Origin: Asticcacaulis biprosthecium C19
GTDB lineage: Bacteria; Pseudomonadota; Alphaproteobacteria; Caulobacterales; Caulobacteraceae
Reading direction: 5' to 3'
Assembly (NCBI RefSeq): GCF_000204015.1
Contig: NZ_GL883077.1
Coordinates: forward strand, 697,687 to 760,943
Length of the DNA: 63,257 nt
This document shows positions 1 to 63,257 of the stretch, piece by piece; positions within the stretch are counted from its first letter, which is position 1, and every line of letters begins with the position of its first letter. Under the pieces are notes generated by a model. The model did not search any database and was not told the origin of the DNA. It saw nothing but the letters and a program-made list of their open reading frames with translations. Made by a program: the position numbers and the translations under genes.

Positions 1-320
1 TTTTTGGTATGCGCTCTAAGCGCCTTCGAATTGAGATGAATTGAAGGCGCTTCGCGCGGGAGAGCGGTCGACCTGAATTCCGTGCCTTCAGTGTCGCCGC
101 CGCAGGCGGCGCTTCCGAGTTTTCCGTGGTCAACCTTCTTGTTTGCCACAGAACACAAACGTTGTCTGTTTGCACAACAGAAGGTTAGTCGCCCTTAACT
201 CAGGCGTCACAAACCATCGCTTTATTTCAAAGGGCAAAAACCCTACATAGGCTGCGGATACGAAATGGTTTTCGGTTTTGAAAAACCGTCTCTAAGCGCC
301 TGTCCGAGTGAAGTGACCCC
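1..320. other. Upstream region of the sulfate-assimilation operon
   Basis: No convincing coding sequence is visible here. Bases 19-27 pair perfectly with 43-51, and AATT at 29-32 pairs with AATT at 39-42, giving a strong hairpin that resembles the other intergenic palindromes of this window. Around 150-175 the half-sites CAAAC and GTTTG flank GTTGTCT, a possible operator of unknown owner. The region probably carries the promoter of the cysG-cysH operon, but no clear -35/-10 pair stands out. No known riboswitch is recognised. Confidence 0.4.
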
Positions 321-1703
321 ATGTTAGCCCTGCCCCTGTCCTGGCCGTTGAAAGACCGCCGCGTCGTGCTTATCGGCGCCGGCGAATGGCTGGTGCGCAA
401 GGTCAACCTGCTGCGCCGGACGCCGGCCCACCTCACCATCTTCACCCCGACCGACCCGACCCACATCGAAGCCGAAGCGACCCTTCATAGTCGCTGGCCC
501 GACACTGCCGAACTGAGCGATACCGCCCTGATCGTGGTCGCCTTCGAAGACCGCGCCCTGGCCGAAAAGGGCGCCGAACTGGCCCGCACCGCGCGCGCGC
601 CGCTCAATGTCGTCGACTTTCCCGACCTGTCGGATTTCCACTTTCCGGCCATCGTCGATCGTGGCCCGTTGAGCATCGGTATCGCCACCGGCGGGGTCGC
701 TCCCGTCCTGGCGCGCGAAACCCGGACCAAGATCGAAGCCGCCATCCCGCCGTCGGAAGCCCATCTCGCCGAATTCGCCCTCAGGCTCAGCCCGAAGCTG
801 CGCGAAGCCTTCCCTAATGTCGATGACCGTCGTCGCGTCTGGGAAGATGTCCTGAAATCTCCGGCGGCCACTTTGGCGCGCGCCGGTCAGGTCGATGAGG
901 CCGTCGAGCAGGCCTTGGTGACGCGTGGCGAACGCACGGGTGTCGTGCACCTGGTCGGCGCCGGTCCGGGCGATCCGGAACTGCTCACCCTGAAGGCCCT
1001 GCGCCTGCTGGGTGAGGCCGATGTCATCGTTTATGACCGCCTGGTCGGGGACGCCATCATGGACCTGGCTCGCCGCGATGCCGAACGCTTCTATGTCGGC
1101 AAGCAGCGCTCCAACCATTCCGTTCCGCAGGAGCAGATCCACGACCTGCTGGTCGAGCAGGCCCGTCTGGGCAAGCGCGTCGTGCGTCTGAAGGGCGGCG
1201 ACCCCTTCGTCTTCGGGCGCGGTGGTGAAGAGGTCCAGGCTCTGCGTGAGGCAGGCATCGAGGTCCATGTCACGCCTGGCATCACCGCCGCACTGGGTTG
1301 CGCCGCCTCGTCCGGTGTGCCGCTGACCCATCGCGACCACGCCCAGAGCGTCACCTTTATCACCGGCCATTCCAAGGACGGCGATCCTGCCAACCCGCTG
1401 ATGCTGGACTGGTCGGCCCTTTCGGCCGCCCACCACACCCTGGTCGTCTATATGGGCGTGGCGACGGCGCATGAGATCTCCGGCACGCTGATCCGTCATG
1501 GCCGCCTGCCCGACACGCCAGTGCTGATCATCGAGAACGGCACCCGCCCCGATGAGCGCCGCACCCTGACCTCCCTGGGTAAGCTGGAAGCCGATCTCGC
1601 GGCTACGCCGCCGCGCGGTCCCGCCCTGTTGATCATCGGCGAAGTCGCCAGCCTTTATGGCAGCGCCGCCGTCACCGAAATCGTCGAGAAAGCCCACGCA
1701 TGA
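321..1703 (+). CDS. cysG: Siroheme synthase (precorrin-2 dehydrogenase/ferrochelatase plus uroporphyrinogen-III methyltransferase)
   Basis: This 460-residue protein has the full two-domain CysG layout. The N-terminal dehydrogenase/ferrochelatase domain shows a nucleotide-binding GAGEWLVRK and the catalytic-Asp region NVVD near residue 98. The C-terminal SAM methyltransferase shows GAGPGDPELLTLKALRLL, VYDRLV, LKGGDPFVFGRGGEE and PLTHRD. It makes siroheme, the cofactor of the CysI protein encoded two genes downstream. Compared with E. coli CysG, the phosphoserine in SSGGTSPVLAR is Ala here (ATGGVAPVLAR). The stop overlaps the next start by 4 nt (ATGA), so it is the first gene of a tight operon. 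The start at 321 gives the expected N-terminus; no strong ribosome-binding site is obvious. Confidence 0.95.
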   Translation: MLALPLSWPLKDRRVVLIGAGEWLVRKVNLLRRTPAHLTIFTPTDPTHIEAEATLHSRWPDTAELSDTALIVVAFEDRALAEKGAELARTARAPLNVVDFPDLSDFHFPAIVDRGPLSIGIATGGVAPVLARETRTKIEAAIPPSEAHLAEFALRLSPKLREAFPNVDDRRRVWEDVLKSPAATLARAGQVDEAVEQALVTRGERTGVVHLVGAGPGDPELLTLKALRLLGEADVIVYDRLVGDAIMDLARRDAERFYVGKQRSNHSVPQEQIHDLLVEQARLGKRVVRLKGGDPFVFGRGGEEVQALREAGIEVHVTPGITAALGCAASSGVPLTHRDHAQSVTFITGHSKDGDPANPLMLDWSALSAAHHTLVVYMGVATAHEISGTLIRHGRLPDTPVLIIENGTRPDERRTLTSLGKLEADLAATPPRGPALLIIGEVASLYGSAAVTEIVEKAHA

Positions 1704-2017
1704 AACTGCTCACCGCCAACCGTCTGACCGACGGCCTGACCTTGTGGTATACCGGCACGCTGGAGGCCGGGACCTGGGGCGAGGACGCTGCCCTGGCTTC
1801 GCGCTTGTCGGATGACGACGCCGACGCCCTGCTGATCGTCTGGAAGCTGCGTGAAACCGATGTCGTTGCGCCGTACCTGATCCCGCTCACCGAAACTGGC
1901 ACCCCGGTTCAGCGCGAGCACGTCCGCGAATTCGTCCGGGCCAACGGTCCCACTATTGGTCAAACGGCTGACGCGATTGCGTCTGCCCATAATCGTGCCG
2001 ATATCTTCGAGAACTGA
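1700..2017 (+). CDS. DUF2849 family protein of the sulfite-reductase operon
   Basis: This 105-residue soluble protein begins MKLLTANRLTDG and matches the DUF2849 family, small proteins that in alphaproteobacteria sit between siroheme synthase and CysI. It overlaps cysG by 4 nt and its stop is 1 nt before the cysI start, so it is almost certainly co-translated with both. No catalytic motif or membrane segment is visible. A role in sulfite reductase assembly or electron supply is inferred from context only. Confidence 0.85.
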   Translation: MKLLTANRLTDGLTLWYTGTLEAGTWGEDAALASRLSDDDADALLIVWKLRETDVVAPYLIPLTETGTPVQREHVREFVRANGPTIGQTADAIASAHNRADIFEN

Positions 2018-2018
2018 T

Positions 2019-3674
2019 ATGTCCGCAAACATGTATAAATATGACGACTTCGATCACGCTTTCGTCCGTGATCGGAATATCGAATTCGCCGACCAGGTTG
2101 CGCGCCGCCTGTCCGGAGACATCACCGAGGACCAGTTCAAGCCGCTGCGCCTCATGAATGGTCTGTATCTGCAACTGCACGCCTATATGCTGCGCATCGC
2201 CGTGCCCTATGGCGTGCTGTCGTCGAAGCAGATGCGCAAGTTCGCCCATATTGCGCGCACCTATGACCGCGATTTCGGCCACTTCACCACGCGCCAGAAC
2301 CTGCAGTTCAACTGGGTCAAGCTGGCCGAGACGCCGAAGATCCTGGAAGAGCTGGCCGAAGTCGAAATGCATGCCTTGCAGACCTCAGGCAACTGCATCC
2401 GGAACACCACCACCGACCAGTTCGCCGGTGCTGCCCGCGATGAACACAGCGACCCACGTCCGTGGGCGGAGCTGATCCGTCAGTGGTCGTCGAACCACCC
2501 GGAATTCACCTTCCTGCCGCGCAAGTTCAAGATCGCCATCACCGGCGCCCGGAAAGACCGCGCCGCCATCCGTGTCCACGACATCGGCCTGCACGCCAAG
2601 CCGGAGGGCTTCGACGTCTATGTCGGCGGGGGAATGGGGCGTACGCCGTCGCTCGGTCACTGCATCCGCACCGGCCTGCCGGGCGAGCAACTGCTCAGCT
2701 ATCTCGAAGCCTGCCTGCGCGTCTACAACCGCTATGGCCGCCGCGACAACATCTACAAGGCGCGCATCAAGATCCTGGTCGCCGCCCTGGGGCCCGACGA
2801 ATACAAGCGCCAGGTCGAAGAAGAATGGGCGCGCATGGACCAGGCCAAGGTCGATGCCCCGGTCGCCGAAATCGATCGCCTGAAAAGCTTCTTCCCCGAT
2901 CCTGAGTTCAAGGCGGCCGCCTTCGACCGCGTCGCCTTTGAGCGCGCCCAAACCGCCGACGCGGCTTTCGCGCGTTGGGTCAAGAACAACACCAACCCGC
3001 ACAAGCGCGACGACCATGCCTCGGTGACCATTTCGCTGAAGCCTGTCGGTCTGCCGCCGGGTGATGCGTCTTCGGCCCAGATGGACGTCATGGCCGATGT
3101 CGCGGACGCCTTTGGCTACAGCGAACTGCGCGTGTCGCACGAACAAAACATCATCCTGCCGCACGTTCATAAGGGCGACCTGTATGAGCTGTACCGGCAA
3201 CTGGATGCGGTGAACCTGTCGACGGCCAATGTCGGCAAGATCACCGACATGATCGTCTGCCCGGGGCTCGACTATTGCTCGCTGGCCAATGCGCGCTCGA
3301 TTCCGCTGGCCCAGGACATTTCGCAGCGTTTCGAAGACGCCAAGCTGAGCGACAAGATCGGCGATCTGCAGATCAAGATTTCGGGCTGCATCAATGCCTG
3401 CGGCCACCACCATGTCGGTCATATCGGCATCCTGGGCGTCGACAAGCAGGGCATCGAATTCTATCAGATCCTGCTGGGCGGCCGTGCCGACGAGAAGGCG
3501 GCCTTGGGCGTCATCACCGGCAAGGGTTTGCCGGCCGAGGCCGTGCCGGCCGCCATCGAGCGCGTGGTGCGGCTGTATCTCGACCTGCGCACGTCCGATG
3601 ACGAACGATTTATCGATACTTTGGAGCGCGTCGGTCGCGAAACCTTCGCCGGAGCCCTGCATGAGCCAGCCTAA
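2019..3674 (+). CDS. cysI: Assimilatory sulfite reductase, siroheme/4Fe-4S hemoprotein
   Basis: This 551-residue protein of the nitrite/sulfite reductase family reduces sulfite to sulfide with six electrons. The cofactor cysteines follow the family pattern: C414 and C420 in VCPGLDYCSLAN, and C457 and C461 in SGCINACGHHHVGHIG. Residues near the N-terminus (HFTTRQNLQFNW) match the siroheme-contact region. The reading frame is open further upstream to 1956, but ATG 2019 follows the DUF2849 stop by 1 nt and gives the normal N-terminus. No CysJ flavoprotein is nearby, so the electron donor is probably ferredoxin or another carrier. The 3' end overlaps the next gene by 14 nt. Confidence 0.95.
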   Translation: MSANMYKYDDFDHAFVRDRNIEFADQVARRLSGDITEDQFKPLRLMNGLYLQLHAYMLRIAVPYGVLSSKQMRKFAHIARTYDRDFGHFTTRQNLQFNWVKLAETPKILEELAEVEMHALQTSGNCIRNTTTDQFAGAARDEHSDPRPWAELIRQWSSNHPEFTFLPRKFKIAITGARKDRAAIRVHDIGLHAKPEGFDVYVGGGMGRTPSLGHCIRTGLPGEQLLSYLEACLRVYNRYGRRDNIYKARIKILVAALGPDEYKRQVEEEWARMDQAKVDAPVAEIDRLKSFFPDPEFKAAAFDRVAFERAQTADAAFARWVKNNTNPHKRDDHASVTISLKPVGLPPGDASSAQMDVMADVADAFGYSELRVSHEQNIILPHVHKGDLYELYRQLDAVNLSTANVGKITDMIVCPGLDYCSLANARSIPLAQDISQRFEDAKLSDKIGDLQIKISGCINACGHHHVGHIGILGVDKQGIEFYQILLGGRADEKAALGVITGKGLPAEAVPAAIERVVRLYLDLRTSDDERFIDTLERVGRETFAGALHEPA

Positions 3675-4176
3675 TTCGACCCATACCCCGCAGTTGGTCA
3701 CCCGTGACGGCGCCGTCATCCCGGACGGCTGGACGCTTCTGGCCGACGACGACACGACGGGCGCTGACGGGCCTTTTATTCTCGGTTTCGAACGTGCCCT
3801 GCGCGAGCTCGACGGCCGCAACGGCCACTACGGCGTGCGCGTCATGCCGGGCGACGATGTCCGCCTGCTGGAACCGTTCCTGGAGAAGATTGCCCTGATT
3901 GAGGTTGCCTTCCCCGGTTACCGCGATGGCCGCGGCTATTCGACGGCGCGCATTCTGCGTGAGGATTTCGGTTACACCGGCATTATCCGTGCCGTCGGTG
4001 ACGTCCTCCGTGACCAGCTTTTCTATATGCTGCGCTGTGGCTTCGACGAGTTTTTGGTCAAGGACAAGGATCCGTCCCAGGCCATCACCTCGGCGGCGCA
4101 GCGTTTCACCACCTTTTATCAAGGGGCGGCCGATGCCAATCGCCCCGCCTGGGCCAAGCGACACACGCTGGCTTAA
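3661..4176 (+). CDS. DUF934 family protein of the sulfite-reductase operon
   Basis: This 171-residue protein resembles DUF934, the family regularly encoded between CysI and CysH in alpha- and betaproteobacteria. ATG 3661 lies inside the end of cysI (14-nt overlap), which argues for translational coupling. The C-terminal half, with YRDGRGYSTARILRE and GYTGIIRAVGDVLRDQ, carries the family's conserved core. No cofactor motif is apparent. Its job in sulfite reduction is inferred from genome context alone. Confidence 0.88.
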   Translation: MSQPNSTHTPQLVTRDGAVIPDGWTLLADDDTTGADGPFILGFERALRELDGRNGHYGVRVMPGDDVRLLEPFLEKIALIEVAFPGYRDGRGYSTARILREDFGYTGIIRAVGDVLRDQLFYMLRCGFDEFLVKDKDPSQAITSAAQRFTTFYQGAADANRPAWAKRHTLA

Positions 4177-4192
4177 ACGAAAGTACCCGACC

Positions 4193-4936
4193 ATGACGGT
4201 CCTGATCGATACGCTGAAACAGGCGCCCAGCGAAGGCGTGCAACGTGCCGCCGAATTGAGCGCGCGTTATGAAACCATGACCGCGCAGGAGATCCTGCGT
4301 GACGCCATCCGCAACGAATTCTTCGGCGACATTACCCTGTCGTCGAGCTTCGGTGCCGATTCGGCGGTGCTGCTGCATATGATTTCGGAGATTGATCCGG
4401 GCCTGCTAGTGTTGTTTCTCGACACCGATCGGCACTTCTTCCAGACCCTGCAATACCGCGACGAATTGGCAAAGCGCCTGGGCTTGACCAACCTGGTCAA
4501 TCTGAAGGCGGATGCCGAGGAAGCCGCGGCCGAAGATGGCAAGAACACTCTGTGGCGGACCCAGCCGGACCAGTGCTGTGACCTTCGCAAGGTGCGGCCG
4601 CTGAACCGCGAAATGGAAAAGTGGGGCGCGTGGATTTCGGGCCGCAAGCGTCACCAGAGCGCGACGCGGGCGAAGCTGCCGATCGTTGAGTTTGATGGCC
4701 GGCACTATAAGGTCAATCCGCTGGCGACGTGGAATGCGGACGATATCGCGGCGTACTTTCTGGCTCACGATCTGCCACCGCATCCGCTGGTCGAGCAGGG
4801 CTTCCCGTCGATTGGCTGCTTTACCTGCACCAAGCCGGTGGAGCAGGGCGCCGATGCGCGCTCGGGCCGTTGGGCGGGTATGGAAAAGGTCGAATGCGGC
4901 ATCCACAACCCGATCTACGGCGGCGACGGGATTTAG
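4193..4936 (+). CDS. cysH: Adenylyl-sulfate (APS/PAPS) reductase, Fe-S type
   Basis: This 247-residue protein reduces activated sulfate to sulfite, feeding CysI. It has the PP-loop region SSSFGADSAVLLHM near residue 50, the paired cysteines C128-C129 (QCCDLRKV) and C209xxC212 (CFTC) that bind a 4Fe-4S cluster, and the catalytic C235 in ECGIH. The CC/CxxC pattern indicates the cluster-containing form that prefers APS, rather than the enterobacterial PAPS-only enzyme. It is the last gene of the operon and is followed by a strong terminator. ATG 4193 is chosen because the upstream extension overlaps the DUF934 gene. Confidence 0.94.
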   Translation: MTVLIDTLKQAPSEGVQRAAELSARYETMTAQEILRDAIRNEFFGDITLSSSFGADSAVLLHMISEIDPGLLVLFLDTDRHFFQTLQYRDELAKRLGLTNLVNLKADAEEAAAEDGKNTLWRTQPDQCCDLRKVRPLNREMEKWGAWISGRKRHQSATRAKLPIVEFDGRHYKVNPLATWNADDIAAYFLAHDLPPHPLVEQGFPSIGCFTCTKPVEQGADARSGRWAGMEKVECGIHNPIYGGDGI

Positions 4937-4978
4937 GGTGTATGGCGCGCCGACGCTGGGGACACCGAATAGTTTGAA

Positions 4979-5014
4979 GGCGGGGACCGGGACGGCGGTC
5001 CCCGCCTTCGTCTT
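4979..5014 (+). terminator. Intrinsic terminator after cysH
   Basis: A perfect 10-bp stem (4979-4988 with 4997-5006, GGCGGGGACC/GGTCCCCGCC) with an 8-nt loop is followed by TTCGTCTT. It ends the cysG-cysH operon and separates it from the convergent esterase-like gene. Confidence 0.8.
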
Positions 5015-5066
5015 GCCACACGCCCATCCGGGGGAGACTCGCGCGTGGAAACTCAGTAGATGCGCT

Positions 5067-6083
5067 CTAACGGATCAGTACCCGCTCGAAGAAGGGCAGC
5101 AGGTCGGTCGCCACGCGGCCGTCATCGCCCCAGGTGCGGTCGCCAAAGCCTCCGCGATACTCCTCGGCCTCATAGCTCACGCCATATTCGTCGAGGGTGC
5201 GGACAAAGGCTTGTAGTGACCAGACATGATCCTGGTTGGCATCGTTGCGGCCCCAGTCGAGCTTGAAACCGCGCAGGCTATTCAGGTTACCGGCATAGGC
5301 CGGCACCAGGCTTTCCAGGGCGAAGCTGTCGCCCAGGCGACGGCGTACCGCGGAATCGACCCGTAATTCTCCGTCGACCTCTTCAGCGACAGGATCGAAA
5401 TACAGGGGTGGACGATCCGGATTGGGAAGATGCGCCTGAAAGATCGACGTGAAGATCTTCGACATAAAGTCATCGCCCAGGTCGTCCACCGATTTCGCTG
5501 TTGTCAGCCGATCCCAGTTCGGCCGTGTGTGCATCGGGACCAGGCCGGAGCCGGCGCCGATCGGATGCAGGGCATAGACCGCACCGAAGACCTGAGGATA
5601 CTTCATGCCGAAGCGGATGGCGCCATGCCCGCCGACCCGGTCGCCGGCAACGCCGCGTGACTCGCGCGTGGCCAAGGTGCGGTAGCGCGCGTCGATATGG
5701 GGCACCAGTTCCCCGATCAGAAAGTCTTCCCAATGACCGGTCACCGGCGAATTGACATACCACGAGGTTCCGGCTGGCGTTGTGAAATCGGCCGTCACGA
5801 CGATGAAGCCGGCCTTATCGAACTGCGTCTTCGCATCCGTAATGGCGAACGGCCGGGTCTCGTCTTCCCAGAAACCGTTGAGATAGTAGATCACGGGATA
5901 GCGTTTGGCGCCCGTATCGTAGTCCGCAGGCAGATAGACGGTGATCCGGCGCTCCGCCGCCGTCCCGATGCGGTTGCCGGAAAAGGCCTTTGACACCAAG
6001 CGCTCGCTGACCAGCCGGCTCTGGGCGACGGCCGGGGCGGCGCTTCCCAAAAGGACCAGCAGGACAAGGGCGAAACGGATCAT
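5067..6083 (-). CDS. Secreted esterase-D-like alpha/beta-hydrolase with substituted catalytic residues
   Basis: This 338-residue protein begins with a clear signal peptide (hydrophobic run ending AAPAVAQS). The fold resembles the esterase D / feruloyl-esterase-like group, with RRITVYLPADYD and YPVIYYLNGF. In that family the nucleophile lies in GxSxGG. Here the element reads AGDRVGGHG, with Arg in the Ser position. The C-terminal GGH usually seen near the catalytic His reads GGFGDRTWG. Two of three triad residues therefore appear lost, suggesting a non-catalytic binding protein or a different chemistry. It is convergent with cysH and divergent from the MFS gene. The fold call is fairly sure, activity is doubtful. 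Confidence 0.75.
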   Translation of the reverse strand: MIRFALVLLVLLGSAAPAVAQSRLVSERLVSKAFSGNRIGTAAERRITVYLPADYDTGAKRYPVIYYLNGFWEDETRPFAITDAKTQFDKAGFIVVTADFTTPAGTSWYVNSPVTGHWEDFLIGELVPHIDARYRTLATRESRGVAGDRVGGHGAIRFGMKYPQVFGAVYALHPIGAGSGLVPMHTRPNWDRLTTAKSVDDLGDDFMSKIFTSIFQAHLPNPDRPPLYFDPVAEEVDGELRVDSAVRRRLGDSFALESLVPAYAGNLNSLRGFKLDWGRNDANQDHVWSLQAFVRTLDEYGVSYEAEEYRGGFGDRTWGDDGRVATDLLPFFERVLIR

Positions 6084-6233
6084 GCCGCCACCTTTCCTGG
6101 ATCACCCGTAGCAGGCAAGCTTGCCCCGCCGAGCGGGTCCCAGGCTTCGGCAAACGGAGGCCCGAGGCCGTAGATGGTTTCATTTATCAGGTTTTTCCTC
6201 GCGTCTGCGAGACAATCGGCCTATATCCGGCCT

Positions 6234-7463
6234 ATGTCCGAGCGTACCCCTGAGCCCATTTCTGAGACGAAAGCGCCGCCGTTTGCCGAGTTTGTCGCCC
6301 TGATCGCCATGCTGATGGCGCTGGGTGCCCTGGGTATCGACGCCATCCTGCCGGCCCTGCCGACCATCGGCAAGGACCTCAGCGTCGATGTGCCCAATCA
6401 TCTGCAATGGCTGATTTCGATCTATTTCCTGGGGATGGGCGCCGGCCAACTGACGTTTGGCATCCTGTCTGACTGGCTGGGCCGTAAACGTATCCTGATC
6501 GGCGGCGTCATGCTCTATGTCGTCTTCGCCCTGGTCGCTGCCTTTGTCCATGATTTCGGCCTGCTACTCGTCATTCGCCTGTTGCAGGGCTTTGCCGTCT
6601 CGACCTCCGGTGTCGTCACGCGATCCATCATCCGCGATCTCTACAGCGGCGCCAAGATGGCCAAGGTGACCTCGATCAGCCTGGTCGTCTTCCTGCTGGT
6701 GCCGATCCTGGCGCCCAGTTTCGGGCAACTGGTGCTGCTGGTGGCGCCGTGGCCGGTCATTTTCCTTAGCATGGCGGCCTTCGGGGTCATTGCCGGCGTG
6801 TGGGCGTGGCTGCGCCTGCCAGAAACCCATCCGCCGGAAAAACGCCGCAAGCCGGACCTGGGCCACCTTCGCCGGGTCGCCTTCTTTGTGGTGACCGAGC
6901 CGGGATCGCTTTACTACACCTTGGGCATCACCTTCCTGATCGGTTCGTTGCTGGCCTATGTGTCGCTGATGCCCCAGATCTTCGAAGACGTGTTCCGCCG
7001 GCCCGAGCTGATGGCGGGGATCTTCGCCGCCTGCGCCGCCACCATGGGCGGGGCCTCGATCCTCAATGCCTCGATCGTCGAGCGCCTGGGCACCAAACGT
7101 ATCTCCCACACCGCCCTGATCGGCTTTATCGCGGTCTCCCTGATCCATCTGGCCTGGACCTTGGCGGGACTGGAAACCATCCTCAGCTTCGTCATCCTGC
7201 AATCCCTGACCATGGGCCTGATGTCGCTGACCACGTCGAACTTTGGCGCCATGGCCATGGAAAAGGTCGGCCATGTCGCCGGCACCGCTTCGTCGCTGCA
7301 GGGGGTGGTCTCGACTATCGGCGCCGGCATCATTTCCGGCCTGATCGGCCAGGCCTGGACCGGGGGCATCTGGCTGCTGCCGCTGGGTGCTGCCGGCTGC
7401 GGCTTTGTGGCCCTGGCCTTCGTCGCGCTGAACCAACGTAGCCGCCTGGTGTCCTCATTCTGA
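6234..7463 (+). CDS. Bcr/CflA-type MFS drug exporter
   Basis: This 409-residue integral membrane protein has about 12 hydrophobic segments. It carries the family signatures ALGIDAILPALPTIGKDL near the N-terminus, GQLTFGILSDWLGRKRILIGG (loop 2-3) and RLLQGFAVSTSGVVTRSIIRD, typical of drug:proton antiporters such as Bcr. ATG 6234 is preferred to 6174 because it gives the short hydrophilic N-terminus usual for the family. The 3' end forms the left arm of a large palindrome (7446-7521). Substrate unknown. Confidence 0.88.
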   Translation: MSERTPEPISETKAPPFAEFVALIAMLMALGALGIDAILPALPTIGKDLSVDVPNHLQWLISIYFLGMGAGQLTFGILSDWLGRKRILIGGVMLYVVFALVAAFVHDFGLLLVIRLLQGFAVSTSGVVTRSIIRDLYSGAKMAKVTSISLVVFLLVPILAPSFGQLVLLVAPWPVIFLSMAAFGVIAGVWAWLRLPETHPPEKRRKPDLGHLRRVAFFVVTEPGSLYYTLGITFLIGSLLAYVSLMPQIFEDVFRRPELMAGIFAACAATMGGASILNASIVERLGTKRISHTALIGFIAVSLIHLAWTLAGLETILSFVILQSLTMGLMSLTTSNFGAMAMEKVGHVAGTASSLQGVVSTIGAGIISGLIGQAWTGGIWLLPLGAAGCGFVALAFVALNQRSRLVSSF

Positions 7464-7521
7464 AATTCGCACGATTTTGATATCGGCCTTTATGCGAATT
7501 TCAGAATGGAACGGACACCAG
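7446..7521. repeat. Long interrupted palindrome overlapping the end of the MFS gene
   Basis: CTGGTGTCC at 7446-7454 pairs with 7513-7521, and a 16-bp perfect arm at 7456-7471 pairs with 7493-7508. That gives 25 paired bases around a loop of about 21 nt. It may end transcription of the exporter, although no T-run follows. It could equally be a remnant of a small palindromic mobile element. Confidence 0.7.
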
Positions 7522-7547
7522 CAACTTATTGAATTTTAGTGTCGTTT

Positions 7548-7603
7548 TGATTTCGAAGTTCGTACCGTGGGCGATATAAATAATCGTACGAACTTCGAAA
7601 TCA
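7548..7603. repeat. Second long palindrome between the MFS and PadR genes
   Basis: An 18-bp perfect inverted repeat (7548-7565 with 7586-7603, beginning TGATTTCGAAGTTCG) surrounds a 20-nt A/T-rich loop. It is unrelated in sequence to the palindrome just upstream. It could be a regulator binding region or a transcript-processing hairpin. Confidence 0.7.
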
Positions 7604-7663
7604 CGATACTGGGCCCCGACCGCCTCCTGAATCTAACAGACATTTAATTTGCAAAGCATGCTG

Positions 7664-7702
7664 CAAAACCATATACCCTGCATAACAAAGTATATGGTTT
7701 TG
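7664..7702. promoter_or_regulatory. Probable PadR autoregulatory operator
   Basis: CAAAACCATATAC (7664-7676) is repeated inverted as GTATATGGTTTTG (7690-7702). A TTGCAA at about 7649 lies about 17 nt before ATATAC, so the palindrome would cover a -10 element. Its position just before the preferred start of the padR-type gene (7712) fits autorepression, the common habit of PadR proteins. Confidence 0.55.
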
Positions 7703-7711
7703 GAAAGCAAC

Positions 7712-8065
7712 ATGCCGCCACCTGCCGACAAATCGCCGGAAAGCCGCCGCACCCAGTTGTACAAGGGTGTGCTGGAACTGGCCCTGATGAGCCTGCTGGA
7801 TCGCGGGCCGCAATATGGCCTGCGCATCCTGGACGAATTGCGCGACGAGGCCGGGTTGGATCTCGCCGAGGGCACGCTCTACCCGCTGCTGCATCGACTG
7901 GAAAAGGCCGGATTTATCCAGGCGGAATGGCGCCATGAGGCCGGCGCCTCGCACCCCCGCAAATATTACGGCCTGACAGCTTCAGGCGCGGCGGACCTGG
8001 CCGACCAGCGCCAGGTCTGGCTGGACCTGACCGGCCGTCTCAACGCTTTTTTGCAAAGGACCTGA
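7712..8065 (+). CDS. PadR family transcriptional regulator
   Basis: This protein of about 117 residues has the PadR winged helix: LELALMSLLDRGPQYGLRIL, then EGTLYPLLHRLEKAGFI and PRKYYGLTASG. ATG 7712 is chosen over 7649 or 7694 because it follows a GGAAAG ribosome-binding site and leaves the palindromic operator non-coding. The next gene encodes a membrane protein of the kind often paired with PadR regulators and starts 4 nt after the stop. Ligand unknown. Confidence 0.9.
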   Translation: MPPPADKSPESRRTQLYKGVLELALMSLLDRGPQYGLRILDELRDEAGLDLAEGTLYPLLHRLEKAGFIQAEWRHEAGASHPRKYYGLTASGAADLADQRQVWLDLTGRLNAFLQRT

Positions 8066-8069
8066 TGTC

Positions 8070-8639
8070 ATGACCGACCGGGACACCATCGAAACCTGGC
8101 TTAAGGCGCTGGACGCCGCCCTGACCACTGTGCCCGACGCCCAGCGCGCCGATGTGGTGGCCGAGGCGCGCGGCCACTTGGAAGAACGCCTCGCCGCCGG
8201 ATTATCAGCCGAGTCCGCCCTGCACGGCTTCGGCACAGCCAAGGCCTATGCGCAGGGATTTGTCGATCAACATGCCCTCGACCGGGCGCTCACCTCAAAA
8301 AGGATCATTGTCATGGTTACCACACTGGCCGGCTTCACCTCGCGCAGCATCATCGCCTTCTTCGGCCTGATGGGCGCCCTTCTCTTCGGCAGCATCGCGC
8401 TGGGCTCGATCGTTTCGATCGTGCTCAAGCTGATCAATCCGGCCGCCGTCGGACTTTGGATGGAAGGCAGCGACAGCTTCATCCTGGGCACCACGTCCCA
8501 TCCGTCGGTGGCGACCGAACTGGCCGGCAACTGGGTCTACCTGATCTTCTTCGGCCTTATTGTGATCGGCGGCTTCCTGGCGCGCGGCAGCCTGCTGGCC
8601 GCTATCCGCAGCATCAAGAACGAGACGATCGTCGGGTAA
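8070..8639 (+). CDS. HAAS/DUF1700-like membrane protein, PadR partner
   Basis: This 189-residue protein has an N-terminal helical region (ETWLKALDAAL, VAEARGHLEERL, ALHGFGTAKAYAQGFV) typical of the HAAS/DUF1700 domain that follows PadR genes. Two hydrophobic segments follow, near residues 90-120 and 152-172. It is separated from padR by 4 nt and surely cotranscribed. Such proteins are thought to sense or modulate membrane state, but the function is unproven. Confidence 0.75.
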   Translation: MTDRDTIETWLKALDAALTTVPDAQRADVVAEARGHLEERLAAGLSAESALHGFGTAKAYAQGFVDQHALDRALTSKRIIVMVTTLAGFTSRSIIAFFGLMGALLFGSIALGSIVSIVLKLINPAAVGLWMEGSDSFILGTTSHPSVATELAGNWVYLIFFGLIVIGGFLARGSLLAAIRSIKNETIVG

Positions 8640-8640
8640 A

Positions 8641-9054
8641 TCAGTGGGCCGTGCCGCTCTTGAGCAGGTTTTCCATCCAATCCATGTCGTCGTCCGACAG
8701 CCCGAAATGGTGGCCGGCTTCGTGGATCAGGATATGGGCGATCAGGTCTTCGAGCGTCACGCCGCCCTCGGCCCATTCATCCAGAATCGGCCGGCGGAAC
8801 AGGTGGATCATCGACGGCATATCGCCGGTCATGGCCTCCAGTTCCGCCGGCCGTCCGGTATAGAGACCGGTCAGTTCGAACGGATCTTCGATGCCCAGTT
8901 CCTGCAACATGTCGGCATTGGGGAAGTCCTCAACGATCACCACGACATCGCGCAGGTGACGGTCAAAAGGATGAGGCAGCTTCTTGAGGGTGCTGCGGGC
9001 GACGATCTCGATATCGTCGAGCGTCGGCGCCTCGCCATAGGATTTGATGGTCAT
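8641..9054 (-). CDS. Zincin-like metallopeptidase family protein
   Basis: This protein of about 137 residues has the zinc motif HEAGHHFGLSDDDM near its C-terminus (HExxH) and matches the small bacterial zincin family once called DUF1025. ATG 9054 overlaps the stop of the 57-residue gene upstream by 4 nt, so it is the third gene of an overlapping trio headed by a zeta-type kinase. The longer frame to 9111 is rejected because of this overlap. The substrate is unknown; a housekeeping role or protease action on the neighbouring pair are both possible. Confidence 0.85.
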   Translation of the reverse strand: MTIKSYGEAPTLDDIEIVARSTLKKLPHPFDRHLRDVVVIVEDFPNADMLQELGIEDPFELTGLYTGRPAELEAMTGDMPSMIHLFRRPILDEWAEGGVTLEDLIAHILIHEAGHHFGLSDDDMDWMENLLKSGTAH

Positions 9055-9224
9055 TCGGCAGCGGTCTGCTTGGTGTCCGGGTGAACCTCGACCGGCTTTT
9101 CGCCATCCCACACAACCCAGTACTGACCGAGCTTGCGCTTGCGGTCGAGGGCGTCCGCCACAGCGTCGCGAAGCGCCGCGGATATCGCGTCAGACTTTTC
9201 CTTGGCGTCGGGTGGCACGGGCAT
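9051..9224 (-). CDS. 57-residue protein between zeta-type kinase and zincin, candidate antitoxin
   Basis: An uninterrupted 58-codon frame runs from ATG 9224 to TGA 9051. The product starts MPVPPDAKEKSDAI and contains RKRKLGQYWVVWDGEKPVEV. Its start overlaps the kinase stop (TGATG) and its stop overlaps the zincin start (ATGA), strong evidence that it is translated. Similar short proteins with a KLGQ..VVW pattern accompany zeta-like kinases in other bacteria, by recollection rather than search. An antitoxin role is an inference from size and position. Confidence 0.72.
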   Translation of the reverse strand: MPVPPDAKEKSDAISAALRDAVADALDRKRKLGQYWVVWDGEKPVEVHPDTKQTAAE

Positions 9225-9796
9225 CAATTTAGACCTGCAAGTCTTTCAAGCTGACGATACACATCATGATCCCGAACAACGAGTGTTTCGCCATACCGCT
9301 GGAAAACCGGATGCGTCAGGAACTCGGTGTTGAGATAGCAATGGCACTCATCAACCTTCATACTATAGTCATTCAGCAAATTTCGCAAACTTCGAGGATA
9401 ACGGCGCTGGATGTCGGCAGTGGGGATATGGTGTCCGCCATGCGCGACACGTTCCGCTACCCGTTGAATAGACATGTCGGCACTGGGCAACGCCAGGTAA
9501 ATGAGTTCCACAGTCCAGCCAGATGCCTGTAGCCTTTCGATCATTCTCAGATAGGCCCGGCCGGACAGGGTGGTCTCGAAGGCAAAATCTCGCCCTTCTG
9601 AAATGCAGATCTCGATCTGTTCGAGGAATAATCGCCCCGCCGCTGCCGCCTGCTTTTCAGGGGCAAACGGCGACAGACCCGACGCGATCATATCCGCGTT
9701 GAGAAAGGTCTCTACCCCGGCGCGCGGCAAGTACTTGAGCGCAAACGTCGTCTTGCCGGCGCCATTGGGTCCCGCGATGACGATACACCGCGGCAT
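9224..9796 (-). CDS. Zeta-toxin family kinase
   Basis: This 190-residue P-loop protein has IAGPNGAGKTTFA (Walker A) at its N-terminus, then FLNADMIASGLSPF and FAFETTLSGR, the pattern of chromosomal zeta-toxin-like ATPases. Classical zeta toxins phosphorylate UDP-N-acetylglucosamine; many chromosomal relatives are uncharacterised. ATG 9796 places the Walker motif right at the start, as in relatives. It heads an overlapping trio with the 57-residue protein and the zincin, and starts 5 nt after the fabI stop, so it may also be read from the fabI transcript. Confidence 0.85.
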   Translation of the reverse strand: MPRCIVIAGPNGAGKTTFALKYLPRAGVETFLNADMIASGLSPFAPEKQAAAAGRLFLEQIEICISEGRDFAFETTLSGRAYLRMIERLQASGWTVELIYLALPSADMSIQRVAERVAHGGHHIPTADIQRRYPRSLRNLLNDYSMKVDECHCYLNTEFLTHPVFQRYGETLVVRDHDVYRQLERLAGLN

Positions 9797-9800
9797 CCGC

Positions 9801-10616
9801 TTACATCTCCATATCGTCGGGGAGGCCGACCACATGGAAGCCGGAATCGACATGGACGACTTCGCCCGTGGTCGTCAGGCTGAGGTCCGAGGCCAGCCAC
9901 AGGGCGGCACCAGCGACGCCTTCCATGGCGGTATCTTCCTTCATCAGCGAGAAGGCCTTGCCCTTGGCGTGCAGAGCGCGGCCGCCGGAGATGCCAGCCA
10001 GGCTGAGGGTGCGCATGGCGCCGGCCGAGATGGCATTGACGCGGATGGCCTTGGGGCCCAGGTCCCGGGCGATATAGCGTGTCGAGGCTTCCAGCGCCGC
10101 CTTGGCGACCCCCATGGTGTTGTAGTTAGGGATGACACGCTCGGATCCGAGATAGGTCATGGTGATCAGAGAGCCGCCATTGGGCATCAGTTCCGCCGCA
10201 CGGCGCGCGCTGTCGACGAAGGAGAAGGCCGACACATTCATGGCCAGCAGGAAGCCTTCGCGGGTGGTGTTCTCAACGAAGGAGCCTTGGAGTTCGTTCT
10301 TGTTGGCGAAAGCAACCGAGTGGATCAGGAAGTCGATCTCGCCGTAGATCTCCTTCAACTGGGCAAAGGCGGTGTCCATTGAGGCATCACTGGTGACGTC
10401 GCATTCGATCAGGTGCTTGACACCGATCGAGTCGGCCAGGGGCTGGACGCGGCGCAGCAGGCTTTCGCCGAGATAGGAGAGGGCGATGTCGGCGCCCTGG
10501 GCGGCCAGTTGGCAGGCAATGCCCCAGGCGATGGACTTGTCATTGGCGACGCCCATAATCAGGCCCTTCTTGCCCTTCATCAGGTCGCCCTTGGGGAAGT
10601 TCCATTCATCGGCCAT
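9801..10616 (-). CDS. fabI: Enoyl-[acyl-carrier-protein] reductase (NADH)
   Basis: This 271-residue short-chain dehydrogenase of the FabI type catalyses the last step of fatty-acid elongation. The N-terminal GLIMGVANDKSIAWGIA is the FabI nucleotide-binding signature, and Y165/K172 in NYNTMGVAKAALEA is the catalytic Tyr-Lys pair. ATG 10616 (MADEWNFPKGD) gives the usual length; the open frame to 10733 crosses a palindromic repeat and is rejected. It lies downstream of fabA-fabB on the same strand but after a 189-bp gap with hairpins, so it may have its own promoter. FabI is the target of triclosan-type inhibitors. Confidence 0.95.
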   Translation of the reverse strand: MADEWNFPKGDLMKGKKGLIMGVANDKSIAWGIACQLAAQGADIALSYLGESLLRRVQPLADSIGVKHLIECDVTSDASMDTAFAQLKEIYGEIDFLIHSVAFANKNELQGSFVENTTREGFLLAMNVSAFSFVDSARRAAELMPNGGSLITMTYLGSERVIPNYNTMGVAKAALEASTRYIARDLGPKAIRVNAISAGAMRTLSLAGISGGRALHAKGKAFSLMKEDTAMEGVAGAALWLASDLSLTTTGEVVHVDSGFHVVGLPDDMEM

Positions 10617-10644
10617 CGTCGTCGTCCTTGTGCTCAGGTGGAGG

Positions 10645-10705
10645 CGGCATGACCCCTCCACCACTTCGTGGTCCCCCTCCCCATGACATGGGGAGGAGAG
10701 GCCGT
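10645..10705. repeat. Palindromic repeat fragment between fabI and fabB
   Basis: Two adjacent hairpins are visible: CCACCAC/GTGGT and CCTCCCCAT-GAC-ATGGGGAGG. The CCCCTCC-rich text resembles the ends of the longer palindromes at 29368, 57403 and 59452, so this looks like a short member of the same family. Confidence 0.5.
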
Positions 10706-10805
10706 TAAGAGCAAATAACGCGCGCAAAAGCAAGCCGTTCTGCCGTCAAGAAGGCCAGCTTCGCTTTGGGACGCCCACAGTTGGGGTGGAAGGGCGCGTG
10801 TAAAC

Positions 10806-12029
10806 CTACAGGTCTTCGCGGCTGAGGATGATCGAGCCGTTGGTGCCGCCAAAGCCGAACGAGTTCGACATGGCCGTGCCGATCTTTCCGTCATAACGCT
10901 GGCGCAGGATCGGCATGCCGTCGAATTCCGGATCGAGGTTCTCGATATGGGCGCTCTCGGCGGCGAAATCGTTCTGCATCATCAGCAGGCAGTAGATGGC
11001 TTCCTGGGCGCCGGCAGCCCCCAGCGAGTGACCCGTCAGGGACTTGGTCGAGGATACCATCGGGCCGTTGTCACCGAAGACATTGCGAACCGCGCCCATC
11101 TCCTTGGAGTCGCCCACCGGCGTCGAAGTGCCGTGCGGATTGAGATAATCGATCTTGCGGCCACCGGCCTCGGCCAGGGCCAGCCTCATGCAGCGCTCGG
11201 CGCCTTCACCCGATGGCGCGACCATGTCATAGCCATCGCTATTGGCGGCGTAGCCGACGATTTCGGCGACAATATTGGCGCCGCGCGCCTTGGCGTGTTC
11301 GTACGCCTCGACCACCACCAGGCCGGCCCCGCCGGCGATGACGAAGCCGTCGCGGTCGCGGTCATAAGCTCGTGAGGCGACCGCCGGGCGGTCGTTGAAA
11401 TTGCTCGACATGGCGCCCATGGCATCGAACATGTCCGACAGGGTCCAGTCCAGTTCTTCCGTGCCGCCGGCAAAGATGATGTCCTGCTTGCCCATCTGAA
11501 TCTGTTCGGCGGCGGCGCCGATGCAGTGCACCGACGTGGCGCAGGCCGACGAGATCGAATAGTTGATGCCGCGGATTTCGAACCAGGTCGCGAGCGTCGC
11601 CGAGGGACCGGAGGACATCGCTTTGGGCACGGCGAAGGGCCCGATGCGCTTGGGCGAGTTCTTTTCACGCGTGGTGTCGGCGGCTTCGACGATGGCGCGG
11701 GTCGAAGGCCCGCCCGAACCGAAGATGATGCCGGTGCGTTCGTGCGAGATTTCGGACTTTTCCAGGCCCGAGGCGGCGATCGCCTGTTCCATGGCGATGT
11801 GGCCATAAGCGGTGCCGGGCGCCAGGAAGCGGGCGGCGCGGCGGTCGACCAGCTTGGTCCAGTCCTCGATCTTCGGCGCGGCGTGGACCTGGCACTTGAA
11901 GCCCAGGCGGGCATAATCTTCGGCAGCCACGATGCCGGAACGCGCCTCGCGCAGGGATCTGGTGACGTCCTCGACACCGTTGCCGATGGAGGAGACGATT
12001 CCCATGCCGGTAATGACGACTCTACGCAT
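10806..12029 (-). CDS. fabB: 3-oxoacyl-[acyl-carrier-protein] synthase I
   Basis: This 407-residue ketosynthase has the catalytic Cys163 in [12 protein letters not shown], followed by [11 protein letters not shown] and [11 protein letters not shown], which supply the two active-site His. The N-terminus [14 protein letters not shown] is typical, so ATG 12029 is preferred to 12050. Together with FabA just upstream it forms the classical pair that makes unsaturated fatty acids anaerobically. It is on the same strand as fabA with a 48-bp gap, a likely operon. Confidence 0.95.
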
Positions 12030-12077
12030 GCCTAGTCCTTGCAATCCCACCAGTTCTCTTATGACGCGGACGGGGCT

Positions 12078-12596
12078 TTAGCCCAGGTCCTTGGCGTCGA
12101 ACAACCCAACCCTGAGCCCCGACGCCGCATAGATAAGCTTGCCATCGGCTTCGACAACCCCGTCGCCGATGCCCATAATCAACTTGCCCGACATGACGCG
12201 CTTCATATCGATCTTATAGGTCACTTTTTTGACATCGGGGGTCACCTGGCCGGTGAACTTGACGTCGCCCACCCCTAAGGCGCGGCCGCGGCCGGCATTG
12301 CCGCGCCAGCCGAGATAGAAGCCGACCAACTGCCACATGGCGTCCAGACCCAGACAGCCCGGCATGACCGGATCGCCAATAAAGTGGCAGGCGAAGAACC
12401 ACAGGTCGGGATGAATATCCAGTTCGGCTTCGATATAGCCCTTGCCGTGGGTGCCGCCGTTGTCGGTGATCTGAAGAATTCGATCGAACATCAGCATCGG
12501 TGGTGCCGGCAGTTGGGCATTGCCCGGGCCGAACATCTCACCGCGCCCGCAGGCCAGCAGGGCTTCGTAGTCAAACGCGTTGGGGCGATCCGTCAT
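12078..12596 (-). CDS. fabA: 3-hydroxydecanoyl-ACP dehydratase/isomerase
   Basis: This 172-residue protein is highly typical of Fab[13 protein letters not shown], the catalytic His71 in [14 protein letters not shown], and Asp85 in [18 protein letters not shown]. It introduces the cis double bond that FabB then elongates. ATG 12596 ([20 protein letters not shown]) is preferred because relatives have short N-termini and a GGAG lies 10 nt upstream. ATG 12614 would add six residues. Confidence 0.95.
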
Positions 12597-12730
12597 CCGT
12601 TCAATGGGCTCCATATTACGTACCCACGCTCCCCGTAAGCGCGATCACGATCTGTAACTTAATTGGACAGTGCGTTACACGACGCCGCGCCACGGCTCAA
12701 TTGTTTTTTTATCTGGCGTTTTTTGGGCGC

Positions 12731-13321
12731 TTATCTTTCGGCCAGCGGATTGGGCCGGGCGCAGACCGCTGTCGTCTGGGTTCCCCACAGAACAGTCTTC
12801 GGTGCCCACCCGGTCTGGCCGGCGACCGAAATCTTGCACCAGTCGTCTTTGCAGGTTTCGATGGTGGCGATGCTGCGCGGCCGTACGATCGCTCTGACAT
12901 CCGCATCGGCCTTGGGGTCGGTGCGAATCTCCAGCTTCTGGGTCGGGGTGATGACGTTGCGCGGCGACCGCAGCATGCTTTTCTTCACCCAGGCCACGCC
13001 ACCCGCCGGATCGCAGATCAGCCGCCAGTCGCGGGTCTCGGAAATGATCTGCACCGGCACGCCCGCTTTGCGATAGGTCCAGACCTTGCGGTTGTCGAGA
13101 CTCGGACCATTACGGGCATTGACCTCGTTCTTGCCCAGCATGGCCCAGCGCGGCACGACGGCCTTGGAGGGGGTATCATATTCCACCGGGTCAGCCGCCT
13201 GCGCCGGCACAGCCAGCATGGCCAGCAGGGCGAAAGCCGCTGCGGCATGGCAAAAACGGTCGGGAAGGGCTTGAACTGACTGGGTCAACGCGTTTATGTC
13301 GGGGCGGCGGTTGTCAAACAT
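12731..13321 (-). CDS. Secreted SH3-domain protein
   Basis: This 196-residue protein has a hydrophobic export segment (FALLAMLAVPAQAADP) after a longish N-terminus. Two bacterial SH3-like repeats follow: VNARNGPSLDNRKVWTYRKAG with DWRLICDPAGGVAWVKKSML, then LEIRTDPKADADVRAIVRP with DDWCKISVAGQTGWAPKTVLWG. Such domains usually bind cell-wall or protein ligands. It is divergent from the 2-hydroxyacid dehydrogenase gene. The true start may be an internal codon nearer the signal peptide. Confidence 0.8.
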   Translation of the reverse strand: MFDNRRPDINALTQSVQALPDRFCHAAAAFALLAMLAVPAQAADPVEYDTPSKAVVPRWAMLGKNEVNARNGPSLDNRKVWTYRKAGVPVQIISETRDWRLICDPAGGVAWVKKSMLRSPRNVITPTQKLEIRTDPKADADVRAIVRPRSIATIETCKDDWCKISVAGQTGWAPKTVLWGTQTTAVCARPNPLAER

Positions 13322-13504
13322 GGCTTGGATAAGCTGGGGGCGCCGGATCGGACGCCGTGTCGCGTGCCATTCTTGGCGGGCAAGGTTCAGATTTGGTTAA
13401 CCCAAAGATAATTTAGCCGACCACATGCACAAAGCATCATCGCTTCCGCCGGTCTCGGGAAAGGATCGGTTACGGGCGCGGTGAAAAAGATATAAAAGGC
13501 TTTC

Positions 13505-14491
13505 ATGAGCGCTGCGAAACTCAAGGTGGTCCTCACCGTCAAGTTGCCGGAACCGGTGGAAACACGGATGCGGGAGCTGTTCAACACCACCCTGTGGTAC
13601 GACCTGTCGCAGATGCCACGCGACAAGCTGCTACAGGCGGCTCAGGACTGCGACGTCCTGGTGACGTCGATCAACGACCGCATCGATGCCGAATTCTTCG
13701 ACGCCGCCCCGGAGCGGCTGAAGATGATCGCCAATTTCGGCGTCGGCTACGACCATATCGACGTGGTCAAGGGTGCTGAAAAAGGCATCATCATCACAAA
13801 CACCCCGGGTGTGCTGACCGAAGACACCGCCGAAATGACCATGGGCCTGATCCTCGCCGTCTCCCGCCGCTTCGTTGAAGGCGCTGAGATCGTGCAGAGG
13901 GGCGAGTTCTCGGCCTGGTCGCCGACATTCCTGCTGGGCCGCCGCGTCTATGGCAAGCGCTTAGGCATCATCGGCATGGGCCGCATCGGCCAGGCCCTGG
14001 CGCGCCGTGCGCGCGCCTTTGGCATGAGCGTCCACTATCACAACCGAAAGCCGGTCTCGGCACGCATCTCGGACGAGCTGGGCGCCACCTACTGGGACGA
14101 CCTGGACCAGATGCTGTCGCGCATGGACGTGATTTCGATCAACGCACCTGGTGGGTCCAGCACCTATCACATGCTGAACGCTGAACGCTTGGCAAAGCTC
14201 CAGCCGCACGCCCTGCTGGTCAATACGGCGCGCGGTCAGATCGTCGACGAACAGGCCCTGGCGGCCATGTTGCGTGAAAAGCGTATCGCCGGTGTCGGGC
14301 TGGACGTCTATGAGCGTGAGCCGGCGATTAATCCGGAGCTGATAGGTTTGCCCAACGCTATCCTGCTGCCGCACATGGCGTCGTCGACGATCGAAGCGCG
14401 GACGGACATGGGCGACCGGGTCATCCTGAATGTGAAGACCTTCCAGGACGGCCATCGGCCACCGGATAGGGTTATTCCGGCCATGCTGTGA
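13505..14491 (+). CDS. D-2-hydroxyacid dehydrogenase (glyoxylate/hydroxypyruvate reductase type)
   Basis: This 328-residue NAD(P)-dependent enzyme has the Rossmann motif LGIIGMGRIGQALARRARAF, the substrate and catalytic elements NTARGQIVDE (Arg), GLDVYEREP and LLPHMASSTIEAR (His), and an N-terminal NFGVGYDHID. It fits the D-glycerate dehydrogenase branch. The probable reaction is reduction of glyoxylate or hydroxypyruvate, but 2-hydroxyacid specificity cannot be read from sequence. It is transcribed divergently from the SH3 gene. Confidence 0.88.
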   Translation: MSAAKLKVVLTVKLPEPVETRMRELFNTTLWYDLSQMPRDKLLQAAQDCDVLVTSINDRIDAEFFDAAPERLKMIANFGVGYDHIDVVKGAEKGIIITNTPGVLTEDTAEMTMGLILAVSRRFVEGAEIVQRGEFSAWSPTFLLGRRVYGKRLGIIGMGRIGQALARRARAFGMSVHYHNRKPVSARISDELGATYWDDLDQMLSRMDVISINAPGGSSTYHMLNAERLAKLQPHALLVNTARGQIVDEQALAAMLREKRIAGVGLDVYEREPAINPELIGLPNAILLPHMASSTIEARTDMGDRVILNVKTFQDGHRPPDRVIPAML

Positions 14492-14530
14492 GGCCCGGAA
14501 AGTTTTTCACAGGATTCGGAAAATAAGCAC

Positions 14531-14560
14531 TTGCGCGCTGTCGGGCCTTCTGGCTATAAG
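14531..14560 (+). promoter_or_regulatory. Promoter of tRNA-Gly
   Basis: TTGCGC (14531-14536) and TATAAG (14555-14560) are spaced by 18 bp and followed by a GC-rich stretch (GCGCGCCTC) typical of stable-RNA promoters. The tRNA starts 42 bp downstream. Confidence 0.6.
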
Positions 14561-14602
14561 GCGCGCCTCTCCGGCGGGTTTCTCCCGCGTTTACGGACAT
14601 GA

Positions 14603-14677
<75 letters not shown>

Positions 14678-14820
14678 ATTCCTCCTGACATTTCAAAACC
14701 GTCGCGTTTTGACGCTTTTGCTCGCAACGCTGTCGTCAGCACACGGACCATGTCGTGCCGCCGTTCAACAGGACCGGCCGCGGCAAATGCCGTGCTCTTC
14801 GACTTGCTGTAGGTGAGGTT

Positions 14821-16728
14821 CTAACCCGCCGGCATCGACTTCAATTGCTGCGCCGCCCAGGCGTGACCGCCCTTGCCCGCAAGGTCGTACCAGTACCGCG
14901 CCGATTTTAAATCCACCGGGCCGCCCAGCCCGTTTTGCTGCATCATTCCGACATTGGCCATGGCGTTGACATCACCGCGACGCGCCCCGGCATCGAACCA
15001 TTGCCGCGCCTTGACCAGGTCCTTGGTCACGCCGGTGCCGTTGTAGTAGAGGGTTCCCAGGGAGGTCATGCCACCGGCATCGCCGGCCGCGGCCGCCTTT
15101 TCATACCATTCCCGCGCCAGGTTGGCGTCCTTGGGCTGCAGCAGGCCCTGTTCCGCCATCAGGCCCAGGCTGTTCATGGCCGGGGCATAGCCCATGTCGG
15201 CGGCGCGCTTGAACCAGCCACGCGCCAGGATATAGTCCTGGTCACCGGCCTGACCATAAAAGGCCATGCCGCCAAGCGCTGCCGTCGAATAGGGTGAGCC
15301 CTTTGCGGCGGCCTTTTCGTACCAGGCCTTGGCCAGGGCCGGGTCCTGCGGATGTCCGCCGCGCCCGTAGCTGTAGAAGATGCCGACATACTCCATGGCC
15401 TCGGCATTGCCGAGTGCTGCCGCACTCAGCAGCCACGGCCGGGCAGCTTGATCACCCGCCGGATCCTGGCCGCCCTTGTTGGCGATCATTGCGAGCTGGA
15501 ACATGCCCTGGGCGCTGCCGGCATCGGCGGCCTTCTTGAACCACTGTTCGGCCAGTTCGAAACTGGAACCGGCCAGGTAGCCGCGGCCCAGATTGACCAT
15601 CATCCGACGGTTCTTGGGGTTGGAGTCGACCGCTTGCTGGCACACCGAGACGGCATCGGCCGAGACGATGCTGGCAAAGGCCATGTAGCCGTTGGCGGCC
15701 GGCCGGTCGTCGTCGAACTGTCCGCCCGCCTTGGCGTCGCACAGGGTTTCCGACACGGAGGTCAGGGCCGGCGCCAGGCCGGCGTCGAACGAGGTCGGGT
15801 TGCGCGAGATGTTGCAGAGCGGTGCGCCCAGCCGAGTGCGGGCCATTTCTGCGAATTCGCCGTTGGGGTATTTGTTGAGATAGGCGCGATAGTCGCCGCA
15901 GTCCTTGGCCGAGGCCCAGAAGGTCTGTTCGATCGATTCGGGCTGGGTCACCACCTGGGGGGCGGTGACATTGATGTTCACCGTGCAGCCGGCCAGGCAG
16001 ATGACGTCATAGATGCGGTTGTTCGACCACGGGCGCTGCTTGCGGCCGGTCTGTTTCGACACCTCGATCTGGACGGCGTCGAAGACCTGGGTGACGCTGA
16101 GACCTGGCTTGACCATCTCACGGGCCAGGACAGGCGCGTAGACGCCCACCGAGGCGATATCGCCGAGATCCGTGGCATAGGCCACCAGGGTGTTGGGCTC
16201 GGCCGCCACGGCGACCAGGCCCTTGGTGCCGGCCTTGCCGAGGCTGGGGGTATTGCGGCAGGCGTCGACGACGATGATCACCGCCGAGGCATCGGTGCGC
16301 GACATCTGGTTGACCAGGTCGCTGAGCTTGATGCCTGAGGCCGGCAGGTCGGCGACCACCTGGACATCGGCATCGATCCCCAGCAGGTAGTTGTCGCCCT
16401 TTTCATCGGTCGGGTCGGCCATGCCGTGGCCGGTATAGTAGATAAAGCCGATGGCGCCGGGGGAAGCGGCCAGCTTACGACGGAAGTCCTTCAGCGTGGT
16501 CTGCAGGCCGCCCAGATTGACATTGCGCACGGTGGTGACCTCAAACCCGACCTTCTTCAGCGCGCCGGTGACCTGGGAGGCTTCCTTGTCGGTGTCGGGC
16601 AGAGGCGTCAGGTGGGTGTAACCGACCTGGTTGATGACCAGGGCGAACTTGGCGGGTTCGGCGGCATGGGCGACGGTGCCCAAACACCATAGCGTGAAAG
16701 CGGCCACAAGGCTCAACCACAGCTTCAT
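14821..16728 (-). CDS. Secreted caspase-fold (C14) protein with Sel1 repeats
   Basis: This 635-residue protein has a signal peptide (MKLWLSLVAAFTLWCLGTVAHA). A caspase p20-like domain follows at about 26-270, with the His/Cys dyad H101 (YYTGHGM) and C157 (VVDACRN). After a linker, about seven Sel1-like repeats run from about residue 395 to the end, for example AEQWFKKAADAGSAQGMFQL, AKAWYEKAAAKGS and AREWYEKAAAAGD. Orthocaspases cleave after basic residues and serve in stress or cell-death functions; here export suggests the periplasm. Sel1 repeats are protein-binding scaffolds. ATG 16728 is chosen because it starts the signal peptide; the frame to 16821 has no export signal. Confidence 0.88.
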   Translation of the reverse strand: MKLWLSLVAAFTLWCLGTVAHAAEPAKFALVINQVGYTHLTPLPDTDKEASQVTGALKKVGFEVTTVRNVNLGGLQTTLKDFRRKLAASPGAIGFIYYTGHGMADPTDEKGDNYLLGIDADVQVVADLPASGIKLSDLVNQMSRTDASAVIIVVDACRNTPSLGKAGTKGLVAVAAEPNTLVAYATDLGDIASVGVYAPVLAREMVKPGLSVTQVFDAVQIEVSKQTGRKQRPWSNNRIYDVICLAGCTVNINVTAPQVVTQPESIEQTFWASAKDCGDYRAYLNKYPNGEFAEMARTRLGAPLCNISRNPTSFDAGLAPALTSVSETLCDAKAGGQFDDDRPAANGYMAFASIVSADAVSVCQQAVDSNPKNRRMMVNLGRGYLAGSSFELAEQWFKKAADAGSAQGMFQLAMIANKGGQDPAGDQAARPWLLSAAALGNAEAMEYVGIFYSYGRGGHPQDPALAKAWYEKAAAKGSPYSTAALGGMAFYGQAGDQDYILARGWFKRAADMGYAPAMNSLGLMAEQGLLQPKDANLAREWYEKAAAAGDAGGMTSLGTLYYNGTGVTKDLVKARQWFDAGARRGDVNAMANVGMMQQNGLGGPVDLKSARYWYDLAGKGGHAWAAQQLKSMPAG

Positions 16729-16827
16729 CCCTGTACTCCCCTTTTTTAGTCCGCTATTCCATGAACCTTTGAAATGTGGTGCCACAAATGGGGTCTGGAT
16801 ACAAGTTACAGCCTTTGTCACCTTGAC

Positions 16828-16855
16828 TCGGAAATGTTATTTATGTACCAAAATA
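16828..16855. promoter_or_regulatory. Inverted-repeat operator before the RHH-like gene
   Basis: ATGTTATTT and AAATAACAT form a perfect 9-bp inverted repeat with a 9-nt spacer, ending about 3 nt before ATG 16858. It sits just after a TTGACT/TTGTCA region that could be the -35. Autorepression by the small downstream protein is plausible. The palindrome would also overlap a start at 16843, which favours ATG 16858. Confidence 0.5.
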
Positions 16856-16857
16856 AC

Positions 16858-17103
16858 ATGAAGCAGGTTGAACGTGTCCAGACCGGCGTGCGCATTGAGG
16901 CGCGATTGCTGAAAGTTTTAAAGGCGGTGGCGGAGCTGCGCGACATCAGCCTGGGTGACCTGATTGAGGGCATCGCCCTGCATGCCTTCGAAGGCAAGAC
17001 GCCCTTTGGCGAGGACACATTGCAACACATTGCCGCTCTGAAAGCTGTCTATGGCCTGGATCTGACAGCCGACGATGCCCACAAGCTGCGGGAAGAAACA
17101 TGA
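16858..17103 (+). CDS. Small ribbon-helix-helix-like protein
   Basis: This 81-residue protein begins MKQVERVQTGVRIEARLLKV, followed by AELRDISLGDLIEGIALHAF, a strand-helix-helix pattern compatible with an RHH DNA-binding fold. It ends ALKAVYGLDLTADDAHKLRE. It overlaps the next gene by 4 nt (ATGA), so the two are translationally coupled. DNA binding is an inference from the pattern and from the palindrome just upstream. A toxin-antitoxin-like arrangement is possible but unproven. Confidence 0.65.
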   Translation: MKQVERVQTGVRIEARLLKVLKAVAELRDISLGDLIEGIALHAFEGKTPFGEDTLQHIAALKAVYGLDLTADDAHKLREET

Positions 17104-17537
17104 CGCCGTTCGACAGCGAAGCTGATTTGCAGGCTCTCGCCGATAGGTTTTTGGACCATTCCCTGCCCGCCGACCTGTGGCGGCATGACGCCCACTGTCT
17201 GGTTACGGCGTGGTTACTGCTGCGCCGGCCGGAGATCGATCTGAAGGCGGAATTGCCAGATTTGATCCGGGCGTACAATGTCGCCACCGGTGGTCAGAAC
17301 ACGGACAGTTCGGGTTATCACCACACCATCACTCTGTTTTACCTCGATGCCATTTCCGCTTTCATGGCGGGACCGGATACGACGGATGCGGCGGCGGCCT
17401 GCCGCGCCATGCTGGCGTCAGACATCGGTGATAAGGATTATCCACTGCGATTCTATAGCCGCGACCGGCTGTTTTCGCGGGAGGCGCGGTTGGGGTGGTG
17501 CGAGCCGGACCTTCAGGTGCGTGCTGTCCACGCGTAA
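17100..17537 (+). CDS. Uncharacterised 145-residue protein coupled to the RHH-like gene
   Basis: This soluble acidic protein has DLWRHDAHCLVTAWLLL, IRAYNVATGGQNTDSSGYHH and TITLFYLDAISAF. The pattern of an early His/Trp segment followed by NTDSSGYHHT recalls an uncharacterised family seen widely in proteobacteria. It is 4 nt overlapped with the upstream gene. No catalytic assignment can be made; the conserved His and Asp residues could bind a metal. Confidence 0.65.
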   Translation: MTPFDSEADLQALADRFLDHSLPADLWRHDAHCLVTAWLLLRRPEIDLKAELPDLIRAYNVATGGQNTDSSGYHHTITLFYLDAISAFMAGPDTTDAAAACRAMLASDIGDKDYPLRFYSRDRLFSREARLGWCEPDLQVRAVHA

Positions 17538-17607
17538 GGTCGCGTAAAGATACTTGCCTTCAATAAGGGAGTGCGGGAGTATGTCGCGCTTGATCTAGGG
17601 GGGTATC

Positions 17608-18894
17608 ATGCACTTCAGGCACGCCGGTCTTGCCATAACAGGCTTCCTCGCCATGGCCAGTAGCACACTGGCTGAAGCGCCTCCGTCCTTGTCCGCTGCT
17701 GCGGCAAGTGCGCTGGACCGTGGAGATGCCGTCACCGGTGCGCGTCTGGCTTTAGCTGCGCTGCAAACTGACGCCCCACTGGCCGAAGCCCTGCTATTGG
17801 AAGCCGTGATGTCTGAACGGCCTGTTCTCGTCGAAACGGGCCGGGCAGCCTTCCCGAAGTACGAATCGAGAAGCGATGTTATTCCGGCTCACGCCCTGAT
17901 CGCCGCCGATGGTTCAAAAATAATGATCCTCACAAACGAACAGGACAGGGACGTAGAGGTTTCAGAGTTATACGCGTTGCCTTCAGGCCGATTGCTGTCG
18001 CGTCAGACGATCCCGCCTTGGAGTTATCTCGCCAGGTCACCCGACCTGGCGACTCTTATCGTTTGGGAACACGATCAGGTGACGTTGAAAGACGCTGTCT
18101 CCGGAGAAGGTCTGTTCGGTGTCACACTTGCTGAGCCCTACATGTACAGCTGGCAGGTTCCAAACGATCGAAGCCGGATGACAGCCATCGGCGACGACAT
18201 TCTACATATCTGGGATCCGGCGACGGGAAGCCATCACACAGAGAGCTTCCCTGAAAATAGCATTCGCGACCGGTCCTATCTTTCGCCCGACGGTCGTTTT
18301 CTTGCCGGAGAGCCGCAATGGAAGCCAGGATCCGATTTTTCCAAACAGATTTGGGATGTCGGCAGTCGCACTGTTAGACTAACCCTCACAGATAACGGAC
18401 CTATACGTGCTGCATTCACACAGGATAGCCGTTTCCTGGTCTCGTCAGAAAGTTCAGGTCGTTCCCGGGACTTTGGATGGGATTACGAGGTTCAGGTGTG
18501 GAATCTAGAAACCTTTGAGCCTGTGGGAAATCCGGTTATCCTAAAAGATGTCGATCAGGCTCAAACCTTGGATGGTGGTCGTTTGATTGCCCTTACACTT
18601 TACAAGTCCGTGCGTATCTTCGACGTTCGCACCCAGCGCATTGTGGGCGCGCCAGGCGCCATCTCCAATATCTCGCAGCCCGGTTGGCGTGACGAAGGTC
18701 CGGTGACGATCGATGGCCTACATGTCGTTCATACCTACAGACTGGATCCGCGCTTGAGGATGGCCCCCGCCGACCTTGTCGAGCAAGCCTGCCACCGGTG
18801 GGGCTTAAACAATCAACTGGTGCTCTCGCCTGCCGAGGCGTCCACGTACGGCGTCAAGAAGACGACGGACCCCTGCGAGCAAAAGGCCAACTGA
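17608..18894 (+). CDS. Secreted beta-propeller-like (WD40-type) protein of unknown function
   Basis: This 428-residue protein has a signal peptide (AGLAITGFLAMASSTLAEA) and repeating units such as DDILHIWDPATGSHH, SKQIWDVGSRTVRLTL, YEVQVWNLETFEPVG and SVRIFDVRTQRIVGA, the look of WD40/quinoprotein blades. The C-terminus ends CHRWGLNNQLVLSPAEASTYG and DPCEQ, a tail common in WD40-repeat proteins. Its codon use looks less GC-biased than its neighbours, which may point to later acquisition. No partner gene is evident. Confidence 0.6.
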   Translation: MHFRHAGLAITGFLAMASSTLAEAPPSLSAAAASALDRGDAVTGARLALAALQTDAPLAEALLLEAVMSERPVLVETGRAAFPKYESRSDVIPAHALIAADGSKIMILTNEQDRDVEVSELYALPSGRLLSRQTIPPWSYLARSPDLATLIVWEHDQVTLKDAVSGEGLFGVTLAEPYMYSWQVPNDRSRMTAIGDDILHIWDPATGSHHTESFPENSIRDRSYLSPDGRFLAGEPQWKPGSDFSKQIWDVGSRTVRLTLTDNGPIRAAFTQDSRFLVSSESSGRSRDFGWDYEVQVWNLETFEPVGNPVILKDVDQAQTLDGGRLIALTLYKSVRIFDVRTQRIVGAPGAISNISQPGWRDEGPVTIDGLHVVHTYRLDPRLRMAPADLVEQACHRWGLNNQLVLSPAEASTYGVKKTTDPCEQKAN

Positions 18895-19035
18895 CCTTGG
18901 CCCGCGCTGAACATCGCCTGGATAATTTCGAAAGGTTCGGGAATTCACCCGCCTTTCAGTGGGAAAAGGCGAACGTCGTTGCAAAAGCGGAAATCTTGTT
19001 TGCCTTCTGATCCGGCATGAACGACTCTGCTGTCC

Positions 19036-20451
19036 ATGGCCTCCAAGACGACTCTCAACGAAAAGAACCTCGAAGCGCTCGGCGCCGAACGTTTGGCCGC
19101 GCTTCTGATGGAGATCAGCGCCGGTAACGCCAATGCCAAGCGCCGGCTGCGCATGGAACTGGCCGGCGTCGAAAGTCCGGACAAGCTGGTCCACGAGATC
19201 CGCAAACGTCTGACCTCGATCGGCAATGCCACCACAAATATCGGTTGGCGCAGTCTGAAGGCCTTCAAGGCCGACCTGGACAGCCAGCGTCGGCTGATCG
19301 TCGATCAGGTGGCCAAGGCGTCGCCCGCCGACGCTTTGGACCTGTTGTGGCAATTCATCTTCTTCAGTGCGTCGGTGCTGGAACGGGCAAGCGACAAGTC
19401 CGGTGACGTCTTTGCCATCTTTCAGCAGGCCTGCGAGGACCTGGAGGCCATCGCCACTGCTGTTCGCCCGGAGGTGTCGGGCCTGATTGAAAAGGTGTCT
19501 TTCGCCGTGCTCATCAACAGCTATGGCCAGAACGACGCCCTGATCCCGATCCTGGCGCCGTTGTTGGGGCCTGACGGTCTGCGCGAAGTCCGTACACGGC
19601 TTCTGGCCAGCGGAAAGGCGGTTGAGGCCCGGCCTGCCGCCGGCACGCGCCGCATGTCGCGGTGGCGGCGTGGGCGGGTGCAGCAGCGTGAGGCGCTGCG
19701 CCGTTCGCGCCCGCGGATCCTGCATCAGGCCCTGCTGGAGATCGCCGACGCTCTGGGCGATGTCGACGCCTATATCGCTCTGCAGCCCGACATCCGTCAG
19801 CCCGACGTCGCCGCCGAGGTGGCGGAACGGCTGTTGGGGGCTGGGCGTGCTGAAGAGGCCTTGGCGGTGCTGGACAAGGCCAGGGGCGACCCAACAGCGG
19901 AATGGCAGACGCAGCGCCTCCAGGCCCTGGAAGCGCTGAATCGCGGTGAGGAGGCCCAGGCTTTCCGCCTCAAGGTCTTCCATGACAGCCTGAACCGCGA
20001 TGTTCTGAAGGCCTATTTGAAGCGGTTGGCGGACTTCGACGACGTTGAAGCCGAGGACGCGGCCATGGACTTTGTCCTTGCCTATCCCGACGTGCATGCC
20101 GCCCTGGAATTTTTGATCGCCTGGCCGTCGCTGGACCACGCCGCGCGGCTGGTCATCGCACGGTCAGGTGAGATCCGCGGCAAGGGTGAGGACATTGTGC
20201 CGGTCGCCGCCGAAAAGCTGACGGCGCGGTATCCCCTTGCGGCAACCCTGCTGTTGCGCCGGATGCTGGATGCCAATCTGGCCAACTACCGTGAGATCGA
20301 TCTGCTCCGGGCCTCAGAGCATTTCGACGAGGCTCGGCGGCTGGCGGCGCGGATCGAAGACTATGCCGGCTTCGAAACCCAGGACGCCTATGTCACGGAG
20401 CTGCGTATCCAGCACAGCCGCAAGCACGAGTTCTGGACCCTGGTGACATAA
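19036..20451 (+). CDS. DUF6880-like protein
   Basis: This 471-residue soluble, helix-rich protein begins MASKTTLNEKNLEALGAERLAAL and continues AKRRLRMELAG, a strong resemblance to proteins annotated DUF6880. The middle holds an Arg-rich stretch (RMSRWRRGRVQQREALRRSR) followed by helical-repeat-like text (VAERLLGAGRAEEALAVLDK). The C-terminus ends TELRIQHSRKHEFWTLV, also typical of the family. The function is unknown; helical repeats suggest protein or nucleic-acid binding. Confidence 0.7.
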   Translation: MASKTTLNEKNLEALGAERLAALLMEISAGNANAKRRLRMELAGVESPDKLVHEIRKRLTSIGNATTNIGWRSLKAFKADLDSQRRLIVDQVAKASPADALDLLWQFIFFSASVLERASDKSGDVFAIFQQACEDLEAIATAVRPEVSGLIEKVSFAVLINSYGQNDALIPILAPLLGPDGLREVRTRLLASGKAVEARPAAGTRRMSRWRRGRVQQREALRRSRPRILHQALLEIADALGDVDAYIALQPDIRQPDVAAEVAERLLGAGRAEEALAVLDKARGDPTAEWQTQRLQALEALNRGEEAQAFRLKVFHDSLNRDVLKAYLKRLADFDDVEAEDAAMDFVLAYPDVHAALEFLIAWPSLDHAARLVIARSGEIRGKGEDIVPVAAEKLTARYPLAATLLLRRMLDANLANYREIDLLRASEHFDEARRLAARIEDYAGFETQDAYVTELRIQHSRKHEFWTLVT

Positions 20452-20535
20452 GCCATCTTGGGTGGTGAGCAATGAGCGCTTGCCAGATGACGAGAAGTGG
20501 CGCGAAGCTGAAAAAACAGCGAAGGATACCTGCCT

Positions 20536-21015
20536 ATGCGCGCCCATCTCTCTGTCGCTGTCATGGGGCTATGCGCCCTGCTGGCGGCATGCAAGGCCCC
20601 GCCTGTGACGTCGCCTGACGAGGTCAAGATCGACGGGAAAACCTCGTCACAATGGGAAGCTGAGGCCGACAAGGCGATTGCCGAAACCGATGCCACGCCG
20701 CCGCCGGAAAGCCAGCAAGCGCCAAAGCCGGTGACGACAAATCCCGGCACGATTTCGGCCGGGCCTTACCTGTGCGCTGTCTTTGTCGATCGCCTGCAAA
20801 ACGCACCGGGGTTCACCGTTAATGGCGACGGCAGCTACACCCATGACCAAGGCTCAAAGGGCGCGATCTCACGCGATGCGACGGGTCTGGTCCTGTTCTC
20901 CGGCGGGGCGCTGGACGGGCGGGCGGCGAAGTACGAGGTTGACCTGGGTGGCCGTCCGACGCTGCGGCTTTATGACGAAAGCCGCAGCCGGACGGTTATC
21001 GATTGCCAGAAATAG
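20536..21015 (+). CDS. Putative lipoprotein
   Basis: This 159-residue protein has a lipobox (LCALLAAC, Cys19) at the end of a hydrophobic signal. A Pro-rich linker and a C-terminal domain follow, containing FTVNGDGSYTH, GLVLFSGGALDGRAAKY and LYDESRSRTVIDCQK. The C-terminal text resembles an uncharacterised domain of small secreted alphaproteobacterial proteins. Its role is unknown. It is convergent with the small membrane-protein gene at 21017. Confidence 0.75.
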   Translation: MRAHLSVAVMGLCALLAACKAPPVTSPDEVKIDGKTSSQWEAEADKAIAETDATPPPESQQAPKPVTTNPGTISAGPYLCAVFVDRLQNAPGFTVNGDGSYTHDQGSKGAISRDATGLVLFSGGALDGRAAKYEVDLGGRPTLRLYDESRSRTVIDCQK

Positions 21016-21016
21016 C

Positions 21017-21235
21017 TTAAACGTGGCGTGGACGGCGCTTGGCGACCATCAGGCCCAAGGCAGCGAGGGCAGCGATACCAATGGCCGTGCCGGGCCGGCG
21101 TTCGACGAAATCGCGTATCGGCGCGGGGAGTTTACTGATCAGGTGACCGCCGGGGAGCTTGTTGAGGAAGCTCTCGCGCGGGGCACCGGACTGGGTCGGC
21201 GCGGGGGTGGCGGCAGAGGTTTTTTGACCAAACAT
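21017..21235 (-). CDS. Small single-pass membrane protein
   Basis: A 72-residue frame starts at ATG 21235, 6 nt after an AGGAG ribosome-binding site. The N-terminal half is hydrophilic, then FVERRPGTAIGIAALAALGL leads into one transmembrane helix and ends KRRPRHV. The shape recalls the C-terminal anchor of DUF883/ElaB-type ribosome-associated proteins, but it is too short to assign. Confidence 0.6.
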   Translation of the reverse strand: MFGQKTSAATPAPTQSGAPRESFLNKLPGGHLISKLPAPIRDFVERRPGTAIGIAALAALGLMVAKRRPRHV

Positions 21236-21348
21236 GAGGGAGCTCCTGTGTATCGGGCCGCGTTGCACGGCCTTCCGCGACAGGACTACCATGCCCCCCA
21301 ATAAGGCTTCCGCGCGTAATCCGGCGGTTTGAATCAGGATGTCATCAA

Positions 21349-21383
21349 GAAAAAAGGCGGCGCCTTGCGGAACCGCCTTTTTG
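21349..21383. terminator. Bidirectional intrinsic terminator (gltDB end)
   Basis: AAAAAAGGCGG (21350-21360) pairs with CCGCCTTTTT (21373-21382). Read on the minus strand it gives a GC stem followed by a T-run, a good terminator for gltB. On the plus strand it also has a T-run. Confidence 0.75.
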
Positions 21384-21393
21384 TCTTGCAGAC

Positions 21394-21450
21394 GCCTCAT
21401 GTTTATCCAAAAAGTGCGAAGAACGTTCCTGGCACTTTTTGGCATGAGGC
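21394..21450. repeat. Long hairpin just after gltB
   Basis: GCCTCATG (21394-21401) pairs with 21443-21450 and CCAAAAAGTGC (21407-21417) pairs with 21432-21442, giving 19 paired bases next to the gltB stop. It is probably an intergenic palindromic repeat or a transcript-stabilising 3' hairpin. Confidence 0.65.
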
Positions 21451-21451
21451 T

Positions 21452-24400
21452 TTAAGCCGACGCCTTTTCCAGTCGTTCCTGGATGGCCAGGATCTCGTTC
21501 GGCATGACCTCGACAAAGGCCGCCAGGCTGTGCTCCCAGTCGTCCAGGATAGCCTGGCCGCGCGGCGACAGGGTCTTAGCGACATGCTTGGCGATCAGCG
21601 CCTTCAGATTGGCCGCGTTCTTGTCCGGCACGGCGCGCAGCGTGATGCCTTCGTGGTTCACGTAGGCTGTCAGCGTCTTGTCCGGGTCGTAGACATAGGC
21701 GACGCCACCGGTCATGCCGGCGCCGAAGTTCATGCCGACCTTGCCCAGGATCACCACCTGGCCCCCGTCATATATTCGCAGCCGTGCGCGCCGACGCCTT
21801 CGACCACGGCGGTGGCGCCGGAGTTACGGACGCAGAAGCGCTCACCGGCGGCACCGGCGATGTACAGCTGGCCCGAGGTCGCACCGTATAGGATGGTGTT
21901 GCCGGCCAGGGCCTGGTTGTCGTGCCACACCTTGGGGCGGACCACGATGGTGGCGCCCGACAGGCCCTTGCCGACATAGTCGTTGGCTTCACCGATCAGG
22001 TTGATCGTCAGGCCCTTGACGGCAAAGGCGCCCAGCGACTGACCGGCCGAACCGCGCAGGTCCAGGGTCAGGTGACCTTCGTCCAGCGTATTCCCGAACT
22101 TGCGCACCAGCTCCGACGAGGTCCGGGTGCCGACCGCACGCATGGTGTTGCGTACCTCGTGGGTCAGTTCCATCTTCTCGCCGCGTTCCAGCAACGGGCC
22201 GGCATCGCGGACGATCTGGGCATCCAGCGTATCGGCGACCGCATTGCGTTCGTCGGCCGGCGTGATCGGCGCGGTCGGGTCCATCTCGACCTTGACCAGC
22301 AGCGGGTTGAGGTCGAGGTCGTCGAGGTGGGCGCCACCGCGCGACACCTGATGCAGCATGTCGGTGCGGCCAACGGCTTCCTGAAGACTGCGCAGGCCCA
22401 GCAGAGCCAGGATTTCGCGCACTTCCTCGGCGATGAAGGTGAACAGGTTGACCACCTTGTCCGGCGTGCCGGTGAACTTGGCGCGCAGGCGCTCGTCCTG
22501 GACGCAAACCCCGACCGGGCAGGTGTTTGACTGGCACTGACGCACCATCAGACAGCCCATGGCCACCAGAGACGCCGTGCCGATACCGAACTCTTCGGCG
22601 CCCAGCATAGCTGCGATCACGATGTCGCGGCCGGTCCGCATACCGCCATCGGCGCGCAGCCGGATCTGGCCGCGCAGGTTGTTCAGGGTCAGGACCTGGT
22701 GGGCTTCCGACAGGCCCAGTTCGAACGGCAGGCCGGCGAACTTGACCGAGCTGAGCGGCGAGGCGCCGGTGCCGCCGACATTGCCGGCGACCAGGATGGC
22801 GTCGGCCTTGGCTTTGGCGACGCCGGCCGCAACTGCGCCGATGCCCGACTGCGACACCAGTTTCACGGTGACGCGGGCGATCGGGTTGATCTGCTTCAGG
22901 TCATAGATCAACTGGGCCAGGTCTTCGATCGAATAGATGTCGTGGTGCGGCGGTGGCGAGATCAGGCCGACACCTGGCGTCGAGTGACGCATGCGGGCGA
23001 TGAATTCGGTGACCTTGAAGCCCGGAAGTTGGCCGCCTTCGCCGGGCTTGGCGCCCTGGGCGACCTTGATCTCGATTTCGCGGCACTGGTTGAGGTATTC
23101 CGCCGTCACACCGAAGCGGCCCGAAGCGATCTGCTTGATGGCCGAGTTCGGGTTGTCGCCGTTGGGGCGGCGGTTGTAGCGTTCCGGATCTTCGCCGCCT
23201 TCACCCGACACCGAACGGGCGCCGATGCGGTTCATGGCGATGTTCAGCGTCTCGTGGGCCTCAGGCGAAAGCGCGCCCAGGGACATGCCCGGTGTAACGA
23301 AGCGCTTGCGGATTTCGTTGACGCTTTCGACCTCTTCGATCGAAACGGCGGCGTTCTTGGTCTGCCAGTTGAGCAGGTCGCGCGGCGCCGTCGGGTGCGT
23401 CTTCGACATCTTGTGGACCAGCTCGGAATAGCGCTTGAAGGTCTCATAGTCCTTCTTGGTCGTGGCTTCCTGCAGCAGGTGGATCAGCTTGGGCTGGTAG
23501 TAGTGGGTCTCGCCGGCGGCGCGCATCTTGTAGAAGCCGCCGATATCGACGATCGGACGCTTGGCGCCGAAGGCCTTGGCGTGCAGCTCGGACAGCTTCT
23601 GCTCGATGCCGCTGAGGCCGATGCCCGAGATGCGCGAGGTCACGCCCGGGAAGTATTCTGCGACCAGGGCGCGCGACAGGCCCAGGGCTTCGAATTCATA
23701 GCCGCCGCGATAGGACGAGATGATCGAGATGCCCTTCTTGGCCAGGATCTTCATCAGACCGGCTTCGATCGACTTTTTGTAGTTTAGGAAGGCCTTGTGC
23801 TCGTCCAGGCCGGCATAGCGGCCGGCGGCCAGACGTTCCTGCAGCAGTTCCAGCGACAGGTAAGGGTTGATCGCCGTGGCACCCACGCCGACCAGAACCG
23901 CAAAGGCATGCGGGTCCATGGTTTCGGACGAACGGACGACCAGCGACACGAAGGAGCGCAGGCCCTTCTGGACCAGGCGCGAATGGACGGCAGCGGCGGC
24001 GAGGATCGCCGGCACGCCGATGCGGCCTTCGCCCAGGGCTTCGTCGGTCAGCACGATCATGCTGGCCTTGTCGTCCGCCACGGCCTTGACGGCCTCGTCG
24101 CGCAGACGTTCCAGTGCGCCCTTCAGACCCTTGCCGGCGCCGACCTCGTCGGTGGCGAAGGTGGCGTCCAGCTTGGCGACCTTGCCTGCCGTGTCGAAGG
24201 TGATCATGCGCTCGTACATGAGCGTGGTCAGGAAGGGGCTTTCCAGCACGAAGACATCGGTCTGGGCCTCATCCTCGGCCAGAATGTTGCCGAGGTTCTT
24301 GAAACGCGTCTTCAGGGACATGCCCTGGGCTTCGCGTAGTGGGTCAATCGGCGGGTTGGTCACCTGGGCGAAGTTCTGGCGGAAGAAGTGGGCCAGGGGG

Positions 24401-25977
24401 CGCCACTGTTCCGACAGGACGGCCAGGGGCGTGTCGTCGCCCATGGAGCCGATGGCTTCCTTGCCATCCTTGACCATGGCGTCCAGCACCGTGTCGAGGT
24501 CTTCCAGGGTAAAGCCGGCGGCGATCTGGCGGCGGCGTAGCTCTTCGCCGTCATAGGACCGCGGCTCCGGACCCGGTGCGATCAGTGGCTCCAGCTCGAT
24601 CATGTTGTCCAGCCAGCCACGGTAGTCGTGCTTGCTGGCCAGGGCCTCGATGATGTCGTTCTCGGAGAAGAACTTGCCTTCCTGCAGGTCGACACCAATC
24701 ATCCGGCCGGGTGCGATGTGGATGCGGCGCAGGATGCGGTCTTCGGCCACGCCGGTCATGCCGGCTTCGGAGCCGACGATCAGCAGGCCATCACGGGTTT
24801 CGGTGACGCGCAGCGGACGCAGGCCGTTGCGGTCCTTGCCGGCGATGACCCAGCGGCCGTCGGTGGCGCAGATGGCGGCCGGGCCGTCCCACGGTTCCAT
24901 GACGGAGTTGCAATAGGCATAGAGCGCCTTGTGCGAATCCGATACGGTGGTGTCGTTGGCGACGGCTTCGGGGATCAGTAGGGCCTTGGTCATCGGCGCC
25001 GAACGGCCGGCGCGGACCAGCAGTTCGAAGACGTTGTCGAGCGCGGCCGAGTCGGATCCACGCGGCTGGATGACCGGCTTCACGTCAGAGGCCTGGTCGC
25101 CAAAGGTGGTCGCCGCCATGCGGATCTCGTGCGACTTCATCCAGTTGACGTTGCCGCGCAGGGTGTTGATCTCGCCGTTGTGGGCCAGCATTCGGAAGGG
25201 TTGCGCCAGGCGCCATTCCGGGAAGGTGTTGGTCGAGAAGCGCTGGTGGAAGATGGCCACGCTGGAGATGAAGCGCGGGTCCTTCAGGTCGAGATAGAAG
25301 TCGTCGACCAGTTCGGCGCGGAACATGCCCTTGTAGATCAGGGTCTTGGCCGAGAAGGAGCAGAGGTAGCAGTCGAGATTGGCTTCATCGACGCGCTTTT
25401 CGATGCGGCGGCGGCACAGGAACATGGCGCGTTCCAGCGCTTCGCCTTCCAGGCCGTCGGGGGCCGCCATCATGATCTGCTCGATTTCCGGGCGCGTCGA
25501 CATGGCGCGGCTGCCCAGTTGCGAGACGTCCACCGGCGGCTGACGCCAGCCATAGAGGTAGAAGCCCGAACGCAGGATTTCGGATTCGACGATGGTCCGG
25601 GCCGATTCCTGAGCGCCGATGTCCGAACGCGGCAGGAAAACCTGGCCGACCAGAACCGGGCCCGAGCGCGGGGTGTGGCCGATATTGCGGACCTGCTCGC
25701 GGAAGAAGTCCTGCGGCACATTGATCATGATTCCGGCGCCGTCGCCGGACTTGCCGTCGGCGTCGACAGCGCCGCGGTGGAACAGGGCCTTCAGCGCCTT
25801 GACCGCCAGGTCGACGACGTCGCGTCGGGGCTGGCCGTCGATGGCGCAGACCACGCCGACGCCGCAGGCGGAGATTTCGGTGGCCGGATCGTAGGCGTGG
25901 CCGTCTATGAGACGCTGACGCTGGTCCTGGTAGTGCTTGTAGGAATCAAACACTTGTTGGTCAGAAGAATTTTGCAT
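21452..25977 (-). CDS. gltB: Glutamate synthase large subunit, frameshifted near the 3' end
   Basis: The frames together encode about 1,508 residues, the normal length. Cys38 (ISACGVGVV) is the N-terminal nucleophile exposed after propeptide cleavage for glutamine hydrolysis. CLMVRQCQSNTCPVGVC carries the 3Fe-4S cysteines, and GSLGALSPEAHE-type and GGMRTGRD elements mark the FMN/synthase domain. The main frame ends prematurely at 21751 after CEYMTGARW. One extra G in the GGGGG run (21762-21766, C-run on the plus strand) restores TGGQVVILGKVGMNFGAGM and the last ~100 residues of the beta-helix domain. It partners GltD, encoded 2 nt upstream, to make two glutamates from glutamine and 2-oxoglutarate. 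Confidence 0.92.
21762..21766 (-). other. Frameshift site in gltB (G5 homopolymer)
   Basis: The minus strand reads ATGACGGGGGCCAGGTGG. Inserting one G gives Met-Thr-Gly-Gly-Gln-Val-Val, the family sequence, and joins the two open frames exactly. It is either a base-call error in a homopolymer or a real truncating mutation. Confidence 0.85.
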
Positions 25978-25979
25978 AA

Positions 25980-27461
25980 CTATTCCGCAGCTCCCGCATG
26001 AAGGCTCTCTGGGAGCGAAGTGACATCATCATTGGCCGGCTGTGCCAGCAGTTCGGTCGAGAGGTAGTGGTGGATATCGGCGGCGGCGTCCTGGCCTTCG
26101 CGCACGGCCCACACGACCAGCGAAGCGCCACGGACAATATCCCCGGCAGCGAAGACACCCGATACCGTGGTCTGGAACTCACCGGCCATGGTTTTCAAGG
26201 TGCCCCAGCGGGTAACCTCCAGGCCGGGCTCATTGAACATGACCGGCAGGTTTTCCGGCTCAAAGCCCAGGGCCTCGATGATCAGGTCGGCCGGCAGGTC
26301 AGCCTCGGCGCCATGGATATCCTCGATGCCCTGACGGCCTTGGGCGTCCGGGGTGGTCAGGCGCATGCGCTGGATGCGCAGGCCAGCGACCGTGCCGTGG
26401 TTGTCCAGAATGGCCTTGGGCGCCGACAGCCATTCGAAACGCACGCCTTCTTCTTCGGCGTTCGACACTTCACGGTCTGAGCCCGGCATGTTGGCGCGGT
26501 CGCGGCGGTAGACGCAGGTGACGGACTTGGCGCCCTGGCGGATGGCGGTACGTACGCAGTCCATGGCGGTGTCGCCGCCGCCGACCACGACGACATTCTT
26601 GCCATCGGCGTTGAGCTTGCCGCTGTTGAAATCGGCGATGTCGTCGCCGAAGCTGATCTTGTTGGCGGTGATCAGATAGTCGAGCGCGGCGATGACGCCG
26701 GTCGGATTGGCGGTGGGAACGCTGAGGCGGCGCGCCTTGTAGACGCCGGTGGCGACCAGGATGGCGTCGTGCTTTTCGCGCAGTTCTTCAAAGGTGATGT
26801 CCTCGCCGATGTTGCAGTTCATCACGAATTCAACACCCGACTGGGCCAGGCGGTCCGTGCGGCGGGCGACGACGTGCTTTTCCAGTTTGAACGACGGAAT
26901 CCCGTAGACCAGCAGGCCGCCGGCGCGGTCGTAGCGGTCATAGATGGTGACCTTGTAGCCGAGCGTGCGCAGACGGTCGGCCGCAGCGATACCGGCCGGC
27001 CCGGCGCCGATGATGGCGATGCTCTGCGACCGCTCGATTTCCGGCTCGATCGGTTGAATCCAGCCCTCTTCGAAGGCCATGTCGTTGATGTAGCGTTCAA
27101 CGCTGCCGATGGTGACGTTTTCCCAGCCCGACTGTTCCAGGACGCACGAACCTTCACACAGGCGGTCCTGCGGGCAGATGCGGCCGCAGATTTCCGGCAG
27201 GGTCGATGTCGCCGCCGACAGCTCATAGGCTTCCTGCGGGCGGCCCTCGGCGGTCAGGCGCAGCCAGTCGGGGATGTTGTTCGACAGCGGGCAGCCGTGC
27301 TGGCAGAAGGGCACGCCGCACTGGGCGCAACGCGAGGCCTGATGCGAAGCATGTGTGGGTTTGAAGTCCGAATAGATCTCATTGAAGTTGGCGACGCGTA
27401 CTGTCGCATCGGTCTTCGCCGGACCCTTTTTGACCTCGACCACAAAGCGGTTCGTATCCAT
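25980..27461 (-). CDS. gltD: Glutamate synthase small subunit
   Basis: This 493-residue flavoprotein supplies NADPH electrons to GltB. The N-terminal Fe-S cysteines are present (CAQCGVPFCQHGCPLSNNIP near residue 45, then CGRICPQDRLCEGSC). The FAD motif is IIGAGPAGIAAADRL and the NADPH motif VVGGGDTAMDC. It is the first gene of the pair, so the order is gltD-gltB with a 2-nt gap, the reverse of the enterobacterial gltBD order. A sigma54-type promoter candidate lies about 200 nt upstream. Confidence 0.95.
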   Translation of the reverse strand: MDTNRFVVEVKKGPAKTDATVRVANFNEIYSDFKPTHASHQASRCAQCGVPFCQHGCPLSNNIPDWLRLTAEGRPQEAYELSAATSTLPEICGRICPQDRLCEGSCVLEQSGWENVTIGSVERYINDMAFEEGWIQPIEPEIERSQSIAIIGAGPAGIAAADRLRTLGYKVTIYDRYDRAGGLLVYGIPSFKLEKHVVARRTDRLAQSGVEFVMNCNIGEDITFEELREKHDAILVATGVYKARRLSVPTANPTGVIAALDYLITANKISFGDDIADFNSGKLNADGKNVVVVGGGDTAMDCVRTAIRQGAKSVTCVYRRDRANMPGSDREVSNAEEEGVRFEWLSAPKAILDNHGTVAGLRIQRMRLTTPDAQGRQGIEDIHGAEADLPADLIIEALGFEPENLPVMFNEPGLEVTRWGTLKTMAGEFQTTVSGVFAAGDIVRGASLVVWAVREGQDAAADIHHYLSTELLAQPANDDVTSLPESLHAGAAE

Positions 27462-27608
27462 CGCATAAACCCTTAACTATGCCGTATTAGTCGGCTGTGA
27501 CAGCCGCCGGCGGCTTTAAGCCGAAAAGCCCCGGCGGTGAAAGGAAAAATTGTAACTGTCGCCACCCTGCCGCGCCGAATTATCCGGTCTATGACAAAAA
27601 TGCCGTGG

Positions 27609-27626
27609 TGGTATCGTGAGATACCA
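27609..27626. promoter_or_regulatory. Palindromic operator candidate in the gltDB leader
   Basis: TGGTATC and GATACCA form a perfect 7-bp inverted repeat with a GTGA spacer, about 20 nt downstream of the expected start from the sigma54-like promoter. The owner protein is unknown. Confidence 0.4.
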
Positions 27627-27655
27627 TGTCTTTAGCAGGGTTATTTGCCCGATTG

Positions 27656-27671
27656 AGCAAAAATCCTGCCA
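27656..27671 (-). promoter_or_regulatory. Sigma54-type (-24/-12) promoter candidate for gltDB
   Basis: On the minus strand the sequence reads TGGCAGGATTTTTGCT. Against the consensus TGGCACG-N4-TTGCW it has the exact -24 GG and -12 GC spacing and one mismatch in the defined positions. Nitrogen control of glutamate synthase by RpoN and an NtrC-type activator would make sense. No NtrC site was identified. Confidence 0.55.
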
Positions 27672-27770
27672 TTTCGTTGTTCGGCCGCAAGTTTTCACCG
27701 CTATGGGCCATGCTATCCGGGCTTTGCGACCAAAATCCGCCCCCGCCCGCGGGGTATCTTAACATGCGAA

Positions 27771-27806
27771 CCCCCTCGTCGCTGGGTAGCGCGAGGGGGA
27801 CCTTTT
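27771..27806. terminator. Probable terminator after amtB
   Basis: CCCCCTCG (27771-27778) pairs with CGAGGGGG (27792-27799) around a 13-nt loop. On the plus strand CCTTTT follows; on the minus strand (the amtB direction) a weaker TTCGCATGTT follows. Confidence 0.55.
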
Positions 27807-27832
27807 GAACTCGGCACTGATGTCGTTTCGGA

Positions 27833-29176
27833 CTATCCGTGCAGGGTCTCCCCGTGCTGTGACATGTCGAGACCTTCGATCTCTTCCTCATCTGTTACGC
27901 GCAGGCCTGTTGTGTATTTGCAGACCATCAGGATGAGGAATGTGAAGACCGCGCTCCAGGCGATGACAACCACCAGGCCGATGAACTGTTTGAGGATGGT
28001 CGCGTCCTTGCCCAGGGCATTGATCGACGGATCCGCGAACACGGCGGTCAGGATGGCGCCGACGAAGCCGCCGACACCGTGCACGCCGAAGGCGTCCAGC
28101 GAGTCGTCGTACTTGAACATGTTCTTCACATAGGTCGAGGCGATGTAGCAGATCGGGCCGGCGATCAGGCCGATGGCCATAGCGCCAGTCGGATTAACGA
28201 AGCCGGCGGCCGGGGTGATGGCGACCAGGCCGACGACGAGACCCGACACCAGACCCAGCAGGGTCGGCTGCTTGCGCTCGATCCATTCCGGCACGGTCCA
28301 TCCGATGACGCCCGTCATGGCGGCGACGATGGTGTTCAACATGGCGACCGCGGCAACGCCGTCGGCAGCCCACCACGAACCGGCGTTAAAGCCGATCCAG
28401 CCAACCAGCAGCATCGAGGCGCCGATCATGGTGTAGCCCAGATTATGCGGCGCCATGTTGTCGCGGCCGAAACCCTTGCGCTTGCCCAGGACCAAGGCGG
28501 CGACCAGGCCGGCGACACCGGAGTTGACGTGAACCACGGCACCGCCGGCGAAGTCGAGCACGCCCATGCCACCGAGGAAGCCGCCGCCCCACACCCAATG
28601 GCAGATCGGCACATAGACCAGCAGCGACCACAGAGCGGTGAATAGGATAAAGGCGGAGAACTTCATGCGCTCGGCGATCGACCCGGCGATCAGGGCCGGG
28701 GTGATGATGGCGAACGTCATCTGATAGGCGATCCAGAGATATTCCGGCAGCGCCTTGGTCAGGCTGTGGGCGGTGTTGAGCGTGACGCCCTTCAGCATGG
28801 CGGCATCAAAGCCACCCAGGACGGCGTTCCAGCTATCGTTGGGACCCTTGCCGAAGGCGAGCGAGTAACCGATGGCGATCCAAAGGACGGTGACGATGGC
28901 CGAGACGGCGACCGATTGGGCCAGGGTCGACAGCAGGTTCTTCTTGCGGACCATGCCGCCGTAGAACAGGGCCAGACCGGGCAGGGTCATGAACAGGACC
29001 AGGACGGTGGACAGGATCATGAAGGCGGTGTCGCCTGAGCTCAGTTCCAGCTTGACCTGATGGGCCAGGCCGACAAAGGCTTCCGCCGACGCCGAGACGG
29101 AGCTCGCCGCTTCCGGGGCTGCCGGAATGGCTGCTGGTGCTGCTTCCGCTGCGCTACTGACCGTTGCTGCCGTCAT
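27833..29176 (-). CDS. amtB: Ammonium transporter
   Basis: This 447-residue Amt/Mep/Rh-family channel has an Ala/Pro/Ser-rich export-like N-terminus and about 11 membrane helices. It carries the pore His residues in VVHVNSGVAGLVAA and FGVHGVGGFVGAI, plus MTLPGLALFYGGMVRKKN. It conducts ammonium for the neighbouring glutamate synthase. The usual partner gene glnK (a PII protein) is not next to it, which is unusual. The start could lie slightly downstream, since the first 40 residues are low-complexity. Confidence 0.93.
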   Translation of the reverse strand: MTAATVSSAAEAAPAAIPAAPEAASSVSASAEAFVGLAHQVKLELSSGDTAFMILSTVLVLFMTLPGLALFYGGMVRKKNLLSTLAQSVAVSAIVTVLWIAIGYSLAFGKGPNDSWNAVLGGFDAAMLKGVTLNTAHSLTKALPEYLWIAYQMTFAIITPALIAGSIAERMKFSAFILFTALWSLLVYVPICHWVWGGGFLGGMGVLDFAGGAVVHVNSGVAGLVAALVLGKRKGFGRDNMAPHNLGYTMIGASMLLVGWIGFNAGSWWAADGVAAVAMLNTIVAAMTGVIGWTVPEWIERKQPTLLGLVSGLVVGLVAITPAAGFVNPTGAMAIGLIAGPICYIASTYVKNMFKYDDSLDAFGVHGVGGFVGAILTAVFADPSINALGKDATILKQFIGLVVVIAWSAVFTFLILMVCKYTTGLRVTDEEEIEGLDMSQHGETLHG

Positions 29177-29367
29177 GTATTCCGATCCCAGCCTGTTAAC
29201 CTAAAAAGCCACATGGCACCGCGACGCCGGATAACCGATCCAGTGTGCAGGCGCGAAATGTGACGCATGTGTGTCCATAACAGCAGTGTGGCATCTTGAA
29301 AAGTCAAACTTTTCGCGCCCGGTCACTATTTTTCGGAAATTTTCCCGCGCCTTAGGAAATTTCTACG

Positions 29368-29557
29368 TTATCCTCCACCGCTTGCGGGGGAGGTGTCGAG
29401 CGAGTGAGCCTACTTTAGGCGAAACGCGTCGAAACGGAGGGGGCGTGACAAGGTTTGAGTTCGCGGCTCCCCCCTCCGCTTCGACGCGCTACGGCTTCGC
29501 CTTCACTTGCTCAGCACCTCCCCCGGCCTCGCCGGCAGGCAAAGCGGTGGAGGATAA
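29368..29557. repeat. 190-bp imperfect palindromic intergenic element (copy A)
   Basis: The ends TTATCCTCCACCGCTT and its complement match, and inside them GGGGGAGGTG, CGCGTCGAA and CGGAGGGGG pair with the right arm. The right-arm text CCTCCGCTTCGACGCGCT and CACCTCCCC recurs at 59461-59515, so this is a dispersed element. With 29177-29367, which shows no gene and should hold the amtB promoter, it fills the 384-bp gap. Confidence 0.7.
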
Positions 29558-29560
29558 GTC

Positions 29561-30721
29561 TTATCCGTTGAACGAGGTCACGGCGGCAACGATCTGATCC
29601 TGCGTCGCTTCGTCGAGATAGGGGCTGAATGGCAGTGAAATCACCGTCTTCGACTTGGCTTCCGAAACGCTCAGGTCCCAGCCACCGGCCGTGTACATCG
29701 AATAGCCCGGCTGCTGGTGCAGGGGGATCGGATAATAGACCGCCGACGGCACGCCCAGGGTCCGCAGGTGCGCCTGCAAGCCGTCGCGATTGTCGTGCTC
29801 GATCGTGTACTGCGCCCAGGTCGAGACATAGCCGTCCTTCACGAAGGGCACGCTCTTCACCTTGCCGGCCAGCAATTCGTTATAACGCGCCGCTACCTTC
29901 TGGCGCAGTTCGATCTCCTCGCCGAAAATCTCCAGCTTCTCGATCAGCACCGCCGCCTGGATGGTGTCGAGGCGCGAATTCATGCCGACACGGACGTTGA
30001 GATACTTGGCTTCGTGCTCGAAATTCATGGTGGCGACATCAGTCGGGGTGGCGCCGCCGTGAACCCGGAAGGAGATCATCTTCTCCATAAGGGCGTCGTC
30101 ATTGGTCACGACCGCGCCGCCATCGCCGTAGCAGCCCAGAGGCTTGGCGGGATAGAAGCTGGTCGCCGTCGCCACGCACCATTCCAGCGGCTGACGATCG
30201 TCTATCGTACAGCCAAACCCTTGCGCCGAGTCGCAGATCAGCGGCAGGCCGTGCTTGCGGGCCACCTCGGCCAGGGCCGGATAGTCGGCCGCCTGGCCGA
30301 ACAGGTCGACCGCGATAATGGCGGCGGGCTTTAAGCGCCCTTCGGCGGCAACGCTGGCGATGGCGGCGTCCAGCTTGACCGGATCGATATTGTAGGTGTC
30401 GCCCTGGATGTCGACGAAGACGGGCTCGGCCCCGGTCATCGGCACGACCTCGGCCGTGGCGACAAAGGTAAAGGCCGGTACGAACACGGCATCGCCGTCG
30501 CCGATGCCCAGACCCAGCAGGATCAGTTCGATGGCATCGGTGCCGTTGGCGCACGACAGGCAATGCTTGGCGCCAGCAAAGGCGGCCATGTTGGCTTCGA
30601 AGGTCTTGACCTCCGGTCCCATAATATAGGCGCCGTGCTTGATGACCTTCAGCACGTTCGCTTCGATTTTGGCGCCGATGCGCTCGCGCTGAACGCCGAG
30701 GTCGATGAACGGGATGGCCAT
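29561..30721 (-). CDS. DegT/DnrJ/EryC1 aminotransferase, WbpE-like
   Basis: This 386-residue PLP enzyme is of the sugar-aminotransferase family. The PLP Lys lies in TSFYPAKPLGCYGDGGAV, and CANGTDAIELILLGLGIGDGD and GMNSRLDTIQAAVL are family hallmarks. The text, notably SRLDTIQAAVLIEKLEIFGE, is close to Pseudomonas WbpE, which aminates C3 of a UDP-keto-glucuronate sugar for lipopolysaccharide. ATG 30721 (MAIPFIDLGVQRERI) gives the standard start; the frame to 30850 is rejected. It stands alone, with no WbpA/B/D neighbours here, so the pathway is inferred. Confidence 0.85.
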   Translation of the reverse strand: MAIPFIDLGVQRERIGAKIEANVLKVIKHGAYIMGPEVKTFEANMAAFAGAKHCLSCANGTDAIELILLGLGIGDGDAVFVPAFTFVATAEVVPMTGAEPVFVDIQGDTYNIDPVKLDAAIASVAAEGRLKPAAIIAVDLFGQAADYPALAEVARKHGLPLICDSAQGFGCTIDDRQPLEWCVATATSFYPAKPLGCYGDGGAVVTNDDALMEKMISFRVHGGATPTDVATMNFEHEAKYLNVRVGMNSRLDTIQAAVLIEKLEIFGEEIELRQKVAARYNELLAGKVKSVPFVKDGYVSTWAQYTIEHDNRDGLQAHLRTLGVPSAVYYPIPLHQQPGYSMYTAGGWDLSVSEAKSKTVISLPFSPYLDEATQDQIVAAVTSFNG

Positions 30722-31069
30722 GGGAGGGCGCCTTTGGGATACAAATGAACTGTCCCTGCGCTTTAGCAGGCTGAAAAATCCATGCACCTCAAAAGGCATT
30801 TCCCAAAGTTTCAATAAAAACGAAACCTTGCATGCCTGACGGGGTGACAAAGAGCATTTGTCTGACTATATAGGCGGCAGAAATTAGAGCGCAATCCGAT
30901 AAAGTGTGCAGCACTTTTCGGATAAATTGCGCGTCAAAACAAAGATCTAGAGCGGCGTTTTGACTCTGCCAAAACGCATCTCGCTCTAGCGTCTTGTTAA
31001 CGCTACCACAGTGGCTTATAGAGCCCGCAACAAATGCCAACCCCAAAATGCCAACCCAAGGAGAACGTC
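30722..31069. other. 348-bp divergent intergenic region
   Basis: No gene is visible. It must hold the promoters of the leftward aminotransferase and the rightward dehydrogenase. Its centre is occupied by two palindromic repeats (30889-30932 and 30947-30989), annotated separately. Confidence 0.5.
30889..30989. repeat. Pair of intergenic palindromic repeats
   Basis: The first hairpin joins GCGCAAT...AAAGTG (from 30889) with its complement ending 30932, interrupted by a 4-nt bulge. The second pairs CTAGAGCG (30947-30954) and CGTTTTG with CAAAACG and CGCTCTAG (30982-30989). GCTCTA-type fragments also occur near 11-18 and 5059-5066, suggesting a repeated unit. Confidence 0.65.
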
Positions 31070-32503
31070 ATGTCGGCAAAAGGTAACCTGATTAACGGTG
31101 AGTGGGTCTTCACGGACAAGACCTTCAACGACATCAACCCCTCCGACACCAACGACATTATCGGCACCTATTCGACCGCCGGTGAAGCCGAGGTCAAGGC
31201 CGCCATTGCCGCCGCCAAGGACGCTTTCCAGACCTGGCAATATTCGACGCCGCAGCAGCGCTTCGACGTGCTCGACAATGCCGGCACCGAAATCCTGGCC
31301 CGCAAGGCCGAGCTGGGTGCACTGCTGTCGCGCGAAGAAGGAAAGACCCTGCCGGAAGGTGTCGGCGAAGTCACCCGCGCCGGCCATATCCTGAAGTATT
31401 TCGCCGGTGAGGCCCTGCGCGCCCACGGTCAAGTGCTCGACTCGGTCCGTCCTGGCGTGAAGGTTGAAATCACCCGCGAACCGGTCGGTGTCATCGGCCT
31501 GATCTGCCCGTGGAACTTCCCGATCGCCATTCCGGCCTGGAAGATCGCCCCGGCCATCGCGTTCGGCAACACCGTCGTCTTCAAGCCGGCTGAACTGACC
31601 CCGGGCTGCGCCTGGGAACTGAGCGACATCCTGAACCGTGCCGGCCTGCCCAAGGGCGTGCTGAACATGGTCTTCGCTCGCGGCTCGGTCGCCGGCCCGC
31701 TGATGATCGACGGTTGCGACGCCATCTCCTTCACCGGCTCGGTCCCGACCGGCACCCGCGTCCGCGATCAGGCCGTTGCCAAGGGCAAGCGCGTCCAGTG
31801 CGAAATGGGCGGCAAGAACCCGGTCGTCGTCCTGGATGACGCCGACCTCGACAACGCCGTCAACTCGGTGCTTAACTCGTCCTTCTTCTCGTCGGGTCAC
31901 CGCTGCACGGCGTCCTCGCGCATCATCGTCACCGAAGGCATCGCCGACCGCTTCGTCGAAGCCCTGGGCAAGGCCACGGCCGCGATCAAGGTTGGCGACA
32001 GCCGCGCCGACGGCGTCCAGATGGGGCCGATCGCCAGCCAGGAGCAACTCGACATCGCCCGTGACGCGGTCGCCAAGGCCAAGGCCGAAGGCGGCGTCGT
32101 CGTCGCCGGTGGCGAAGACCTGACCTTTGGCACGCCTGGCTACTATTACGCCCCGACCCTGATCGACAAGACCACGGCCGATATGGCGATCAACAAGGAA
32201 GAGGTCTTCGGGCCGGTGGCTTCGGTCATCCGCGTCAAGGACCTGGACGAAGCGATCGCCGTTGCCAACGACACCGAAATGGGTCTGTCGGCCGGCATCT
32301 GCACCAAGTCGCTGAAGTCCGCCGAGACCTTCAAGCGCAAGATCCAGTCGGGCATGGTCATGGTCAACCTGCCGACCGCCGGCGTCGACTATCACGTGCC
32401 GTTCGGTGGCCGTAAGGCGTCGTCGTTCGGCCCCCGCGAACAGGGCGCCTATGCCGTCGAGTTCTACACGATTGTAAAGACGGCCTATCAGCTCCCGCTG
32501 TAG
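31070..32503 (+). CDS. 2-oxoglutarate semialdehyde (or succinate-semialdehyde) dehydrogenase
   Basis: This 477-residue aldehyde dehydrogenase has the NAD-binding and catalytic elements PWNFPIAIPAWKIAPAIAFG, FTGSVPTGTRV, CEMGGKNPVVV (Glu) and SSGHRCTASSR (nucleophile Cys). The text FNDINPSDTNDIIGTYSTA and the HRCTASSR context resemble the 2-oxoglutarate-semialdehyde enzymes of pentose, glucarate or hydroxyproline breakdown. ATG 31070 follows a GGAG ribosome-binding site. It is a single gene with its own terminator and no pathway genes beside it, so substrate choice remains open. Confidence 0.85.
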   Translation: MSAKGNLINGEWVFTDKTFNDINPSDTNDIIGTYSTAGEAEVKAAIAAAKDAFQTWQYSTPQQRFDVLDNAGTEILARKAELGALLSREEGKTLPEGVGEVTRAGHILKYFAGEALRAHGQVLDSVRPGVKVEITREPVGVIGLICPWNFPIAIPAWKIAPAIAFGNTVVFKPAELTPGCAWELSDILNRAGLPKGVLNMVFARGSVAGPLMIDGCDAISFTGSVPTGTRVRDQAVAKGKRVQCEMGGKNPVVVLDDADLDNAVNSVLNSSFFSSGHRCTASSRIIVTEGIADRFVEALGKATAAIKVGDSRADGVQMGPIASQEQLDIARDAVAKAKAEGGVVVAGGEDLTFGTPGYYYAPTLIDKTTADMAINKEEVFGPVASVIRVKDLDEAIAVANDTEMGLSAGICTKSLKSAETFKRKIQSGMVMVNLPTAGVDYHVPFGGRKASSFGPREQGAYAVEFYTIVKTAYQLPL

Positions 32504-32526
32504 GCTGAAGCCATCGCAAAAATGTA

Positions 32527-32562
32527 AAAGCGGCCCCGGATCACTCCGGGGCCGCTTTTTTC
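32527..32562 (+). terminator. Intrinsic terminator of the semialdehyde dehydrogenase gene
   Basis: AGCGGCCCCGGA (32529-32540) pairs perfectly with TCCGGGGCCGCT (32545-32556) around TCAC and is followed by a run of T. Confidence 0.92.
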
Positions 32563-32586
32563 ATGTCCAGGTGATAACGAGGGGGA

Positions 32587-32937
32587 TCAGTTATCGGCGC
32601 GGGCATGATCCTGGGCTTGGACGTCGTCGCTGGCGCGGCTGATGATCAGGCGGTCGACGCGATCGTAGCGGCCGACGGCGCGACCCTCGACCCAGCTATT
32701 CTGTCCGTCGTGCTCAACACCATAGCGGAAACGGGCGTCAAACCGGGAACCGCCGCCCTCGCACCGTGGCAGGTCGACATAGCGTTCGCCGCCGCTTTGC
32801 GGAACATAGTCGCGGGCCGCTTCAGCGATGGCCTTGGCGACCTCGTTTTCCTGCTTGGCGTCGCAATCGGCGAAGGCCGCGCCCGCGACGAAGGTACAGG
32901 CGCCGGCTACAGCGGCAAAAATCACGGATTTGATCAT
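32587..32937 (-). CDS. Small secreted protein of unknown function
   Basis: This 116-residue protein has a signal peptide (VIFAAVAGACTFVAGAAFADC). The mature part has two further features of note: a single later Cys (DLPRCEGGG) that could pair with the N-terminal Cys, and the stretch GERYVDLPRCEGGGSRFDAR. No family is recognised. It is convergent with the dehydrogenase terminator. Confidence 0.7.
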   Translation of the reverse strand: MIKSVIFAAVAGACTFVAGAAFADCDAKQENEVAKAIAEAARDYVPQSGGERYVDLPRCEGGGSRFDARFRYGVEHDGQNSWVEGRAVGRYDRVDRLIISRASDDVQAQDHARADN

Positions 32938-33319
32938 GGGGAGTACTCCAAATTTTTTCTTGCTTTTGGGTGTCAGCCTGGTCGAGGCGCAACCGTACCC
33001 GCGGGACTGCCACTTGAAGATGCGCCATTTCGGCGAACTTTCAACTCTTTTTTGTCAGGGTTCGGACTTTTTTTAAGCGCGTGTGGATCCGAGTTAATGA
33101 TCCGTACAAAGATTATATGCGGTGCACAAACCCATAGATTAACGAATTCTATACGATGAAGGCTGTCACAATTCCCGCAGAATTAGAATTTTCAAGGCGT
33201 GTTGAATTTCGACGTTTTTGATTTGGATTCACATCTGGCGTGATTTGGACATTCCCGCATGCGCTGTGTTGCGATGCGGTATAGACTGTCGCTCTCGTCA
33301 CAATAGGGAGATAGAGTGA
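32938..33319. other. 382-bp gap with a spaced direct repeat
   Basis: No gene is supported. The region is A/T-richer than its surroundings. TGATTTGGA occurs at 33219-33227 and again at 33241-33249, a 22-bp period equal to two helical turns, about 80-100 nt before the 33320 gene. It looks like a tandem binding site. The promoter of the leftward secreted-protein gene should also be here. Confidence 0.4.
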
Positions 33320-33721
33320 ATGTCCGCCTTGTTCCCCTGGCTCGACTGGCCGTCGACCGCCGTACCCAGCAGCCTGAACCAGCCGATTTTGCCGGGCTGG
33401 TCGTTTCTCACCGTCAACGAAGCCAATTCCTCGGCGCCCGATACCGAAAAACGAATCGTCGCTCAGGACTCCTATGGCCGCCAGATCGGCCGGCTGATGG
33501 ATGTCGTCGATCTCCTGGTGCGCGAAGCCGAAAAAACCCATCCGGACCTGTCCGGCGTCAAATGCGTTCAGGACCTGGCCGAGCTCAAGGCGCGCATCGA
33601 CGAGGCCAAGGCCGAGGCGCAAAAGAATCGCCAGGACCGTTTGATCGAAGATCTGCTGGCGCTAAAACGGCAGGACGGCGGCAAGTTCGCCGCCGTTATA
33701 AAGGCTGTCAGCCTGCCTTGA
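33320..33721 (+). CDS. Hypothetical protein with C-terminal coiled coil
   Basis: This 133-residue protein has a hydrophobic, Trp/Pro-rich N-terminus (SALFPWLDWPSTAVPSSLNQ). After about residue 45 it turns into a charged helical region (LMDVVDLLVREAEK, LAELKARIDEAKAEAQKNRQ, RLIEDLLALKRQ). No known domain is recognised. Its 3' end overlaps the convergent msrB by 14 nt. An AGGGAG lies upstream of the start. Confidence 0.6.
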   Translation: MSALFPWLDWPSTAVPSSLNQPILPGWSFLTVNEANSSAPDTEKRIVAQDSYGRQIGRLMDVVDLLVREAEKTHPDLSGVKCVQDLAELKARIDEAKAEAQKNRQDRLIEDLLALKRQDGGKFAAVIKAVSLP

Positions 33722-34193
33722 TCGGTTCGCCTTCCGGTGCGCCGCGGTGCAGACGGTCGGTTAGGGGCTCGCCCTCAGGCACGAACTCCATGGCGACCGA
33801 ATTCAGGCAATAGCGCTGGCCGGTCGGGCGCGGCCCGTCTTCGAAGACGTGGCCCAGGTGCGAGTCGCAGCGGCCGCAGCGGATTTCTGTCCGCACCATG
33901 CCGTGGGAAACGTCGCGCAGGTAGCGGATGTGGTCCTTGTCGACCGACTGGTAGAAGCTGGGCCAGCCCGAGCCGGAATGAAACTTGGCGCGCGAGGAAA
34001 ACAGCGGCAGATCGCACAGGTTACAGACATAGGTGCCCTCGTCCTCGTACTCATCGAAGCGGCCGCAGAAGGGCGCTTCGGTGCCGTGGTTGAGCAGGAT
34101 GCGGCGGGCTTCCGGATCGAGCCGGGCAGCGAGGTCCTGAATCTGGGCAGGGGAGGGCGGGGTCAGGTCGAAACCGAGGGCGGACTTGGTCAT
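33708..34193 (-). CDS. msrB: Peptide-methionine (R)-S-oxide reductase
   Basis: This 161-residue protein repairs Met-R-sulfoxide. Zinc cysteines C57/C60 (CNLC) and C106/C109 (CGRC) are present, with SGSGWPSFY, HLGHVFEDGP and the catalytic C129 in GQRYCLNS. C43 (PFCGRF) is at a place where many MsrB proteins have a resolving Cys. It is a stand-alone gene with no msrA nearby. Confidence 0.95.
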   Translation of the reverse strand: MTKSALGFDLTPPSPAQIQDLAARLDPEARRILLNHGTEAPFCGRFDEYEDEGTYVCNLCDLPLFSSRAKFHSGSGWPSFYQSVDKDHIRYLRDVSHGMVRTEIRCGRCDSHLGHVFEDGPRPTGQRYCLNSVAMEFVPEGEPLTDRLHRGAPEGEPIKAG

Positions 34194-34268
34194 GGCGAGG
34201 TTCTTTCAAGCTGTCGTGTCTATATACGTGCTTGGCGTGGATTTGTTACCGGGGAGACGGACTTTATA

Positions 34269-35228
34269 TTACCTCTCCCCGCTGTGATTGAAGAGCGCGT
34301 CAACGACCCTCTTGGCCCCCAGACCGTCTATCATTGCATGTGCATGACGGGCGTTGCTCTCAAGACGTTGAGAGTCGGCGACGAGATCGCGTACCCGTTC
34401 TCCAAGATCGTTCGGCAACCCATCGCGAAGATCGACCACGGGGAACGGGCAGACCTCCAGTTCCGCCTGTTGATTGTCATAGGCGACTATCGCCAGACCC
34501 GGCATTCCCATGGCGGCGACCTCATTGAGACTGGCGCCGGCACCCACGACCACCAGCCGCGCACCGGCCAGCACCTCGGCGACCGATGGCGGCGAGACGA
34601 ATAGCTCCATCTGCCGTAAATCCAGGGCTCGCAAGTTTTCGATCTGCCGGTTGGCCGGGCCGGCGATGACGCGAAGGGCCATATTCGGGATGGCGTCGTG
34701 GATTTGCCGCGCCACCGGCCCGGTCAAACCCGCCGGGTCGCTGCCGCCCAGGGTCACGGCAATAAAGGGTTCCACATTCGGTGTCGTAAACGTCCGGAAC
34801 TCCCGCCGGATCAGGGCGTACTGCGGCCCTAGCAACAGTTGCGCTGCCGTCCTGCCGGCGTAGGTTTCCGGCCTTGCCGCCAAAGCCGGATTGACGATGA
34901 CGGCACAGTCGTAGCGGTCAAGGCTTTCGAGATCATCGATGACTGTGACCGGCGCCGCGATGCCGGAAATAAAGGCAGCCGTCGCCTTGTAGCTGTCGAT
35001 CACCACCCGATCGCCAGGATTTACGGGTAGTGCGTCAAACCCGTTCACCACGTCTGCCGTTGCCCCGATCGCCGCGCACCGCGTGCGCACAGCGTCGCTG
35101 ATTTCATTGATTAGGAAAACCACGGGGATGCCGCGCGTCCGCGCTTCCTCGGCCAGCGCAAAGCAGCGCATGAAATGGCCCATGCCAATCTCAGGGCCAG
35201 CTTCGGTGCGGATGAGCAGACGTGTCAT
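34269..35228 (-). CDS. pseG: UDP-2,4-diacetamido-2,4,6-trideoxy-beta-L-altropyranose hydrolase (PseG-like)
   Basis: This 319-residue GT-B-like protein removes UDP in the pseudaminic acid pathway used for flagellin glycosylation. The catalytic His18 lies in EIGMGHFMRCFALAEE, and the C-terminal half has VTLGGSDPAGLTG and VGAGASLNEVAAMG. ATG 35228 starts MTRLLIRTEAG, the usual N-terminus. It is divergent from the operon containing pseF, with 84 bp between, suggesting a shared control region. PseB, PseC, PseH and PseI are not in the window. Confidence 0.85.
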   Translation of the reverse strand: MTRLLIRTEAGPEIGMGHFMRCFALAEEARTRGIPVVFLINEISDAVRTRCAAIGATADVVNGFDALPVNPGDRVVIDSYKATAAFISGIAAPVTVIDDLESLDRYDCAVIVNPALAARPETYAGRTAAQLLLGPQYALIRREFRTFTTPNVEPFIAVTLGGSDPAGLTGPVARQIHDAIPNMALRVIAGPANRQIENLRALDLRQMELFVSPPSVAEVLAGARLVVVGAGASLNEVAAMGMPGLAIVAYDNQQAELEVCPFPVVDLRDGLPNDLGERVRDLVADSQRLESNARHAHAMIDGLGAKRVVDALFNHSGER

Positions 35229-35312
35229 GGCCGTCCAGAAAAGGTTAACCACGTTAACATTAGGTTGAACCTTGTCACCTAACATCGACATCCTGTCCAC
35301 CAAAGACCGGCT

Positions 35313-35969
35313 ATGATCATGCGTGCCTTACAAGATATCCAGGGCCTGAAGTTCCCCGACGACTATGTCATCCGGCATTTCTACAAGACCGGACTGCATA
35401 ACCGTAAGGGCCATGTGCTGGAGGTCGGCTGCGCCGCCGGCAACAATCTGATGCTCTATGCCGACTATGGCTGGCAGGTCACCGGCGTCGATATCCTGCC
35501 TGAGGCCCTGGCTCAGGCCCGGCATAATCTGGGCCCTGACGCCACCCTGATCGAGGCCTCGGCCGACGACGGCCTGCCTGCAGGCATCACCCAACCGGTG
35601 GATGTCGTGCTGCTACCCAATGTGCTGTGCTACCTGCGTGATGAGGGTGTCGCCGCCTTGGCCAAGGCCGTCTGTGCCCACGCTGCGCCCGGCGCCAGTC
35701 TGTTCGTCCGTACACGGCTGATCGACGACTATCGTTATAGCAAGGGTGAACCCGCCGGTCCCGACAGCTTTATCCTGGACACGGTCGAGACCGGCGAGGC
35801 GGGCCTGTTTCACCGCTTCTACAGTCGTGATGCCCTGGTCGATCTGATCACCGGCGCGTTTGGCGTCGTCAACCCATCGATCTTTCATATTCGCTTCGAC
35901 AACCATCAGGCCGGGCAACTGATCGCGAACAACAGCGACCTGGTCATCTGGGGGGAGATGGCGTCATGA
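35313..35969 (+). CDS. Class I SAM-dependent methyltransferase of the pseudaminic cluster
   Basis: This protein of about 218 residues has the SAM-binding motif VLEVGCAAGNNLMLYADYG and the acidic loop VTGVDILPEAL, then VVLLPNVLCYL. It is the first gene of a four-gene operon with overlapping junctions (ATGA with the next gene). The start may be 35313 or 35319. It is likely to methylate a sugar or sugar-linked intermediate, but this is inferred from its neighbours. Confidence 0.8.
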   Translation: MIMRALQDIQGLKFPDDYVIRHFYKTGLHNRKGHVLEVGCAAGNNLMLYADYGWQVTGVDILPEALAQARHNLGPDATLIEASADDGLPAGITQPVDVVLLPNVLCYLRDEGVAALAKAVCAHAAPGASLFVRTRLIDDYRYSKGEPAGPDSFILDTVETGEAGLFHRFYSRDALVDLITGAFGVVNPSIFHIRFDNHQAGQLIANNSDLVIWGEMAS

Positions 35970-37195
35970 GCATCCTGCATATCGTCGGCGGGGGCTTGAG
36001 CGGACTGACGGCTGCCCTGATGGCGCATGACCAGGGCTGGCGTGATATTCGACTCTATGAACGCACGGATGCGATCGGTGGCGTTGCCCAGAGCCGCATG
36101 GCCGAGGGCCACGAGATCCGGACGGGCACCATCTATTTCGCCGACGACCGGGATGCCCAACTGCAACTCCTGCGTCGCTACGGTCTCAATTTCGAACCCT
36201 TCGAAAACCGCTTTGGATCGGTCAGTGTGGTCAAGGATAAGGACCATTTCCAATCCGGCTTTGGCAGTCCCTTGGTTACGGCGTCCGATGGCGATATCGC
36301 GCTCACGCCCGGTGAGATGATATCGCTTCAGGACCGTTTTAATCGCTATCCGGCACACATCGCGCAACGCCTGACCGCCATGGCGCGCTGGCACATCAAT
36401 GCCGACCCGGCCACGCTCGACAAGGACGTCGCCATTCCCATGGCGATGAACCGCGTGATTGTCGCCGATGCCGACATCGACACGATGAAACAGCTCAAGT
36501 GTCACGACGCGCTGTATGACGAACTGTACGGCCTGCCGCGCGACGCGTGGGGCTATACCGCCAATGCGACGGCGCACCTGCCCGTTGGTGGTTTTCCGCG
36601 CCTGTTTGATGATATGCGCCGTGTACTGAGCAATCTGAACATTGCCGTCTGCGACCGCAGCCTGATCACCCCCAAGATCGCCCATGACCTCATGACTCGT
36701 GGCGAGCGGGTCTACTGGTCGGCCAATCCGATGCCGCTGTTTCCGCACGCCGGCATGAAGGCGCCACAATTGCAGCGCGCCGATTTCCACGTCGTCAGCC
36801 TGACCTGCGCCTATGGCCTGAACGCGCCCTTCTATATCCAGAACTTCACCTGCGATGGGGCCATCTTCCGCCTCTACGCCTATCCGACGGCGACTGCCTC
36901 GATCGTCACCCTGGAATGTGTCCGCCCGGCCAACGAGAGCGACGTGCGTCTGGAGGCCAAACGCCTTGTGGCTGATACCCCCATCGCCGATCTGCTGACC
37001 GGCGACGTCGTGCTGGAAGAACGCCAGCCGCGCTGGCTGTTCCATACAGTGGAGACGGTGGCGGCACTGGGCGTTTTGCGGGACCACATGGCCGACCGCT
37101 ATGGCGCGGCCTTCGTCGCCGGCGGCTGGGAACAGTACGCCAAGGCCGCCAAATACGCGGCGCTACAGACGGCGCTCGACCGGATCGCCGCCTGA
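35966..37195 (+). CDS. FAD-dependent oxidoreductase, amine-oxidase/UDP-galactopyranose-mutase-like
   Basis: This 409-residue protein has an N-terminal dinucleotide-binding motif ILHIVGGGLSGLTAALMA with a following acidic strand end (LYERTDAIGGVAQS). This is the pattern of the amine oxidase, protoporphyrinogen oxidase and UDP-galactopyranose mutase superfamily. The rest, with AWGYTANATAHLPVGGFPRL, does not match a subfamily I can name. It overlaps the methyltransferase by 4 nt and the WbqC gene by 1 nt, so it belongs to the same surface-sugar operon. Confidence 0.75.
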   Translation: MSILHIVGGGLSGLTAALMAHDQGWRDIRLYERTDAIGGVAQSRMAEGHEIRTGTIYFADDRDAQLQLLRRYGLNFEPFENRFGSVSVVKDKDHFQSGFGSPLVTASDGDIALTPGEMISLQDRFNRYPAHIAQRLTAMARWHINADPATLDKDVAIPMAMNRVIVADADIDTMKQLKCHDALYDELYGLPRDAWGYTANATAHLPVGGFPRLFDDMRRVLSNLNIAVCDRSLITPKIAHDLMTRGERVYWSANPMPLFPHAGMKAPQLQRADFHVVSLTCAYGLNAPFYIQNFTCDGAIFRLYAYPTATASIVTLECVRPANESDVRLEAKRLVADTPIADLLTGDVVLEERQPRWLFHTVETVAALGVLRDHMADRYGAAFVAGGWEQYAKAAKYAALQTALDRIAA

Positions 37196-37884
37196 TGCGG
37201 GCGGCCATCATGCAGCCAACCTATCTGCCCTATATCGGCTATTTTCATCTGATGCGCCGGGTCGATGTCTTTGTCTTCCTCGATGACGTCCAGCTGGAAC
37301 GCCGGTCCTGGCAGACGCGCAACCGCATCTGTGCCGCCGGTGAAGAACAGATGCTTAGCGTCAGTTTGAAGAAGCACAACCAGACCGACCGGCTGGATGA
37401 GGTCTTTCTCAATGACGAAGGCGACTGGCGGCGCAAGCATCTCGACGCTATGGACAACGCCTATCGCAAGCGGCCGGGGTTTGCCGAGGGAATTGATTTT
37501 ATCCGGCCGCACCTGACACCACAGCCGGATCAAAAGCTCAGCGACTTCAACATCGCGATTATCGAAGATGCCGCCCGCCGGCTGGGCATCACGACGCTGG
37601 TGCGGCGCGCATCCGCGTTAGGCTGCGGCGGTAAGCGGTCAGAACATCTGCTGGCCATCTGCCGGGCGGTGGGGGCAACGGCGTACGTGTCCCCAACCGG
37701 TTCCCGCGAATATATGGAAGAGGAGGGGGTGTTTCGCGACGCGGGCTTCCCCGTTGCCTATTTCAGCCACGCGCCGAAGGTCTACCCGCAGGGCTTCGAG
37801 CCGTTCGTACCCTATATGGCCTTTATCGATGCGGTGATGAACATCGGCTTTGCAGGCCTTACGGAGTTGCTGGCCGATGCGTAA
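37195..37884 (+). CDS. WbqC-like family protein
   Basis: This 229-residue protein starts MRAAIMQPTYLPYIGYFHLM and continues FVFLDDVQLERRSWQTRNRI, the clear signature of the WbqC family found in O-antigen and surface-glycan clusters. The family is thought to modify sugars, possibly by acyl or amino transfer, but its chemistry is not settled. The start codon shares a base with the preceding stop (TGATG). Its 3' end overlaps pseF by 8 nt. Confidence 0.88.
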   Translation: MRAAIMQPTYLPYIGYFHLMRRVDVFVFLDDVQLERRSWQTRNRICAAGEEQMLSVSLKKHNQTDRLDEVFLNDEGDWRRKHLDAMDNAYRKRPGFAEGIDFIRPHLTPQPDQKLSDFNIAIIEDAARRLGITTLVRRASALGCGGKRSEHLLAICRAVGATAYVSPTGSREYMEEEGVFRDAGFPVAYFSHAPKVYPQGFEPFVPYMAFIDAVMNIGFAGLTELLADA

Positions 37885-38569
37885 GCTGTGCGTCATTCCC
37901 GCCCGCGGTGGTTCCAAGCGTATCCCGCGCAAGAACGTCAAGCCGTTTCATGGCCGGCCGATGATCAGCTATTCGATCCAGGCAGCGTTGGACTGTGGTC
38001 TGTTTGATGCGGTGGTGGTGTCGACCGACGATGAGGAGATCGCAGAGGTTGCCCGTGTCTTTGGCGCCACGACGCCGTTTGTACGTCCTCCGGAGCTTTC
38101 CAACGATCATGCGGGTACGGACGATGTCGTCGCCCATGCCATCGCCTGGTTCCGAGATCAGGGTGACGTGTATGACGCCACCTGCTGTATCTATGCGACG
38201 GCACCGTTGCTCGATGCGGCGCGGTTGGTCGAAGGCTGGGAACGGCTGCGAAAGCCGGGCAAGCGCTTTGCCTTCAGCGTGACGTCGTACGCCTTTCCGA
38301 TCCAGCGCGCCCTGTACCGCACCGTCGATGACGGCGTGGAGATGTTCCAACCGCAACACCTGATGAGCCGATCCCAGGACCTGGAGCCGGCTTTTCATGA
38401 CGCGGCTCAGTTCTACTGGGGCTGGTCGGACGCCTGGATGGCCGGTGAGAACATGTATTCGCCGATCGCCGCGCCGGTGGTCCTGCCGAGGACGCAAGTG
38501 GTCGATATCGATACGCCCGAGGACTGGGACGTGGCTGAACTCGCTTTTGAGGTCTTAAAGCGGCGGTAA
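37877..38569 (+). CDS. pseF: Pseudaminic acid cytidylyltransferase (PseF-like)
   Basis: This 230-residue CMP-sugar synthetase has the activating motif CVIPARGGSKRIPRKNVKPF at its N-terminus and VVVSTDDEEIAEVA. It ends with VDIDTPEDWDVAE, a common end-pattern of PseF/NeuA proteins. It charges pseudaminic acid with CMP before transfer to flagellin. ATG 37877 overlaps the WbqC stop; the frame open to 37850 is rejected. A neuraminate or legionaminate synthetase cannot be fully excluded, but PseG nearby favours pseudaminate. Confidence 0.88.
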   Translation: MRKLCVIPARGGSKRIPRKNVKPFHGRPMISYSIQAALDCGLFDAVVVSTDDEEIAEVARVFGATTPFVRPPELSNDHAGTDDVVAHAIAWFRDQGDVYDATCCIYATAPLLDAARLVEGWERLRKPGKRFAFSVTSYAFPIQRALYRTVDDGVEMFQPQHLMSRSQDLEPAFHDAAQFYWGWSDAWMAGENMYSPIAAPVVLPRTQVVDIDTPEDWDVAELAFEVLKRR

Positions 38570-38592
38570 TCGGCCTGTGGTAGCGTCGCGCC

Positions 38593-39030
38593 ATGACAAT
38601 TAAGCTCGCCCTTCTCGTCGATGGTGACAATATCGGCCATCAACTGATCGCTCCCTTGTGGAAGCAGGTCGTTACGTTGGGCATGCCGAACGTCCAGCGT
38701 GTCTACCGGGACTGGTCGCGCGGGCCTGACTGGAAAGACGTCCTACTGAAATACGCGCTGCAACCGATGCACCAGTTCAATTATGCGCCGGGCAAGAACG
38801 CTACCGATATAGCCATGGTGATCGATGCGCTCGATCTGGCTCAGACGGGGTTGTATGACGGCTTTTGCCTCGCGTCATCGGACAGCGATTTCACCCCCCT
38901 TGCTATTCGTCTACGGCAAAGAGGTTTGAAGGTCTACGGTTTCGGCGAGACCAAGACGCCCGCTACTTTTCAGCAAGCCTGCGACCGTTTCATCATTTTG
39001 CCGTCCGCGCCGAAGTCTAAGGCAGCTTGA
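38593..39030 (+). CDS. NYN/LabA-like PIN-fold protein
   Basis: This 145-residue protein has the acidic residues of the NYN (PIN-like) nuclease fold: LLVDGDNIG near residue 8, NATDIAMVIDALDL near 75 and LASSDSDFTPLAIRL near 95. Such proteins are single-metal RNases or degraded relatives. It is separated from pseF by only 23 nt, but the function does not suggest a shared pathway. The 3' end overlaps the convergent GH43 gene by 14 nt. Confidence 0.85.
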   Translation: MTIKLALLVDGDNIGHQLIAPLWKQVVTLGMPNVQRVYRDWSRGPDWKDVLLKYALQPMHQFNYAPGKNATDIAMVIDALDLAQTGLYDGFCLASSDSDFTPLAIRLRQRGLKVYGFGETKTPATFQQACDRFIILPSAPKSKAA

Positions 39031-40819
39031 CGACTTGACTCAGCACCGACACGCCGGATTCGTTGAACGCCTCGACCGCCACATAGTATCCGACGCCCAC
39101 GGTCAGGGCCCGAAGGTCGAAGGCCGTGCCTTCATCCGCCCATTTCTGATAGGTCAGGGTCAGCCGGTCCGGCTTGATGCCCCAGCGGACATTGTAACCA
39201 ACCGCGCCCTTGACCGGCTTCCAGCTGATCCGTGCCTGGCGGGGATCGGCATCACGCACAACCGTCAAGCCGCCCGGTTTCATCGGCGCTGCCCCCTCCG
39301 CTGAGCCGAAGACGCGCAGATCGCTGATTGCCAGGTTCGGTGCAGCGATATGGCCATGGACATAGCGCACATAGCGCGCCTTGACCGGTGCCGGCAGCTC
39401 GAAATAGGCGTTGGGCCGGTCGCGCTTGTCCTCACCCGTGTCGGCCAGGTGAGTCCAGGTCTTGCCGTCCAGCGAGCTTTCCAGCTTGAACTCGGTATAG
39501 ATGCCGGTCCGGTCCTCATAGATGCCCGACTTATAGTCAGTGTAGTTGACCTGGATGGCCCGCACGGTCTTGGCCGCGCCCAGGTCAAGCGTCAGAGTCT
39601 CGCCCGGCTTGGCGCTGCCGGCCAGCCAGAAGGTGCGCGGGTCCTCGTCCGTCGTCCGGTCGGCGGTGAATTCGCCCTGGACTGACGAGGCGACGGCCGT
39701 CTTGCGGTAGGACAGCAGCATCCAACCGGTGAACAGAGCATCCGGGTCGTCGATCTTGGCGGTCGGCATATATTGCGGGAAATCGGCGAAACGCGCCGAC
39801 ACCGCCATCTGACCGTCGTCGTAGAATTTCGCCGGCATCATGTCGATACGGCGCTCAAACGTCCAGTTGTAGCCGATCCACGGCGTACCGGTATTCCAGT
39901 AGTTGCCGTACTTGTCCTGGAAGGTCGAACCATGGCCGGCGCCTTCGACAAAACCGCCCGGTTTGTAGGCCACCGGATTGTAATCGGCATAGGTGAACGG
40001 CCCCAGCGGGTTGTCGCCGACATAGACGCCGTTGCCGTAAACATTATATTCCGTACCCGGAGCACCGTACTGCAGATAGTATTTGCCGTTGACCTTGTTC
40101 ATCCACGCCCCCTCGGTAAAGGGCTTAATCGGCGTGCCGTTGGCCAGTGTGCCGCTATGGTCCTGGCCGAAGCGTTCCCAGCCATGCTTTTCTGGTTGCA
40201 GCCAGATGAACTTCTTCGGCTCGCCCTTATAGGCAAAGGGTTCCGGCGTCATTTCGATACCGTAGATCGGATAGACGTTGGACGACCCCCAGTACATGTA
40301 CCACTTGCCATCGTCATCGATGAACAGGCCGGGGTCCCAGGGTGATGGCTGGACCTGATCGGGGCGGATCTTGTCCTCCTGGCCTTCGGGGACCGCGGTC
40401 GGCACTGGCGGGGTGCGGCGAACCCAGAAGTCGAGCTTGCCCGAGGCCGGGTCGGTGCTTTTCAGCAGGCTCGAAACACGGGTATGCGACTGCATGATGT
40501 AGAGGGTCTCACCGTCGGAAATCACAGCCGGTGCCACAATGCTCTCGAACGGCCAGCGCGACGGTGTGACAAAGTCCCATTCGATCAGGTTGTCCGACTT
40601 CCAGTAGCCGTCCGCCAGGGTCTGGAACAGGTAGTAGGTTCCCTTGTGCAGGACGATCACCGGGTCGGCGCCGGTGCGGTAGGAAATCTTCTCGTTCATC
40701 TGCTCGAAATTGTAGCGGTAGTCGATGTCGAGCGGATTGATGTAGGTGGTGCGTTCGGACGCCATGACGGGCTGCGCAAACAGCAGCAGGGCCGCGAGCG
40801 TGCAAGTCGTTCTGATCAT
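39017..40819 (-). CDS. Secreted glycoside hydrolase family 43 enzyme with discoidin and Fn3-like domains
   Basis: This 600-residue protein has a signal peptide (TLAALLLFAQPVMAS). A five-bladed propeller hydrolase follows at about 40-350, with candidate acidic residues in RTGADPVIVLHKG, PWDPGLFIDDDGKWYMYWG and FTEGAWMNKVNGKYYLQYG. A discoidin (F5/8 C-like) domain lies at about 365-500 and an Fn3-like domain at about 505-600. It probably trims arabinose, xylose or a related sugar from plant or algal glycans outside the cytoplasm. A LacI-type operator lies 47 bp upstream. No transporter or regulator gene is adjacent. Confidence 0.85.
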   Translation of the reverse strand: MIRTTCTLAALLLFAQPVMASERTTYINPLDIDYRYNFEQMNEKISYRTGADPVIVLHKGTYYLFQTLADGYWKSDNLIEWDFVTPSRWPFESIVAPAVISDGETLYIMQSHTRVSSLLKSTDPASGKLDFWVRRTPPVPTAVPEGQEDKIRPDQVQPSPWDPGLFIDDDGKWYMYWGSSNVYPIYGIEMTPEPFAYKGEPKKFIWLQPEKHGWERFGQDHSGTLANGTPIKPFTEGAWMNKVNGKYYLQYGAPGTEYNVYGNGVYVGDNPLGPFTYADYNPVAYKPGGFVEGAGHGSTFQDKYGNYWNTGTPWIGYNWTFERRIDMMPAKFYDDGQMAVSARFADFPQYMPTAKIDDPDALFTGWMLLSYRKTAVASSVQGEFTADRTTDEDPRTFWLAGSAKPGETLTLDLGAAKTVRAIQVNYTDYKSGIYEDRTGIYTEFKLESSLDGKTWTHLADTGEDKRDRPNAYFELPAPVKARYVRYVHGHIAAPNLAISDLRVFGSAEGAAPMKPGGLTVVRDADPRQARISWKPVKGAVGYNVRWGIKPDRLTLTYQKWADEGTAFDLRALTVGVGYYVAVEAFNESGVSVLSQVVKLP

Positions 40820-40865
40820 GACTTCCTCCGTCTTTTCGGCTGTCTTAGCCTCCGGAACAATCCAT

Positions 40866-40877
40866 GTAAACGTTTAC
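40866..40877. promoter_or_regulatory. LacI-family operator upstream of the GH43 gene
   Basis: GTAAACGTTTAC is a perfect 12-bp palindrome with the central CG and AAACGTTT core typical of LacI/GalR regulators. Its position 47 bp before the GH43 start fits repression relieved by a sugar. The regulator is not in the window. Confidence 0.7.
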
Positions 40878-40884
40878 TTGGCTT

Positions 40885-41076
40885 AAAGACTTTTTGTAAA
40901 CTCCACCAGGCTGGCCTGCAAAAGGCTGTTTTCTGCGCTTCCGGTGCTCACGTACAAAGTTTTAGTTGTGCTAACGCTTCGCTCTTTGAGCACTGTACGC
41001 TCCGCTCCGATTCTCGAAACCAACCCTTTTCGGCTCAGCCTTGAAGGCGAGCCTGATGGCTTTCCAAAAAGTCTTT
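40885..41076. repeat. 190-bp imperfect palindromic element between GH43 and TRIC genes
   Basis: AAAGACTTTTTG at the left end and CAAAAAGTCTTT at the right end are inverted copies, and CACCAGGCT pairs with GAGCCTGATGG inside. CGTACA and GTGCTCA motifs occur in both halves in swapped order. The right end touches the stop of the TRIC-type gene, so it may also act as its terminator. Confidence 0.6.
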
Positions 41077-41698
41077 ATTCCGCCTTGCTTCCGGGAAAGC
41101 CCGGCAGGGCGAGATGATAACGGATGGCGGCGGCGCGCAGGGCAAAGGCGGCGCCAAAACCGATCAGAGCGGACGGCCAGAAAGGCAGTCCAAGCCCTTC
41201 CGCCACGACGAAGACGATGGCGCCCAGCAGGGCCGCCGTGACGTAGATTTCGCGTCGGAGCAGCATGTTGGGTTCACCGGCCAGGACGTCGCGGATGACG
41301 CCGCCGAAACAGGTCGTCAGCACGCCCATAACGACCGATGAAATGGGGTGAACGCCCAGCGACATGGCCTTGGCGGTGCCGACCACGGCATAGGCGGCCA
41401 GGCCCAGCGCGTCGAGCCACAGCAGGGCGCGGAACCGCCAGCCGCGCTTGCCCAGGCTCCAGACGATGATCGCCGCGACCAGGCAGACGATGAGATAGCC
41501 CGGCCGTTGCACCCAGAAGACCGGCGCCCCGATCAGTAAATCGCGCAGGGTGCCGCCGCCAACGCCCGTAATGGCGGCGAAGAAGGCAAAGGTGATGATG
41601 TCGTGCTTGCGTTCAGCCGCCGCCAGCGCACCGGTCGCCGCGAAAACGGCGACGGCGGCGTAGTCGAGCCAGAACAGGGCGGTGGCAAAAGCGTCCAT
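41075..41698 (-). CDS. TRIC-type (UPF0126) cation channel family protein
   Basis: This 207-residue membrane protein has two repeats of three helices each. They carry the family signatures GVGGGTLRDLLIG and CFGGVIRDVLAGEPN. Prokaryotic TRIC proteins form potassium-permeable trimers. Start ATG 41698 gives the expected N-terminus (MDAFATALFWLDYAAVAVFA). It stands alone, downstream of the glycine-zipper gene on the same strand. Confidence 0.9.
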   Translation of the reverse strand: MDAFATALFWLDYAAVAVFAATGALAAAERKHDIITFAFFAAITGVGGGTLRDLLIGAPVFWVQRPGYLIVCLVAAIIVWSLGKRGWRFRALLWLDALGLAAYAVVGTAKAMSLGVHPISSVVMGVLTTCFGGVIRDVLAGEPNMLLRREIYVTAALLGAIVFVVAEGLGLPFWPSALIGFGAAFALRAAAIRYHLALPGFPGSKAE

Positions 41699-41727
41699 GG
41701 CCGCCTCTTACACGGACGACGCGGCGG

Positions 41728-42282
41728 TTACCAGTGGCGGCGATGGACGCGATGGCCGTTATAATGCCCGTAATGCGGTCGTGAGGTGAAGTAGACGGTA
41801 GCGTAACCGCGCGGCGCGGGCGGCGGCGCGTAGTAACCGTCATCGTAGCTATAATAGGCGTCCTGATAACATTGGACACTGTCGTTGCCGAGCGATCGGC
41901 CCATCATGCCGCCGATCATGGCGCCACTCAGCGTGTTGCTGCCGCGATCCCAGCGATGGGACAGGCTGTTGCCGAGCAAACCGCCGGCAATGGCTCCGAC
42001 AATGGTACCGGTGGTGCGTGACCGGGACTTGCGCTGATAGCAGTAGCCGTCGGCGCGTTCGCCGTCTTCGTAAACGTCCTGACGGGCATCGGAATGCCCC
42101 TGGGAACGCCCCTGCGCGTAGGTGCGACCAGAAGCTTCGTCGGCGCGGCCCTGTTCATAGGCGCGTTGTTCGGCTTCGACCTCGCTGTAGGGGCGGGTTT
42201 CGACAGATTGCGCGAGAACGGGCTGGGCCAGCGCCAGGACGGCGCCGGCAATCAGGGTGGCTTTCGCCAGCACCTTGGTCAT
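41728..42282 (-). CDS. Glycine-zipper outer-membrane-type protein
   Basis: This 184-residue protein has a signal peptide ending PVLAQS. A charged region (YSEVEAEQRAYEQGRADEAS) is followed by two Gly-zipper helices, GTIVGAIAGGLLGNSL and LSGAMIGGMMGRSLG, as in the Rickettsia 17-kDa/OmpA-like 2TM domain. The tail is Tyr/His-rich. ATG 42282 is preferred because it starts the signal peptide. The role is unknown, perhaps envelope structure. Confidence 0.82.
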   Translation of the reverse strand: MTKVLAKATLIAGAVLALAQPVLAQSVETRPYSEVEAEQRAYEQGRADEASGRTYAQGRSQGHSDARQDVYEDGERADGYCYQRKSRSRTTGTIVGAIAGGLLGNSLSHRWDRGSNTLSGAMIGGMMGRSLGNDSVQCYQDAYYSYDDGYYAPPPAPRGYATVYFTSRPHYGHYNGHRVHRRHW

Positions 42283-42426
42283 GGGGACTCTACTCCGGGA
42301 GACGCAACGAAGTTTTGTCTTTACCTGAACCGTCATGAACGGCGGCTGAACGAATTGTGACCGGCGCGGACGCTCACGCGTTACGGGGTGCAAGGGGGCT
42401 GTCAGGCCTCCTGCACGGCACCGAGC

Positions 42427-42834
42427 CTAACTGTTGTACTTTTTGTTGAAATCTTCTTCGCTCATGGCGGCATAGAGGATGCCTTCAATCAGAGCGATGA
42501 TGGCGGGGATGAAAGTCCAGCAGAACAAGAGGTAGACAATACCCCAGACCGTGCGTCCCAGATAGAATTTATGGATCCCGATTCCGCCGAGGAGCAGAGC
42601 AAAGAGAATCGCGGCCAGTCTTGTCCGGCCATTGGCGTTCGCGGACTTCACCACAATGATTTGTGTTGCCGTTTTGTCGACAATTTCGAAATCGACCGTC
42701 AAGCCAACCCGGGGTTCGACATTGCCGGTTGTCCAGTTAATACGTGCAAAGCTGTAGCGGTTACCATCGAACCCGCTGATAAAACCGGTATTGGTTTCCC
42801 GCTCGTACTGGAGAACCGTGCCTTGCATTGTCAT
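42427..42834 (-). CDS. Cold-shock-like domain fused to a TM2 membrane domain
   Basis: This 135-residue protein has an N-terminal OB/cold-shock-like part (MQGTVLQYERETNTGFISG, then YSFARINW and VDFEIVD). A C-terminal TM2 domain follows with two helices (AAILFALLLGGIGIHKFYLG, WGIVYLLFCWTFIPAIIALI). TM2 proteins are small membrane proteins of unclear function. The fused OB part suggests recruitment of nucleic acid or another ligand to the membrane. ATG 42834 or 42828 could be the start. Confidence 0.8.
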   Translation of the reverse strand: MTMQGTVLQYERETNTGFISGFDGNRYSFARINWTTGNVEPRVGLTVDFEIVDKTATQIIVVKSANANGRTRLAAILFALLLGGIGIHKFYLGRTVWGIVYLLFCWTFIPAIIALIEGILYAAMSEEDFNKKYNS

Positions 42835-42908
42835 ACCCCTGAATGAATAGCCCTGTGCGAAGCCTTAAGGATTTATCAAGAGCGCCGCAACTGAAACTTG
42901 CGGTATAT

Positions 42909-43340
42909 TCAGCGACGGGATTCGACTCGCTTCGGCGTGGCGCGGGGTTGCCATTCATGAACTGCAAACGCCACTGCCATGCACAGCAACAAGCCGTACC
43001 CGCCCAGCAACCCGGTCACCGTGACATAGGTCCAGTGGTTGACGTGGGTAATGCCGGCAGCGAAATGCAAAGCGACGGTGGCGATCTGCAAGGCCGAGGC
43101 AATCAGGATCCATAGCCGGCGCGACCAGAAGGACAGGACGATCAGCAGGCCCATCGCAATGATATCGATAACGACCACGACGCGTTCGGGACCGGCGTAA
43201 TTGCCCCACTGATGCAGCAGCAGGCTGAGACACCAGGCGACAAGCACGATCGCGGCGGCCAAGCGATTCGGCCGGTCACCGCGCCACAGACCCCAGCCGC
43301 AGATCATCAGGCACAGGACAAAACCGACCCAAACCCACAC
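42909..43340 (-). CDS. Small membrane protein, paralogue of the upstream gene
   Basis: This 143-residue protein starts at GTG 43340, chosen because AGGAG lies 9 nt upstream; the longer frame to 43478 is basic and unlike a signal. Four hydrophobic segments are visible, starting VWVWVGFVLCLMICGWGLWR. Its layout and text (CGWGLWRG, SRRLW, GLLLC) parallel the protein at 43531-43935, so the two look like tandem duplicates. No family is recognised. Confidence 0.65.
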   Translation of the reverse strand: MWVWVGFVLCLMICGWGLWRGDRPNRLAAAIVLVAWCLSLLLHQWGNYAGPERVVVVIDIIAMGLLIVLSFWSRRLWILIASALQIATVALHFAAGITHVNHWTYVTVTGLLGGYGLLLCMAVAFAVHEWQPRATPKRVESRR

Positions 43341-43530
43341 GGATTGCGCTCCTCGAAAGTTCCGGCGACGAAAATGCCGGGTTTCGTGGCGCAGCGATAG
43401 CAGAATTTGCAACCTTCGCGTCTTCGCGTGAAATTTTTTCTTCGTTCCGGTACGCGGTGGTTGAGTAAGAAGGTTCACGCGAAGACGCGAAGACGAGAAG
43501 GTGGCGACGGCACTGCCGGAGCCTGTACCT

Positions 43531-43935
43531 TTATCCCACAGCGCTCTTCACGTCGGCTGTTTGAGCTTGTCGCAATCGGGCCGCCTCATGGTCGAAGATG
43601 CCGGCGACCAGACACAGCAACAGACCGAAGGCACAGATATAGCCCAGGGTGTCGACAACATCGATATCGCGGAAGGCATAGAGGGCCACCCGGTCGATCA
43701 TCAGCGCACCCGCCGGCAGGGTCCACAGTCGCCGCGATTTCAGCGACAAAGCCATCGTGGCCAGCATCAGGGCGATATCGATCGGGAACAGAATTTGCTC
43801 AGGCGGCGGGAAGACCAGGCCCAGTCCAGTGGACGCCAGAGCCAGGGTGGCCGCGATCCGCAAGTCGGCATTGCCACGCCACAGGGCCCAGCCGCAGACG
43901 ATCGGGTATAGGGCAAATCCCACAATCAACAGCAT
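43531..43935 (-). CDS. Small membrane protein, tandem paralogue
   Basis: This 134-residue protein has four hydrophobic segments (LLIVGFALYPIVCGWALWRG, then LALASTGLGLVFPPP, LMLATMALSLKSRRLW, YICAFGLLLCLVAGIF). CGWALWRG, SRRLW and GLLLCLVAGIF mirror the downstream gene. Function unknown. The two are 190 bp apart, with a repeat-like GCGAAGACGCGAAGA stretch in between. Confidence 0.65.
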   Translation of the reverse strand: MLLIVGFALYPIVCGWALWRGNADLRIAATLALASTGLGLVFPPPEQILFPIDIALMLATMALSLKSRRLWTLPAGALMIDRVALYAFRDIDVVDTLGYICAFGLLLCLVAGIFDHEAARLRQAQTADVKSAVG

Positions 43936-44112
43936 CGGTGCCTCCCCTGAATCCGAAGGGCGCTGCAGATTCCGTCCGCCCGCTGTGACGCGAACGGACG
44001 GACCGCACCCCCATGCCCCCCAGCCTCCACCGAAGGCGCAAAGCGCTATCGGCGGAATCTCGAATTCCGTCGTGCCGAGTCTGCTACACCCCTCCCGCCA
44101 TACCCCTTTGGG

Positions 44113-44598
44113 TCATTGCGGCAGAGCGCGCATGTTCTGAATGCCCTGCAACAGGACCGTGACCGACGCCAGAAGCACACCGGCGATCAACGGAATGAGG
44201 ATCGCGGTCAGCAGCATCAGTCCCAGCCACTGCAGGTGGCTTAGCCGACGAAGACGTTCGGCGAAGGTCTGCGGCAGCGTATCGGGCGGGCGGACCGGTA
44301 AGGGCTCCGCCTCGGATGACACTGCGGCATCGGTGGCGGGTTGGTCCATGCTCCCTGACGGGTATCCCCCTTGAGGGGGGAGGGGGGCAACCGGGGCGGA
44401 CGCGCTCTCCTGAGCCGCCAGATACCGCGCGGCTTCGCGGCTGGTGGCAATGCCTAATCGCCGGCGGCCTTCTTCCATATGGGTTTTGACTGTGCTCTCG
44501 CTGATGCCGAGTAGGCGCGCGATCTCCTTGGCCTGGTGGTTTTGTGCCACCAGGCGCAGGACCTGCTTCTGACGTTCCGACAGGGTCTCGATGCCCAT
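44113..44598 (-). CDS. Membrane-tethered LuxR-type transcriptional regulator
   Basis: This 161-residue protein begins directly with the LuxR_C helix-turn-helix (ETLSERQKQVLRLVAQNHQ, AKEIARLLGISESTVKTHME). A Pro/Ala-rich linker (about 65-110) follows, and it ends with one transmembrane helix near 125-152 (LGLMLLTAILIPLIAGVLLA). The DNA-binding domain would face the cytoplasm, tied to the membrane, with a very short tail outside. There is no receiver or autoinducer domain. The nearby operon gives no hint of its target. Confidence 0.82.
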   Translation of the reverse strand: MGIETLSERQKQVLRLVAQNHQAKEIARLLGISESTVKTHMEEGRRRLGIATSREAARYLAAQESASAPVAPLPPQGGYPSGSMDQPATDAAVSSEAEPLPVRPPDTLPQTFAERLRRLSHLQWLGLMLLTAILIPLIAGVLLASVTVLLQGIQNMRALPQ

Positions 44599-44769
44599 GT
44601 CTGTTCTCCCCGGCGCCGGGCACCACCCGGCACCGTCATTTACGCCGGGAAAGCGGTTGGGTTCAAGCGGTATGGTTGAGTTCGGTATCCGTCATGAAAT
44701 TATTTTCAGATAGTTTTATTAAACTGCAAAACGGGTTATGACGGCGCCCGCATCAGCAAGGGTCAGGTT

Positions 44770-45735
44770 ATGTCGCGCGATCGATTGCCGCCGTTGTCGG
44801 CGCTTCGGGTTTTCGAAGCGGCGGCGCGGCACGAAAGCTTCAAACAGGCGGCGGAAGAGCTGTTCGTCACGCCGGGCGCGGTGTCGCAGCAGATTCGTCT
44901 GCTGGAAGACCATGTCGGCGTCGAGCTGTTCGTGCGCGACGGCCGCCGCGTGGTGCTGTCCGATGCCGGCAAGGCGTCGGCCCAGATCCTGAAGGAAGCC
45001 TTCGAGAAGATGTTCGAGGCAACGCGTCTGATGAAGTCGGGTACCCAGAAAGGGCGGGTGACGGTTTCGGCCGCTCCCAGCTTTGCCGCCAAGTGGCTGA
45101 TGCCGCGCCTCTATGAGTTTAGTGCCGCTAACGAGGACATCGATGTCTGGGTCAGCGCCGATATGGCGCCGGTCGACTTTGCCGTCAGCGATATTGACCT
45201 GGCTGTGCGCTATGGCAACGGTCACTATAATGGGCTGCATGTTGAGCATCTGCTGCCCGAAGCGGTGGTGCCTGTGTGCTCGCCCTTGCTGTTTGACGCG
45301 GCGCCGATCCGCAAGGCTGAGGACCTGGCGCATCACGTTCTGCTGCACGATGTCGGCGCCGAAGCCGATCCGTCCTGTCCCGATTGGGCGATGTGGCTGA
45401 AGGCACACGGGGTCGAGGGTGTCGACGCCAGCCGCGGTCCGCGCTTTAACCAGAGCTCCATGGTCATCGAGGCGGCGGTGGCCGGACGGGGGGTCGCCCT
45501 GGCCAAGCGCACGATTGCCGAGGCCGATCTGCAGGCCGGCCGGTTGAAGGTGTTGTTCGACGAAAAGGACAAGCCGCTGGACTATGGCTACTGGCTGGTC
45601 TGGCCGCAGACGCGCGAGCCCACGCCGGCGCAGGTCCGGTTCATGGACTGGCTGCGTGGTCAGGCGAAGGCCAGCAGCGATGCTGCGCCCAAGCGCGCCG
45701 ACGAACGGCCGGTCTTCGCCGCGCAGGATATTTGA
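44770..45735 (+). CDS. LysR family regulator, GcvA-like
   Basis: This 321-residue protein starts PPLSALRVFEAAARHESFKQ with the helix-turn-helix AAEELFVTPGAVSQQIRLLE, the text typical of GcvA-type LysR proteins. The effector domain follows from about residue 95 (GRVTVSAAPSFAAKWLMPRL). GcvA itself controls glycine cleavage; many paralogues control other genes, including beta-lactamases. It is convergent with cysK, with 4 nt between the stop codons. Confidence 0.88.
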   Translation: MSRDRLPPLSALRVFEAAARHESFKQAAEELFVTPGAVSQQIRLLEDHVGVELFVRDGRRVVLSDAGKASAQILKEAFEKMFEATRLMKSGTQKGRVTVSAAPSFAAKWLMPRLYEFSAANEDIDVWVSADMAPVDFAVSDIDLAVRYGNGHYNGLHVEHLLPEAVVPVCSPLLFDAAPIRKAEDLAHHVLLHDVGAEADPSCPDWAMWLKAHGVEGVDASRGPRFNQSSMVIEAAVAGRGVALAKRTIAEADLQAGRLKVLFDEKDKPLDYGYWLVWPQTREPTPAQVRFMDWLRGQAKASSDAAPKRADERPVFAAQDI

Positions 45736-45739
45736 GAAA

Positions 45740-46762
45740 TTACGACAGGTCGTACCACGGCGGGGTCGGCAGACCCTTTTCCTTGAGGAAAGCCGGGTTG
45801 AAGATCTTCGACGCGTAGCGGTTGCCGTAGTCGCACAGCACGGTGACGATCGTCTTGCCGGGACCCAGGTCCTTCGCCATCTTCATGGCGCCTACAACGT
45901 TCAGCGCCGCCGAGGTCCCCAGACATAGGCCTTCGGTCTGGATCATGTCGTAGAGTACGGGCAGCCACTCGTCGTCCGCCACCTGATAGGACCGGTCGAT
46001 GGTGATGCCATCCAAGTTGGCCGTGATGCGGCCCTGGCCGATGCCTTCGGTAATCGAGGATCCCTCTGACTTCAGTTCGCCGGTGGTGTAATAGCTGTAG
46101 AGCGCCGCACCGTATGGATCGGCCAGACCGATCTGGATGTCCGGGTTCTGCGACTTGAAATAGAGACTCAAGCCACCCAGCGTCCCGCCGGAACCGACCG
46201 CACAGATAAAGCCGTCCAGCTTGCCACCCGGTGTGTCCAGGATTTGGGCGAGGATTTCCGGGCCGGTGCCGTCGATATGGGCCTGGCGGTTGGCGACGTT
46301 ATCGAACTGGTTGGCCCATACCACGGTAGAAGAACTGGCAGCCCCCAGCTCCTGGGCCAGGGTGCCGGAATAGCGGACATAGTTGTTCGGATTGGCATAG
46401 GGGACCGCGTCGACCTCGATCAGTTGCGCGCCCAGTTGCCGGATGGCGTCCTTTTTTTCCTGGGCCTGGGTGCGCGGAATGACGATGACGCATTTGTAGC
46501 CCAGTGCGTTGGCGACCATGGCCAGGCCGATGCCGGTATTGCCGGCCGTGCCTTCAACAATGGTGCCGCCGGGCTTCAAGGTGCCCTTCTTTTCGTGGTC
46601 GCGGATAATCCACAAGGCGGCGCGATCCTTGATCGACTGGCCGGGATTGAGAAACTCCGCCTTGCCATAGATGTCGCAGCCCGTGGCCTCGGAGGCCGCC
46701 TTCAGGCGGATCAGCGGGGTATTGCCGATCAGGTCGACGACGGAAGAAACGGTCTTGGCCAT
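45740..46762 (-). CDS. cysK: Cysteine synthase (O-acetylserine sulfhydrylase)
   Basis: This 340-residue fold-type II PLP enzyme has the PLP-binding Lys45 in GQSIKDRAALWI, the phosphate-cradle GTAGNTGIGLA and the C-terminal VGSGGTLGG. It converts O-acetylserine and sulfide to cysteine, completing the pathway that begins with cysH-cysI at the other end of the window. The GTAGNTG loop, where E. coli CysK has TSGNTG, places it in a variant subgroup. ATG 46762 is chosen as the family-like start. Confidence 0.9.
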   Translation of the reverse strand: MAKTVSSVVDLIGNTPLIRLKAASEATGCDIYGKAEFLNPGQSIKDRAALWIIRDHEKKGTLKPGGTIVEGTAGNTGIGLAMVANALGYKCVIVIPRTQAQEKKDAIRQLGAQLIEVDAVPYANPNNYVRYSGTLAQELGAASSSTVVWANQFDNVANRQAHIDGTGPEILAQILDTPGGKLDGFICAVGSGGTLGGLSLYFKSQNPDIQIGLADPYGAALYSYYTTGELKSEGSSITEGIGQGRITANLDGITIDRSYQVADDEWLPVLYDMIQTEGLCLGTSAALNVVGAMKMAKDLGPGKTIVTVLCDYGNRYASKIFNPAFLKEKGLPTPPWYDLS

Positions 46763-46924
46763 GGCGGGGGCTCCGATAAGGGTGGCGCTTGCTATCAAAT
46801 CTCACGCCGCAACCCAAGCGATGGATTCTAATCGCGCGATTTAGCCCGTCTGCGGGAGGTTTAACCCTATCGCCTTTTTATTTGTCTCTGGCATAAGGTG
46901 ACATGGTTTTAAGGAGAGCATGCA

Positions 46925-47122
46925 ATGGCATTTGCAGGTTTCATCGCCATTCTGGCCGCCTTGCTCTGGCTTGGCTTTATCTATGTCGTCATGCGGGCGC
47001 GCGTTTCGGGTAACGGCCTGCGCGAAGAGGCACGCGCGATCGTGTTCGACGCCTTTTTTGGTTTCCTCACCTCGCGCCTGGGCGGCCAGATCGCGCGCAG
47101 CCTGACGGCGCAAAAGGCCTGA
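46925..47122 (+). CDS. Small single-pass membrane protein
   Basis: This 65-residue protein has one N-terminal membrane helix (FAGFIAILAALLWLGFIYVV) and a basic/Ala-rich tail (RARVSGNGLREEARAI). AAGGAG lies 9 nt before ATG 46925. The overlapping frame starting at ATG 46920 is rejected because it lacks membrane-like or gene-like composition. No family assigned. Confidence 0.6.
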   Translation: MAFAGFIAILAALLWLGFIYVVMRARVSGNGLREEARAIVFDAFFGFLTSRLGGQIARSLTAQKA

Positions 47123-47152
47123 ATTCAGTTGTCATTCGCCGTGCAGGTCCGT

Positions 47153-47176
47153 AAGAGCGGTTTTTTCGCCGCTCTT
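47153..47176. other. Hairpin before thrB
   Basis: AAGAGCGG pairs with CCGCTCTT around TTTTTTCG. The T-run is in the loop, not after the stem, so it is not a standard terminator. It lies 12 nt before the thrB start and may affect its translation. Confidence 0.4.
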
Positions 47177-47187
47177 CAGGATTCGCG

Positions 47188-48153
47188 ATGGCCGTCTTTA
47201 CGCCTGTTTCCGATGACGATGCCCGGGCCTATCTGCGCGCCTATGACATCGGCGAGCTCATCCACCTCGAAGGCATTGAGGAAGGCGTTTCTAACACCAA
47301 TTTCAAGGTCGAGACCACGACCGGTCTGTACGCCCTGACGCTGTTCGAAGCGGCGACGCCGTGGGACGATCTGCCGTGGTTCATGGACTATACCCTCTAT
47401 CTCGACCGCAAGGGCTATCCGGCACCGGGGCCTGCGCTGAAGCGTGACGGCTCCAGCCTGGGGGAAATCAACGGCAAGCCATGCGCCCTGATCCGGTGGC
47501 TGCCCGGTCGGTGGCCGCGCAATCCGGATGTCCGCCACGCTGCGTCGGCAGGGGAATACCTGGCGCGGCTGCATATCGATGGCGGGGATTTTCCGCAGAT
47601 TCGCGGCAACAGCATGGGCATCGACATGTGGCCGCATCTGATTTCGCGCTGTGATCCGGCCGCACAAGGTTCGCCGCGCGCCCAGGCGATCCTGGAAGAT
47701 TTCCGCGGCGAACTGACCTGGCTGGAACAGCACTGGCCGGCGGACCTGCCCAGGGGCGCCATCCACGCCGACTACTTCACTGACAATGTGCTGATGAACG
47801 AGGACGGTCAGGTGACCGGCGTTATCGACTACTATTACGCCTGCACAGACTTCTATGCCTATGATCTGGCGGTGGCTCTGAACGCGTGGGGCTTCACGCC
47901 GGGTGGCCAGCCTCTCCCGCACATGATCCACGCCTTTGCCAACGCCTATAACGACCTGCGGCCTCTGTCGCCGGCGGAGGTCGACGCCCTGCCGCTGTTG
48001 GCGCGTGGTTCGGCGATGCGCTTTACCCTGACGCGGCTGTATGATCTGCTGAACCACGACCCGTCCTGGGTGGTGAAGCCCAAGGACCCGGAAGCCTTTT
48101 ACCGGCGGCTGGACTATCACCGCGCCGTTTCCAGCGGTTCGGACTACTTTTGA
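47188..48153 (+). CDS. thrB: Homoserine kinase, choline-kinase-like type
   Basis: This 321-residue protein is of the aminoglycoside-phosphotransferase/choline-kinase fold used as homoserine kinase in alphaproteobacteria. It has LEGIEEGVSNTNFKVETTTG near the N-terminus, the catalytic loop GAIHADYFTDNVLM and the metal-binding GVIDYYYACTDFYAYD. It phosphorylates homoserine; threonine synthase (thrC) is encoded 1 kb downstream on the other strand. The usual rnhA neighbour is absent. Confidence 0.92.
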   Translation: MAVFTPVSDDDARAYLRAYDIGELIHLEGIEEGVSNTNFKVETTTGLYALTLFEAATPWDDLPWFMDYTLYLDRKGYPAPGPALKRDGSSLGEINGKPCALIRWLPGRWPRNPDVRHAASAGEYLARLHIDGGDFPQIRGNSMGIDMWPHLISRCDPAAQGSPRAQAILEDFRGELTWLEQHWPADLPRGAIHADYFTDNVLMNEDGQVTGVIDYYYACTDFYAYDLAVALNAWGFTPGGQPLPHMIHAFANAYNDLRPLSPAEVDALPLLARGSAMRFTLTRLYDLLNHDPSWVVKPKDPEAFYRRLDYHRAVSSGSDYF

Positions 48154-48178
48154 CGCAATCCGGTGGCAGTATGCCGCC

Positions 48179-49117
48179 ATGATCGATCGTCGCACATGTT
48201 TCCTGGGTGGACTGGCGTTGTTGCCCGGTGTGGCGCGGGCTGAAACGGTCACCGTGTTGCCGATCGCGCTGGCGGCTATCGGCACGCCCACCCTGTCCCT
48301 GACCCTGGGCCAGCATGGGCCTTTTCGTTTCATGATCGATACCGGCGCGTCGCTCAGCGGCATGCATGACGCCCTGGCCCAACAGGCCGGTCTGCGCCGC
48401 ACGGGCGAGGTCGGTGTCAGCGCCTACGGTGGCCAGTCCATGGTCAGCGTCTATCTGGCCGAGGACGTGCTGTTCGCCGGCTTGCATCGGCAAGACAAGC
48501 TGATCGTGACCGGCTACACCCAACTGCCGTTGAAGGACGCCGATGGCCTGCTGGGCGCCGGATTTGTGACACGACGGCCTTCGGTCATCGATTTCGAACG
48601 GCGGCAGGTGCGCCTCCATGAGACCCTGCCCGACATCAAAGGGTTTCATCGTCTCGATACCCAGGCTGTGGCCGGGCCGGCCGGTGTCGAACAGCGGGTC
48701 CTGGTCCGGGTGATGCTGGACGGGCGGCCCTTTAACCTGATGGTCGATACGGGCTCAGCGTCGGAAATCACTCTTTACAGCCACGTCGTACGGCAACAGA
48801 AGCTATCGAGCCGCTATCCGTTTCTGGCGGACGGCGTGCGCCGTGGCCTGACGGGCCAAAGGGTCCAGCAACGGATGGTCCGGATGGAGGGCCTCGAACT
48901 GGGCCCATACGGCATGGCCGACACGCCGGTGACCCTAACGCATCCGGACGCCGGTCCGTCGGATACCAGCTATGACGGGCTGATCGGAATTCGCACCTTG
49001 CGGCAGTTCACCCTGGCCTTTACCGGCGGTCACGGTTTGGCCGTGAAAGCGGCGCCGGGTTTCCAGCCGCGCAAGGTCGATTCCTGGGTGCAGGCGGTCC
49101 CGAAGCTTACGCGGTAA
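48179..49117 (+). CDS. Secreted two-lobed retropepsin-like aspartic protease
   Basis: This 312-residue protein has an N-terminal RR motif (MIDRRTCFLGGLALLPGVARA) suggesting Tat export or a lipoprotein-like signal. Two aspartic-protease lobes follow, with FMIDTGASLSGMH near residue 52 and LMVDTGSASEITL near residue 187. Each lobe ends with a hydrophobic Gly element (GLLGAGF and GLIGIRTL). Both D-T-G triads are intact, so a pepsin-like active site can form within one chain, unusual for bacteria, which mostly carry single-lobe retropepsin-like enzymes. It overlaps thrC convergently by 11 nt. Confidence 0.82.
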   Translation: MIDRRTCFLGGLALLPGVARAETVTVLPIALAAIGTPTLSLTLGQHGPFRFMIDTGASLSGMHDALAQQAGLRRTGEVGVSAYGGQSMVSVYLAEDVLFAGLHRQDKLIVTGYTQLPLKDADGLLGAGFVTRRPSVIDFERRQVRLHETLPDIKGFHRLDTQAVAGPAGVEQRVLVRVMLDGRPFNLMVDTGSASEITLYSHVVRQQKLSSRYPFLADGVRRGLTGQRVQQRMVRMEGLELGPYGMADTPVTLTHPDAGPSDTSYDGLIGIRTLRQFTLAFTGGHGLAVKAAPGFQPRKVDSWVQAVPKLTR

Positions 49118-50483
49118 AGGCCGTGACGGCCTTCAGCGCTTCGGCCTGGTCGTTGGGGATGGCGGTGATGGTTTCCTTCATCCCCTGCAGCCGCGCGATC
49201 GCGTCGGGCACATCGGGCTGGAAGCCCAGGGCACCGGCGACGAAGTCCGGGAACTTGGCCGGGTGGGCGGTGGCCAGTGCAATGTGAGGCCCCGAGCCCT
49301 TGCGCTTGAGCGCTGCGGCGACCCCCACGGCGGTGTGCGGGCAAATCACCTTGTTCCAGGTCTTCCAGGCATGCTGGATGGTGGCGGAGGTTTCGGCCTC
49401 CGAGATCGTGCTGGCGGTGACTTCCTTCAGGCAGGCCGACTGAAGCTCGCCGGATAGACGTACCTCGCCGCGGGCGGCGAAGGTTTCAAAGAAGCCGCGT
49501 GTGCCGGCCGCCGAGCGGCCCGAGGCTTCGAAGATCAGCCGTTCGAAGTTGGATGGCGCCTGGACGTCCATGCTGACCGAGGCTGACTCGACAGCTTGAC
49601 GGCGGATATATTTGCCGTCGTTTAGCGCCTGGCTCAGGGCGTCGTTGCGGTTCACGGCGGCGTGCAGATGACCAATATTGCCACCGATCTTGCGCCCGGC
49701 CCAGCCGGCGAAGGCGTCGCCGAAATTGCCGGTCGGCACGACGAAGTTCGGCCGGTCGGCCCCTGACGCTGCGCTGGCGGCGAGATAATAGGGCACCTGG
49801 CCCAGCAGGCGGCCCCAGTTGATGGAGTTCACGCTGGAGATCAGGCCGCGCGCCTTGAGGCTCTCGTCGCCCAGCAAGGTCTTCACGATGCGCTGGCAGT
49901 CGTCGAAGTCGCCTTCGACGCCGATATTGAGGACATTGTCGGCCTCGACCGTGGTCATCTGCAGGCGTTGCACCGGTGAAACGCGGCCGAGCGGATGGAA
50001 AACGACCAGACGGACGCGGGTCGAGCCGGCAAAGGCGCGCACGGCGGCGGCACCGGTATCGCCCGAGGTGGCGGTGACCAGGGTCAGGTGTTCTCCGGTC
50101 TGGGCCAGGGCGGCGTCGGTCAGCGCCGCTATCATCTGCATGGCCATGTCTTTGAAAGCCAGGGTAGGGCCGTGATACAGTTCCAGCAGCCAGAGATTGT
50201 CCTCCAGCTGGGTCAACGGGGTCTGGCCATCGCGCAGGAAGGCGGCGCTGGTGCGCTCAGCCGCTGTTCGGACAGCGGCAGCACCCAAAACATCGACGCC
50301 GAACAGGTTCAGCAGCTTTTCGGTCAGGTCGGCATAGGGGCCGGCGGCCGCGGCATTCAGGTCGAAATCGGGCACCGGGTAGACGGCCGGCACGTACAAT
50401 CCGCCATCGGGGGCCAGACCGTCCAGCAGAGCGCCGGCAAAGGTCTTGGGACCGGTGAATCCGCGCGTACCTATATAGTTCAT
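49107..50483 (-). CDS. thrC: Threonine synthase
   Basis: This 458-residue PLP enzyme converts O-phosphohomoserine to threonine. It has the bacterial-type N-terminus (MNYIGTRGFTGPKTFAGALL) with DGGLYVPAVYP, the PLP Lys in TLAFKDMAMQMI, TATSGDTGAAAVRAF and PTGNFGDAFAGW. It belongs functionally with ThrB, encoded at 47188. It is divergent from proB with a 141-bp intergenic region; no attenuator is visible there. Confidence 0.95.
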   Translation of the reverse strand: MNYIGTRGFTGPKTFAGALLDGLAPDGGLYVPAVYPVPDFDLNAAAAGPYADLTEKLLNLFGVDVLGAAAVRTAAERTSAAFLRDGQTPLTQLEDNLWLLELYHGPTLAFKDMAMQMIAALTDAALAQTGEHLTLVTATSGDTGAAAVRAFAGSTRVRLVVFHPLGRVSPVQRLQMTTVEADNVLNIGVEGDFDDCQRIVKTLLGDESLKARGLISSVNSINWGRLLGQVPYYLAASAASGADRPNFVVPTGNFGDAFAGWAGRKIGGNIGHLHAAVNRNDALSQALNDGKYIRRQAVESASVSMDVQAPSNFERLIFEASGRSAAGTRGFFETFAARGEVRLSGELQSACLKEVTASTISEAETSATIQHAWKTWNKVICPHTAVGVAAALKRKGSGPHIALATAHPAKFPDFVAGALGFQPDVPDAIARLQGMKETITAIPNDQAEALKAVTAFTA

Positions 50484-50624
50484 TTTGTTACCAAATTTCC
50501 TTGGCGGAGTTACAACTTGCGGCCTGTTGCGCTTGTGCTACAAGCCGCCCCCGATCACTCCGCTTTACGCATGTAGAGCTTTGGGGCGGCCTAACATTTT
50601 CAGGCAGGCGAGAAAAGAGCCTTC

Positions 50625-51779
50625 ATGTCAGCGAACGCCACTATTCCCGTTTTGCCCGATATATTGGCGCAGGCCCGGCGCATCACCATCAAGGTGGGGT
50701 CGTCCCTGGTCATCGACGCGACCTCAGGCGAGTCCAATGCCGCCTGGATGGCCGGGCTGGCGGCCGATATCGCCGTGCTGACAGCCGAGGGCCGGTCGGT
50801 CATGCTGGTGTCGTCGGGCGCCGTCGCCCTGGGCCGGCGTTATCTGGGTTTGACGCGGGCCAAGCTGAAGCTGGATGAGAAACAGGCGGCTGCGGCGGCG
50901 GGTCAGCCGCGCCTGATGAGCGCCTGGGAAGTGGCCTTCGCGGCGGTCGGATTGAAGACGGCCCAGGTCCTGCTGACGCGGGAAGATACCGAAAAGCGCC
51001 GACGCTGGCTGAACGCGCGCGCCACCGTCGATACATTGTTCGATCTGGGTTGCGTACCGATCGTCAATGAGAACGACACGGTGGTGACCGAAGAGATCCG
51101 TTATGGCGACAATGACCGGCTGGCGGCGCGGGCGGCGCAGTTGATGCGCGCTGAGGCCCTGGTGCTGCTGTCGGATATCGACGGGCTGTACACGGCCGAT
51201 CCGCGCAAGGATCCGGACGCTGAACATATCGCCATGGTCGACAAGCTGGACGCGCGCATCGAGGCCATGGCCGGCGGCGCCAACCTACAGGCCGGGGTCG
51301 GTACCGGCGGCATGGCCACAAAGATTGCCGCCGCCAAGATCGCGGGTTCCGCGGGTTGTGCGACCCTGATTGCCCTGGGTTCGGGGATCCGTCCGCTGTC
51401 GGGTCTGGCCGGGCCGATGGGGGCGCGGTTTACCCTGATCAAGCCGCAGGCCTCGCTGTCGGCGGCCTATAAGGCTTGGATCGCCGGGACCGTCGTGCCG
51501 GCCGGCAAGCTCATGCTGGACGAAGGCGCGGTGCGGGCACTGCATAATGGAAAATCCTTGCTTCCGTCCGGGATTGTCGAGATTATCGGCGCCTTCGACA
51601 AGGGCGATACGGTGTCGATTACGTCACCGGCCGGCGTCGAGGTCGCACGCGGAATTGTCAGTTACGGCGCCGACGAGATCCGCCAAATTCGCGGCCGGAC
51701 CAGTCGCGACATCGAGACGATACTGGGCTATACGAGTGGAGACGAGGTCATCCATCGCGACGATATGGTCCTGGTCTGA
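50625..51779 (+). CDS. proB: Glutamate 5-kinase with PUA domain
   Basis: This 384-residue protein catalyses the first step of proline synthesis. It has the kinase core [45 protein letters not shown] and [15 protein letters not shown], and a C-terminal PUA domain at about 285-365. In the Caulobacterales and relatives proB is often next to obgE; here the next genes are a methyltransferase-like gene and proA. Confidence 0.94.
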
Positions 51780-51793
51780 CAGAGGGAAGTGAC

Positions 51794-52402
51794 ATGACCA
51801 CAGAAACTGGACCGTTTATCGAGCTTCTGCGTCCGCACATGGACGAGCCGGCCCAGAGCTACTATTTCGACCTGCTGGAACAGGCATCGGTCTATCTGGA
51901 ATATGGCAGCGGCGGCAGCACGGTCTGCGCTGCCCACAGCGAGAACATCTCGACCGTCATTTCGGTGGAAAGCGATCCGCAATGGATCGGGCATGTCCGG
52001 CATAATCTGGGCGAGGTCGCGCACAAGGTTCATCTCGAACATGCCGATGTCGGCCCGGTGGTCGACTGGGGCCGGCCGCGCGATCGCGGCGGGATCGACA
52101 CCTATCACAACTACGCCACCCAGCCGTGGGAGATCGCCTGGCGCCTGGGCGTGATGCCCGACCTGATCATGGTGGACGGCCGTTTCCGCGTTGCCTGCTT
52201 CCTGTACAGTCTGGTCTGCGCGCCCGAAGGGGCGACCCTGATTCTGGACGACTATGTCGGCCGTGACCATTACAAGGTGGTCGAGGATTTCTGCCCGCTG
52301 TTTGAGATGTCAGGACGGATGGCGGTCTTCAAGGTGACCAAGACCTACGAACTGCCACAACTGATGAAGCAGTTCGCCCGACATTCGATACTGGCGGATT
52401 GA
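51794..52402 (+). CDS. Methyltransferase-fold protein between proB and proA
   Basis: This 202-residue protein has an early motif YLEYGSGGSTVCAAHSENIS that resembles the SAM-binding glycine loop, then VISVESDPQWIGHVRHNLG with an acidic strand end, and LIMVDGRFRVACFLYSLV and LILDDYVGRDHYK. The pattern is that of a class I methyltransferase-like fold. It starts 15 nt after proB and lies just before proA, so it is likely cotranscribed, but a role in proline synthesis is not expected. Its function is unassigned. Confidence 0.7.
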   Translation: MTTETGPFIELLRPHMDEPAQSYYFDLLEQASVYLEYGSGGSTVCAAHSENISTVISVESDPQWIGHVRHNLGEVAHKVHLEHADVGPVVDWGRPRDRGGIDTYHNYATQPWEIAWRLGVMPDLIMVDGRFRVACFLYSLVCAPEGATLILDDYVGRDHYKVVEDFCPLFEMSGRMAVFKVTKTYELPQLMKQFARHSILAD

Positions 52403-52483
52403 GGCGCAACCGGAAGATTTCTGATGAAACCGTCGCGTTTTCTCGCGTTTGCGGTATAAGGCGGGCGAGATAAGGAACTTCCG

Positions 52484-53761
52484 ATGGCCGACCAGTCCCG
52501 CACCCAGACCCTCAATGACCTGATGTTCGCCATGGCCGACAAGGCCAAGCAAGGCGCCGAGGCCCTGCGTCTGGCCGGGCCAGAGGTGCGCACACAGGCC
52601 ATCCTGGAATCGGCCAAGGCCATCCGCGCCCGTGAGGCCGAGATCCTCGCCGCCAACCAGGCTGACCAGGCCGCCGCGCGCGACAAGGGCCTGACCGACG
52701 CCATGATCGAGCGGTTGATCCTCAATCCCGCCCGTGTCGAAGCTATGGCCAAGGGGCTTGAGGAAGTGGCGGCCCTGCCCGATCCGGTCGGCCGTGAACT
52801 GGCGCGGTGGAGCCGGCCTAACGGGCTGGATATCGCCCGCGTCTCGACCCCGATCGGCGTCATCGCCATCATCTATGAGTCGCGGCCCAATGTGACGGCC
52901 GATGCGGCCGCCCTGTGCATTCGTTCGTCGAATGCCGCCATCCTGCGGACGGGTTCGGAAGCGTTGAATTCGGCCCTGGCCATCTATGCCGCTTTCGAAG
53001 ACGGTTTCCGCGCCGCCGGGTTACCGGATTCGTGCGTGCAACTGGTGCCGACGTCGGATCGTGACGCCGTCGGCCTGATCCTGGGCGGTTTGGGCGGTGC
53101 CATCAACCTGATCATTCCGCGTGGCGGCAAGTCGCTGGTCGCCCGCGTCCAGGCCGAGGCGCGTGCGCCGGTTCTGGCGCACCTGGAAGGGCTGAACCAT
53201 ACCTATGTCCACGCCTCCGCCGATCCCGAAAAGGCCGTGGCGGTGACGGTCAATGCCAAGATGCGCCGCGTATCGGTGTGTGGTGCGACCGAGACCTTGC
53301 TGATTGATCGCGCTGTCGCCAATGACCTGCTGCCGAAGATCGCCGAAGCCCTGGTGGCCAAGGGCTGCGAATTGCGCGGCGACGAGGCGGCGCAGGCCAT
53401 CTTCGCCATGACCGCGGCGACCGAGGACGACTGGAAGACCGAATATCTGCTGCCGATCCTGGCGGTAAAGGTGGTCGACGGGCTGGACGACGCCATTGCG
53501 CACATCAAGACCTATGGTTCAGGGCATACCGAAGCGATCATCACCGAAGATGCCAAGGCCGCCGAAACCTTTCTGAACGAGGTCGATTCGGCCATCGTCA
53601 TCTGGAACGCGTCGACGCAATATGCCGACGGCGGTGAGTTCGGTTTGGGGGCGGAAATCGGTATTTCGACCGACCGGCTGCATGCGCGCGGTCCGGTGGG
53701 TGCCGAGCAACTCACAACGTTTAAGTACGTGGTTCGCGGCGAGGGTCAAACACGGCCTTAG
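52484..53761 (+). CDS. proA: Glutamate-5-semialdehyde dehydrogenase (gamma-glutamyl phosphate reductase)
   Basis: This 425-residue aldehyde-dehydrogenase-fold enzyme reduces glutamyl phosphate in proline synthesis. It has RVSTPIGVIAIIYESRPNVT, RTGSEALNSALAIY, IIPRGGKSLVARV and the catalytic Cys in RVSVCGATETLLID. A TATAAG lies just upstream (around 52456), so it may also have its own promoter beside proB read-through. Confidence 0.95.
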   Translation: MADQSRTQTLNDLMFAMADKAKQGAEALRLAGPEVRTQAILESAKAIRAREAEILAANQADQAAARDKGLTDAMIERLILNPARVEAMAKGLEEVAALPDPVGRELARWSRPNGLDIARVSTPIGVIAIIYESRPNVTADAAALCIRSSNAAILRTGSEALNSALAIYAAFEDGFRAAGLPDSCVQLVPTSDRDAVGLILGGLGGAINLIIPRGGKSLVARVQAEARAPVLAHLEGLNHTYVHASADPEKAVAVTVNAKMRRVSVCGATETLLIDRAVANDLLPKIAEALVAKGCELRGDEAAQAIFAMTAATEDDWKTEYLLPILAVKVVDGLDDAIAHIKTYGSGHTEAIITEDAKAAETFLNEVDSAIVIWNASTQYADGGEFGLGAEIGISTDRLHARGPVGAEQLTTFKYVVRGEGQTRP

Positions 53762-53777
53762 TCGCTTTTCAGGCGAG

Positions 53778-53795
53778 TTGTCACGCGACTGTCGT
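53778..53795 (+). promoter_or_regulatory. Pho-box-like element upstream of phoR
   Basis: TTGTCAC-GCGA-CTGTCGT matches the PhoB consensus CTGTCAT-N4-CTGTCAT at 5 of 7 and 6 of 7 positions, with the correct 11-bp period. It lies about 70 bp before phoR, consistent with autoregulation of the Pho genes. Confidence 0.6.
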
Positions 53796-53865
53796 GAAAT
53801 CCGTTTAAGAGCGCCGTTCTTTCAGCTTATACAGGTCCTTAAGGGATCTCAGGTGTACTCGGCGT

Positions 53866-55371
53866 ATGGACAAGCGCAAATCGGTTTGGAACGTGGTGCC
53901 GGCAGGCGGTGTGATCGGTATGGTCGCCCTGGTCGGCATTGCCATGGTGCCGGTGTTGCGGCCGTTCCTGATCTATGCCGCCCTGCTTGTCGTCGCCTAC
54001 ACCATGTACAAATACCTGGTGATCATCGGCGAGGCCGAGGGGCGCATCAAGGCGCTGAAGCTTCCCGAAAAGCAGATCAAGGTCCAGCCGCAAGGACCCA
54101 GCTTCCAGGAAGTGTTACGCGCCATCCCCGATCCGGTTATGATTGTCGCGGGCATCGAGCCCGATGACATCGCCGGCCGCTGGATCGTTTTCGCCAATAC
54201 CGCTGCGCAAGGGCTATTCCGCATGGACGGGGAGGGCGGGCTGCTGGTCAGCACCATCCGCAATCCCGAAGTGCTCGAATGCGTCGATGAAGCCCTGTTC
54301 GGCGGGATTTCGACCTCGACCTTTTACGACCTGGCCGGTGGCGCCCGTGACCAGATCTGGCGTGCCTATGCCAGTCCCTTGCCTGTCACCGGTCCCCAGC
54401 GTCTGGCCTTGCTGACTCTGCGTGACGAAACCGATGCCCGCCGTATGGAGCGCATGCGTGCCGACTTTCTGGCCAATGCCTCGCATGAGCTGCGCACGCC
54501 GCTGGCTTCGCTGGCCGGCTTTATCGAGACCCTGCGCGGGCCGGCGAAGGACGACGAAAAAGCACGCGAAAAGTTCCTCGACATCATGGCCACCCAGGCC
54601 GAGCGCATGCGCCGGCTGATCCAGGACCTGCTGTCGCTGTCGCGCATCGAGCTGAACGAGCACGTGCCGCCGTCGGGCGAAGCCGACCTGACCCTGGCGG
54701 CACGCGACGTCGTCGATTCGGTGTCGTTGATGGCGCGCGACAAGGGCGTCAGCCTGATTATCCGGGCGCCGAAGCCGGGGCTCTATCCCATTCTCGGCGA
54801 CCGTGACCAGATCTTGCAGGTGGTGCAGAACCTGGTCGACAATGCGCTGAAATATGCCGTGCGTGGGTCGGAGGTCACGGTTGATATCCGCTACGACCTG
54901 AGCCTGGAACAGGCCGTGGCCGGCAGCAATTCCGGCGCGGCGCGTCTGGTCCTGCTGCGGCCTGACCGCAATGTCCACGACTTCTACGCCCAGGTGACGG
55001 TACGCGATGCCGGGCCGGGCATCCGGCGCGAATTCCTACCACGCCTGGCGGAACGCTTTTACCGCGTCGAAGGCCAGAAGAGCGGCGACAAGCTGGGCAC
55101 GGGCCTGGGTCTGGCGATCGTCAAACACATCATCAATCGCCACCGCGGCGGGCTGGTAGTCGAAAGCCAGAGCTCCGTGACATCGGATGCGGCCGACGTT
55201 CTGGAACGGACGCCGAACGAGAAGGTGGCCACCTTGCCGGCGGCGACTCCGGTGACCTTTACGGCCTTCAGCGCCTGTTTCCCGCAGGCCCGCGCCTATG
55301 GCCTGGGGGCAGATACGCCGCGTCTGGTCATTTCCGACGGCGTATCACGCGACCTGAAAGACGCAGTTTAG
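53866..55371 (+). CDS. phoR: Phosphate-regulon sensor histidine kinase
   Basis: This 501-residue protein has two N-terminal membrane helices (about 15-52), a PAS-like region (about 80-190), a HisKA domain with phospho-acceptor His207 (FLANASHELRTPLASLAGFI) and an HATPase domain (NLVDNALKYAVRG, DAGPGIRREFLPRLAERFYR, GTGLGLAIVKHI). The lack of a large periplasmic domain and the neighbours phoU and phoB identify it as PhoR. It controls PhoB phosphorylation under phosphate limitation. Confidence 0.93.
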   Translation: MDKRKSVWNVVPAGGVIGMVALVGIAMVPVLRPFLIYAALLVVAYTMYKYLVIIGEAEGRIKALKLPEKQIKVQPQGPSFQEVLRAIPDPVMIVAGIEPDDIAGRWIVFANTAAQGLFRMDGEGGLLVSTIRNPEVLECVDEALFGGISTSTFYDLAGGARDQIWRAYASPLPVTGPQRLALLTLRDETDARRMERMRADFLANASHELRTPLASLAGFIETLRGPAKDDEKAREKFLDIMATQAERMRRLIQDLLSLSRIELNEHVPPSGEADLTLAARDVVDSVSLMARDKGVSLIIRAPKPGLYPILGDRDQILQVVQNLVDNALKYAVRGSEVTVDIRYDLSLEQAVAGSNSGAARLVLLRPDRNVHDFYAQVTVRDAGPGIRREFLPRLAERFYRVEGQKSGDKLGTGLGLAIVKHIINRHRGGLVVESQSSVTSDAADVLERTPNEKVATLPAATPVTFTAFSACFPQARAYGLGADTPRLVISDGVSRDLKDAV

Positions 55372-55455
55372 TCTGCAATCCCAAGGATTTGACCGTTAAC
55401 CACGGATTATGACGCACCCGCGTCATCACATAATAAAACCGTCACAAAATTCCCC

Positions 55456-55478
55456 TAAAGGCCCTATAATTCTTGGTT
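55456..55478 (+). promoter_or_regulatory. Candidate promoter of phoU-phoB
   Basis: A TATAAT lies at about 55465-55470, with CCGTCAC, a single Pho-box half-site, about 25 bp before it. A GCGTCAT palindrome (ATGACGC-ACCC-GCGTCAT, near 55409-55426) is further upstream. A PhoB-dependent promoter is plausible but only one half-site is good. Confidence 0.4.
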
Positions 55479-55552
55479 ACACTTCAGGTTTAGGCTGGCG
55501 AATCACTCGCGGGGCATAACCGTCCGAATGGAACCAGGAAAAGGATTTTCAG

Positions 55553-56266
55553 GTGGCACAGTTCAAGATGGGCGCACACATCGTCAAAACCTACCAGGAG
55601 GAGCTGGATCAGCTCAGCGCCGAGGTGGTGTTGATGGGCGGTCTGGCCGAGGCCCAGGTGGCTGACGCCGTCGAAGCCGTCGCCCGCCGCGATGTTGGCC
55701 TGGCCCAGAGCGTGGTCCAGCGCGACCATAAGCTGGACGAGCTGGAAAAAGACGTCGAGCGCAAATGCATCCGCCTGATCGCCCTGCGTCAGCCCATGGC
55801 AGACGATCTGCGCAAGACCGTAGCCGCCATGAAGCTGGCGACTTCGCTGGAGCGTACCGGGGATCTCGCCAAGAACATCGCGAAGCGCGCCATGGTTATT
55901 GCCGAGGCCGAACCGATGACGCCGCTGACCCGCTCGATCGAGCGGATGGGCAAGCTGGTATCGTCGCGCTTGCGCGACGTGCTGGACGCCTACAAGGCGG
56001 GCAAGCTCGACCTGGCTCAGAACGTCTGGGCGTCCGACACCGAGGTCGACGAGCATTACAATTCGCTGTTTCGGGAACTGCTGACCTACATGATGGGTGA
56101 TCCGCGCACCATATCGGCCTGTACCCACCTCTTGTTCATGGCCAAGAACCTGGAACGGATCGGCGACCACGCCACCAACATGGCCGAACACATCCATTAT
56201 GAACTGACGGGCGAAGACTATGTCGAAGACCGCCCCAAAGGTAACACCTTAAATTCCATAGAGTGA
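55553..56266 (+). CDS. phoU: Phosphate-signalling complex protein PhoU
   Basis: This 237-residue helical protein has the two PhoU repeats, each with a metal-binding region (KLDELEKDVERKCIRLIALR with LATSLERTGDLAKNIAKRAM, and EVDEHYNSLFRELLTYMMGD with FMAKNLERIGDHATNMAEHI). It damps PhoR and the Pst transporter when phosphate is ample. Translation probably starts at GTG 55553, 8 nt after AGGAAAAGG; ATG 55568 is an alternative. The pstSCAB genes that usually precede phoU are not here. Confidence 0.94.
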   Translation: MAQFKMGAHIVKTYQEELDQLSAEVVLMGGLAEAQVADAVEAVARRDVGLAQSVVQRDHKLDELEKDVERKCIRLIALRQPMADDLRKTVAAMKLATSLERTGDLAKNIAKRAMVIAEAEPMTPLTRSIERMGKLVSSRLRDVLDAYKAGKLDLAQNVWASDTEVDEHYNSLFRELLTYMMGDPRTISACTHLLFMAKNLERIGDHATNMAEHIHYELTGEDYVEDRPKGNTLNSIE

Positions 56267-56268
56267 CC

Positions 56269-56958
56269 ATGCGCCCCTATATCATCATCGCCGAAGACGA
56301 GGACGCTCTGTCGACGCTCCTCCACTACAACCTCGAAAAAGAAGGCTATGAAACCGCGATGGCGGCGGATGGCGACGAGGCGTTGATGATGATCAAGGAG
56401 CGCCAGCCGGATCTGCTGGTCTGCGACTGGATGATGCCCAAGGTATCGGGGATAGAGGTCTGCCGCCGGCTGCGTTCTGCCTCGCCGACGCGTAACCTGC
56501 CGATTGTCATGCTGACCGCGCGGTCGGAAGAAAGCGACCGCATCCGCGGGCTGGATACCGGCGCTGATGACTATGTCGTCAAGCCGTTTTCGATGGTTGA
56601 ATTCCTGGCCCGCATCCGCGCCGTTCTGCGCCGCATCCGGCCGGGCCTGAGCGACGACAAGGTCGAGTTCGGCGAGATCAGTGTCGACCGTCTGTCGCAC
56701 CGGGTGCAGCGCTGCGGCCGCGACATCCACCTCGGGCCGACGGAATACAAGCTGCTGGATCATTTCATGCAGTACCCCAAGCGGGTATTCTCGCGTGAGC
56801 AACTGCTGGACGCCGTATGGGGCAACGACGTCTATGTCGAAGCCCGCACCGTCGACGTCCATATCGGCCGCCTGCGCAAGGCGCTGAACAAGGGCGACGA
56901 GTACGATCCGATCCGCACGGTGCGTTCGGCGGGGTACTCGCTGGATCTGCAAGGTTGA
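56269..56958 (+). CDS. phoB: Phosphate-regulon response regulator PhoB
   Basis: This 229-residue OmpR-family regulator has the acidic pocket (IIAEDEDAL), phospho-acceptor D53 (LLVCDWMMPKVSG), a conserved Thr (MLTARS) and Lys (VVKPF). A winged-helix DNA-binding domain follows (LGPTEYKLLDHFMQYPKRVF, then ARTVDVHIGRLRKAL). It begins 2 nt after the phoU stop; an in-frame GTG at 56263 is a less likely start. Confidence 0.95.
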   Translation: MRPYIIIAEDEDALSTLLHYNLEKEGYETAMAADGDEALMMIKERQPDLLVCDWMMPKVSGIEVCRRLRSASPTRNLPIVMLTARSEESDRIRGLDTGADDYVVKPFSMVEFLARIRAVLRRIRPGLSDDKVEFGEISVDRLSHRVQRCGRDIHLGPTEYKLLDHFMQYPKRVFSREQLLDAVWGNDVYVEARTVDVHIGRLRKALNKGDEYDPIRTVRSAGYSLDLQG

Positions 56959-56995
56959 TTTGACGTGAGGTCTGGCGGTGGTAGATTTCACTGCC

Positions 56996-57379
56996 ATGAA
57001 ACACGCCCTTCTGCTTCTCGCCTTTATCGCCGCGCCGGCTATTGCGGGCCCGCCGTTGAACTTTTCCGTCGAAGTGACGAAGGACCATGCCCCCAAGGTC
57101 GTGACCGTTATGGAGCGTCAGTTCGATCTCGGCCAGGGTTCCGGCTGGCATATCCATCACGGCACTGAGATGGTCTATATCGCCGAAGGTGAGATCGAGT
57201 TGCGCGTCGGCACTGAGGCGCCACGGGTCCTGCGGGCCGGCGACAGCGTGCAGATTCCCCGCGAAATGCCGCATACGGCAACCAATATCGGCCAGGTCCC
57301 GGTGAAGCTGATTATCACCTATGTGACGGATTCAGGCTCGGATCTGCGCACGCCTGTGGATGCTCCGGCGGCGAACTGA
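56996..57379 (+). CDS. Secreted cupin-fold protein
   Basis: This 127-residue protein has a signal peptide (ALLLLAFIAAPAIAGPP). A single cupin barrel follows, with the metal-ligand His pair in GSGWHIHHGTEMVYIAEGE and the second motif RAGDSVQIPREMPHTATNIG. The role is unknown; small periplasmic cupins may bind metals or small ligands. It lies 37 nt after phoB on the same strand, so read-through is possible. Confidence 0.85.
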   Translation: MKHALLLLAFIAAPAIAGPPLNFSVEVTKDHAPKVVTVMERQFDLGQGSGWHIHHGTEMVYIAEGEIELRVGTEAPRVLRAGDSVQIPREMPHTATNIGQVPVKLIITYVTDSGSDLRTPVDAPAAN

Positions 57380-57402
57380 ATTTTCATAAGCTGCTGTATA
57401 TT

Positions 57403-57544
57403 TCCCTCTCCCCACCTGAGGGGAGAGGACGAGAGCGGAACGAAGTGAACGCGATCGGATAAGGGGTTGAGGATGTTCGGCGTCTACAGTTTCAGGCCGA
57501 ACCAACCCCTCACCCCACCCTCTCCCCTCAAGTGGGTAGAGGGA
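57403..57544. repeat. 142-bp imperfect palindromic element (copy B)
   Basis: TCCCTCTCCCCACCTGAGGG on the left pairs with CCCTCAAGTGGGTAGAGGGA on the right. GAGAGG, GGGGTTG and TTCGGC also have inverted partners nearer the centre. It is related in style, but not closely in sequence, to the elements at 29368 and 59452. Confidence 0.7.
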
Positions 57545-57687
57545 GTTTTCGTACAACGCCTTCAATAAGTTAAAGTCAGTCCTTGGTCGCTGCTGTCATC
57601 GTAAGGCAGCACCAATCCTGTTACTGTTGCAACATTATCCCGGACTGTGGCTTGTAATCCTCGATCGCAGGTGTTATCTGCCCGGTC

Positions 57688-57729
57688 ATGACCAGCTACG
57701 TCTATGAATCGTATTATATCACCGCATAG
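57688..57729 (+). CDS. Tyr-rich leader peptide of the EF-Tu paralogue
   Basis: A 13-codon frame, ATG 57688 to TAG 57729, encodes MTSYVYESYYITA with four Tyr codons, two adjacent. Its stop lies 4 nt before a pair of mutually exclusive hairpins and about 50 nt before an intrinsic terminator. This is the layout of amino-acid-sensing attenuators. The ribosome-binding site is weak (GCAGGTG about 16 nt upstream). Translation is inferred, not shown. Confidence 0.55.
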   Translation: MTSYVYESYYITA

Positions 57730-57730
57730 C

Positions 57731-57808
57731 GTCTCTCGTTGACCGAGAGGCGAGGCCTCTCACGTGTTCGTCAGAACCCCTGGCAGGTCTCTCCTCCAGG
57801 GATTTTTT
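57731..57808 (+). promoter_or_regulatory. Attenuator module 1 with intrinsic terminator
   Basis: Hairpin 1:2 pairs CTCTCG (57733-57738) with CGAGAG (57744-57749). Hairpin 2:3 pairs GAGAGG (57745-57750) with CCTCTC (57756-57761), so they cannot coexist. The terminator pairs CCCTGG and AGG (57778-57783, 57785-57787) with CCT and CCAGGG (57793-57801) and is followed by six T. GAGAG can also pair with CTCTC in the terminator loop. Confidence 0.65.
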
Positions 57809-57810
57809 GT

Positions 57811-57828
57811 GCCCGGTTTCCACCGGGC
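57811..57828 (+). other. Hairpin before the second leader ORF
   Basis: GCCCGG pairs with CCGGGC around TTTCCA. It lies between terminator 1 and the ribosome-binding site of the second leader ORF and might affect its translation. Confidence 0.5.
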
Positions 57829-57848
57829 GACCAGAAGGATCGAACCCC

Positions 57849-57938
57849 ATGCTGACCTCGCCGGTCTTCATCACCTCGGATAGCGAACGTGCGCAGGCTC
57901 TGCGCGCCGTCGCGGCCGCATGGGCCTTCGCAACCTGA
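57849..57938 (+). CDS. Second leader peptide of the EF-Tu paralogue (29 residues)
   Basis: ATG 57849 follows a good ribosome-binding site (AGAAGGA, 57833-57839). The product begins MLTSPVFITSDSERAQALRA and ends AWAFAT. It has a single Trp five codons before the stop and no run of one amino acid. The stop at 57938 is 2 nt from a set of competing hairpins and about 60 nt from terminator 2. The end of the ORF could hold a ribosome-arrest sequence; this is an inference. Confidence 0.6.
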   Translation: MLTSPVFITSDSERAQALRAVAAAWAFAT

Positions 57939-57939
57939 C

Positions 57940-58026
57940 GCTCCGAGTCCTTTCGACCCGGAGCCGCTGATACGGACTCCGGGCTTGATCTTCTATCAAC
58001 CCGCCGGTCCGTCCGGCGGGTTTTTT
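57940..58026 (+). promoter_or_regulatory. Attenuator module 2 with intrinsic terminator
   Basis: GCTCCG (57940-57945) pairs with CGGAGC (57959-57964). The overlapping CCCGGAG (57957-57963) pairs instead with CTCCGGG (57977-57983), so the two are exclusive. A perfect 9-bp terminator stem (57999-58007 with 58013-58021) and six T (58021-58026) follow. The EF-Tu-like gene starts 125 nt further on, with GGAAG about 13 nt before its ATG. Confidence 0.7.
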
Positions 58027-58151
58027 CGTTTCGGGCCGCGCACGCCGCGCGGTCCGCACAAGTTTGGCGCGCCAATGCCATGGCCGTCGAATCCAGTCTG
58101 ATCATCTGGGTTCGTCGGCGCTCTAAAAACAAAGGAAGTAAGCGTGTAATT

Positions 58152-59336
<1,185 letters not shown>

Positions 59337-59343
59337 AGCGAAG

Positions 59344-59377
59344 CGCCCGGCGTTGGGTTCCAACGCCGGGCGTTTTT
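59344..59377 (+). terminator. Intrinsic terminator of the EF-Tu paralogue
   Basis: A 13-bp perfect stem (CGCCCGGCGTTGG, 59344-59356, with 59360-59372) with a 3-nt loop is followed by five T. Confidence 0.95.
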
Positions 59378-59451
59378 GACCGGAATCGCACTCTCCTGCC
59401 GTGGTAACGTGGAGTGATACCAACGGACGAAAAGGCTGACACATCGAACGT

Positions 59452-59639
59452 AAGAGGACCCCTCCGCCTCGACGCGCTTCGCCCTTTGGGCTCGCTTGCT
59501 CGGCACCTCCCCATTTAAAATGGGGACGAGAAGAAACTATTGAACATATTCTTTTTTCTCCTCCCCATCTCTTCGATGGGTAGGTGGCGAGCAAGCGGAG
59601 ATCGAAGATCGTAGCGCGTCGAGACGGAGGGGTCCTCTT
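59452..59639. repeat. 188-bp imperfect palindromic element (copy C)
   Basis: The ends AAGAGGACCCCTCCG and CGGAGGGGTCCTCTT are perfect complements, and TCGACGCGCT, GCTTGCTCG and CACCT also pair. Outer ATACCAAC (near 59417) and GTTGGTAT (near 59666) may be extra arms. CCTCCGCCTCGACGCGCT and CACCTCCCC are shared with copy A at 29368. It fills most of the 375-bp gap 59337-59711, which has no other gene. Confidence 0.75.
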
Positions 59640-59711
59640 GCGGAAAGAATGTCAAAGTCAAAGTGGGTTGGTATGAGACCTTATAAACCGCCACTTAAAA
59701 GGCATTCCGAT

Positions 59712-60128
59712 TTAGCCCGTGTAGGGAGGTTTTGGCGTCGCCAGCCATTCTTCAAAGAATGCTTTTTGCGGTTCGACATAAGCCGGAATTATATCGGCAC
59801 CCTCCGAAAATATCTCGACAAGGTCGCTAATTCTGGCATGCTCACCTAAAACCATTTTATAAGCCTTTAGCCCTCCACCCATATCTCTTGCCATAGCTGA
59901 CGGGTAGACATTGAGGCTTGCCCCATAGCAGAACGGAATGAGGCCCTCTTTCGCCAATTCCATTCGTACGCGACAAAACGCCTCGAAAAAATCAGTGGCA
60001 CCAGCTTCGACCCGCCGACCGCGAAAATTGCATTCTACGCGGCAATCGTTACCAACTTCGGTTAGCACAAATTGCGCTTGTTCCTCATCAGCGCCGCCTA
60101 TCAGGTACAGAGTATAGACGTCGTCCAT
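59712..60128 (-). CDS. Uncharacterised 138-residue protein
   Basis: This soluble protein starts MDDVYTLYLIGGADEEQAQF. It has CRVECNFRGRRVEAGATDFF in the middle and GLIPFCYGASLNVYPSAMAR, DMGGGLKAYKM and VEPQKAFFEEWL in the second half. The codon use is less GC-rich than that of its neighbours, suggesting acquisition. No domain is recognised with confidence. ATG 60128 precedes the likely N-terminal strand; the frame to 60287 runs into hslO and is rejected. It lies 20 nt after hslO on the same strand. Confidence 0.65.
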   Translation of the reverse strand: MDDVYTLYLIGGADEEQAQFVLTEVGNDCRVECNFRGRRVEAGATDFFEAFCRVRMELAKEGLIPFCYGASLNVYPSAMARDMGGGLKAYKMVLGEHARISDLVEIFSEGADIIPAYVEPQKAFFEEWLATPKPPYTG

Positions 60129-60148
60129 TATTCCCCCAGTGCGCCGAA

Positions 60149-61051
60149 TTAAAGCCCCACAAAAAACGTCTTCGAGCAGTACTCGCACGTGATGTGCACC
60201 TTGCCGTCGGGTTCCAGCATTTCGTTCTGCTCTTCCGGCGTAAAGGACTGAACCAGACCCTCGACGCGCTCTTGCGAACAGCGGCACTGCTTGTGGACCT
60301 GCTTCAAGGCGCTCAGCCGCACGCCGTCCTCGTGGAACAGACGATACAGCAACCGGTCGGCCGTCACATCGAAATCGGTGAGTTCCTCCTCGCCCAGGGT
60401 CTCGAACAGGGCGCGGATATGCTGGAACGACTCTTTCGTTTCGCCGCGGGTTTCATCGCCGGCAATCGCCTGGATCATGGCGCCGGCCGCACGCCAGCTT
60501 CGGCCGTTAATCCCAGTCAGTTCGGTGACGGCCAGCTTAATATGGGTCGGTACCTGTTCCGACTGGGCGAAATAGTGTTCGGCACACAGGGACAGACTCT
60601 CACCCTCGATCGGGGTGATGCCCTGGTAGCGATCGGCATGGTCTTCCGGGTCGAGCGTCATGATGAAGGTGCCCTTGCCCAGCAGGGTCTCTGCCCCCAA
60701 GCTCTGGAAGCTGCCTTCGTTTTCCTGGATCAGCGCGTCCAGCTCTTCCGGATCATAGCGGCAGAAGCCGCGCAGGCCGCCTTTGGTGTCGTAATCGGCG
60801 ACAACATAACGCACGGCGCCGGAGCCTTGCGCCTGAAGGATCAGGCGGCCCTCGAACTTCAGTGAAGCGCCGACCAGGGTCGCCAGCACGCAGGCCTCGC
60901 CCAGCAGGTTGGCAATGACCGGCGGGTAGTCGTGGCTTTTTAGGATCTGGTCGATGGTATCGCCCAGCCGCACAAGACGCCCGTGAACCGGGTGCGTTTC
61001 GATCACGAAACGGGCGGAATAGTCAGAGGTCGGTTCCGAGGTGTCAGGCAT
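60149..61051 (-). CDS. hslO: Redox-regulated chaperone Hsp33
   Basis: This 300-residue protein has the Hsp33 core (LGEACVLATLVGASLKFEGR, LILQAQGSGAVRYVVADYD, then YFAQSEQVPTHIKLAV). The C-terminal zinc switch has CRC (KQCRCSQERVEGLVQSF) and CEYC (ITCEYCSKTF), a CxC/CxxC pair that releases zinc and activates the chaperone on oxidation. ATG 61051 (MPDTSEPTSDY) gives the normal length. It is divergent from the serA-fusion gene. Confidence 0.95.
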   Translation of the reverse strand: MPDTSEPTSDYSARFVIETHPVHGRLVRLGDTIDQILKSHDYPPVIANLLGEACVLATLVGASLKFEGRLILQAQGSGAVRYVVADYDTKGGLRGFCRYDPEELDALIQENEGSFQSLGAETLLGKGTFIMTLDPEDHADRYQGITPIEGESLSLCAEHYFAQSEQVPTHIKLAVTELTGINGRSWRAAGAMIQAIAGDETRGETKESFQHIRALFETLGEEELTDFDVTADRLLYRLFHEDGVRLSALKQVHKQCRCSQERVEGLVQSFTPEEQNEMLEPDGKVHITCEYCSKTFFVGL

Positions 61052-61261
61052 GAACGCAGAGAGTTTTTGTTGCACGTTAAACGACTTTGTCAGGGTCGCC
61101 GTCAGATTTAAAGACAATATGCCGCCTTCGCCAATAAGAAATGACGAATACGCCGATAATAGCGTTGTCTGGAGGACATATTTATCTTATCTGCGGCGCA
61201 ATTGTTGCGGGCAGGGCGACGAAACTTACGCCGCCTTCGCCCCCATATGGGCGCGTACATC

Positions 61262-63184
61262 ATGAATGCAAGCTTCACCCCGCCGAACCTCGCCACCCTG
61301 ATTCTGGACTTCGACTCGACCTTTACCTGCGTCGAAGCCCTGGATATCCTGGCCGAACAGCTGGCCAAGGCCGATCCGTCACGCACGGACCTGGCCCTGA
61401 TCAAGCCGCTGACCGATCAGGCCATGTCGGGTGAGATCGGCTTTTCCGAAGCCCTGCAGCGCCGCATCCAGATCCTGAAACCGACCCGCGACGATATCGC
61501 CGCCTTGGCGCAGAGCCTGAAAAGCCAGGTTTCGGCCTCGATCACACGCAACAAGGCGGTGTTCCTGGAACACCCTGGCAAGTTCCGCATCATCTCCGGC
61601 GGTTTCCACGACTTCATCGACCCGGTCGTCGGTGATTATGGCATCCATCCGGAATATGTCCTGGCCAACCGGCTGATCTGGGATGAAAACGGCGTCGCGA
61701 TCGGTGTCGACCTGACCAATCCGTTGTCGCAGGATGGCGGCAAGATTGTCGCCGTCAACAATCTGGGCCTGCCGGGCACGATCGTCATGATCGGCGACGG
61801 CTGGACCGATTACGAGGTCTATAAGGGCGGCGCCGCCGAGCGCTTCTATGCTTTTGTCGAAAACGTCGCCCGTCCCAAGGTGGTCGAGGCCGCGCAAGGC
61901 TGTGAGTCGACCCCAGTCGCCCGGTCCTTCGACGAGGTCCTGCACGCCGAAGGCTATCAGGGCCGCTATTCCTTCCCGCGCTCGAAGCTGAAGGTGCTGC
62001 TGCTGGAAAACGTCCACCCCGAAGCAGCGCGGCTGTTCCGCGAGGAAGGCTATGACGTGTCGACGGTCAAGGGCGCTTTGGACGAAGATGACCTGATCCA
62101 GGCGATCCAGGGCGTTCACATCCTGGGTCTGCGCTCCAAGACCAATGTGACGGCGAAGGTGCTGGAACATGCTGACAAGCTGCTGGCCGTCGGCGCCTTC
62201 TGCATCGGCACCAACCAGATCGATCTGAAGGCCTGCTCGCAAAAGGGCATCGCCGTCTTTAACGCGCCCTATTCCAACACCCGTTCGGTGGTGGAGATGG
62301 TGCTGGGCCTGCTGGTCGTCCTGACGCGCGACATCCCGGACAAGTCGGCGGCCATGCACCAGGGTGTGTGGAACAAGTCGGCGACCGGTTCGCACGAGGT
62401 CCGCGGCAAGACTCTTGGCATTATCGGCTACGGCGCCATCGGCTCGCAGCTCAGCATCCTGGCGGAAGCCTTCGGCATGCGGGTCATCTATTTCGACCTG
62501 GCGGAAAAGCTGTCGCTGGGCAACGCCAAGCGCTACCGTTCGTTCGACGCCCTGCTGGCCGAGGCCGACGTCATCTCGCTGCACGTCGACGGCCGCCACG
62601 AGAACAAGAACCTGATCGGCGCGGCGCAGTTCGCCCGCATGAAGGACGGGGTGATCTTTGTGAACCTCTCGCGCGGTCACATTGTCGATATCGAGGCCCT
62701 GGCGGACGCGATGAGATCGGGCAAGGTCTATGGCGCAGCTATCGACGTCTTCCCGGAAGAGCCGCGCACCAATGACGATCCGTTTGAATCGCCTTTGATG
62801 GGGCTGAAGAACCTGGTGCTTACGCCGCATATCGGTGGTTCGACGGAGGAGGCCCAGGAGGCGATCGCCGAATTCGCTTCGGAGCGGTTGCTGAACTTCC
62901 TGAACCGTGGCGACACCACCTTCTCGGTCAACATGCCGCACGTTCAGTTGTCAGACGTCGAGGGCCGGCATCGCTTCCTGCACCTGCATCAGAACGTGCC
63001 GGGCGTGCTGGCGGCGATTAACGCGGTCATGGCCAAGTATAATCTGAACGTCGTGGCCCAGCATCTGAAGACGACCGAGTCATTGGGTTACGTGATCGTC
63101 GATGTCGACAATGGCTATCCCAAGGAAGCCCTGGAAGAGCTGAAGCAGGTTCACGGAACCCTGAAATTCCGCTCGCTGACGTAG
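61262..63184 (+). CDS. serA: HAD-type phosphoserine phosphatase fused to D-3-phosphoglycerate dehydrogenase (SerB-SerA)
   Basis: This 640-residue bifunctional protein has an N-terminal HAD phosphatase (about 10-230) with LDFDST (D16, D18), ISGGFHDF (112-118), K161 and GDGWTD (178-183), the order seen in SerB. From about residue 242 an E. coli-type SerA follows: LLLENVHPEAARLFREEGY, FNAPYSNTRSVVEM, LGIIGYGAIGSQLSILAEA, VNLSRGHIVDIEALADAM, LTPHIGGSTEEAQEAI. An ACT domain ends it (HLHQNVPGVLAAINAVM). It would carry steps 1 and 3 of serine synthesis. ATG 61262 is chosen because it precedes the first strand closely. The C-terminal ACT domain suggests serine feedback. Confidence 0.93.
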   Translation: MNASFTPPNLATLILDFDSTFTCVEALDILAEQLAKADPSRTDLALIKPLTDQAMSGEIGFSEALQRRIQILKPTRDDIAALAQSLKSQVSASITRNKAVFLEHPGKFRIISGGFHDFIDPVVGDYGIHPEYVLANRLIWDENGVAIGVDLTNPLSQDGGKIVAVNNLGLPGTIVMIGDGWTDYEVYKGGAAERFYAFVENVARPKVVEAAQGCESTPVARSFDEVLHAEGYQGRYSFPRSKLKVLLLENVHPEAARLFREEGYDVSTVKGALDEDDLIQAIQGVHILGLRSKTNVTAKVLEHADKLLAVGAFCIGTNQIDLKACSQKGIAVFNAPYSNTRSVVEMVLGLLVVLTRDIPDKSAAMHQGVWNKSATGSHEVRGKTLGIIGYGAIGSQLSILAEAFGMRVIYFDLAEKLSLGNAKRYRSFDALLAEADVISLHVDGRHENKNLIGAAQFARMKDGVIFVNLSRGHIVDIEALADAMRSGKVYGAAIDVFPEEPRTNDDPFESPLMGLKNLVLTPHIGGSTEEAQEAIAEFASERLLNFLNRGDTTFSVNMPHVQLSDVEGRHRFLHLHQNVPGVLAAINAVMAKYNLNVVAQHLKTTESLGYVIVDVDNGYPKEALEELKQVHGTLKFRSLT

Positions 63185-63257
63185 GGTGATGAATTATCTC
63201 TGTCCACCTTCGGGACTATTGGATGTACCCATAGGCATGAGATTCTGAGTTCCGTTT
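63185..63257. other. End of window, no gene seen
   Basis: These 73 bases follow the serA-fusion stop and hold no recognisable gene, hairpin or terminator. The window ends within an intergenic region. Confidence 0.5.

What the first reader, a model, noticed from the sequence alone, without database searches (positions are those of the whole stretch)
57600..58151. Two tandem attenuators in the leader of an elongation-factor gene
Between a possible promoter near 57630 and the EF-Tu start there are two successive modules, each with a short ORF, overlapping mutually exclusive hairpins and a perfect intrinsic terminator. Serial attenuation of a tuf-like gene is not known to me. The design would make EF-Tu2 expression depend on ribosome stalling twice, fitting a sensor of translation trouble such as drug-trapped EF-Tu or scarce charged tRNA.
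Basis: partly seen in the sequence, partly recalled or inferred. Interest (0 to 1): 0.85.

Follow-up and report, generated by a model that had tools for sequence, protein, structure and literature searches.

The report
Two-step sensor guarding spare EF-Tu
A spare copy of an essential protein-making factor appears to be switched on only when ribosomes fail to finish two short decoy genes in a row, a control region kept across related bacteria while its letters changed, which would let a cell bring in a substitute when its normal factor is blocked.

Summary
Between a conserved promoter (57652-57679) and a divergent EF-Tu gene (58152-59336) lie two modules, each a short ORF, mutually exclusive stems A:B and B:C, and an intrinsic terminator. 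In both window modules 0 of 100 shuffles matched the combined stems. Among 15 loci with a readable leader, 15 have module 1 and 9 have module 2 with its terminator. In an unconstrained search, strand A of the best exclusive pair starts -1 to +5 nt from the stop codon in 24 of 24 modules, in module 2 sometimes with completely different letters.

Most likely mechanism: a ribosome on the stop codon hides A, B:C forms and transcription ends; a ribosome held earlier, or absent, lets A:B form, the terminator's 5' arm is sequestered and transcription continues. Two in series would give a tight off state.

EF-Tu2 is a rare, patchily distributed paralogue. It is altered in 16 of 16 copies at positions 160, 216, 259 and 333; 216 and 259 are printed GE2270A contacts, 160 and 333 recalled resistance sites. 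This suggests a drug-tolerant spare induced by failure of the normal EF-Tu. Switching, signal and resistance are inferred, not shown. A third conserved RNA element before the start codon is unexplained.

The parts
57652..57679 (+). promoter: -35 TTGTAA (57652-57657), 16-nt spacer, -10 TTATCT (57674-57679)
   Evidence: TTG and G-TA invariant in the 14 leaders aligned (G679 was not put in); sequence read
57688..57729 (+). leader ORF1, MTSYVYESYYITA, starting 8 nt after the -10 box (possibly leaderless)
   Evidence: reading frame kept without indels in G009
57730..57752 (+). module 1 stem A:B, arms 57730-57738 and 57744-57752 (9 pairs)
57745..57761 (+). module 1 stem B:C, arms 57745-57751 and 57755-57761 (7 pairs), shares 7 nt with A:B
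57778..57808 (+). module 1 terminator T1: stem 57778-57801, T run 57803-57808
   Evidence: equivalents in 15 of 15 readable leaders (window and G009 set by hand)
57849..57938 (+). leader ORF2, MLTSPVFITSDSERAQALRAVAAAWAFAT, with AGAAGGA upstream
   Evidence: frame kept in G009
57940..57964 (+). module 2 stem A:B, arms 57940-57949 and 57955-57964 (9 pairs)
57957..57983 (+). module 2 stem B:C, arms 57957-57963 and 57977-57983 (7 pairs)
57982..58002 (+). module 2 possible antiterminator C:D, arms 57982-57989 and 57995-58002, takes up the start of T2
57998..58026 (+). module 2 terminator T2: 10-pair stem 57998-58022, T run to 58026
58061..58119 (+). third element E3: TTGGCGCGCCAA-type palindrome and long hairpin 58083-58119 with apex TGATCA (58099-58104)
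   Evidence: (134 of 144 cells paired in 12 of 16 loci, shuffles mean 100, sd 3.7)
58152..59336 (+). EF-Tu2, 394 aa, divergent EF-Tu paralogue
   Evidence: (TIGR00485 535.4 bits, cut-off 522.4)

Best explanation
The leader carries two ribosome-mediated transcription attenuators in series that hold an accessory, probably drug-tolerant EF-Tu off while translation elongation is healthy. RNA polymerase starts above ORF1. A ribosome that completes ORF1 sits on the stop codon and covers strand A; B then pairs with C, terminator T1 forms and the transcript ends. If the ribosome is held before the last codons, or never arrives, A pairs with B, which frees C, and the terminator's 5' arm is sequestered, so polymerase goes on. 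ORF2 and T2 repeat the test. Only when translation fails at both is EF-Tu2 made. Since EF-Tu2 differs at antibiotic-contact positions, the likely natural trigger is inhibition of the housekeeping EF-Tu (elfamycin-type drugs) or another shortage of ternary complex. Shown by sequence comparison: parts, order, offsets, mutual exclusivity, conservation. Inferred: translation of the ORFs, switching, trigger, resistance.
For: Module 1 in 15 of 15 and module 2 with terminator in 9 of 15 readable leaders. Searched from 59 nt before the stop to the terminator, the best pair of stems sharing B has its strand A starting -1 to +5 nt from the stop in 24 of 24 modules. Module 2 of G679 keeps A:B, B:C, C:D and D:E with unrelated letters. 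With nascent RNA folded before the terminator's 3' arm exists, its 5' arm is less free when the ribosome edge is upstream (about 0.27 in module 1, 0.32 in module 2) than at +10 to +14 past the stop (about 0.48 in both); mean contrast 0.220 in module 1 (15 loci; shuffled sets mean 0.011, sd 0.033, max 0.078) and 0.158 in module 2 (9 loci; mean 0.021, sd 0.043, max 0.179). ORFs and post-stop regions are 90-96% identical between the window and G009, the 60 nt above ORF1 55%. Promoter conserved above ORF1. EF-Tu2: GTPase motifs intact; R333G in 16 of 16 (R in 87 of 88 other EF-Tus), Y160 to Q/H in 16 of 16 (Y in 84 of 88), E259Q in 16 of 16 (E in 88 of 88), D216 to G/A in 16 of 16 (D in 88 of 88); D216 and E259 are GE2270A contacts, E259-R223 the locking salt bridge (PMC8183687, passages). 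Patchy presence: 2 of 25 genomes of the genus, 6 of 390 of the family.
Against: At equilibrium the terminator is predicted in most states (locus means 0.67-0.97), so the switch rests on folding during transcription. The window's own module 1 shows little contrast (0.08; 25 of 100 shuffles as good), as do G009, G679 and Albitalea module 1 and five of nine module-2 loci (G382, G202, G435, G573, G679); for module 2 at least one of 100 shuffled sets (max 0.179) exceeds the observed mean of 0.158. C:D in module 1 is short and varied, and in the window's module 1 it does not reach the terminator arm. Six of 15 leaders lack the second terminator, so two are not needed everywhere. Positions 160, 333 and 334 as resistance sites are recalled; 124, 226, 230, 257, 275, 316, 329, 375 and 378, also recalled as resistance sites, are unchanged in 16 of 16. 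No expression data.
Confidence: 0.7

Rival explanations
1. Amino-acid-specific attenuators: module 1 senses uncharged tRNA-Tyr and module 2 uncharged tRNA-Trp, in the manner of biosynthetic leaders.
For: ORF1 of the window has four Tyr in 13 codons; Tyr stands five codons before the stop in 10 of 15 module-1 ORFs and Trp in 5 of 12 module-2-like ORFs, against 2.2% Tyr and 0.6% Trp in nine genes of the window.
Against: No run of one codon in most leaders; other amino acids at that place in 5 of 15 and 7 of 12; EF-Tu is not an aromatic amino-acid gene; the peptides otherwise change freely (window against G009 ORF1: four codons differ, all changing the residue).
Confidence: 0.15
2. The attenuators are real, but EF-Tu2 serves starvation, a toxin that attacks EF-Tu or tRNA, or another general translation stress, not antibiotics.
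For: Any elongation failure would trip the leader; Streptomyces tuf3 is described as expressed only under stress (PMC12309360, passages) and belongs to a regulon answering translation-targeting antibiotics in general (PMC7157823, passages). In the open reading frames printed around EF-Tu2 I saw no shared partner (neighbours were not run against family libraries).
Against: Fixed changes fall on drug-contact positions, while T382 and residues 59-60 are unchanged (as toxin or protease sites these are recalled).
Confidence: 0.22
3. T1 and T2 are plain terminators that clear read-through from upstream, or make small RNAs, and EF-Tu2 has its own promoter below T2.
For: Strong terminators; a conserved element E3 lies below T2 and could be a DNA operator.
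Against: The only promoter I saw conserved lies above ORF1 (the region below T2 was scanned by consensus only); ORFs, stem offsets and mutual exclusivity are kept with changed letters; six leaders lack T2 but keep T1, and four of these six keep E3.
Confidence: 0.05

Closest known systems
Tandem attenuators of the mgtCBR leader of Salmonella (PMC3641672, abstract and outline)
   Same: two short ORFs and two attenuators in one leader, each read by a ribosome
   Different: mgtM and mgtP answer different signals (ATP, proline) that act additively; here both modules have the same build, each with its own terminator, and guard an elongation factor
rimP leader with a second terminator in tandem, several Gammaproteobacteria; rpsL leaders of the rpsL-rpsG-fusA-tufA operon (PMC2965389, passages and section 8)
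   Same: premature terminators, for rimP sometimes two in a row with a potential antiterminator, above translation genes, one operon including tufA
   Different: the passages seen describe no leader ORF and discuss r-protein binding for rpsL; not a stand-alone extra tuf
Streptomyces EF-Tu3 / tuf3 (PMC12309360 and PMC7157823, passages)
   Same: extra EF-Tu, expressed under stress, reported GE2270A-resistant
   Different: tuf3 is activated by the transcription factor WblC, whose own gene has a uORF attenuator; here the attenuators sit directly on the tuf gene, and the group is proteobacterial. Kinship to tuf3 was not tested; one Streptomyces plasmid EF-Tu, not known to be EF-Tu3, lacks the main altered positions
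Antibiotic-responsive leaders such as bmrCD, mef/mel, msrD, ARE-ABCF genes, and ermB with two leader peptides (search listings with abstract starts only)
   Same: ribosome trouble on a leader ORF raises expression of a tolerance gene; ermB uses two leader peptides
   Different: ermB is translational attenuation; those genes encode pumps, rRNA methylases or ribosome-protection factors, here the product would replace the blocked target

Membership tests
Ribosome-mediated transcription attenuator | promoter, short ORF, then intrinsic terminator before the gene | tested here: met
   translation of the ORFs itself not shown
Ribosome-mediated transcription attenuator | mutually exclusive stems placed so that ribosome position can decide | tested here: met
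   24 of 24 modules, strand A -1 to +5 nt from the stop
Ribosome-mediated transcription attenuator | antiterminator that takes up the terminator's 5' arm | tested here: inconclusive
   clear C:D in module 2 of the window, G009, G247, G250, G202, G679; weak or absent in most module 1; fold contrast weak in 4 of 15 and 5 of 9
Ribosome-mediated transcription attenuator | read-through changes with translation in the cell | not testable with these tools
   needs reporters or Term-seq
Amino-acid biosynthesis attenuator (trp/his type) | run of regulatory codons for one amino acid | tested here: not met
   the window's ORF1 has four Tyr, relatives outside its close group do not
EF-Tu | passes the curated EF-Tu model and keeps GTPase motifs | tested here: met
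   (TIGR00485 535.4 against 522.4)
Drug-tolerant accessory EF-Tu (EF-Tu3-like in function) | extra copy besides a housekeeping EF-Tu | tested here: met
Drug-tolerant accessory EF-Tu (EF-Tu3-like in function) | insensitive to EF-Tu inhibitors | not testable with these tools
   only residue changes seen
Rfam families | match at gathering score in the leader | tested here: not met
   in 57600-58160 only RF02837 at 19.5 bits, below its cut-off of 49.5

The most novel reading that the evidence does not exclude
A horizontally moving, single-gene drug-tolerance unit that carries its own sensor: two serial attenuators act as a coincidence gate that measures whether EF-Tu can still deliver aminoacyl-tRNA, and release a target substitute (EF-Tu2) only when it cannot. 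A third RNA element (E3) with a self-complementary apex loop would add a further, still unknown, control step at translation of EF-Tu2.
Probability: 0.45. Interest if true: 0.86.

Novelty: new variant of a known kind. Interest (0 to 1): 0.74.

Why it matters
If right, a bacterium senses failure of an essential factor by the failure itself, with no protein regulator, and answers with a substitute for that factor. It would be a case of a stand-alone tuf gene under ribosome-mediated attenuation, with two gates of the same logic in series, and a possible reservoir of tolerance to EF-Tu drugs in proteobacteria. It would also give a natural reporter for ternary-complex shortage.

Tried and rejected
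Tyrosine or Trp sensor: weighed and kept only as a rival. Sensor of tRNAs reading NAY codons (as for some anticodon nucleases, recalled): rejected, 47 of 299 codons in module 1 and 31 of 345 in module 2 against 13.7% background. Known Rfam element: none. Other copies of module 1 in the own genome (150 of 2340 candidates scored): the next matches have E 0.0086 and 0.0094 and lie just below an S4-like and an ExbD-like gene (names recalled from the sequences), so they may be ordinary terminators; not pursued. E3 elsewhere: searched in 20 genomes (14 with EF-Tu2, 6 without; 150 candidates scored in each): nine EF-Tu2 leaders match at E under 1e-10 and G247's at 4.2e-4; G250, G502, G569 and G679 have no strong match; the best match away from EF-Tu2 is E 0.0024 (most of these leaders went into the model). 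RNAalifold on the module-1 alignment found only the terminator; loop lengths shift that alignment, so stems were counted per sequence. A Streptomyces plasmid EF-Tu shares none of the main altered positions. Neighbourhoods: looked at as open reading frames only; EF-Tu2 was not flagged by the script in L133, L134, L135, L138 and L141.

Limits of the counts. Leader ORFs were chosen by eye among all ATG ORFs listed. The 16th locus (G593, L125) is cut by its contig end and is left out of leader counts. L126, L127 and L129 have a module-2-like ORF without a clear terminator and are left out of module-2 fold counts (9 loci), though they are among the 12 peptides; a weak terminator candidate in L127 (-11.0 kcal/mol) was dropped by hand. 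Terminators of module 1 in the window and G009 and of module 2 in G435 were misplaced and set by hand. Stem searches looked for A only within about 16 nt of the stop and for C near B; one search lifted this and gave the same strands. The promoter alignment holds 14 of 15 leaders (G679 not put in). The E3 count uses 12 of 16 loci: L128 and L039 (bulged stems), L126 and L127 (no such hairpin seen) were left out. Loci are related, so counts are not independent events. The 88 comparison EF-Tus are those that happened to fetch. Novelty rests on the paper searches, in an open-access library only.

Full report
What is there. The window's gene at 58152-59336 (+) encodes a 394-residue EF-Tu that passes the curated EF-Tu model (TIGR00485, 535.4 bits, cut-off 522.4). 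The same genome has another EF-Tu gene, matched at 49% over residues 141-393, with part of it reading as N; full-length EF-Tus of the other species of the genus are 55-57% identical. So the window's gene is a divergent extra copy, here called EF-Tu2. Upstream are a phoB-like gene and a small cupin-like gene (names recalled from the sequences), then about 770 bases before the EF-Tu2 start.

Leader anatomy. A promoter, TTGTAA-16-TTATCT, lies at 57652-57679. ORF1 (57688-57729) starts eight bases after the -10 box, so it may be read without a leader. Its stop is followed at once by strand A (57730-57738), B (57744-57752), C (57755-57761) and terminator T1 (57778-57801, T run 57803-57808). ORF2 (57849-57938) has an AGAAGGA upstream and is followed by A (57940-57949), B (57955-57964), C (57977-57983, its antiterminator part 57982-57989), D inside 57995-58002 and terminator T2 (57998-58022, T run to 58026). 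T1 has a bulge; T2 is perfect.

Is it chance? For each module the region between stop and terminator was shuffled 100 times keeping dinucleotides. In the window 0 of 100 shuffles reach the observed A:B plus B:C strength with shared B, in module 1 and again in module 2; over the 24 modules the number reaching it ranges from 0 to 8 of 100. Searches looked for A only near the stop; when the search runs from 59 bases before the stop to the terminator, the best pair of stems sharing B is the same and its A starts -1 to +5 bases from the stop in 15 of 15 module-1 and 9 of 9 module-2 loci. Between the window and its nearest relative G009 the post-stop regions are 96% and 92% identical, the ORFs 90% and 92%, the spacer 82%, the 60 bases above ORF1 55% and the stretch before EF-Tu2 78%. 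Neither ORF has an indel, though the spacer does; four codons of ORF1 differ and all four change the residue, and of seven in ORF2 four do, so frame and place seem to matter more than the peptide.

Relatives. EF-Tu2 occurs in 2 of 25 genomes of the genus (by identity), 6 of 390 of the family (E at most 1e-160), 10 of 398 sampled from the order (1e-150), 2 of 385 from the class and 1 of 398 from the phylum, the window itself; these samples overlap. Two further family searches gave no new locus (5 of 60; 2 of 105). The window's copy is 92% identical to one from another family (G435) but about 82% or less to copies in other genera of its own family, which points to horizontal transfer. This gives 16 loci, 15 with a readable leader.

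Conservation of the leader. 15 of 15 leaders have module 1; 9 have module 2 with a terminator (window, G009, G247, G250, G382, G202, G435, G573, G679); G502, G569 and G676 have a second ORF without a clear terminator; in G604, G784 and Albitalea I found one module. In module 2 the letters turn over (window GCTCCGAGTC/GACCCGGAGC, G247 GGGGCTGCGGAC/GTCCGGAGCCCC, G679 CTTTCAGAC/GTCTGAAAG) with the build unchanged. The distance from stop to T run is 67 to about 94 bases (three set by hand). The promoter is conserved above ORF1: TTG and G-TA are invariant in the 14 leaders aligned.

How it probably works. I folded the RNA as it would stand just before the 3' arm of the terminator is made, with a ribosome's front edge at different places. 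When the edge is at or before +2 from the stop, the terminator's 5' arm is mostly taken up (free about 0.27 in module 1, 0.32 in module 2); at +10 to +14, where a ribosome on the stop codon would reach (recalled footprint), it is free at about 0.48; from about +18 to +26 it is taken up again, and it is freed once more when the edge passes C. Against shuffles of the post-stop region the mean contrast is 0.220 (shuffled sets mean 0.011, sd 0.033, max 0.078) for 15 module-1 loci and 0.158 (0.021, sd 0.043, max 0.179) for 9 module-2 loci; so for module 2 at least one of 100 shuffled sets exceeds the observed mean. A ribosome that finishes the ORF thus favours the terminator, and one that is held earlier, or is missing, favours read-through. 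The effect is not seen in every locus: the window's module 1 gives 0.08 (25 of 100 shuffles as large) though its module 2 gives 0.31 (1 of 100); G009, G679 and Albitalea module 1 and G382, G202, G435, G573 and G679 module 2 are also weak. Equilibrium folding of the finished RNA favours the terminator in most states (means 0.67-0.97), so the argument rests on folding during transcription. In series the two gates should multiply.

What is sensed. Apart from the Tyr-rich ORF1 of the window's close group I saw no run of one codon. Tyr stands five codons before the stop in 10 of 15 module-1 ORFs and Trp in 5 of 12 module-2-like ORFs. With that codon in the ribosome's A site the front edge would still leave A free, so these scarce codons may make the gate more sensitive; this is inference. 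A general shortage of ternary complex is the signal that fits all the leaders.

What the product suggests. GTP-binding motifs are intact. D216 and E259 are among the strongest GE2270A contacts and E259 forms the salt bridge with R223 that locks the drug (PMC8183687, passages); E259 also touches tRNA A76 (PMC6950810, passages). Positions 160 (kirromycin) and 333/334 (pulvomycin) as resistance sites are recalled; some searches gave me no paper that prints them. Other recalled sites (124, 226, 230, 257, 275, 316, 329, 375, 378) are unchanged in 16 of 16. The closest precedent is Streptomyces tuf3, said to be expressed only under stress and to give a GE2270A-resistant protein (PMC12309360, passages), in the WblC regulon (PMC7157823, passages). 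EF-Tu2 resembles it in role; kinship was not tested.

A third element. Between T2 and the EF-Tu2 start lies E3 (58061-58119): a TTGGCGCGCCAA-type palindrome and a long hairpin, seen in 14 of 16 loci with the apex TGATCA or TGGCCA in 10 of these 14, itself self-complementary. In 12 of 16 loci, those with stems without bulges, 134 of 144 cells of the first 12 pairs are standard pairs, against 100 (sd 3.7, max 110) when the partners are dealt anew (related sequences inflate this test). A model of E3 finds no second copy below E 0.002 in 20 genomes. It may act on translation start, as an RNA dimer site, or as a DNA operator; I cannot tell.

Known and new. Two ORF-linked attenuators in one leader are known at mgtCBR of Salmonella, for two different signals (PMC3641672, abstract); tandem terminators above rimP and terminators above rpsL operons that include tufA are known (PMC2965389, passages and section 8); leader-ORF control by drug-stalled ribosomes is known for pumps, methylases and ABC-F factors, with two leader peptides at ermB (search listings). 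I found no report of leader-ORF attenuation on a stand-alone tuf gene or of two like gates in series on one (searches; open-access library only). I rate it a new variant of a known kind.

Noticed in passing
58061-58119: Third conserved element E3 (palindrome plus hairpin with a self-complementary apex) before the EF-Tu2 start; in 20 genomes searched no match away from EF-Tu2 is better than E 0.002; function unknown.
   Followed up: partly
57403-57544: Inverted-repeat element (26-nt arms) between the upstream gene and the promoter; 67 matches in the own genome, both strands counted.
   Followed up: partly
59449-59642: Second, different inverted-repeat element just below EF-Tu2; 72 matches in the own genome, both strands counted. 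The two elements bracket the EF-Tu2 unit.
   Followed up: partly
57688: ORF1 begins eight bases after the -10 box in the window and 7 to 10 bases after it in G009, G435 and G573, so it may be translated from a leaderless RNA.
   Followed up: no
57712-57714 and 57921-57923: A Tyr codon (module 1) and a Trp codon (module 2) sit exactly five codons before the stop, as in 10 of 15 and 5 of 12 leaders; reason unknown.
   Followed up: partly
59344-59377: Terminator-like hairpin with a T run just below EF-Tu2 (read by eye), so the unit looks monocistronic.
   Followed up: no
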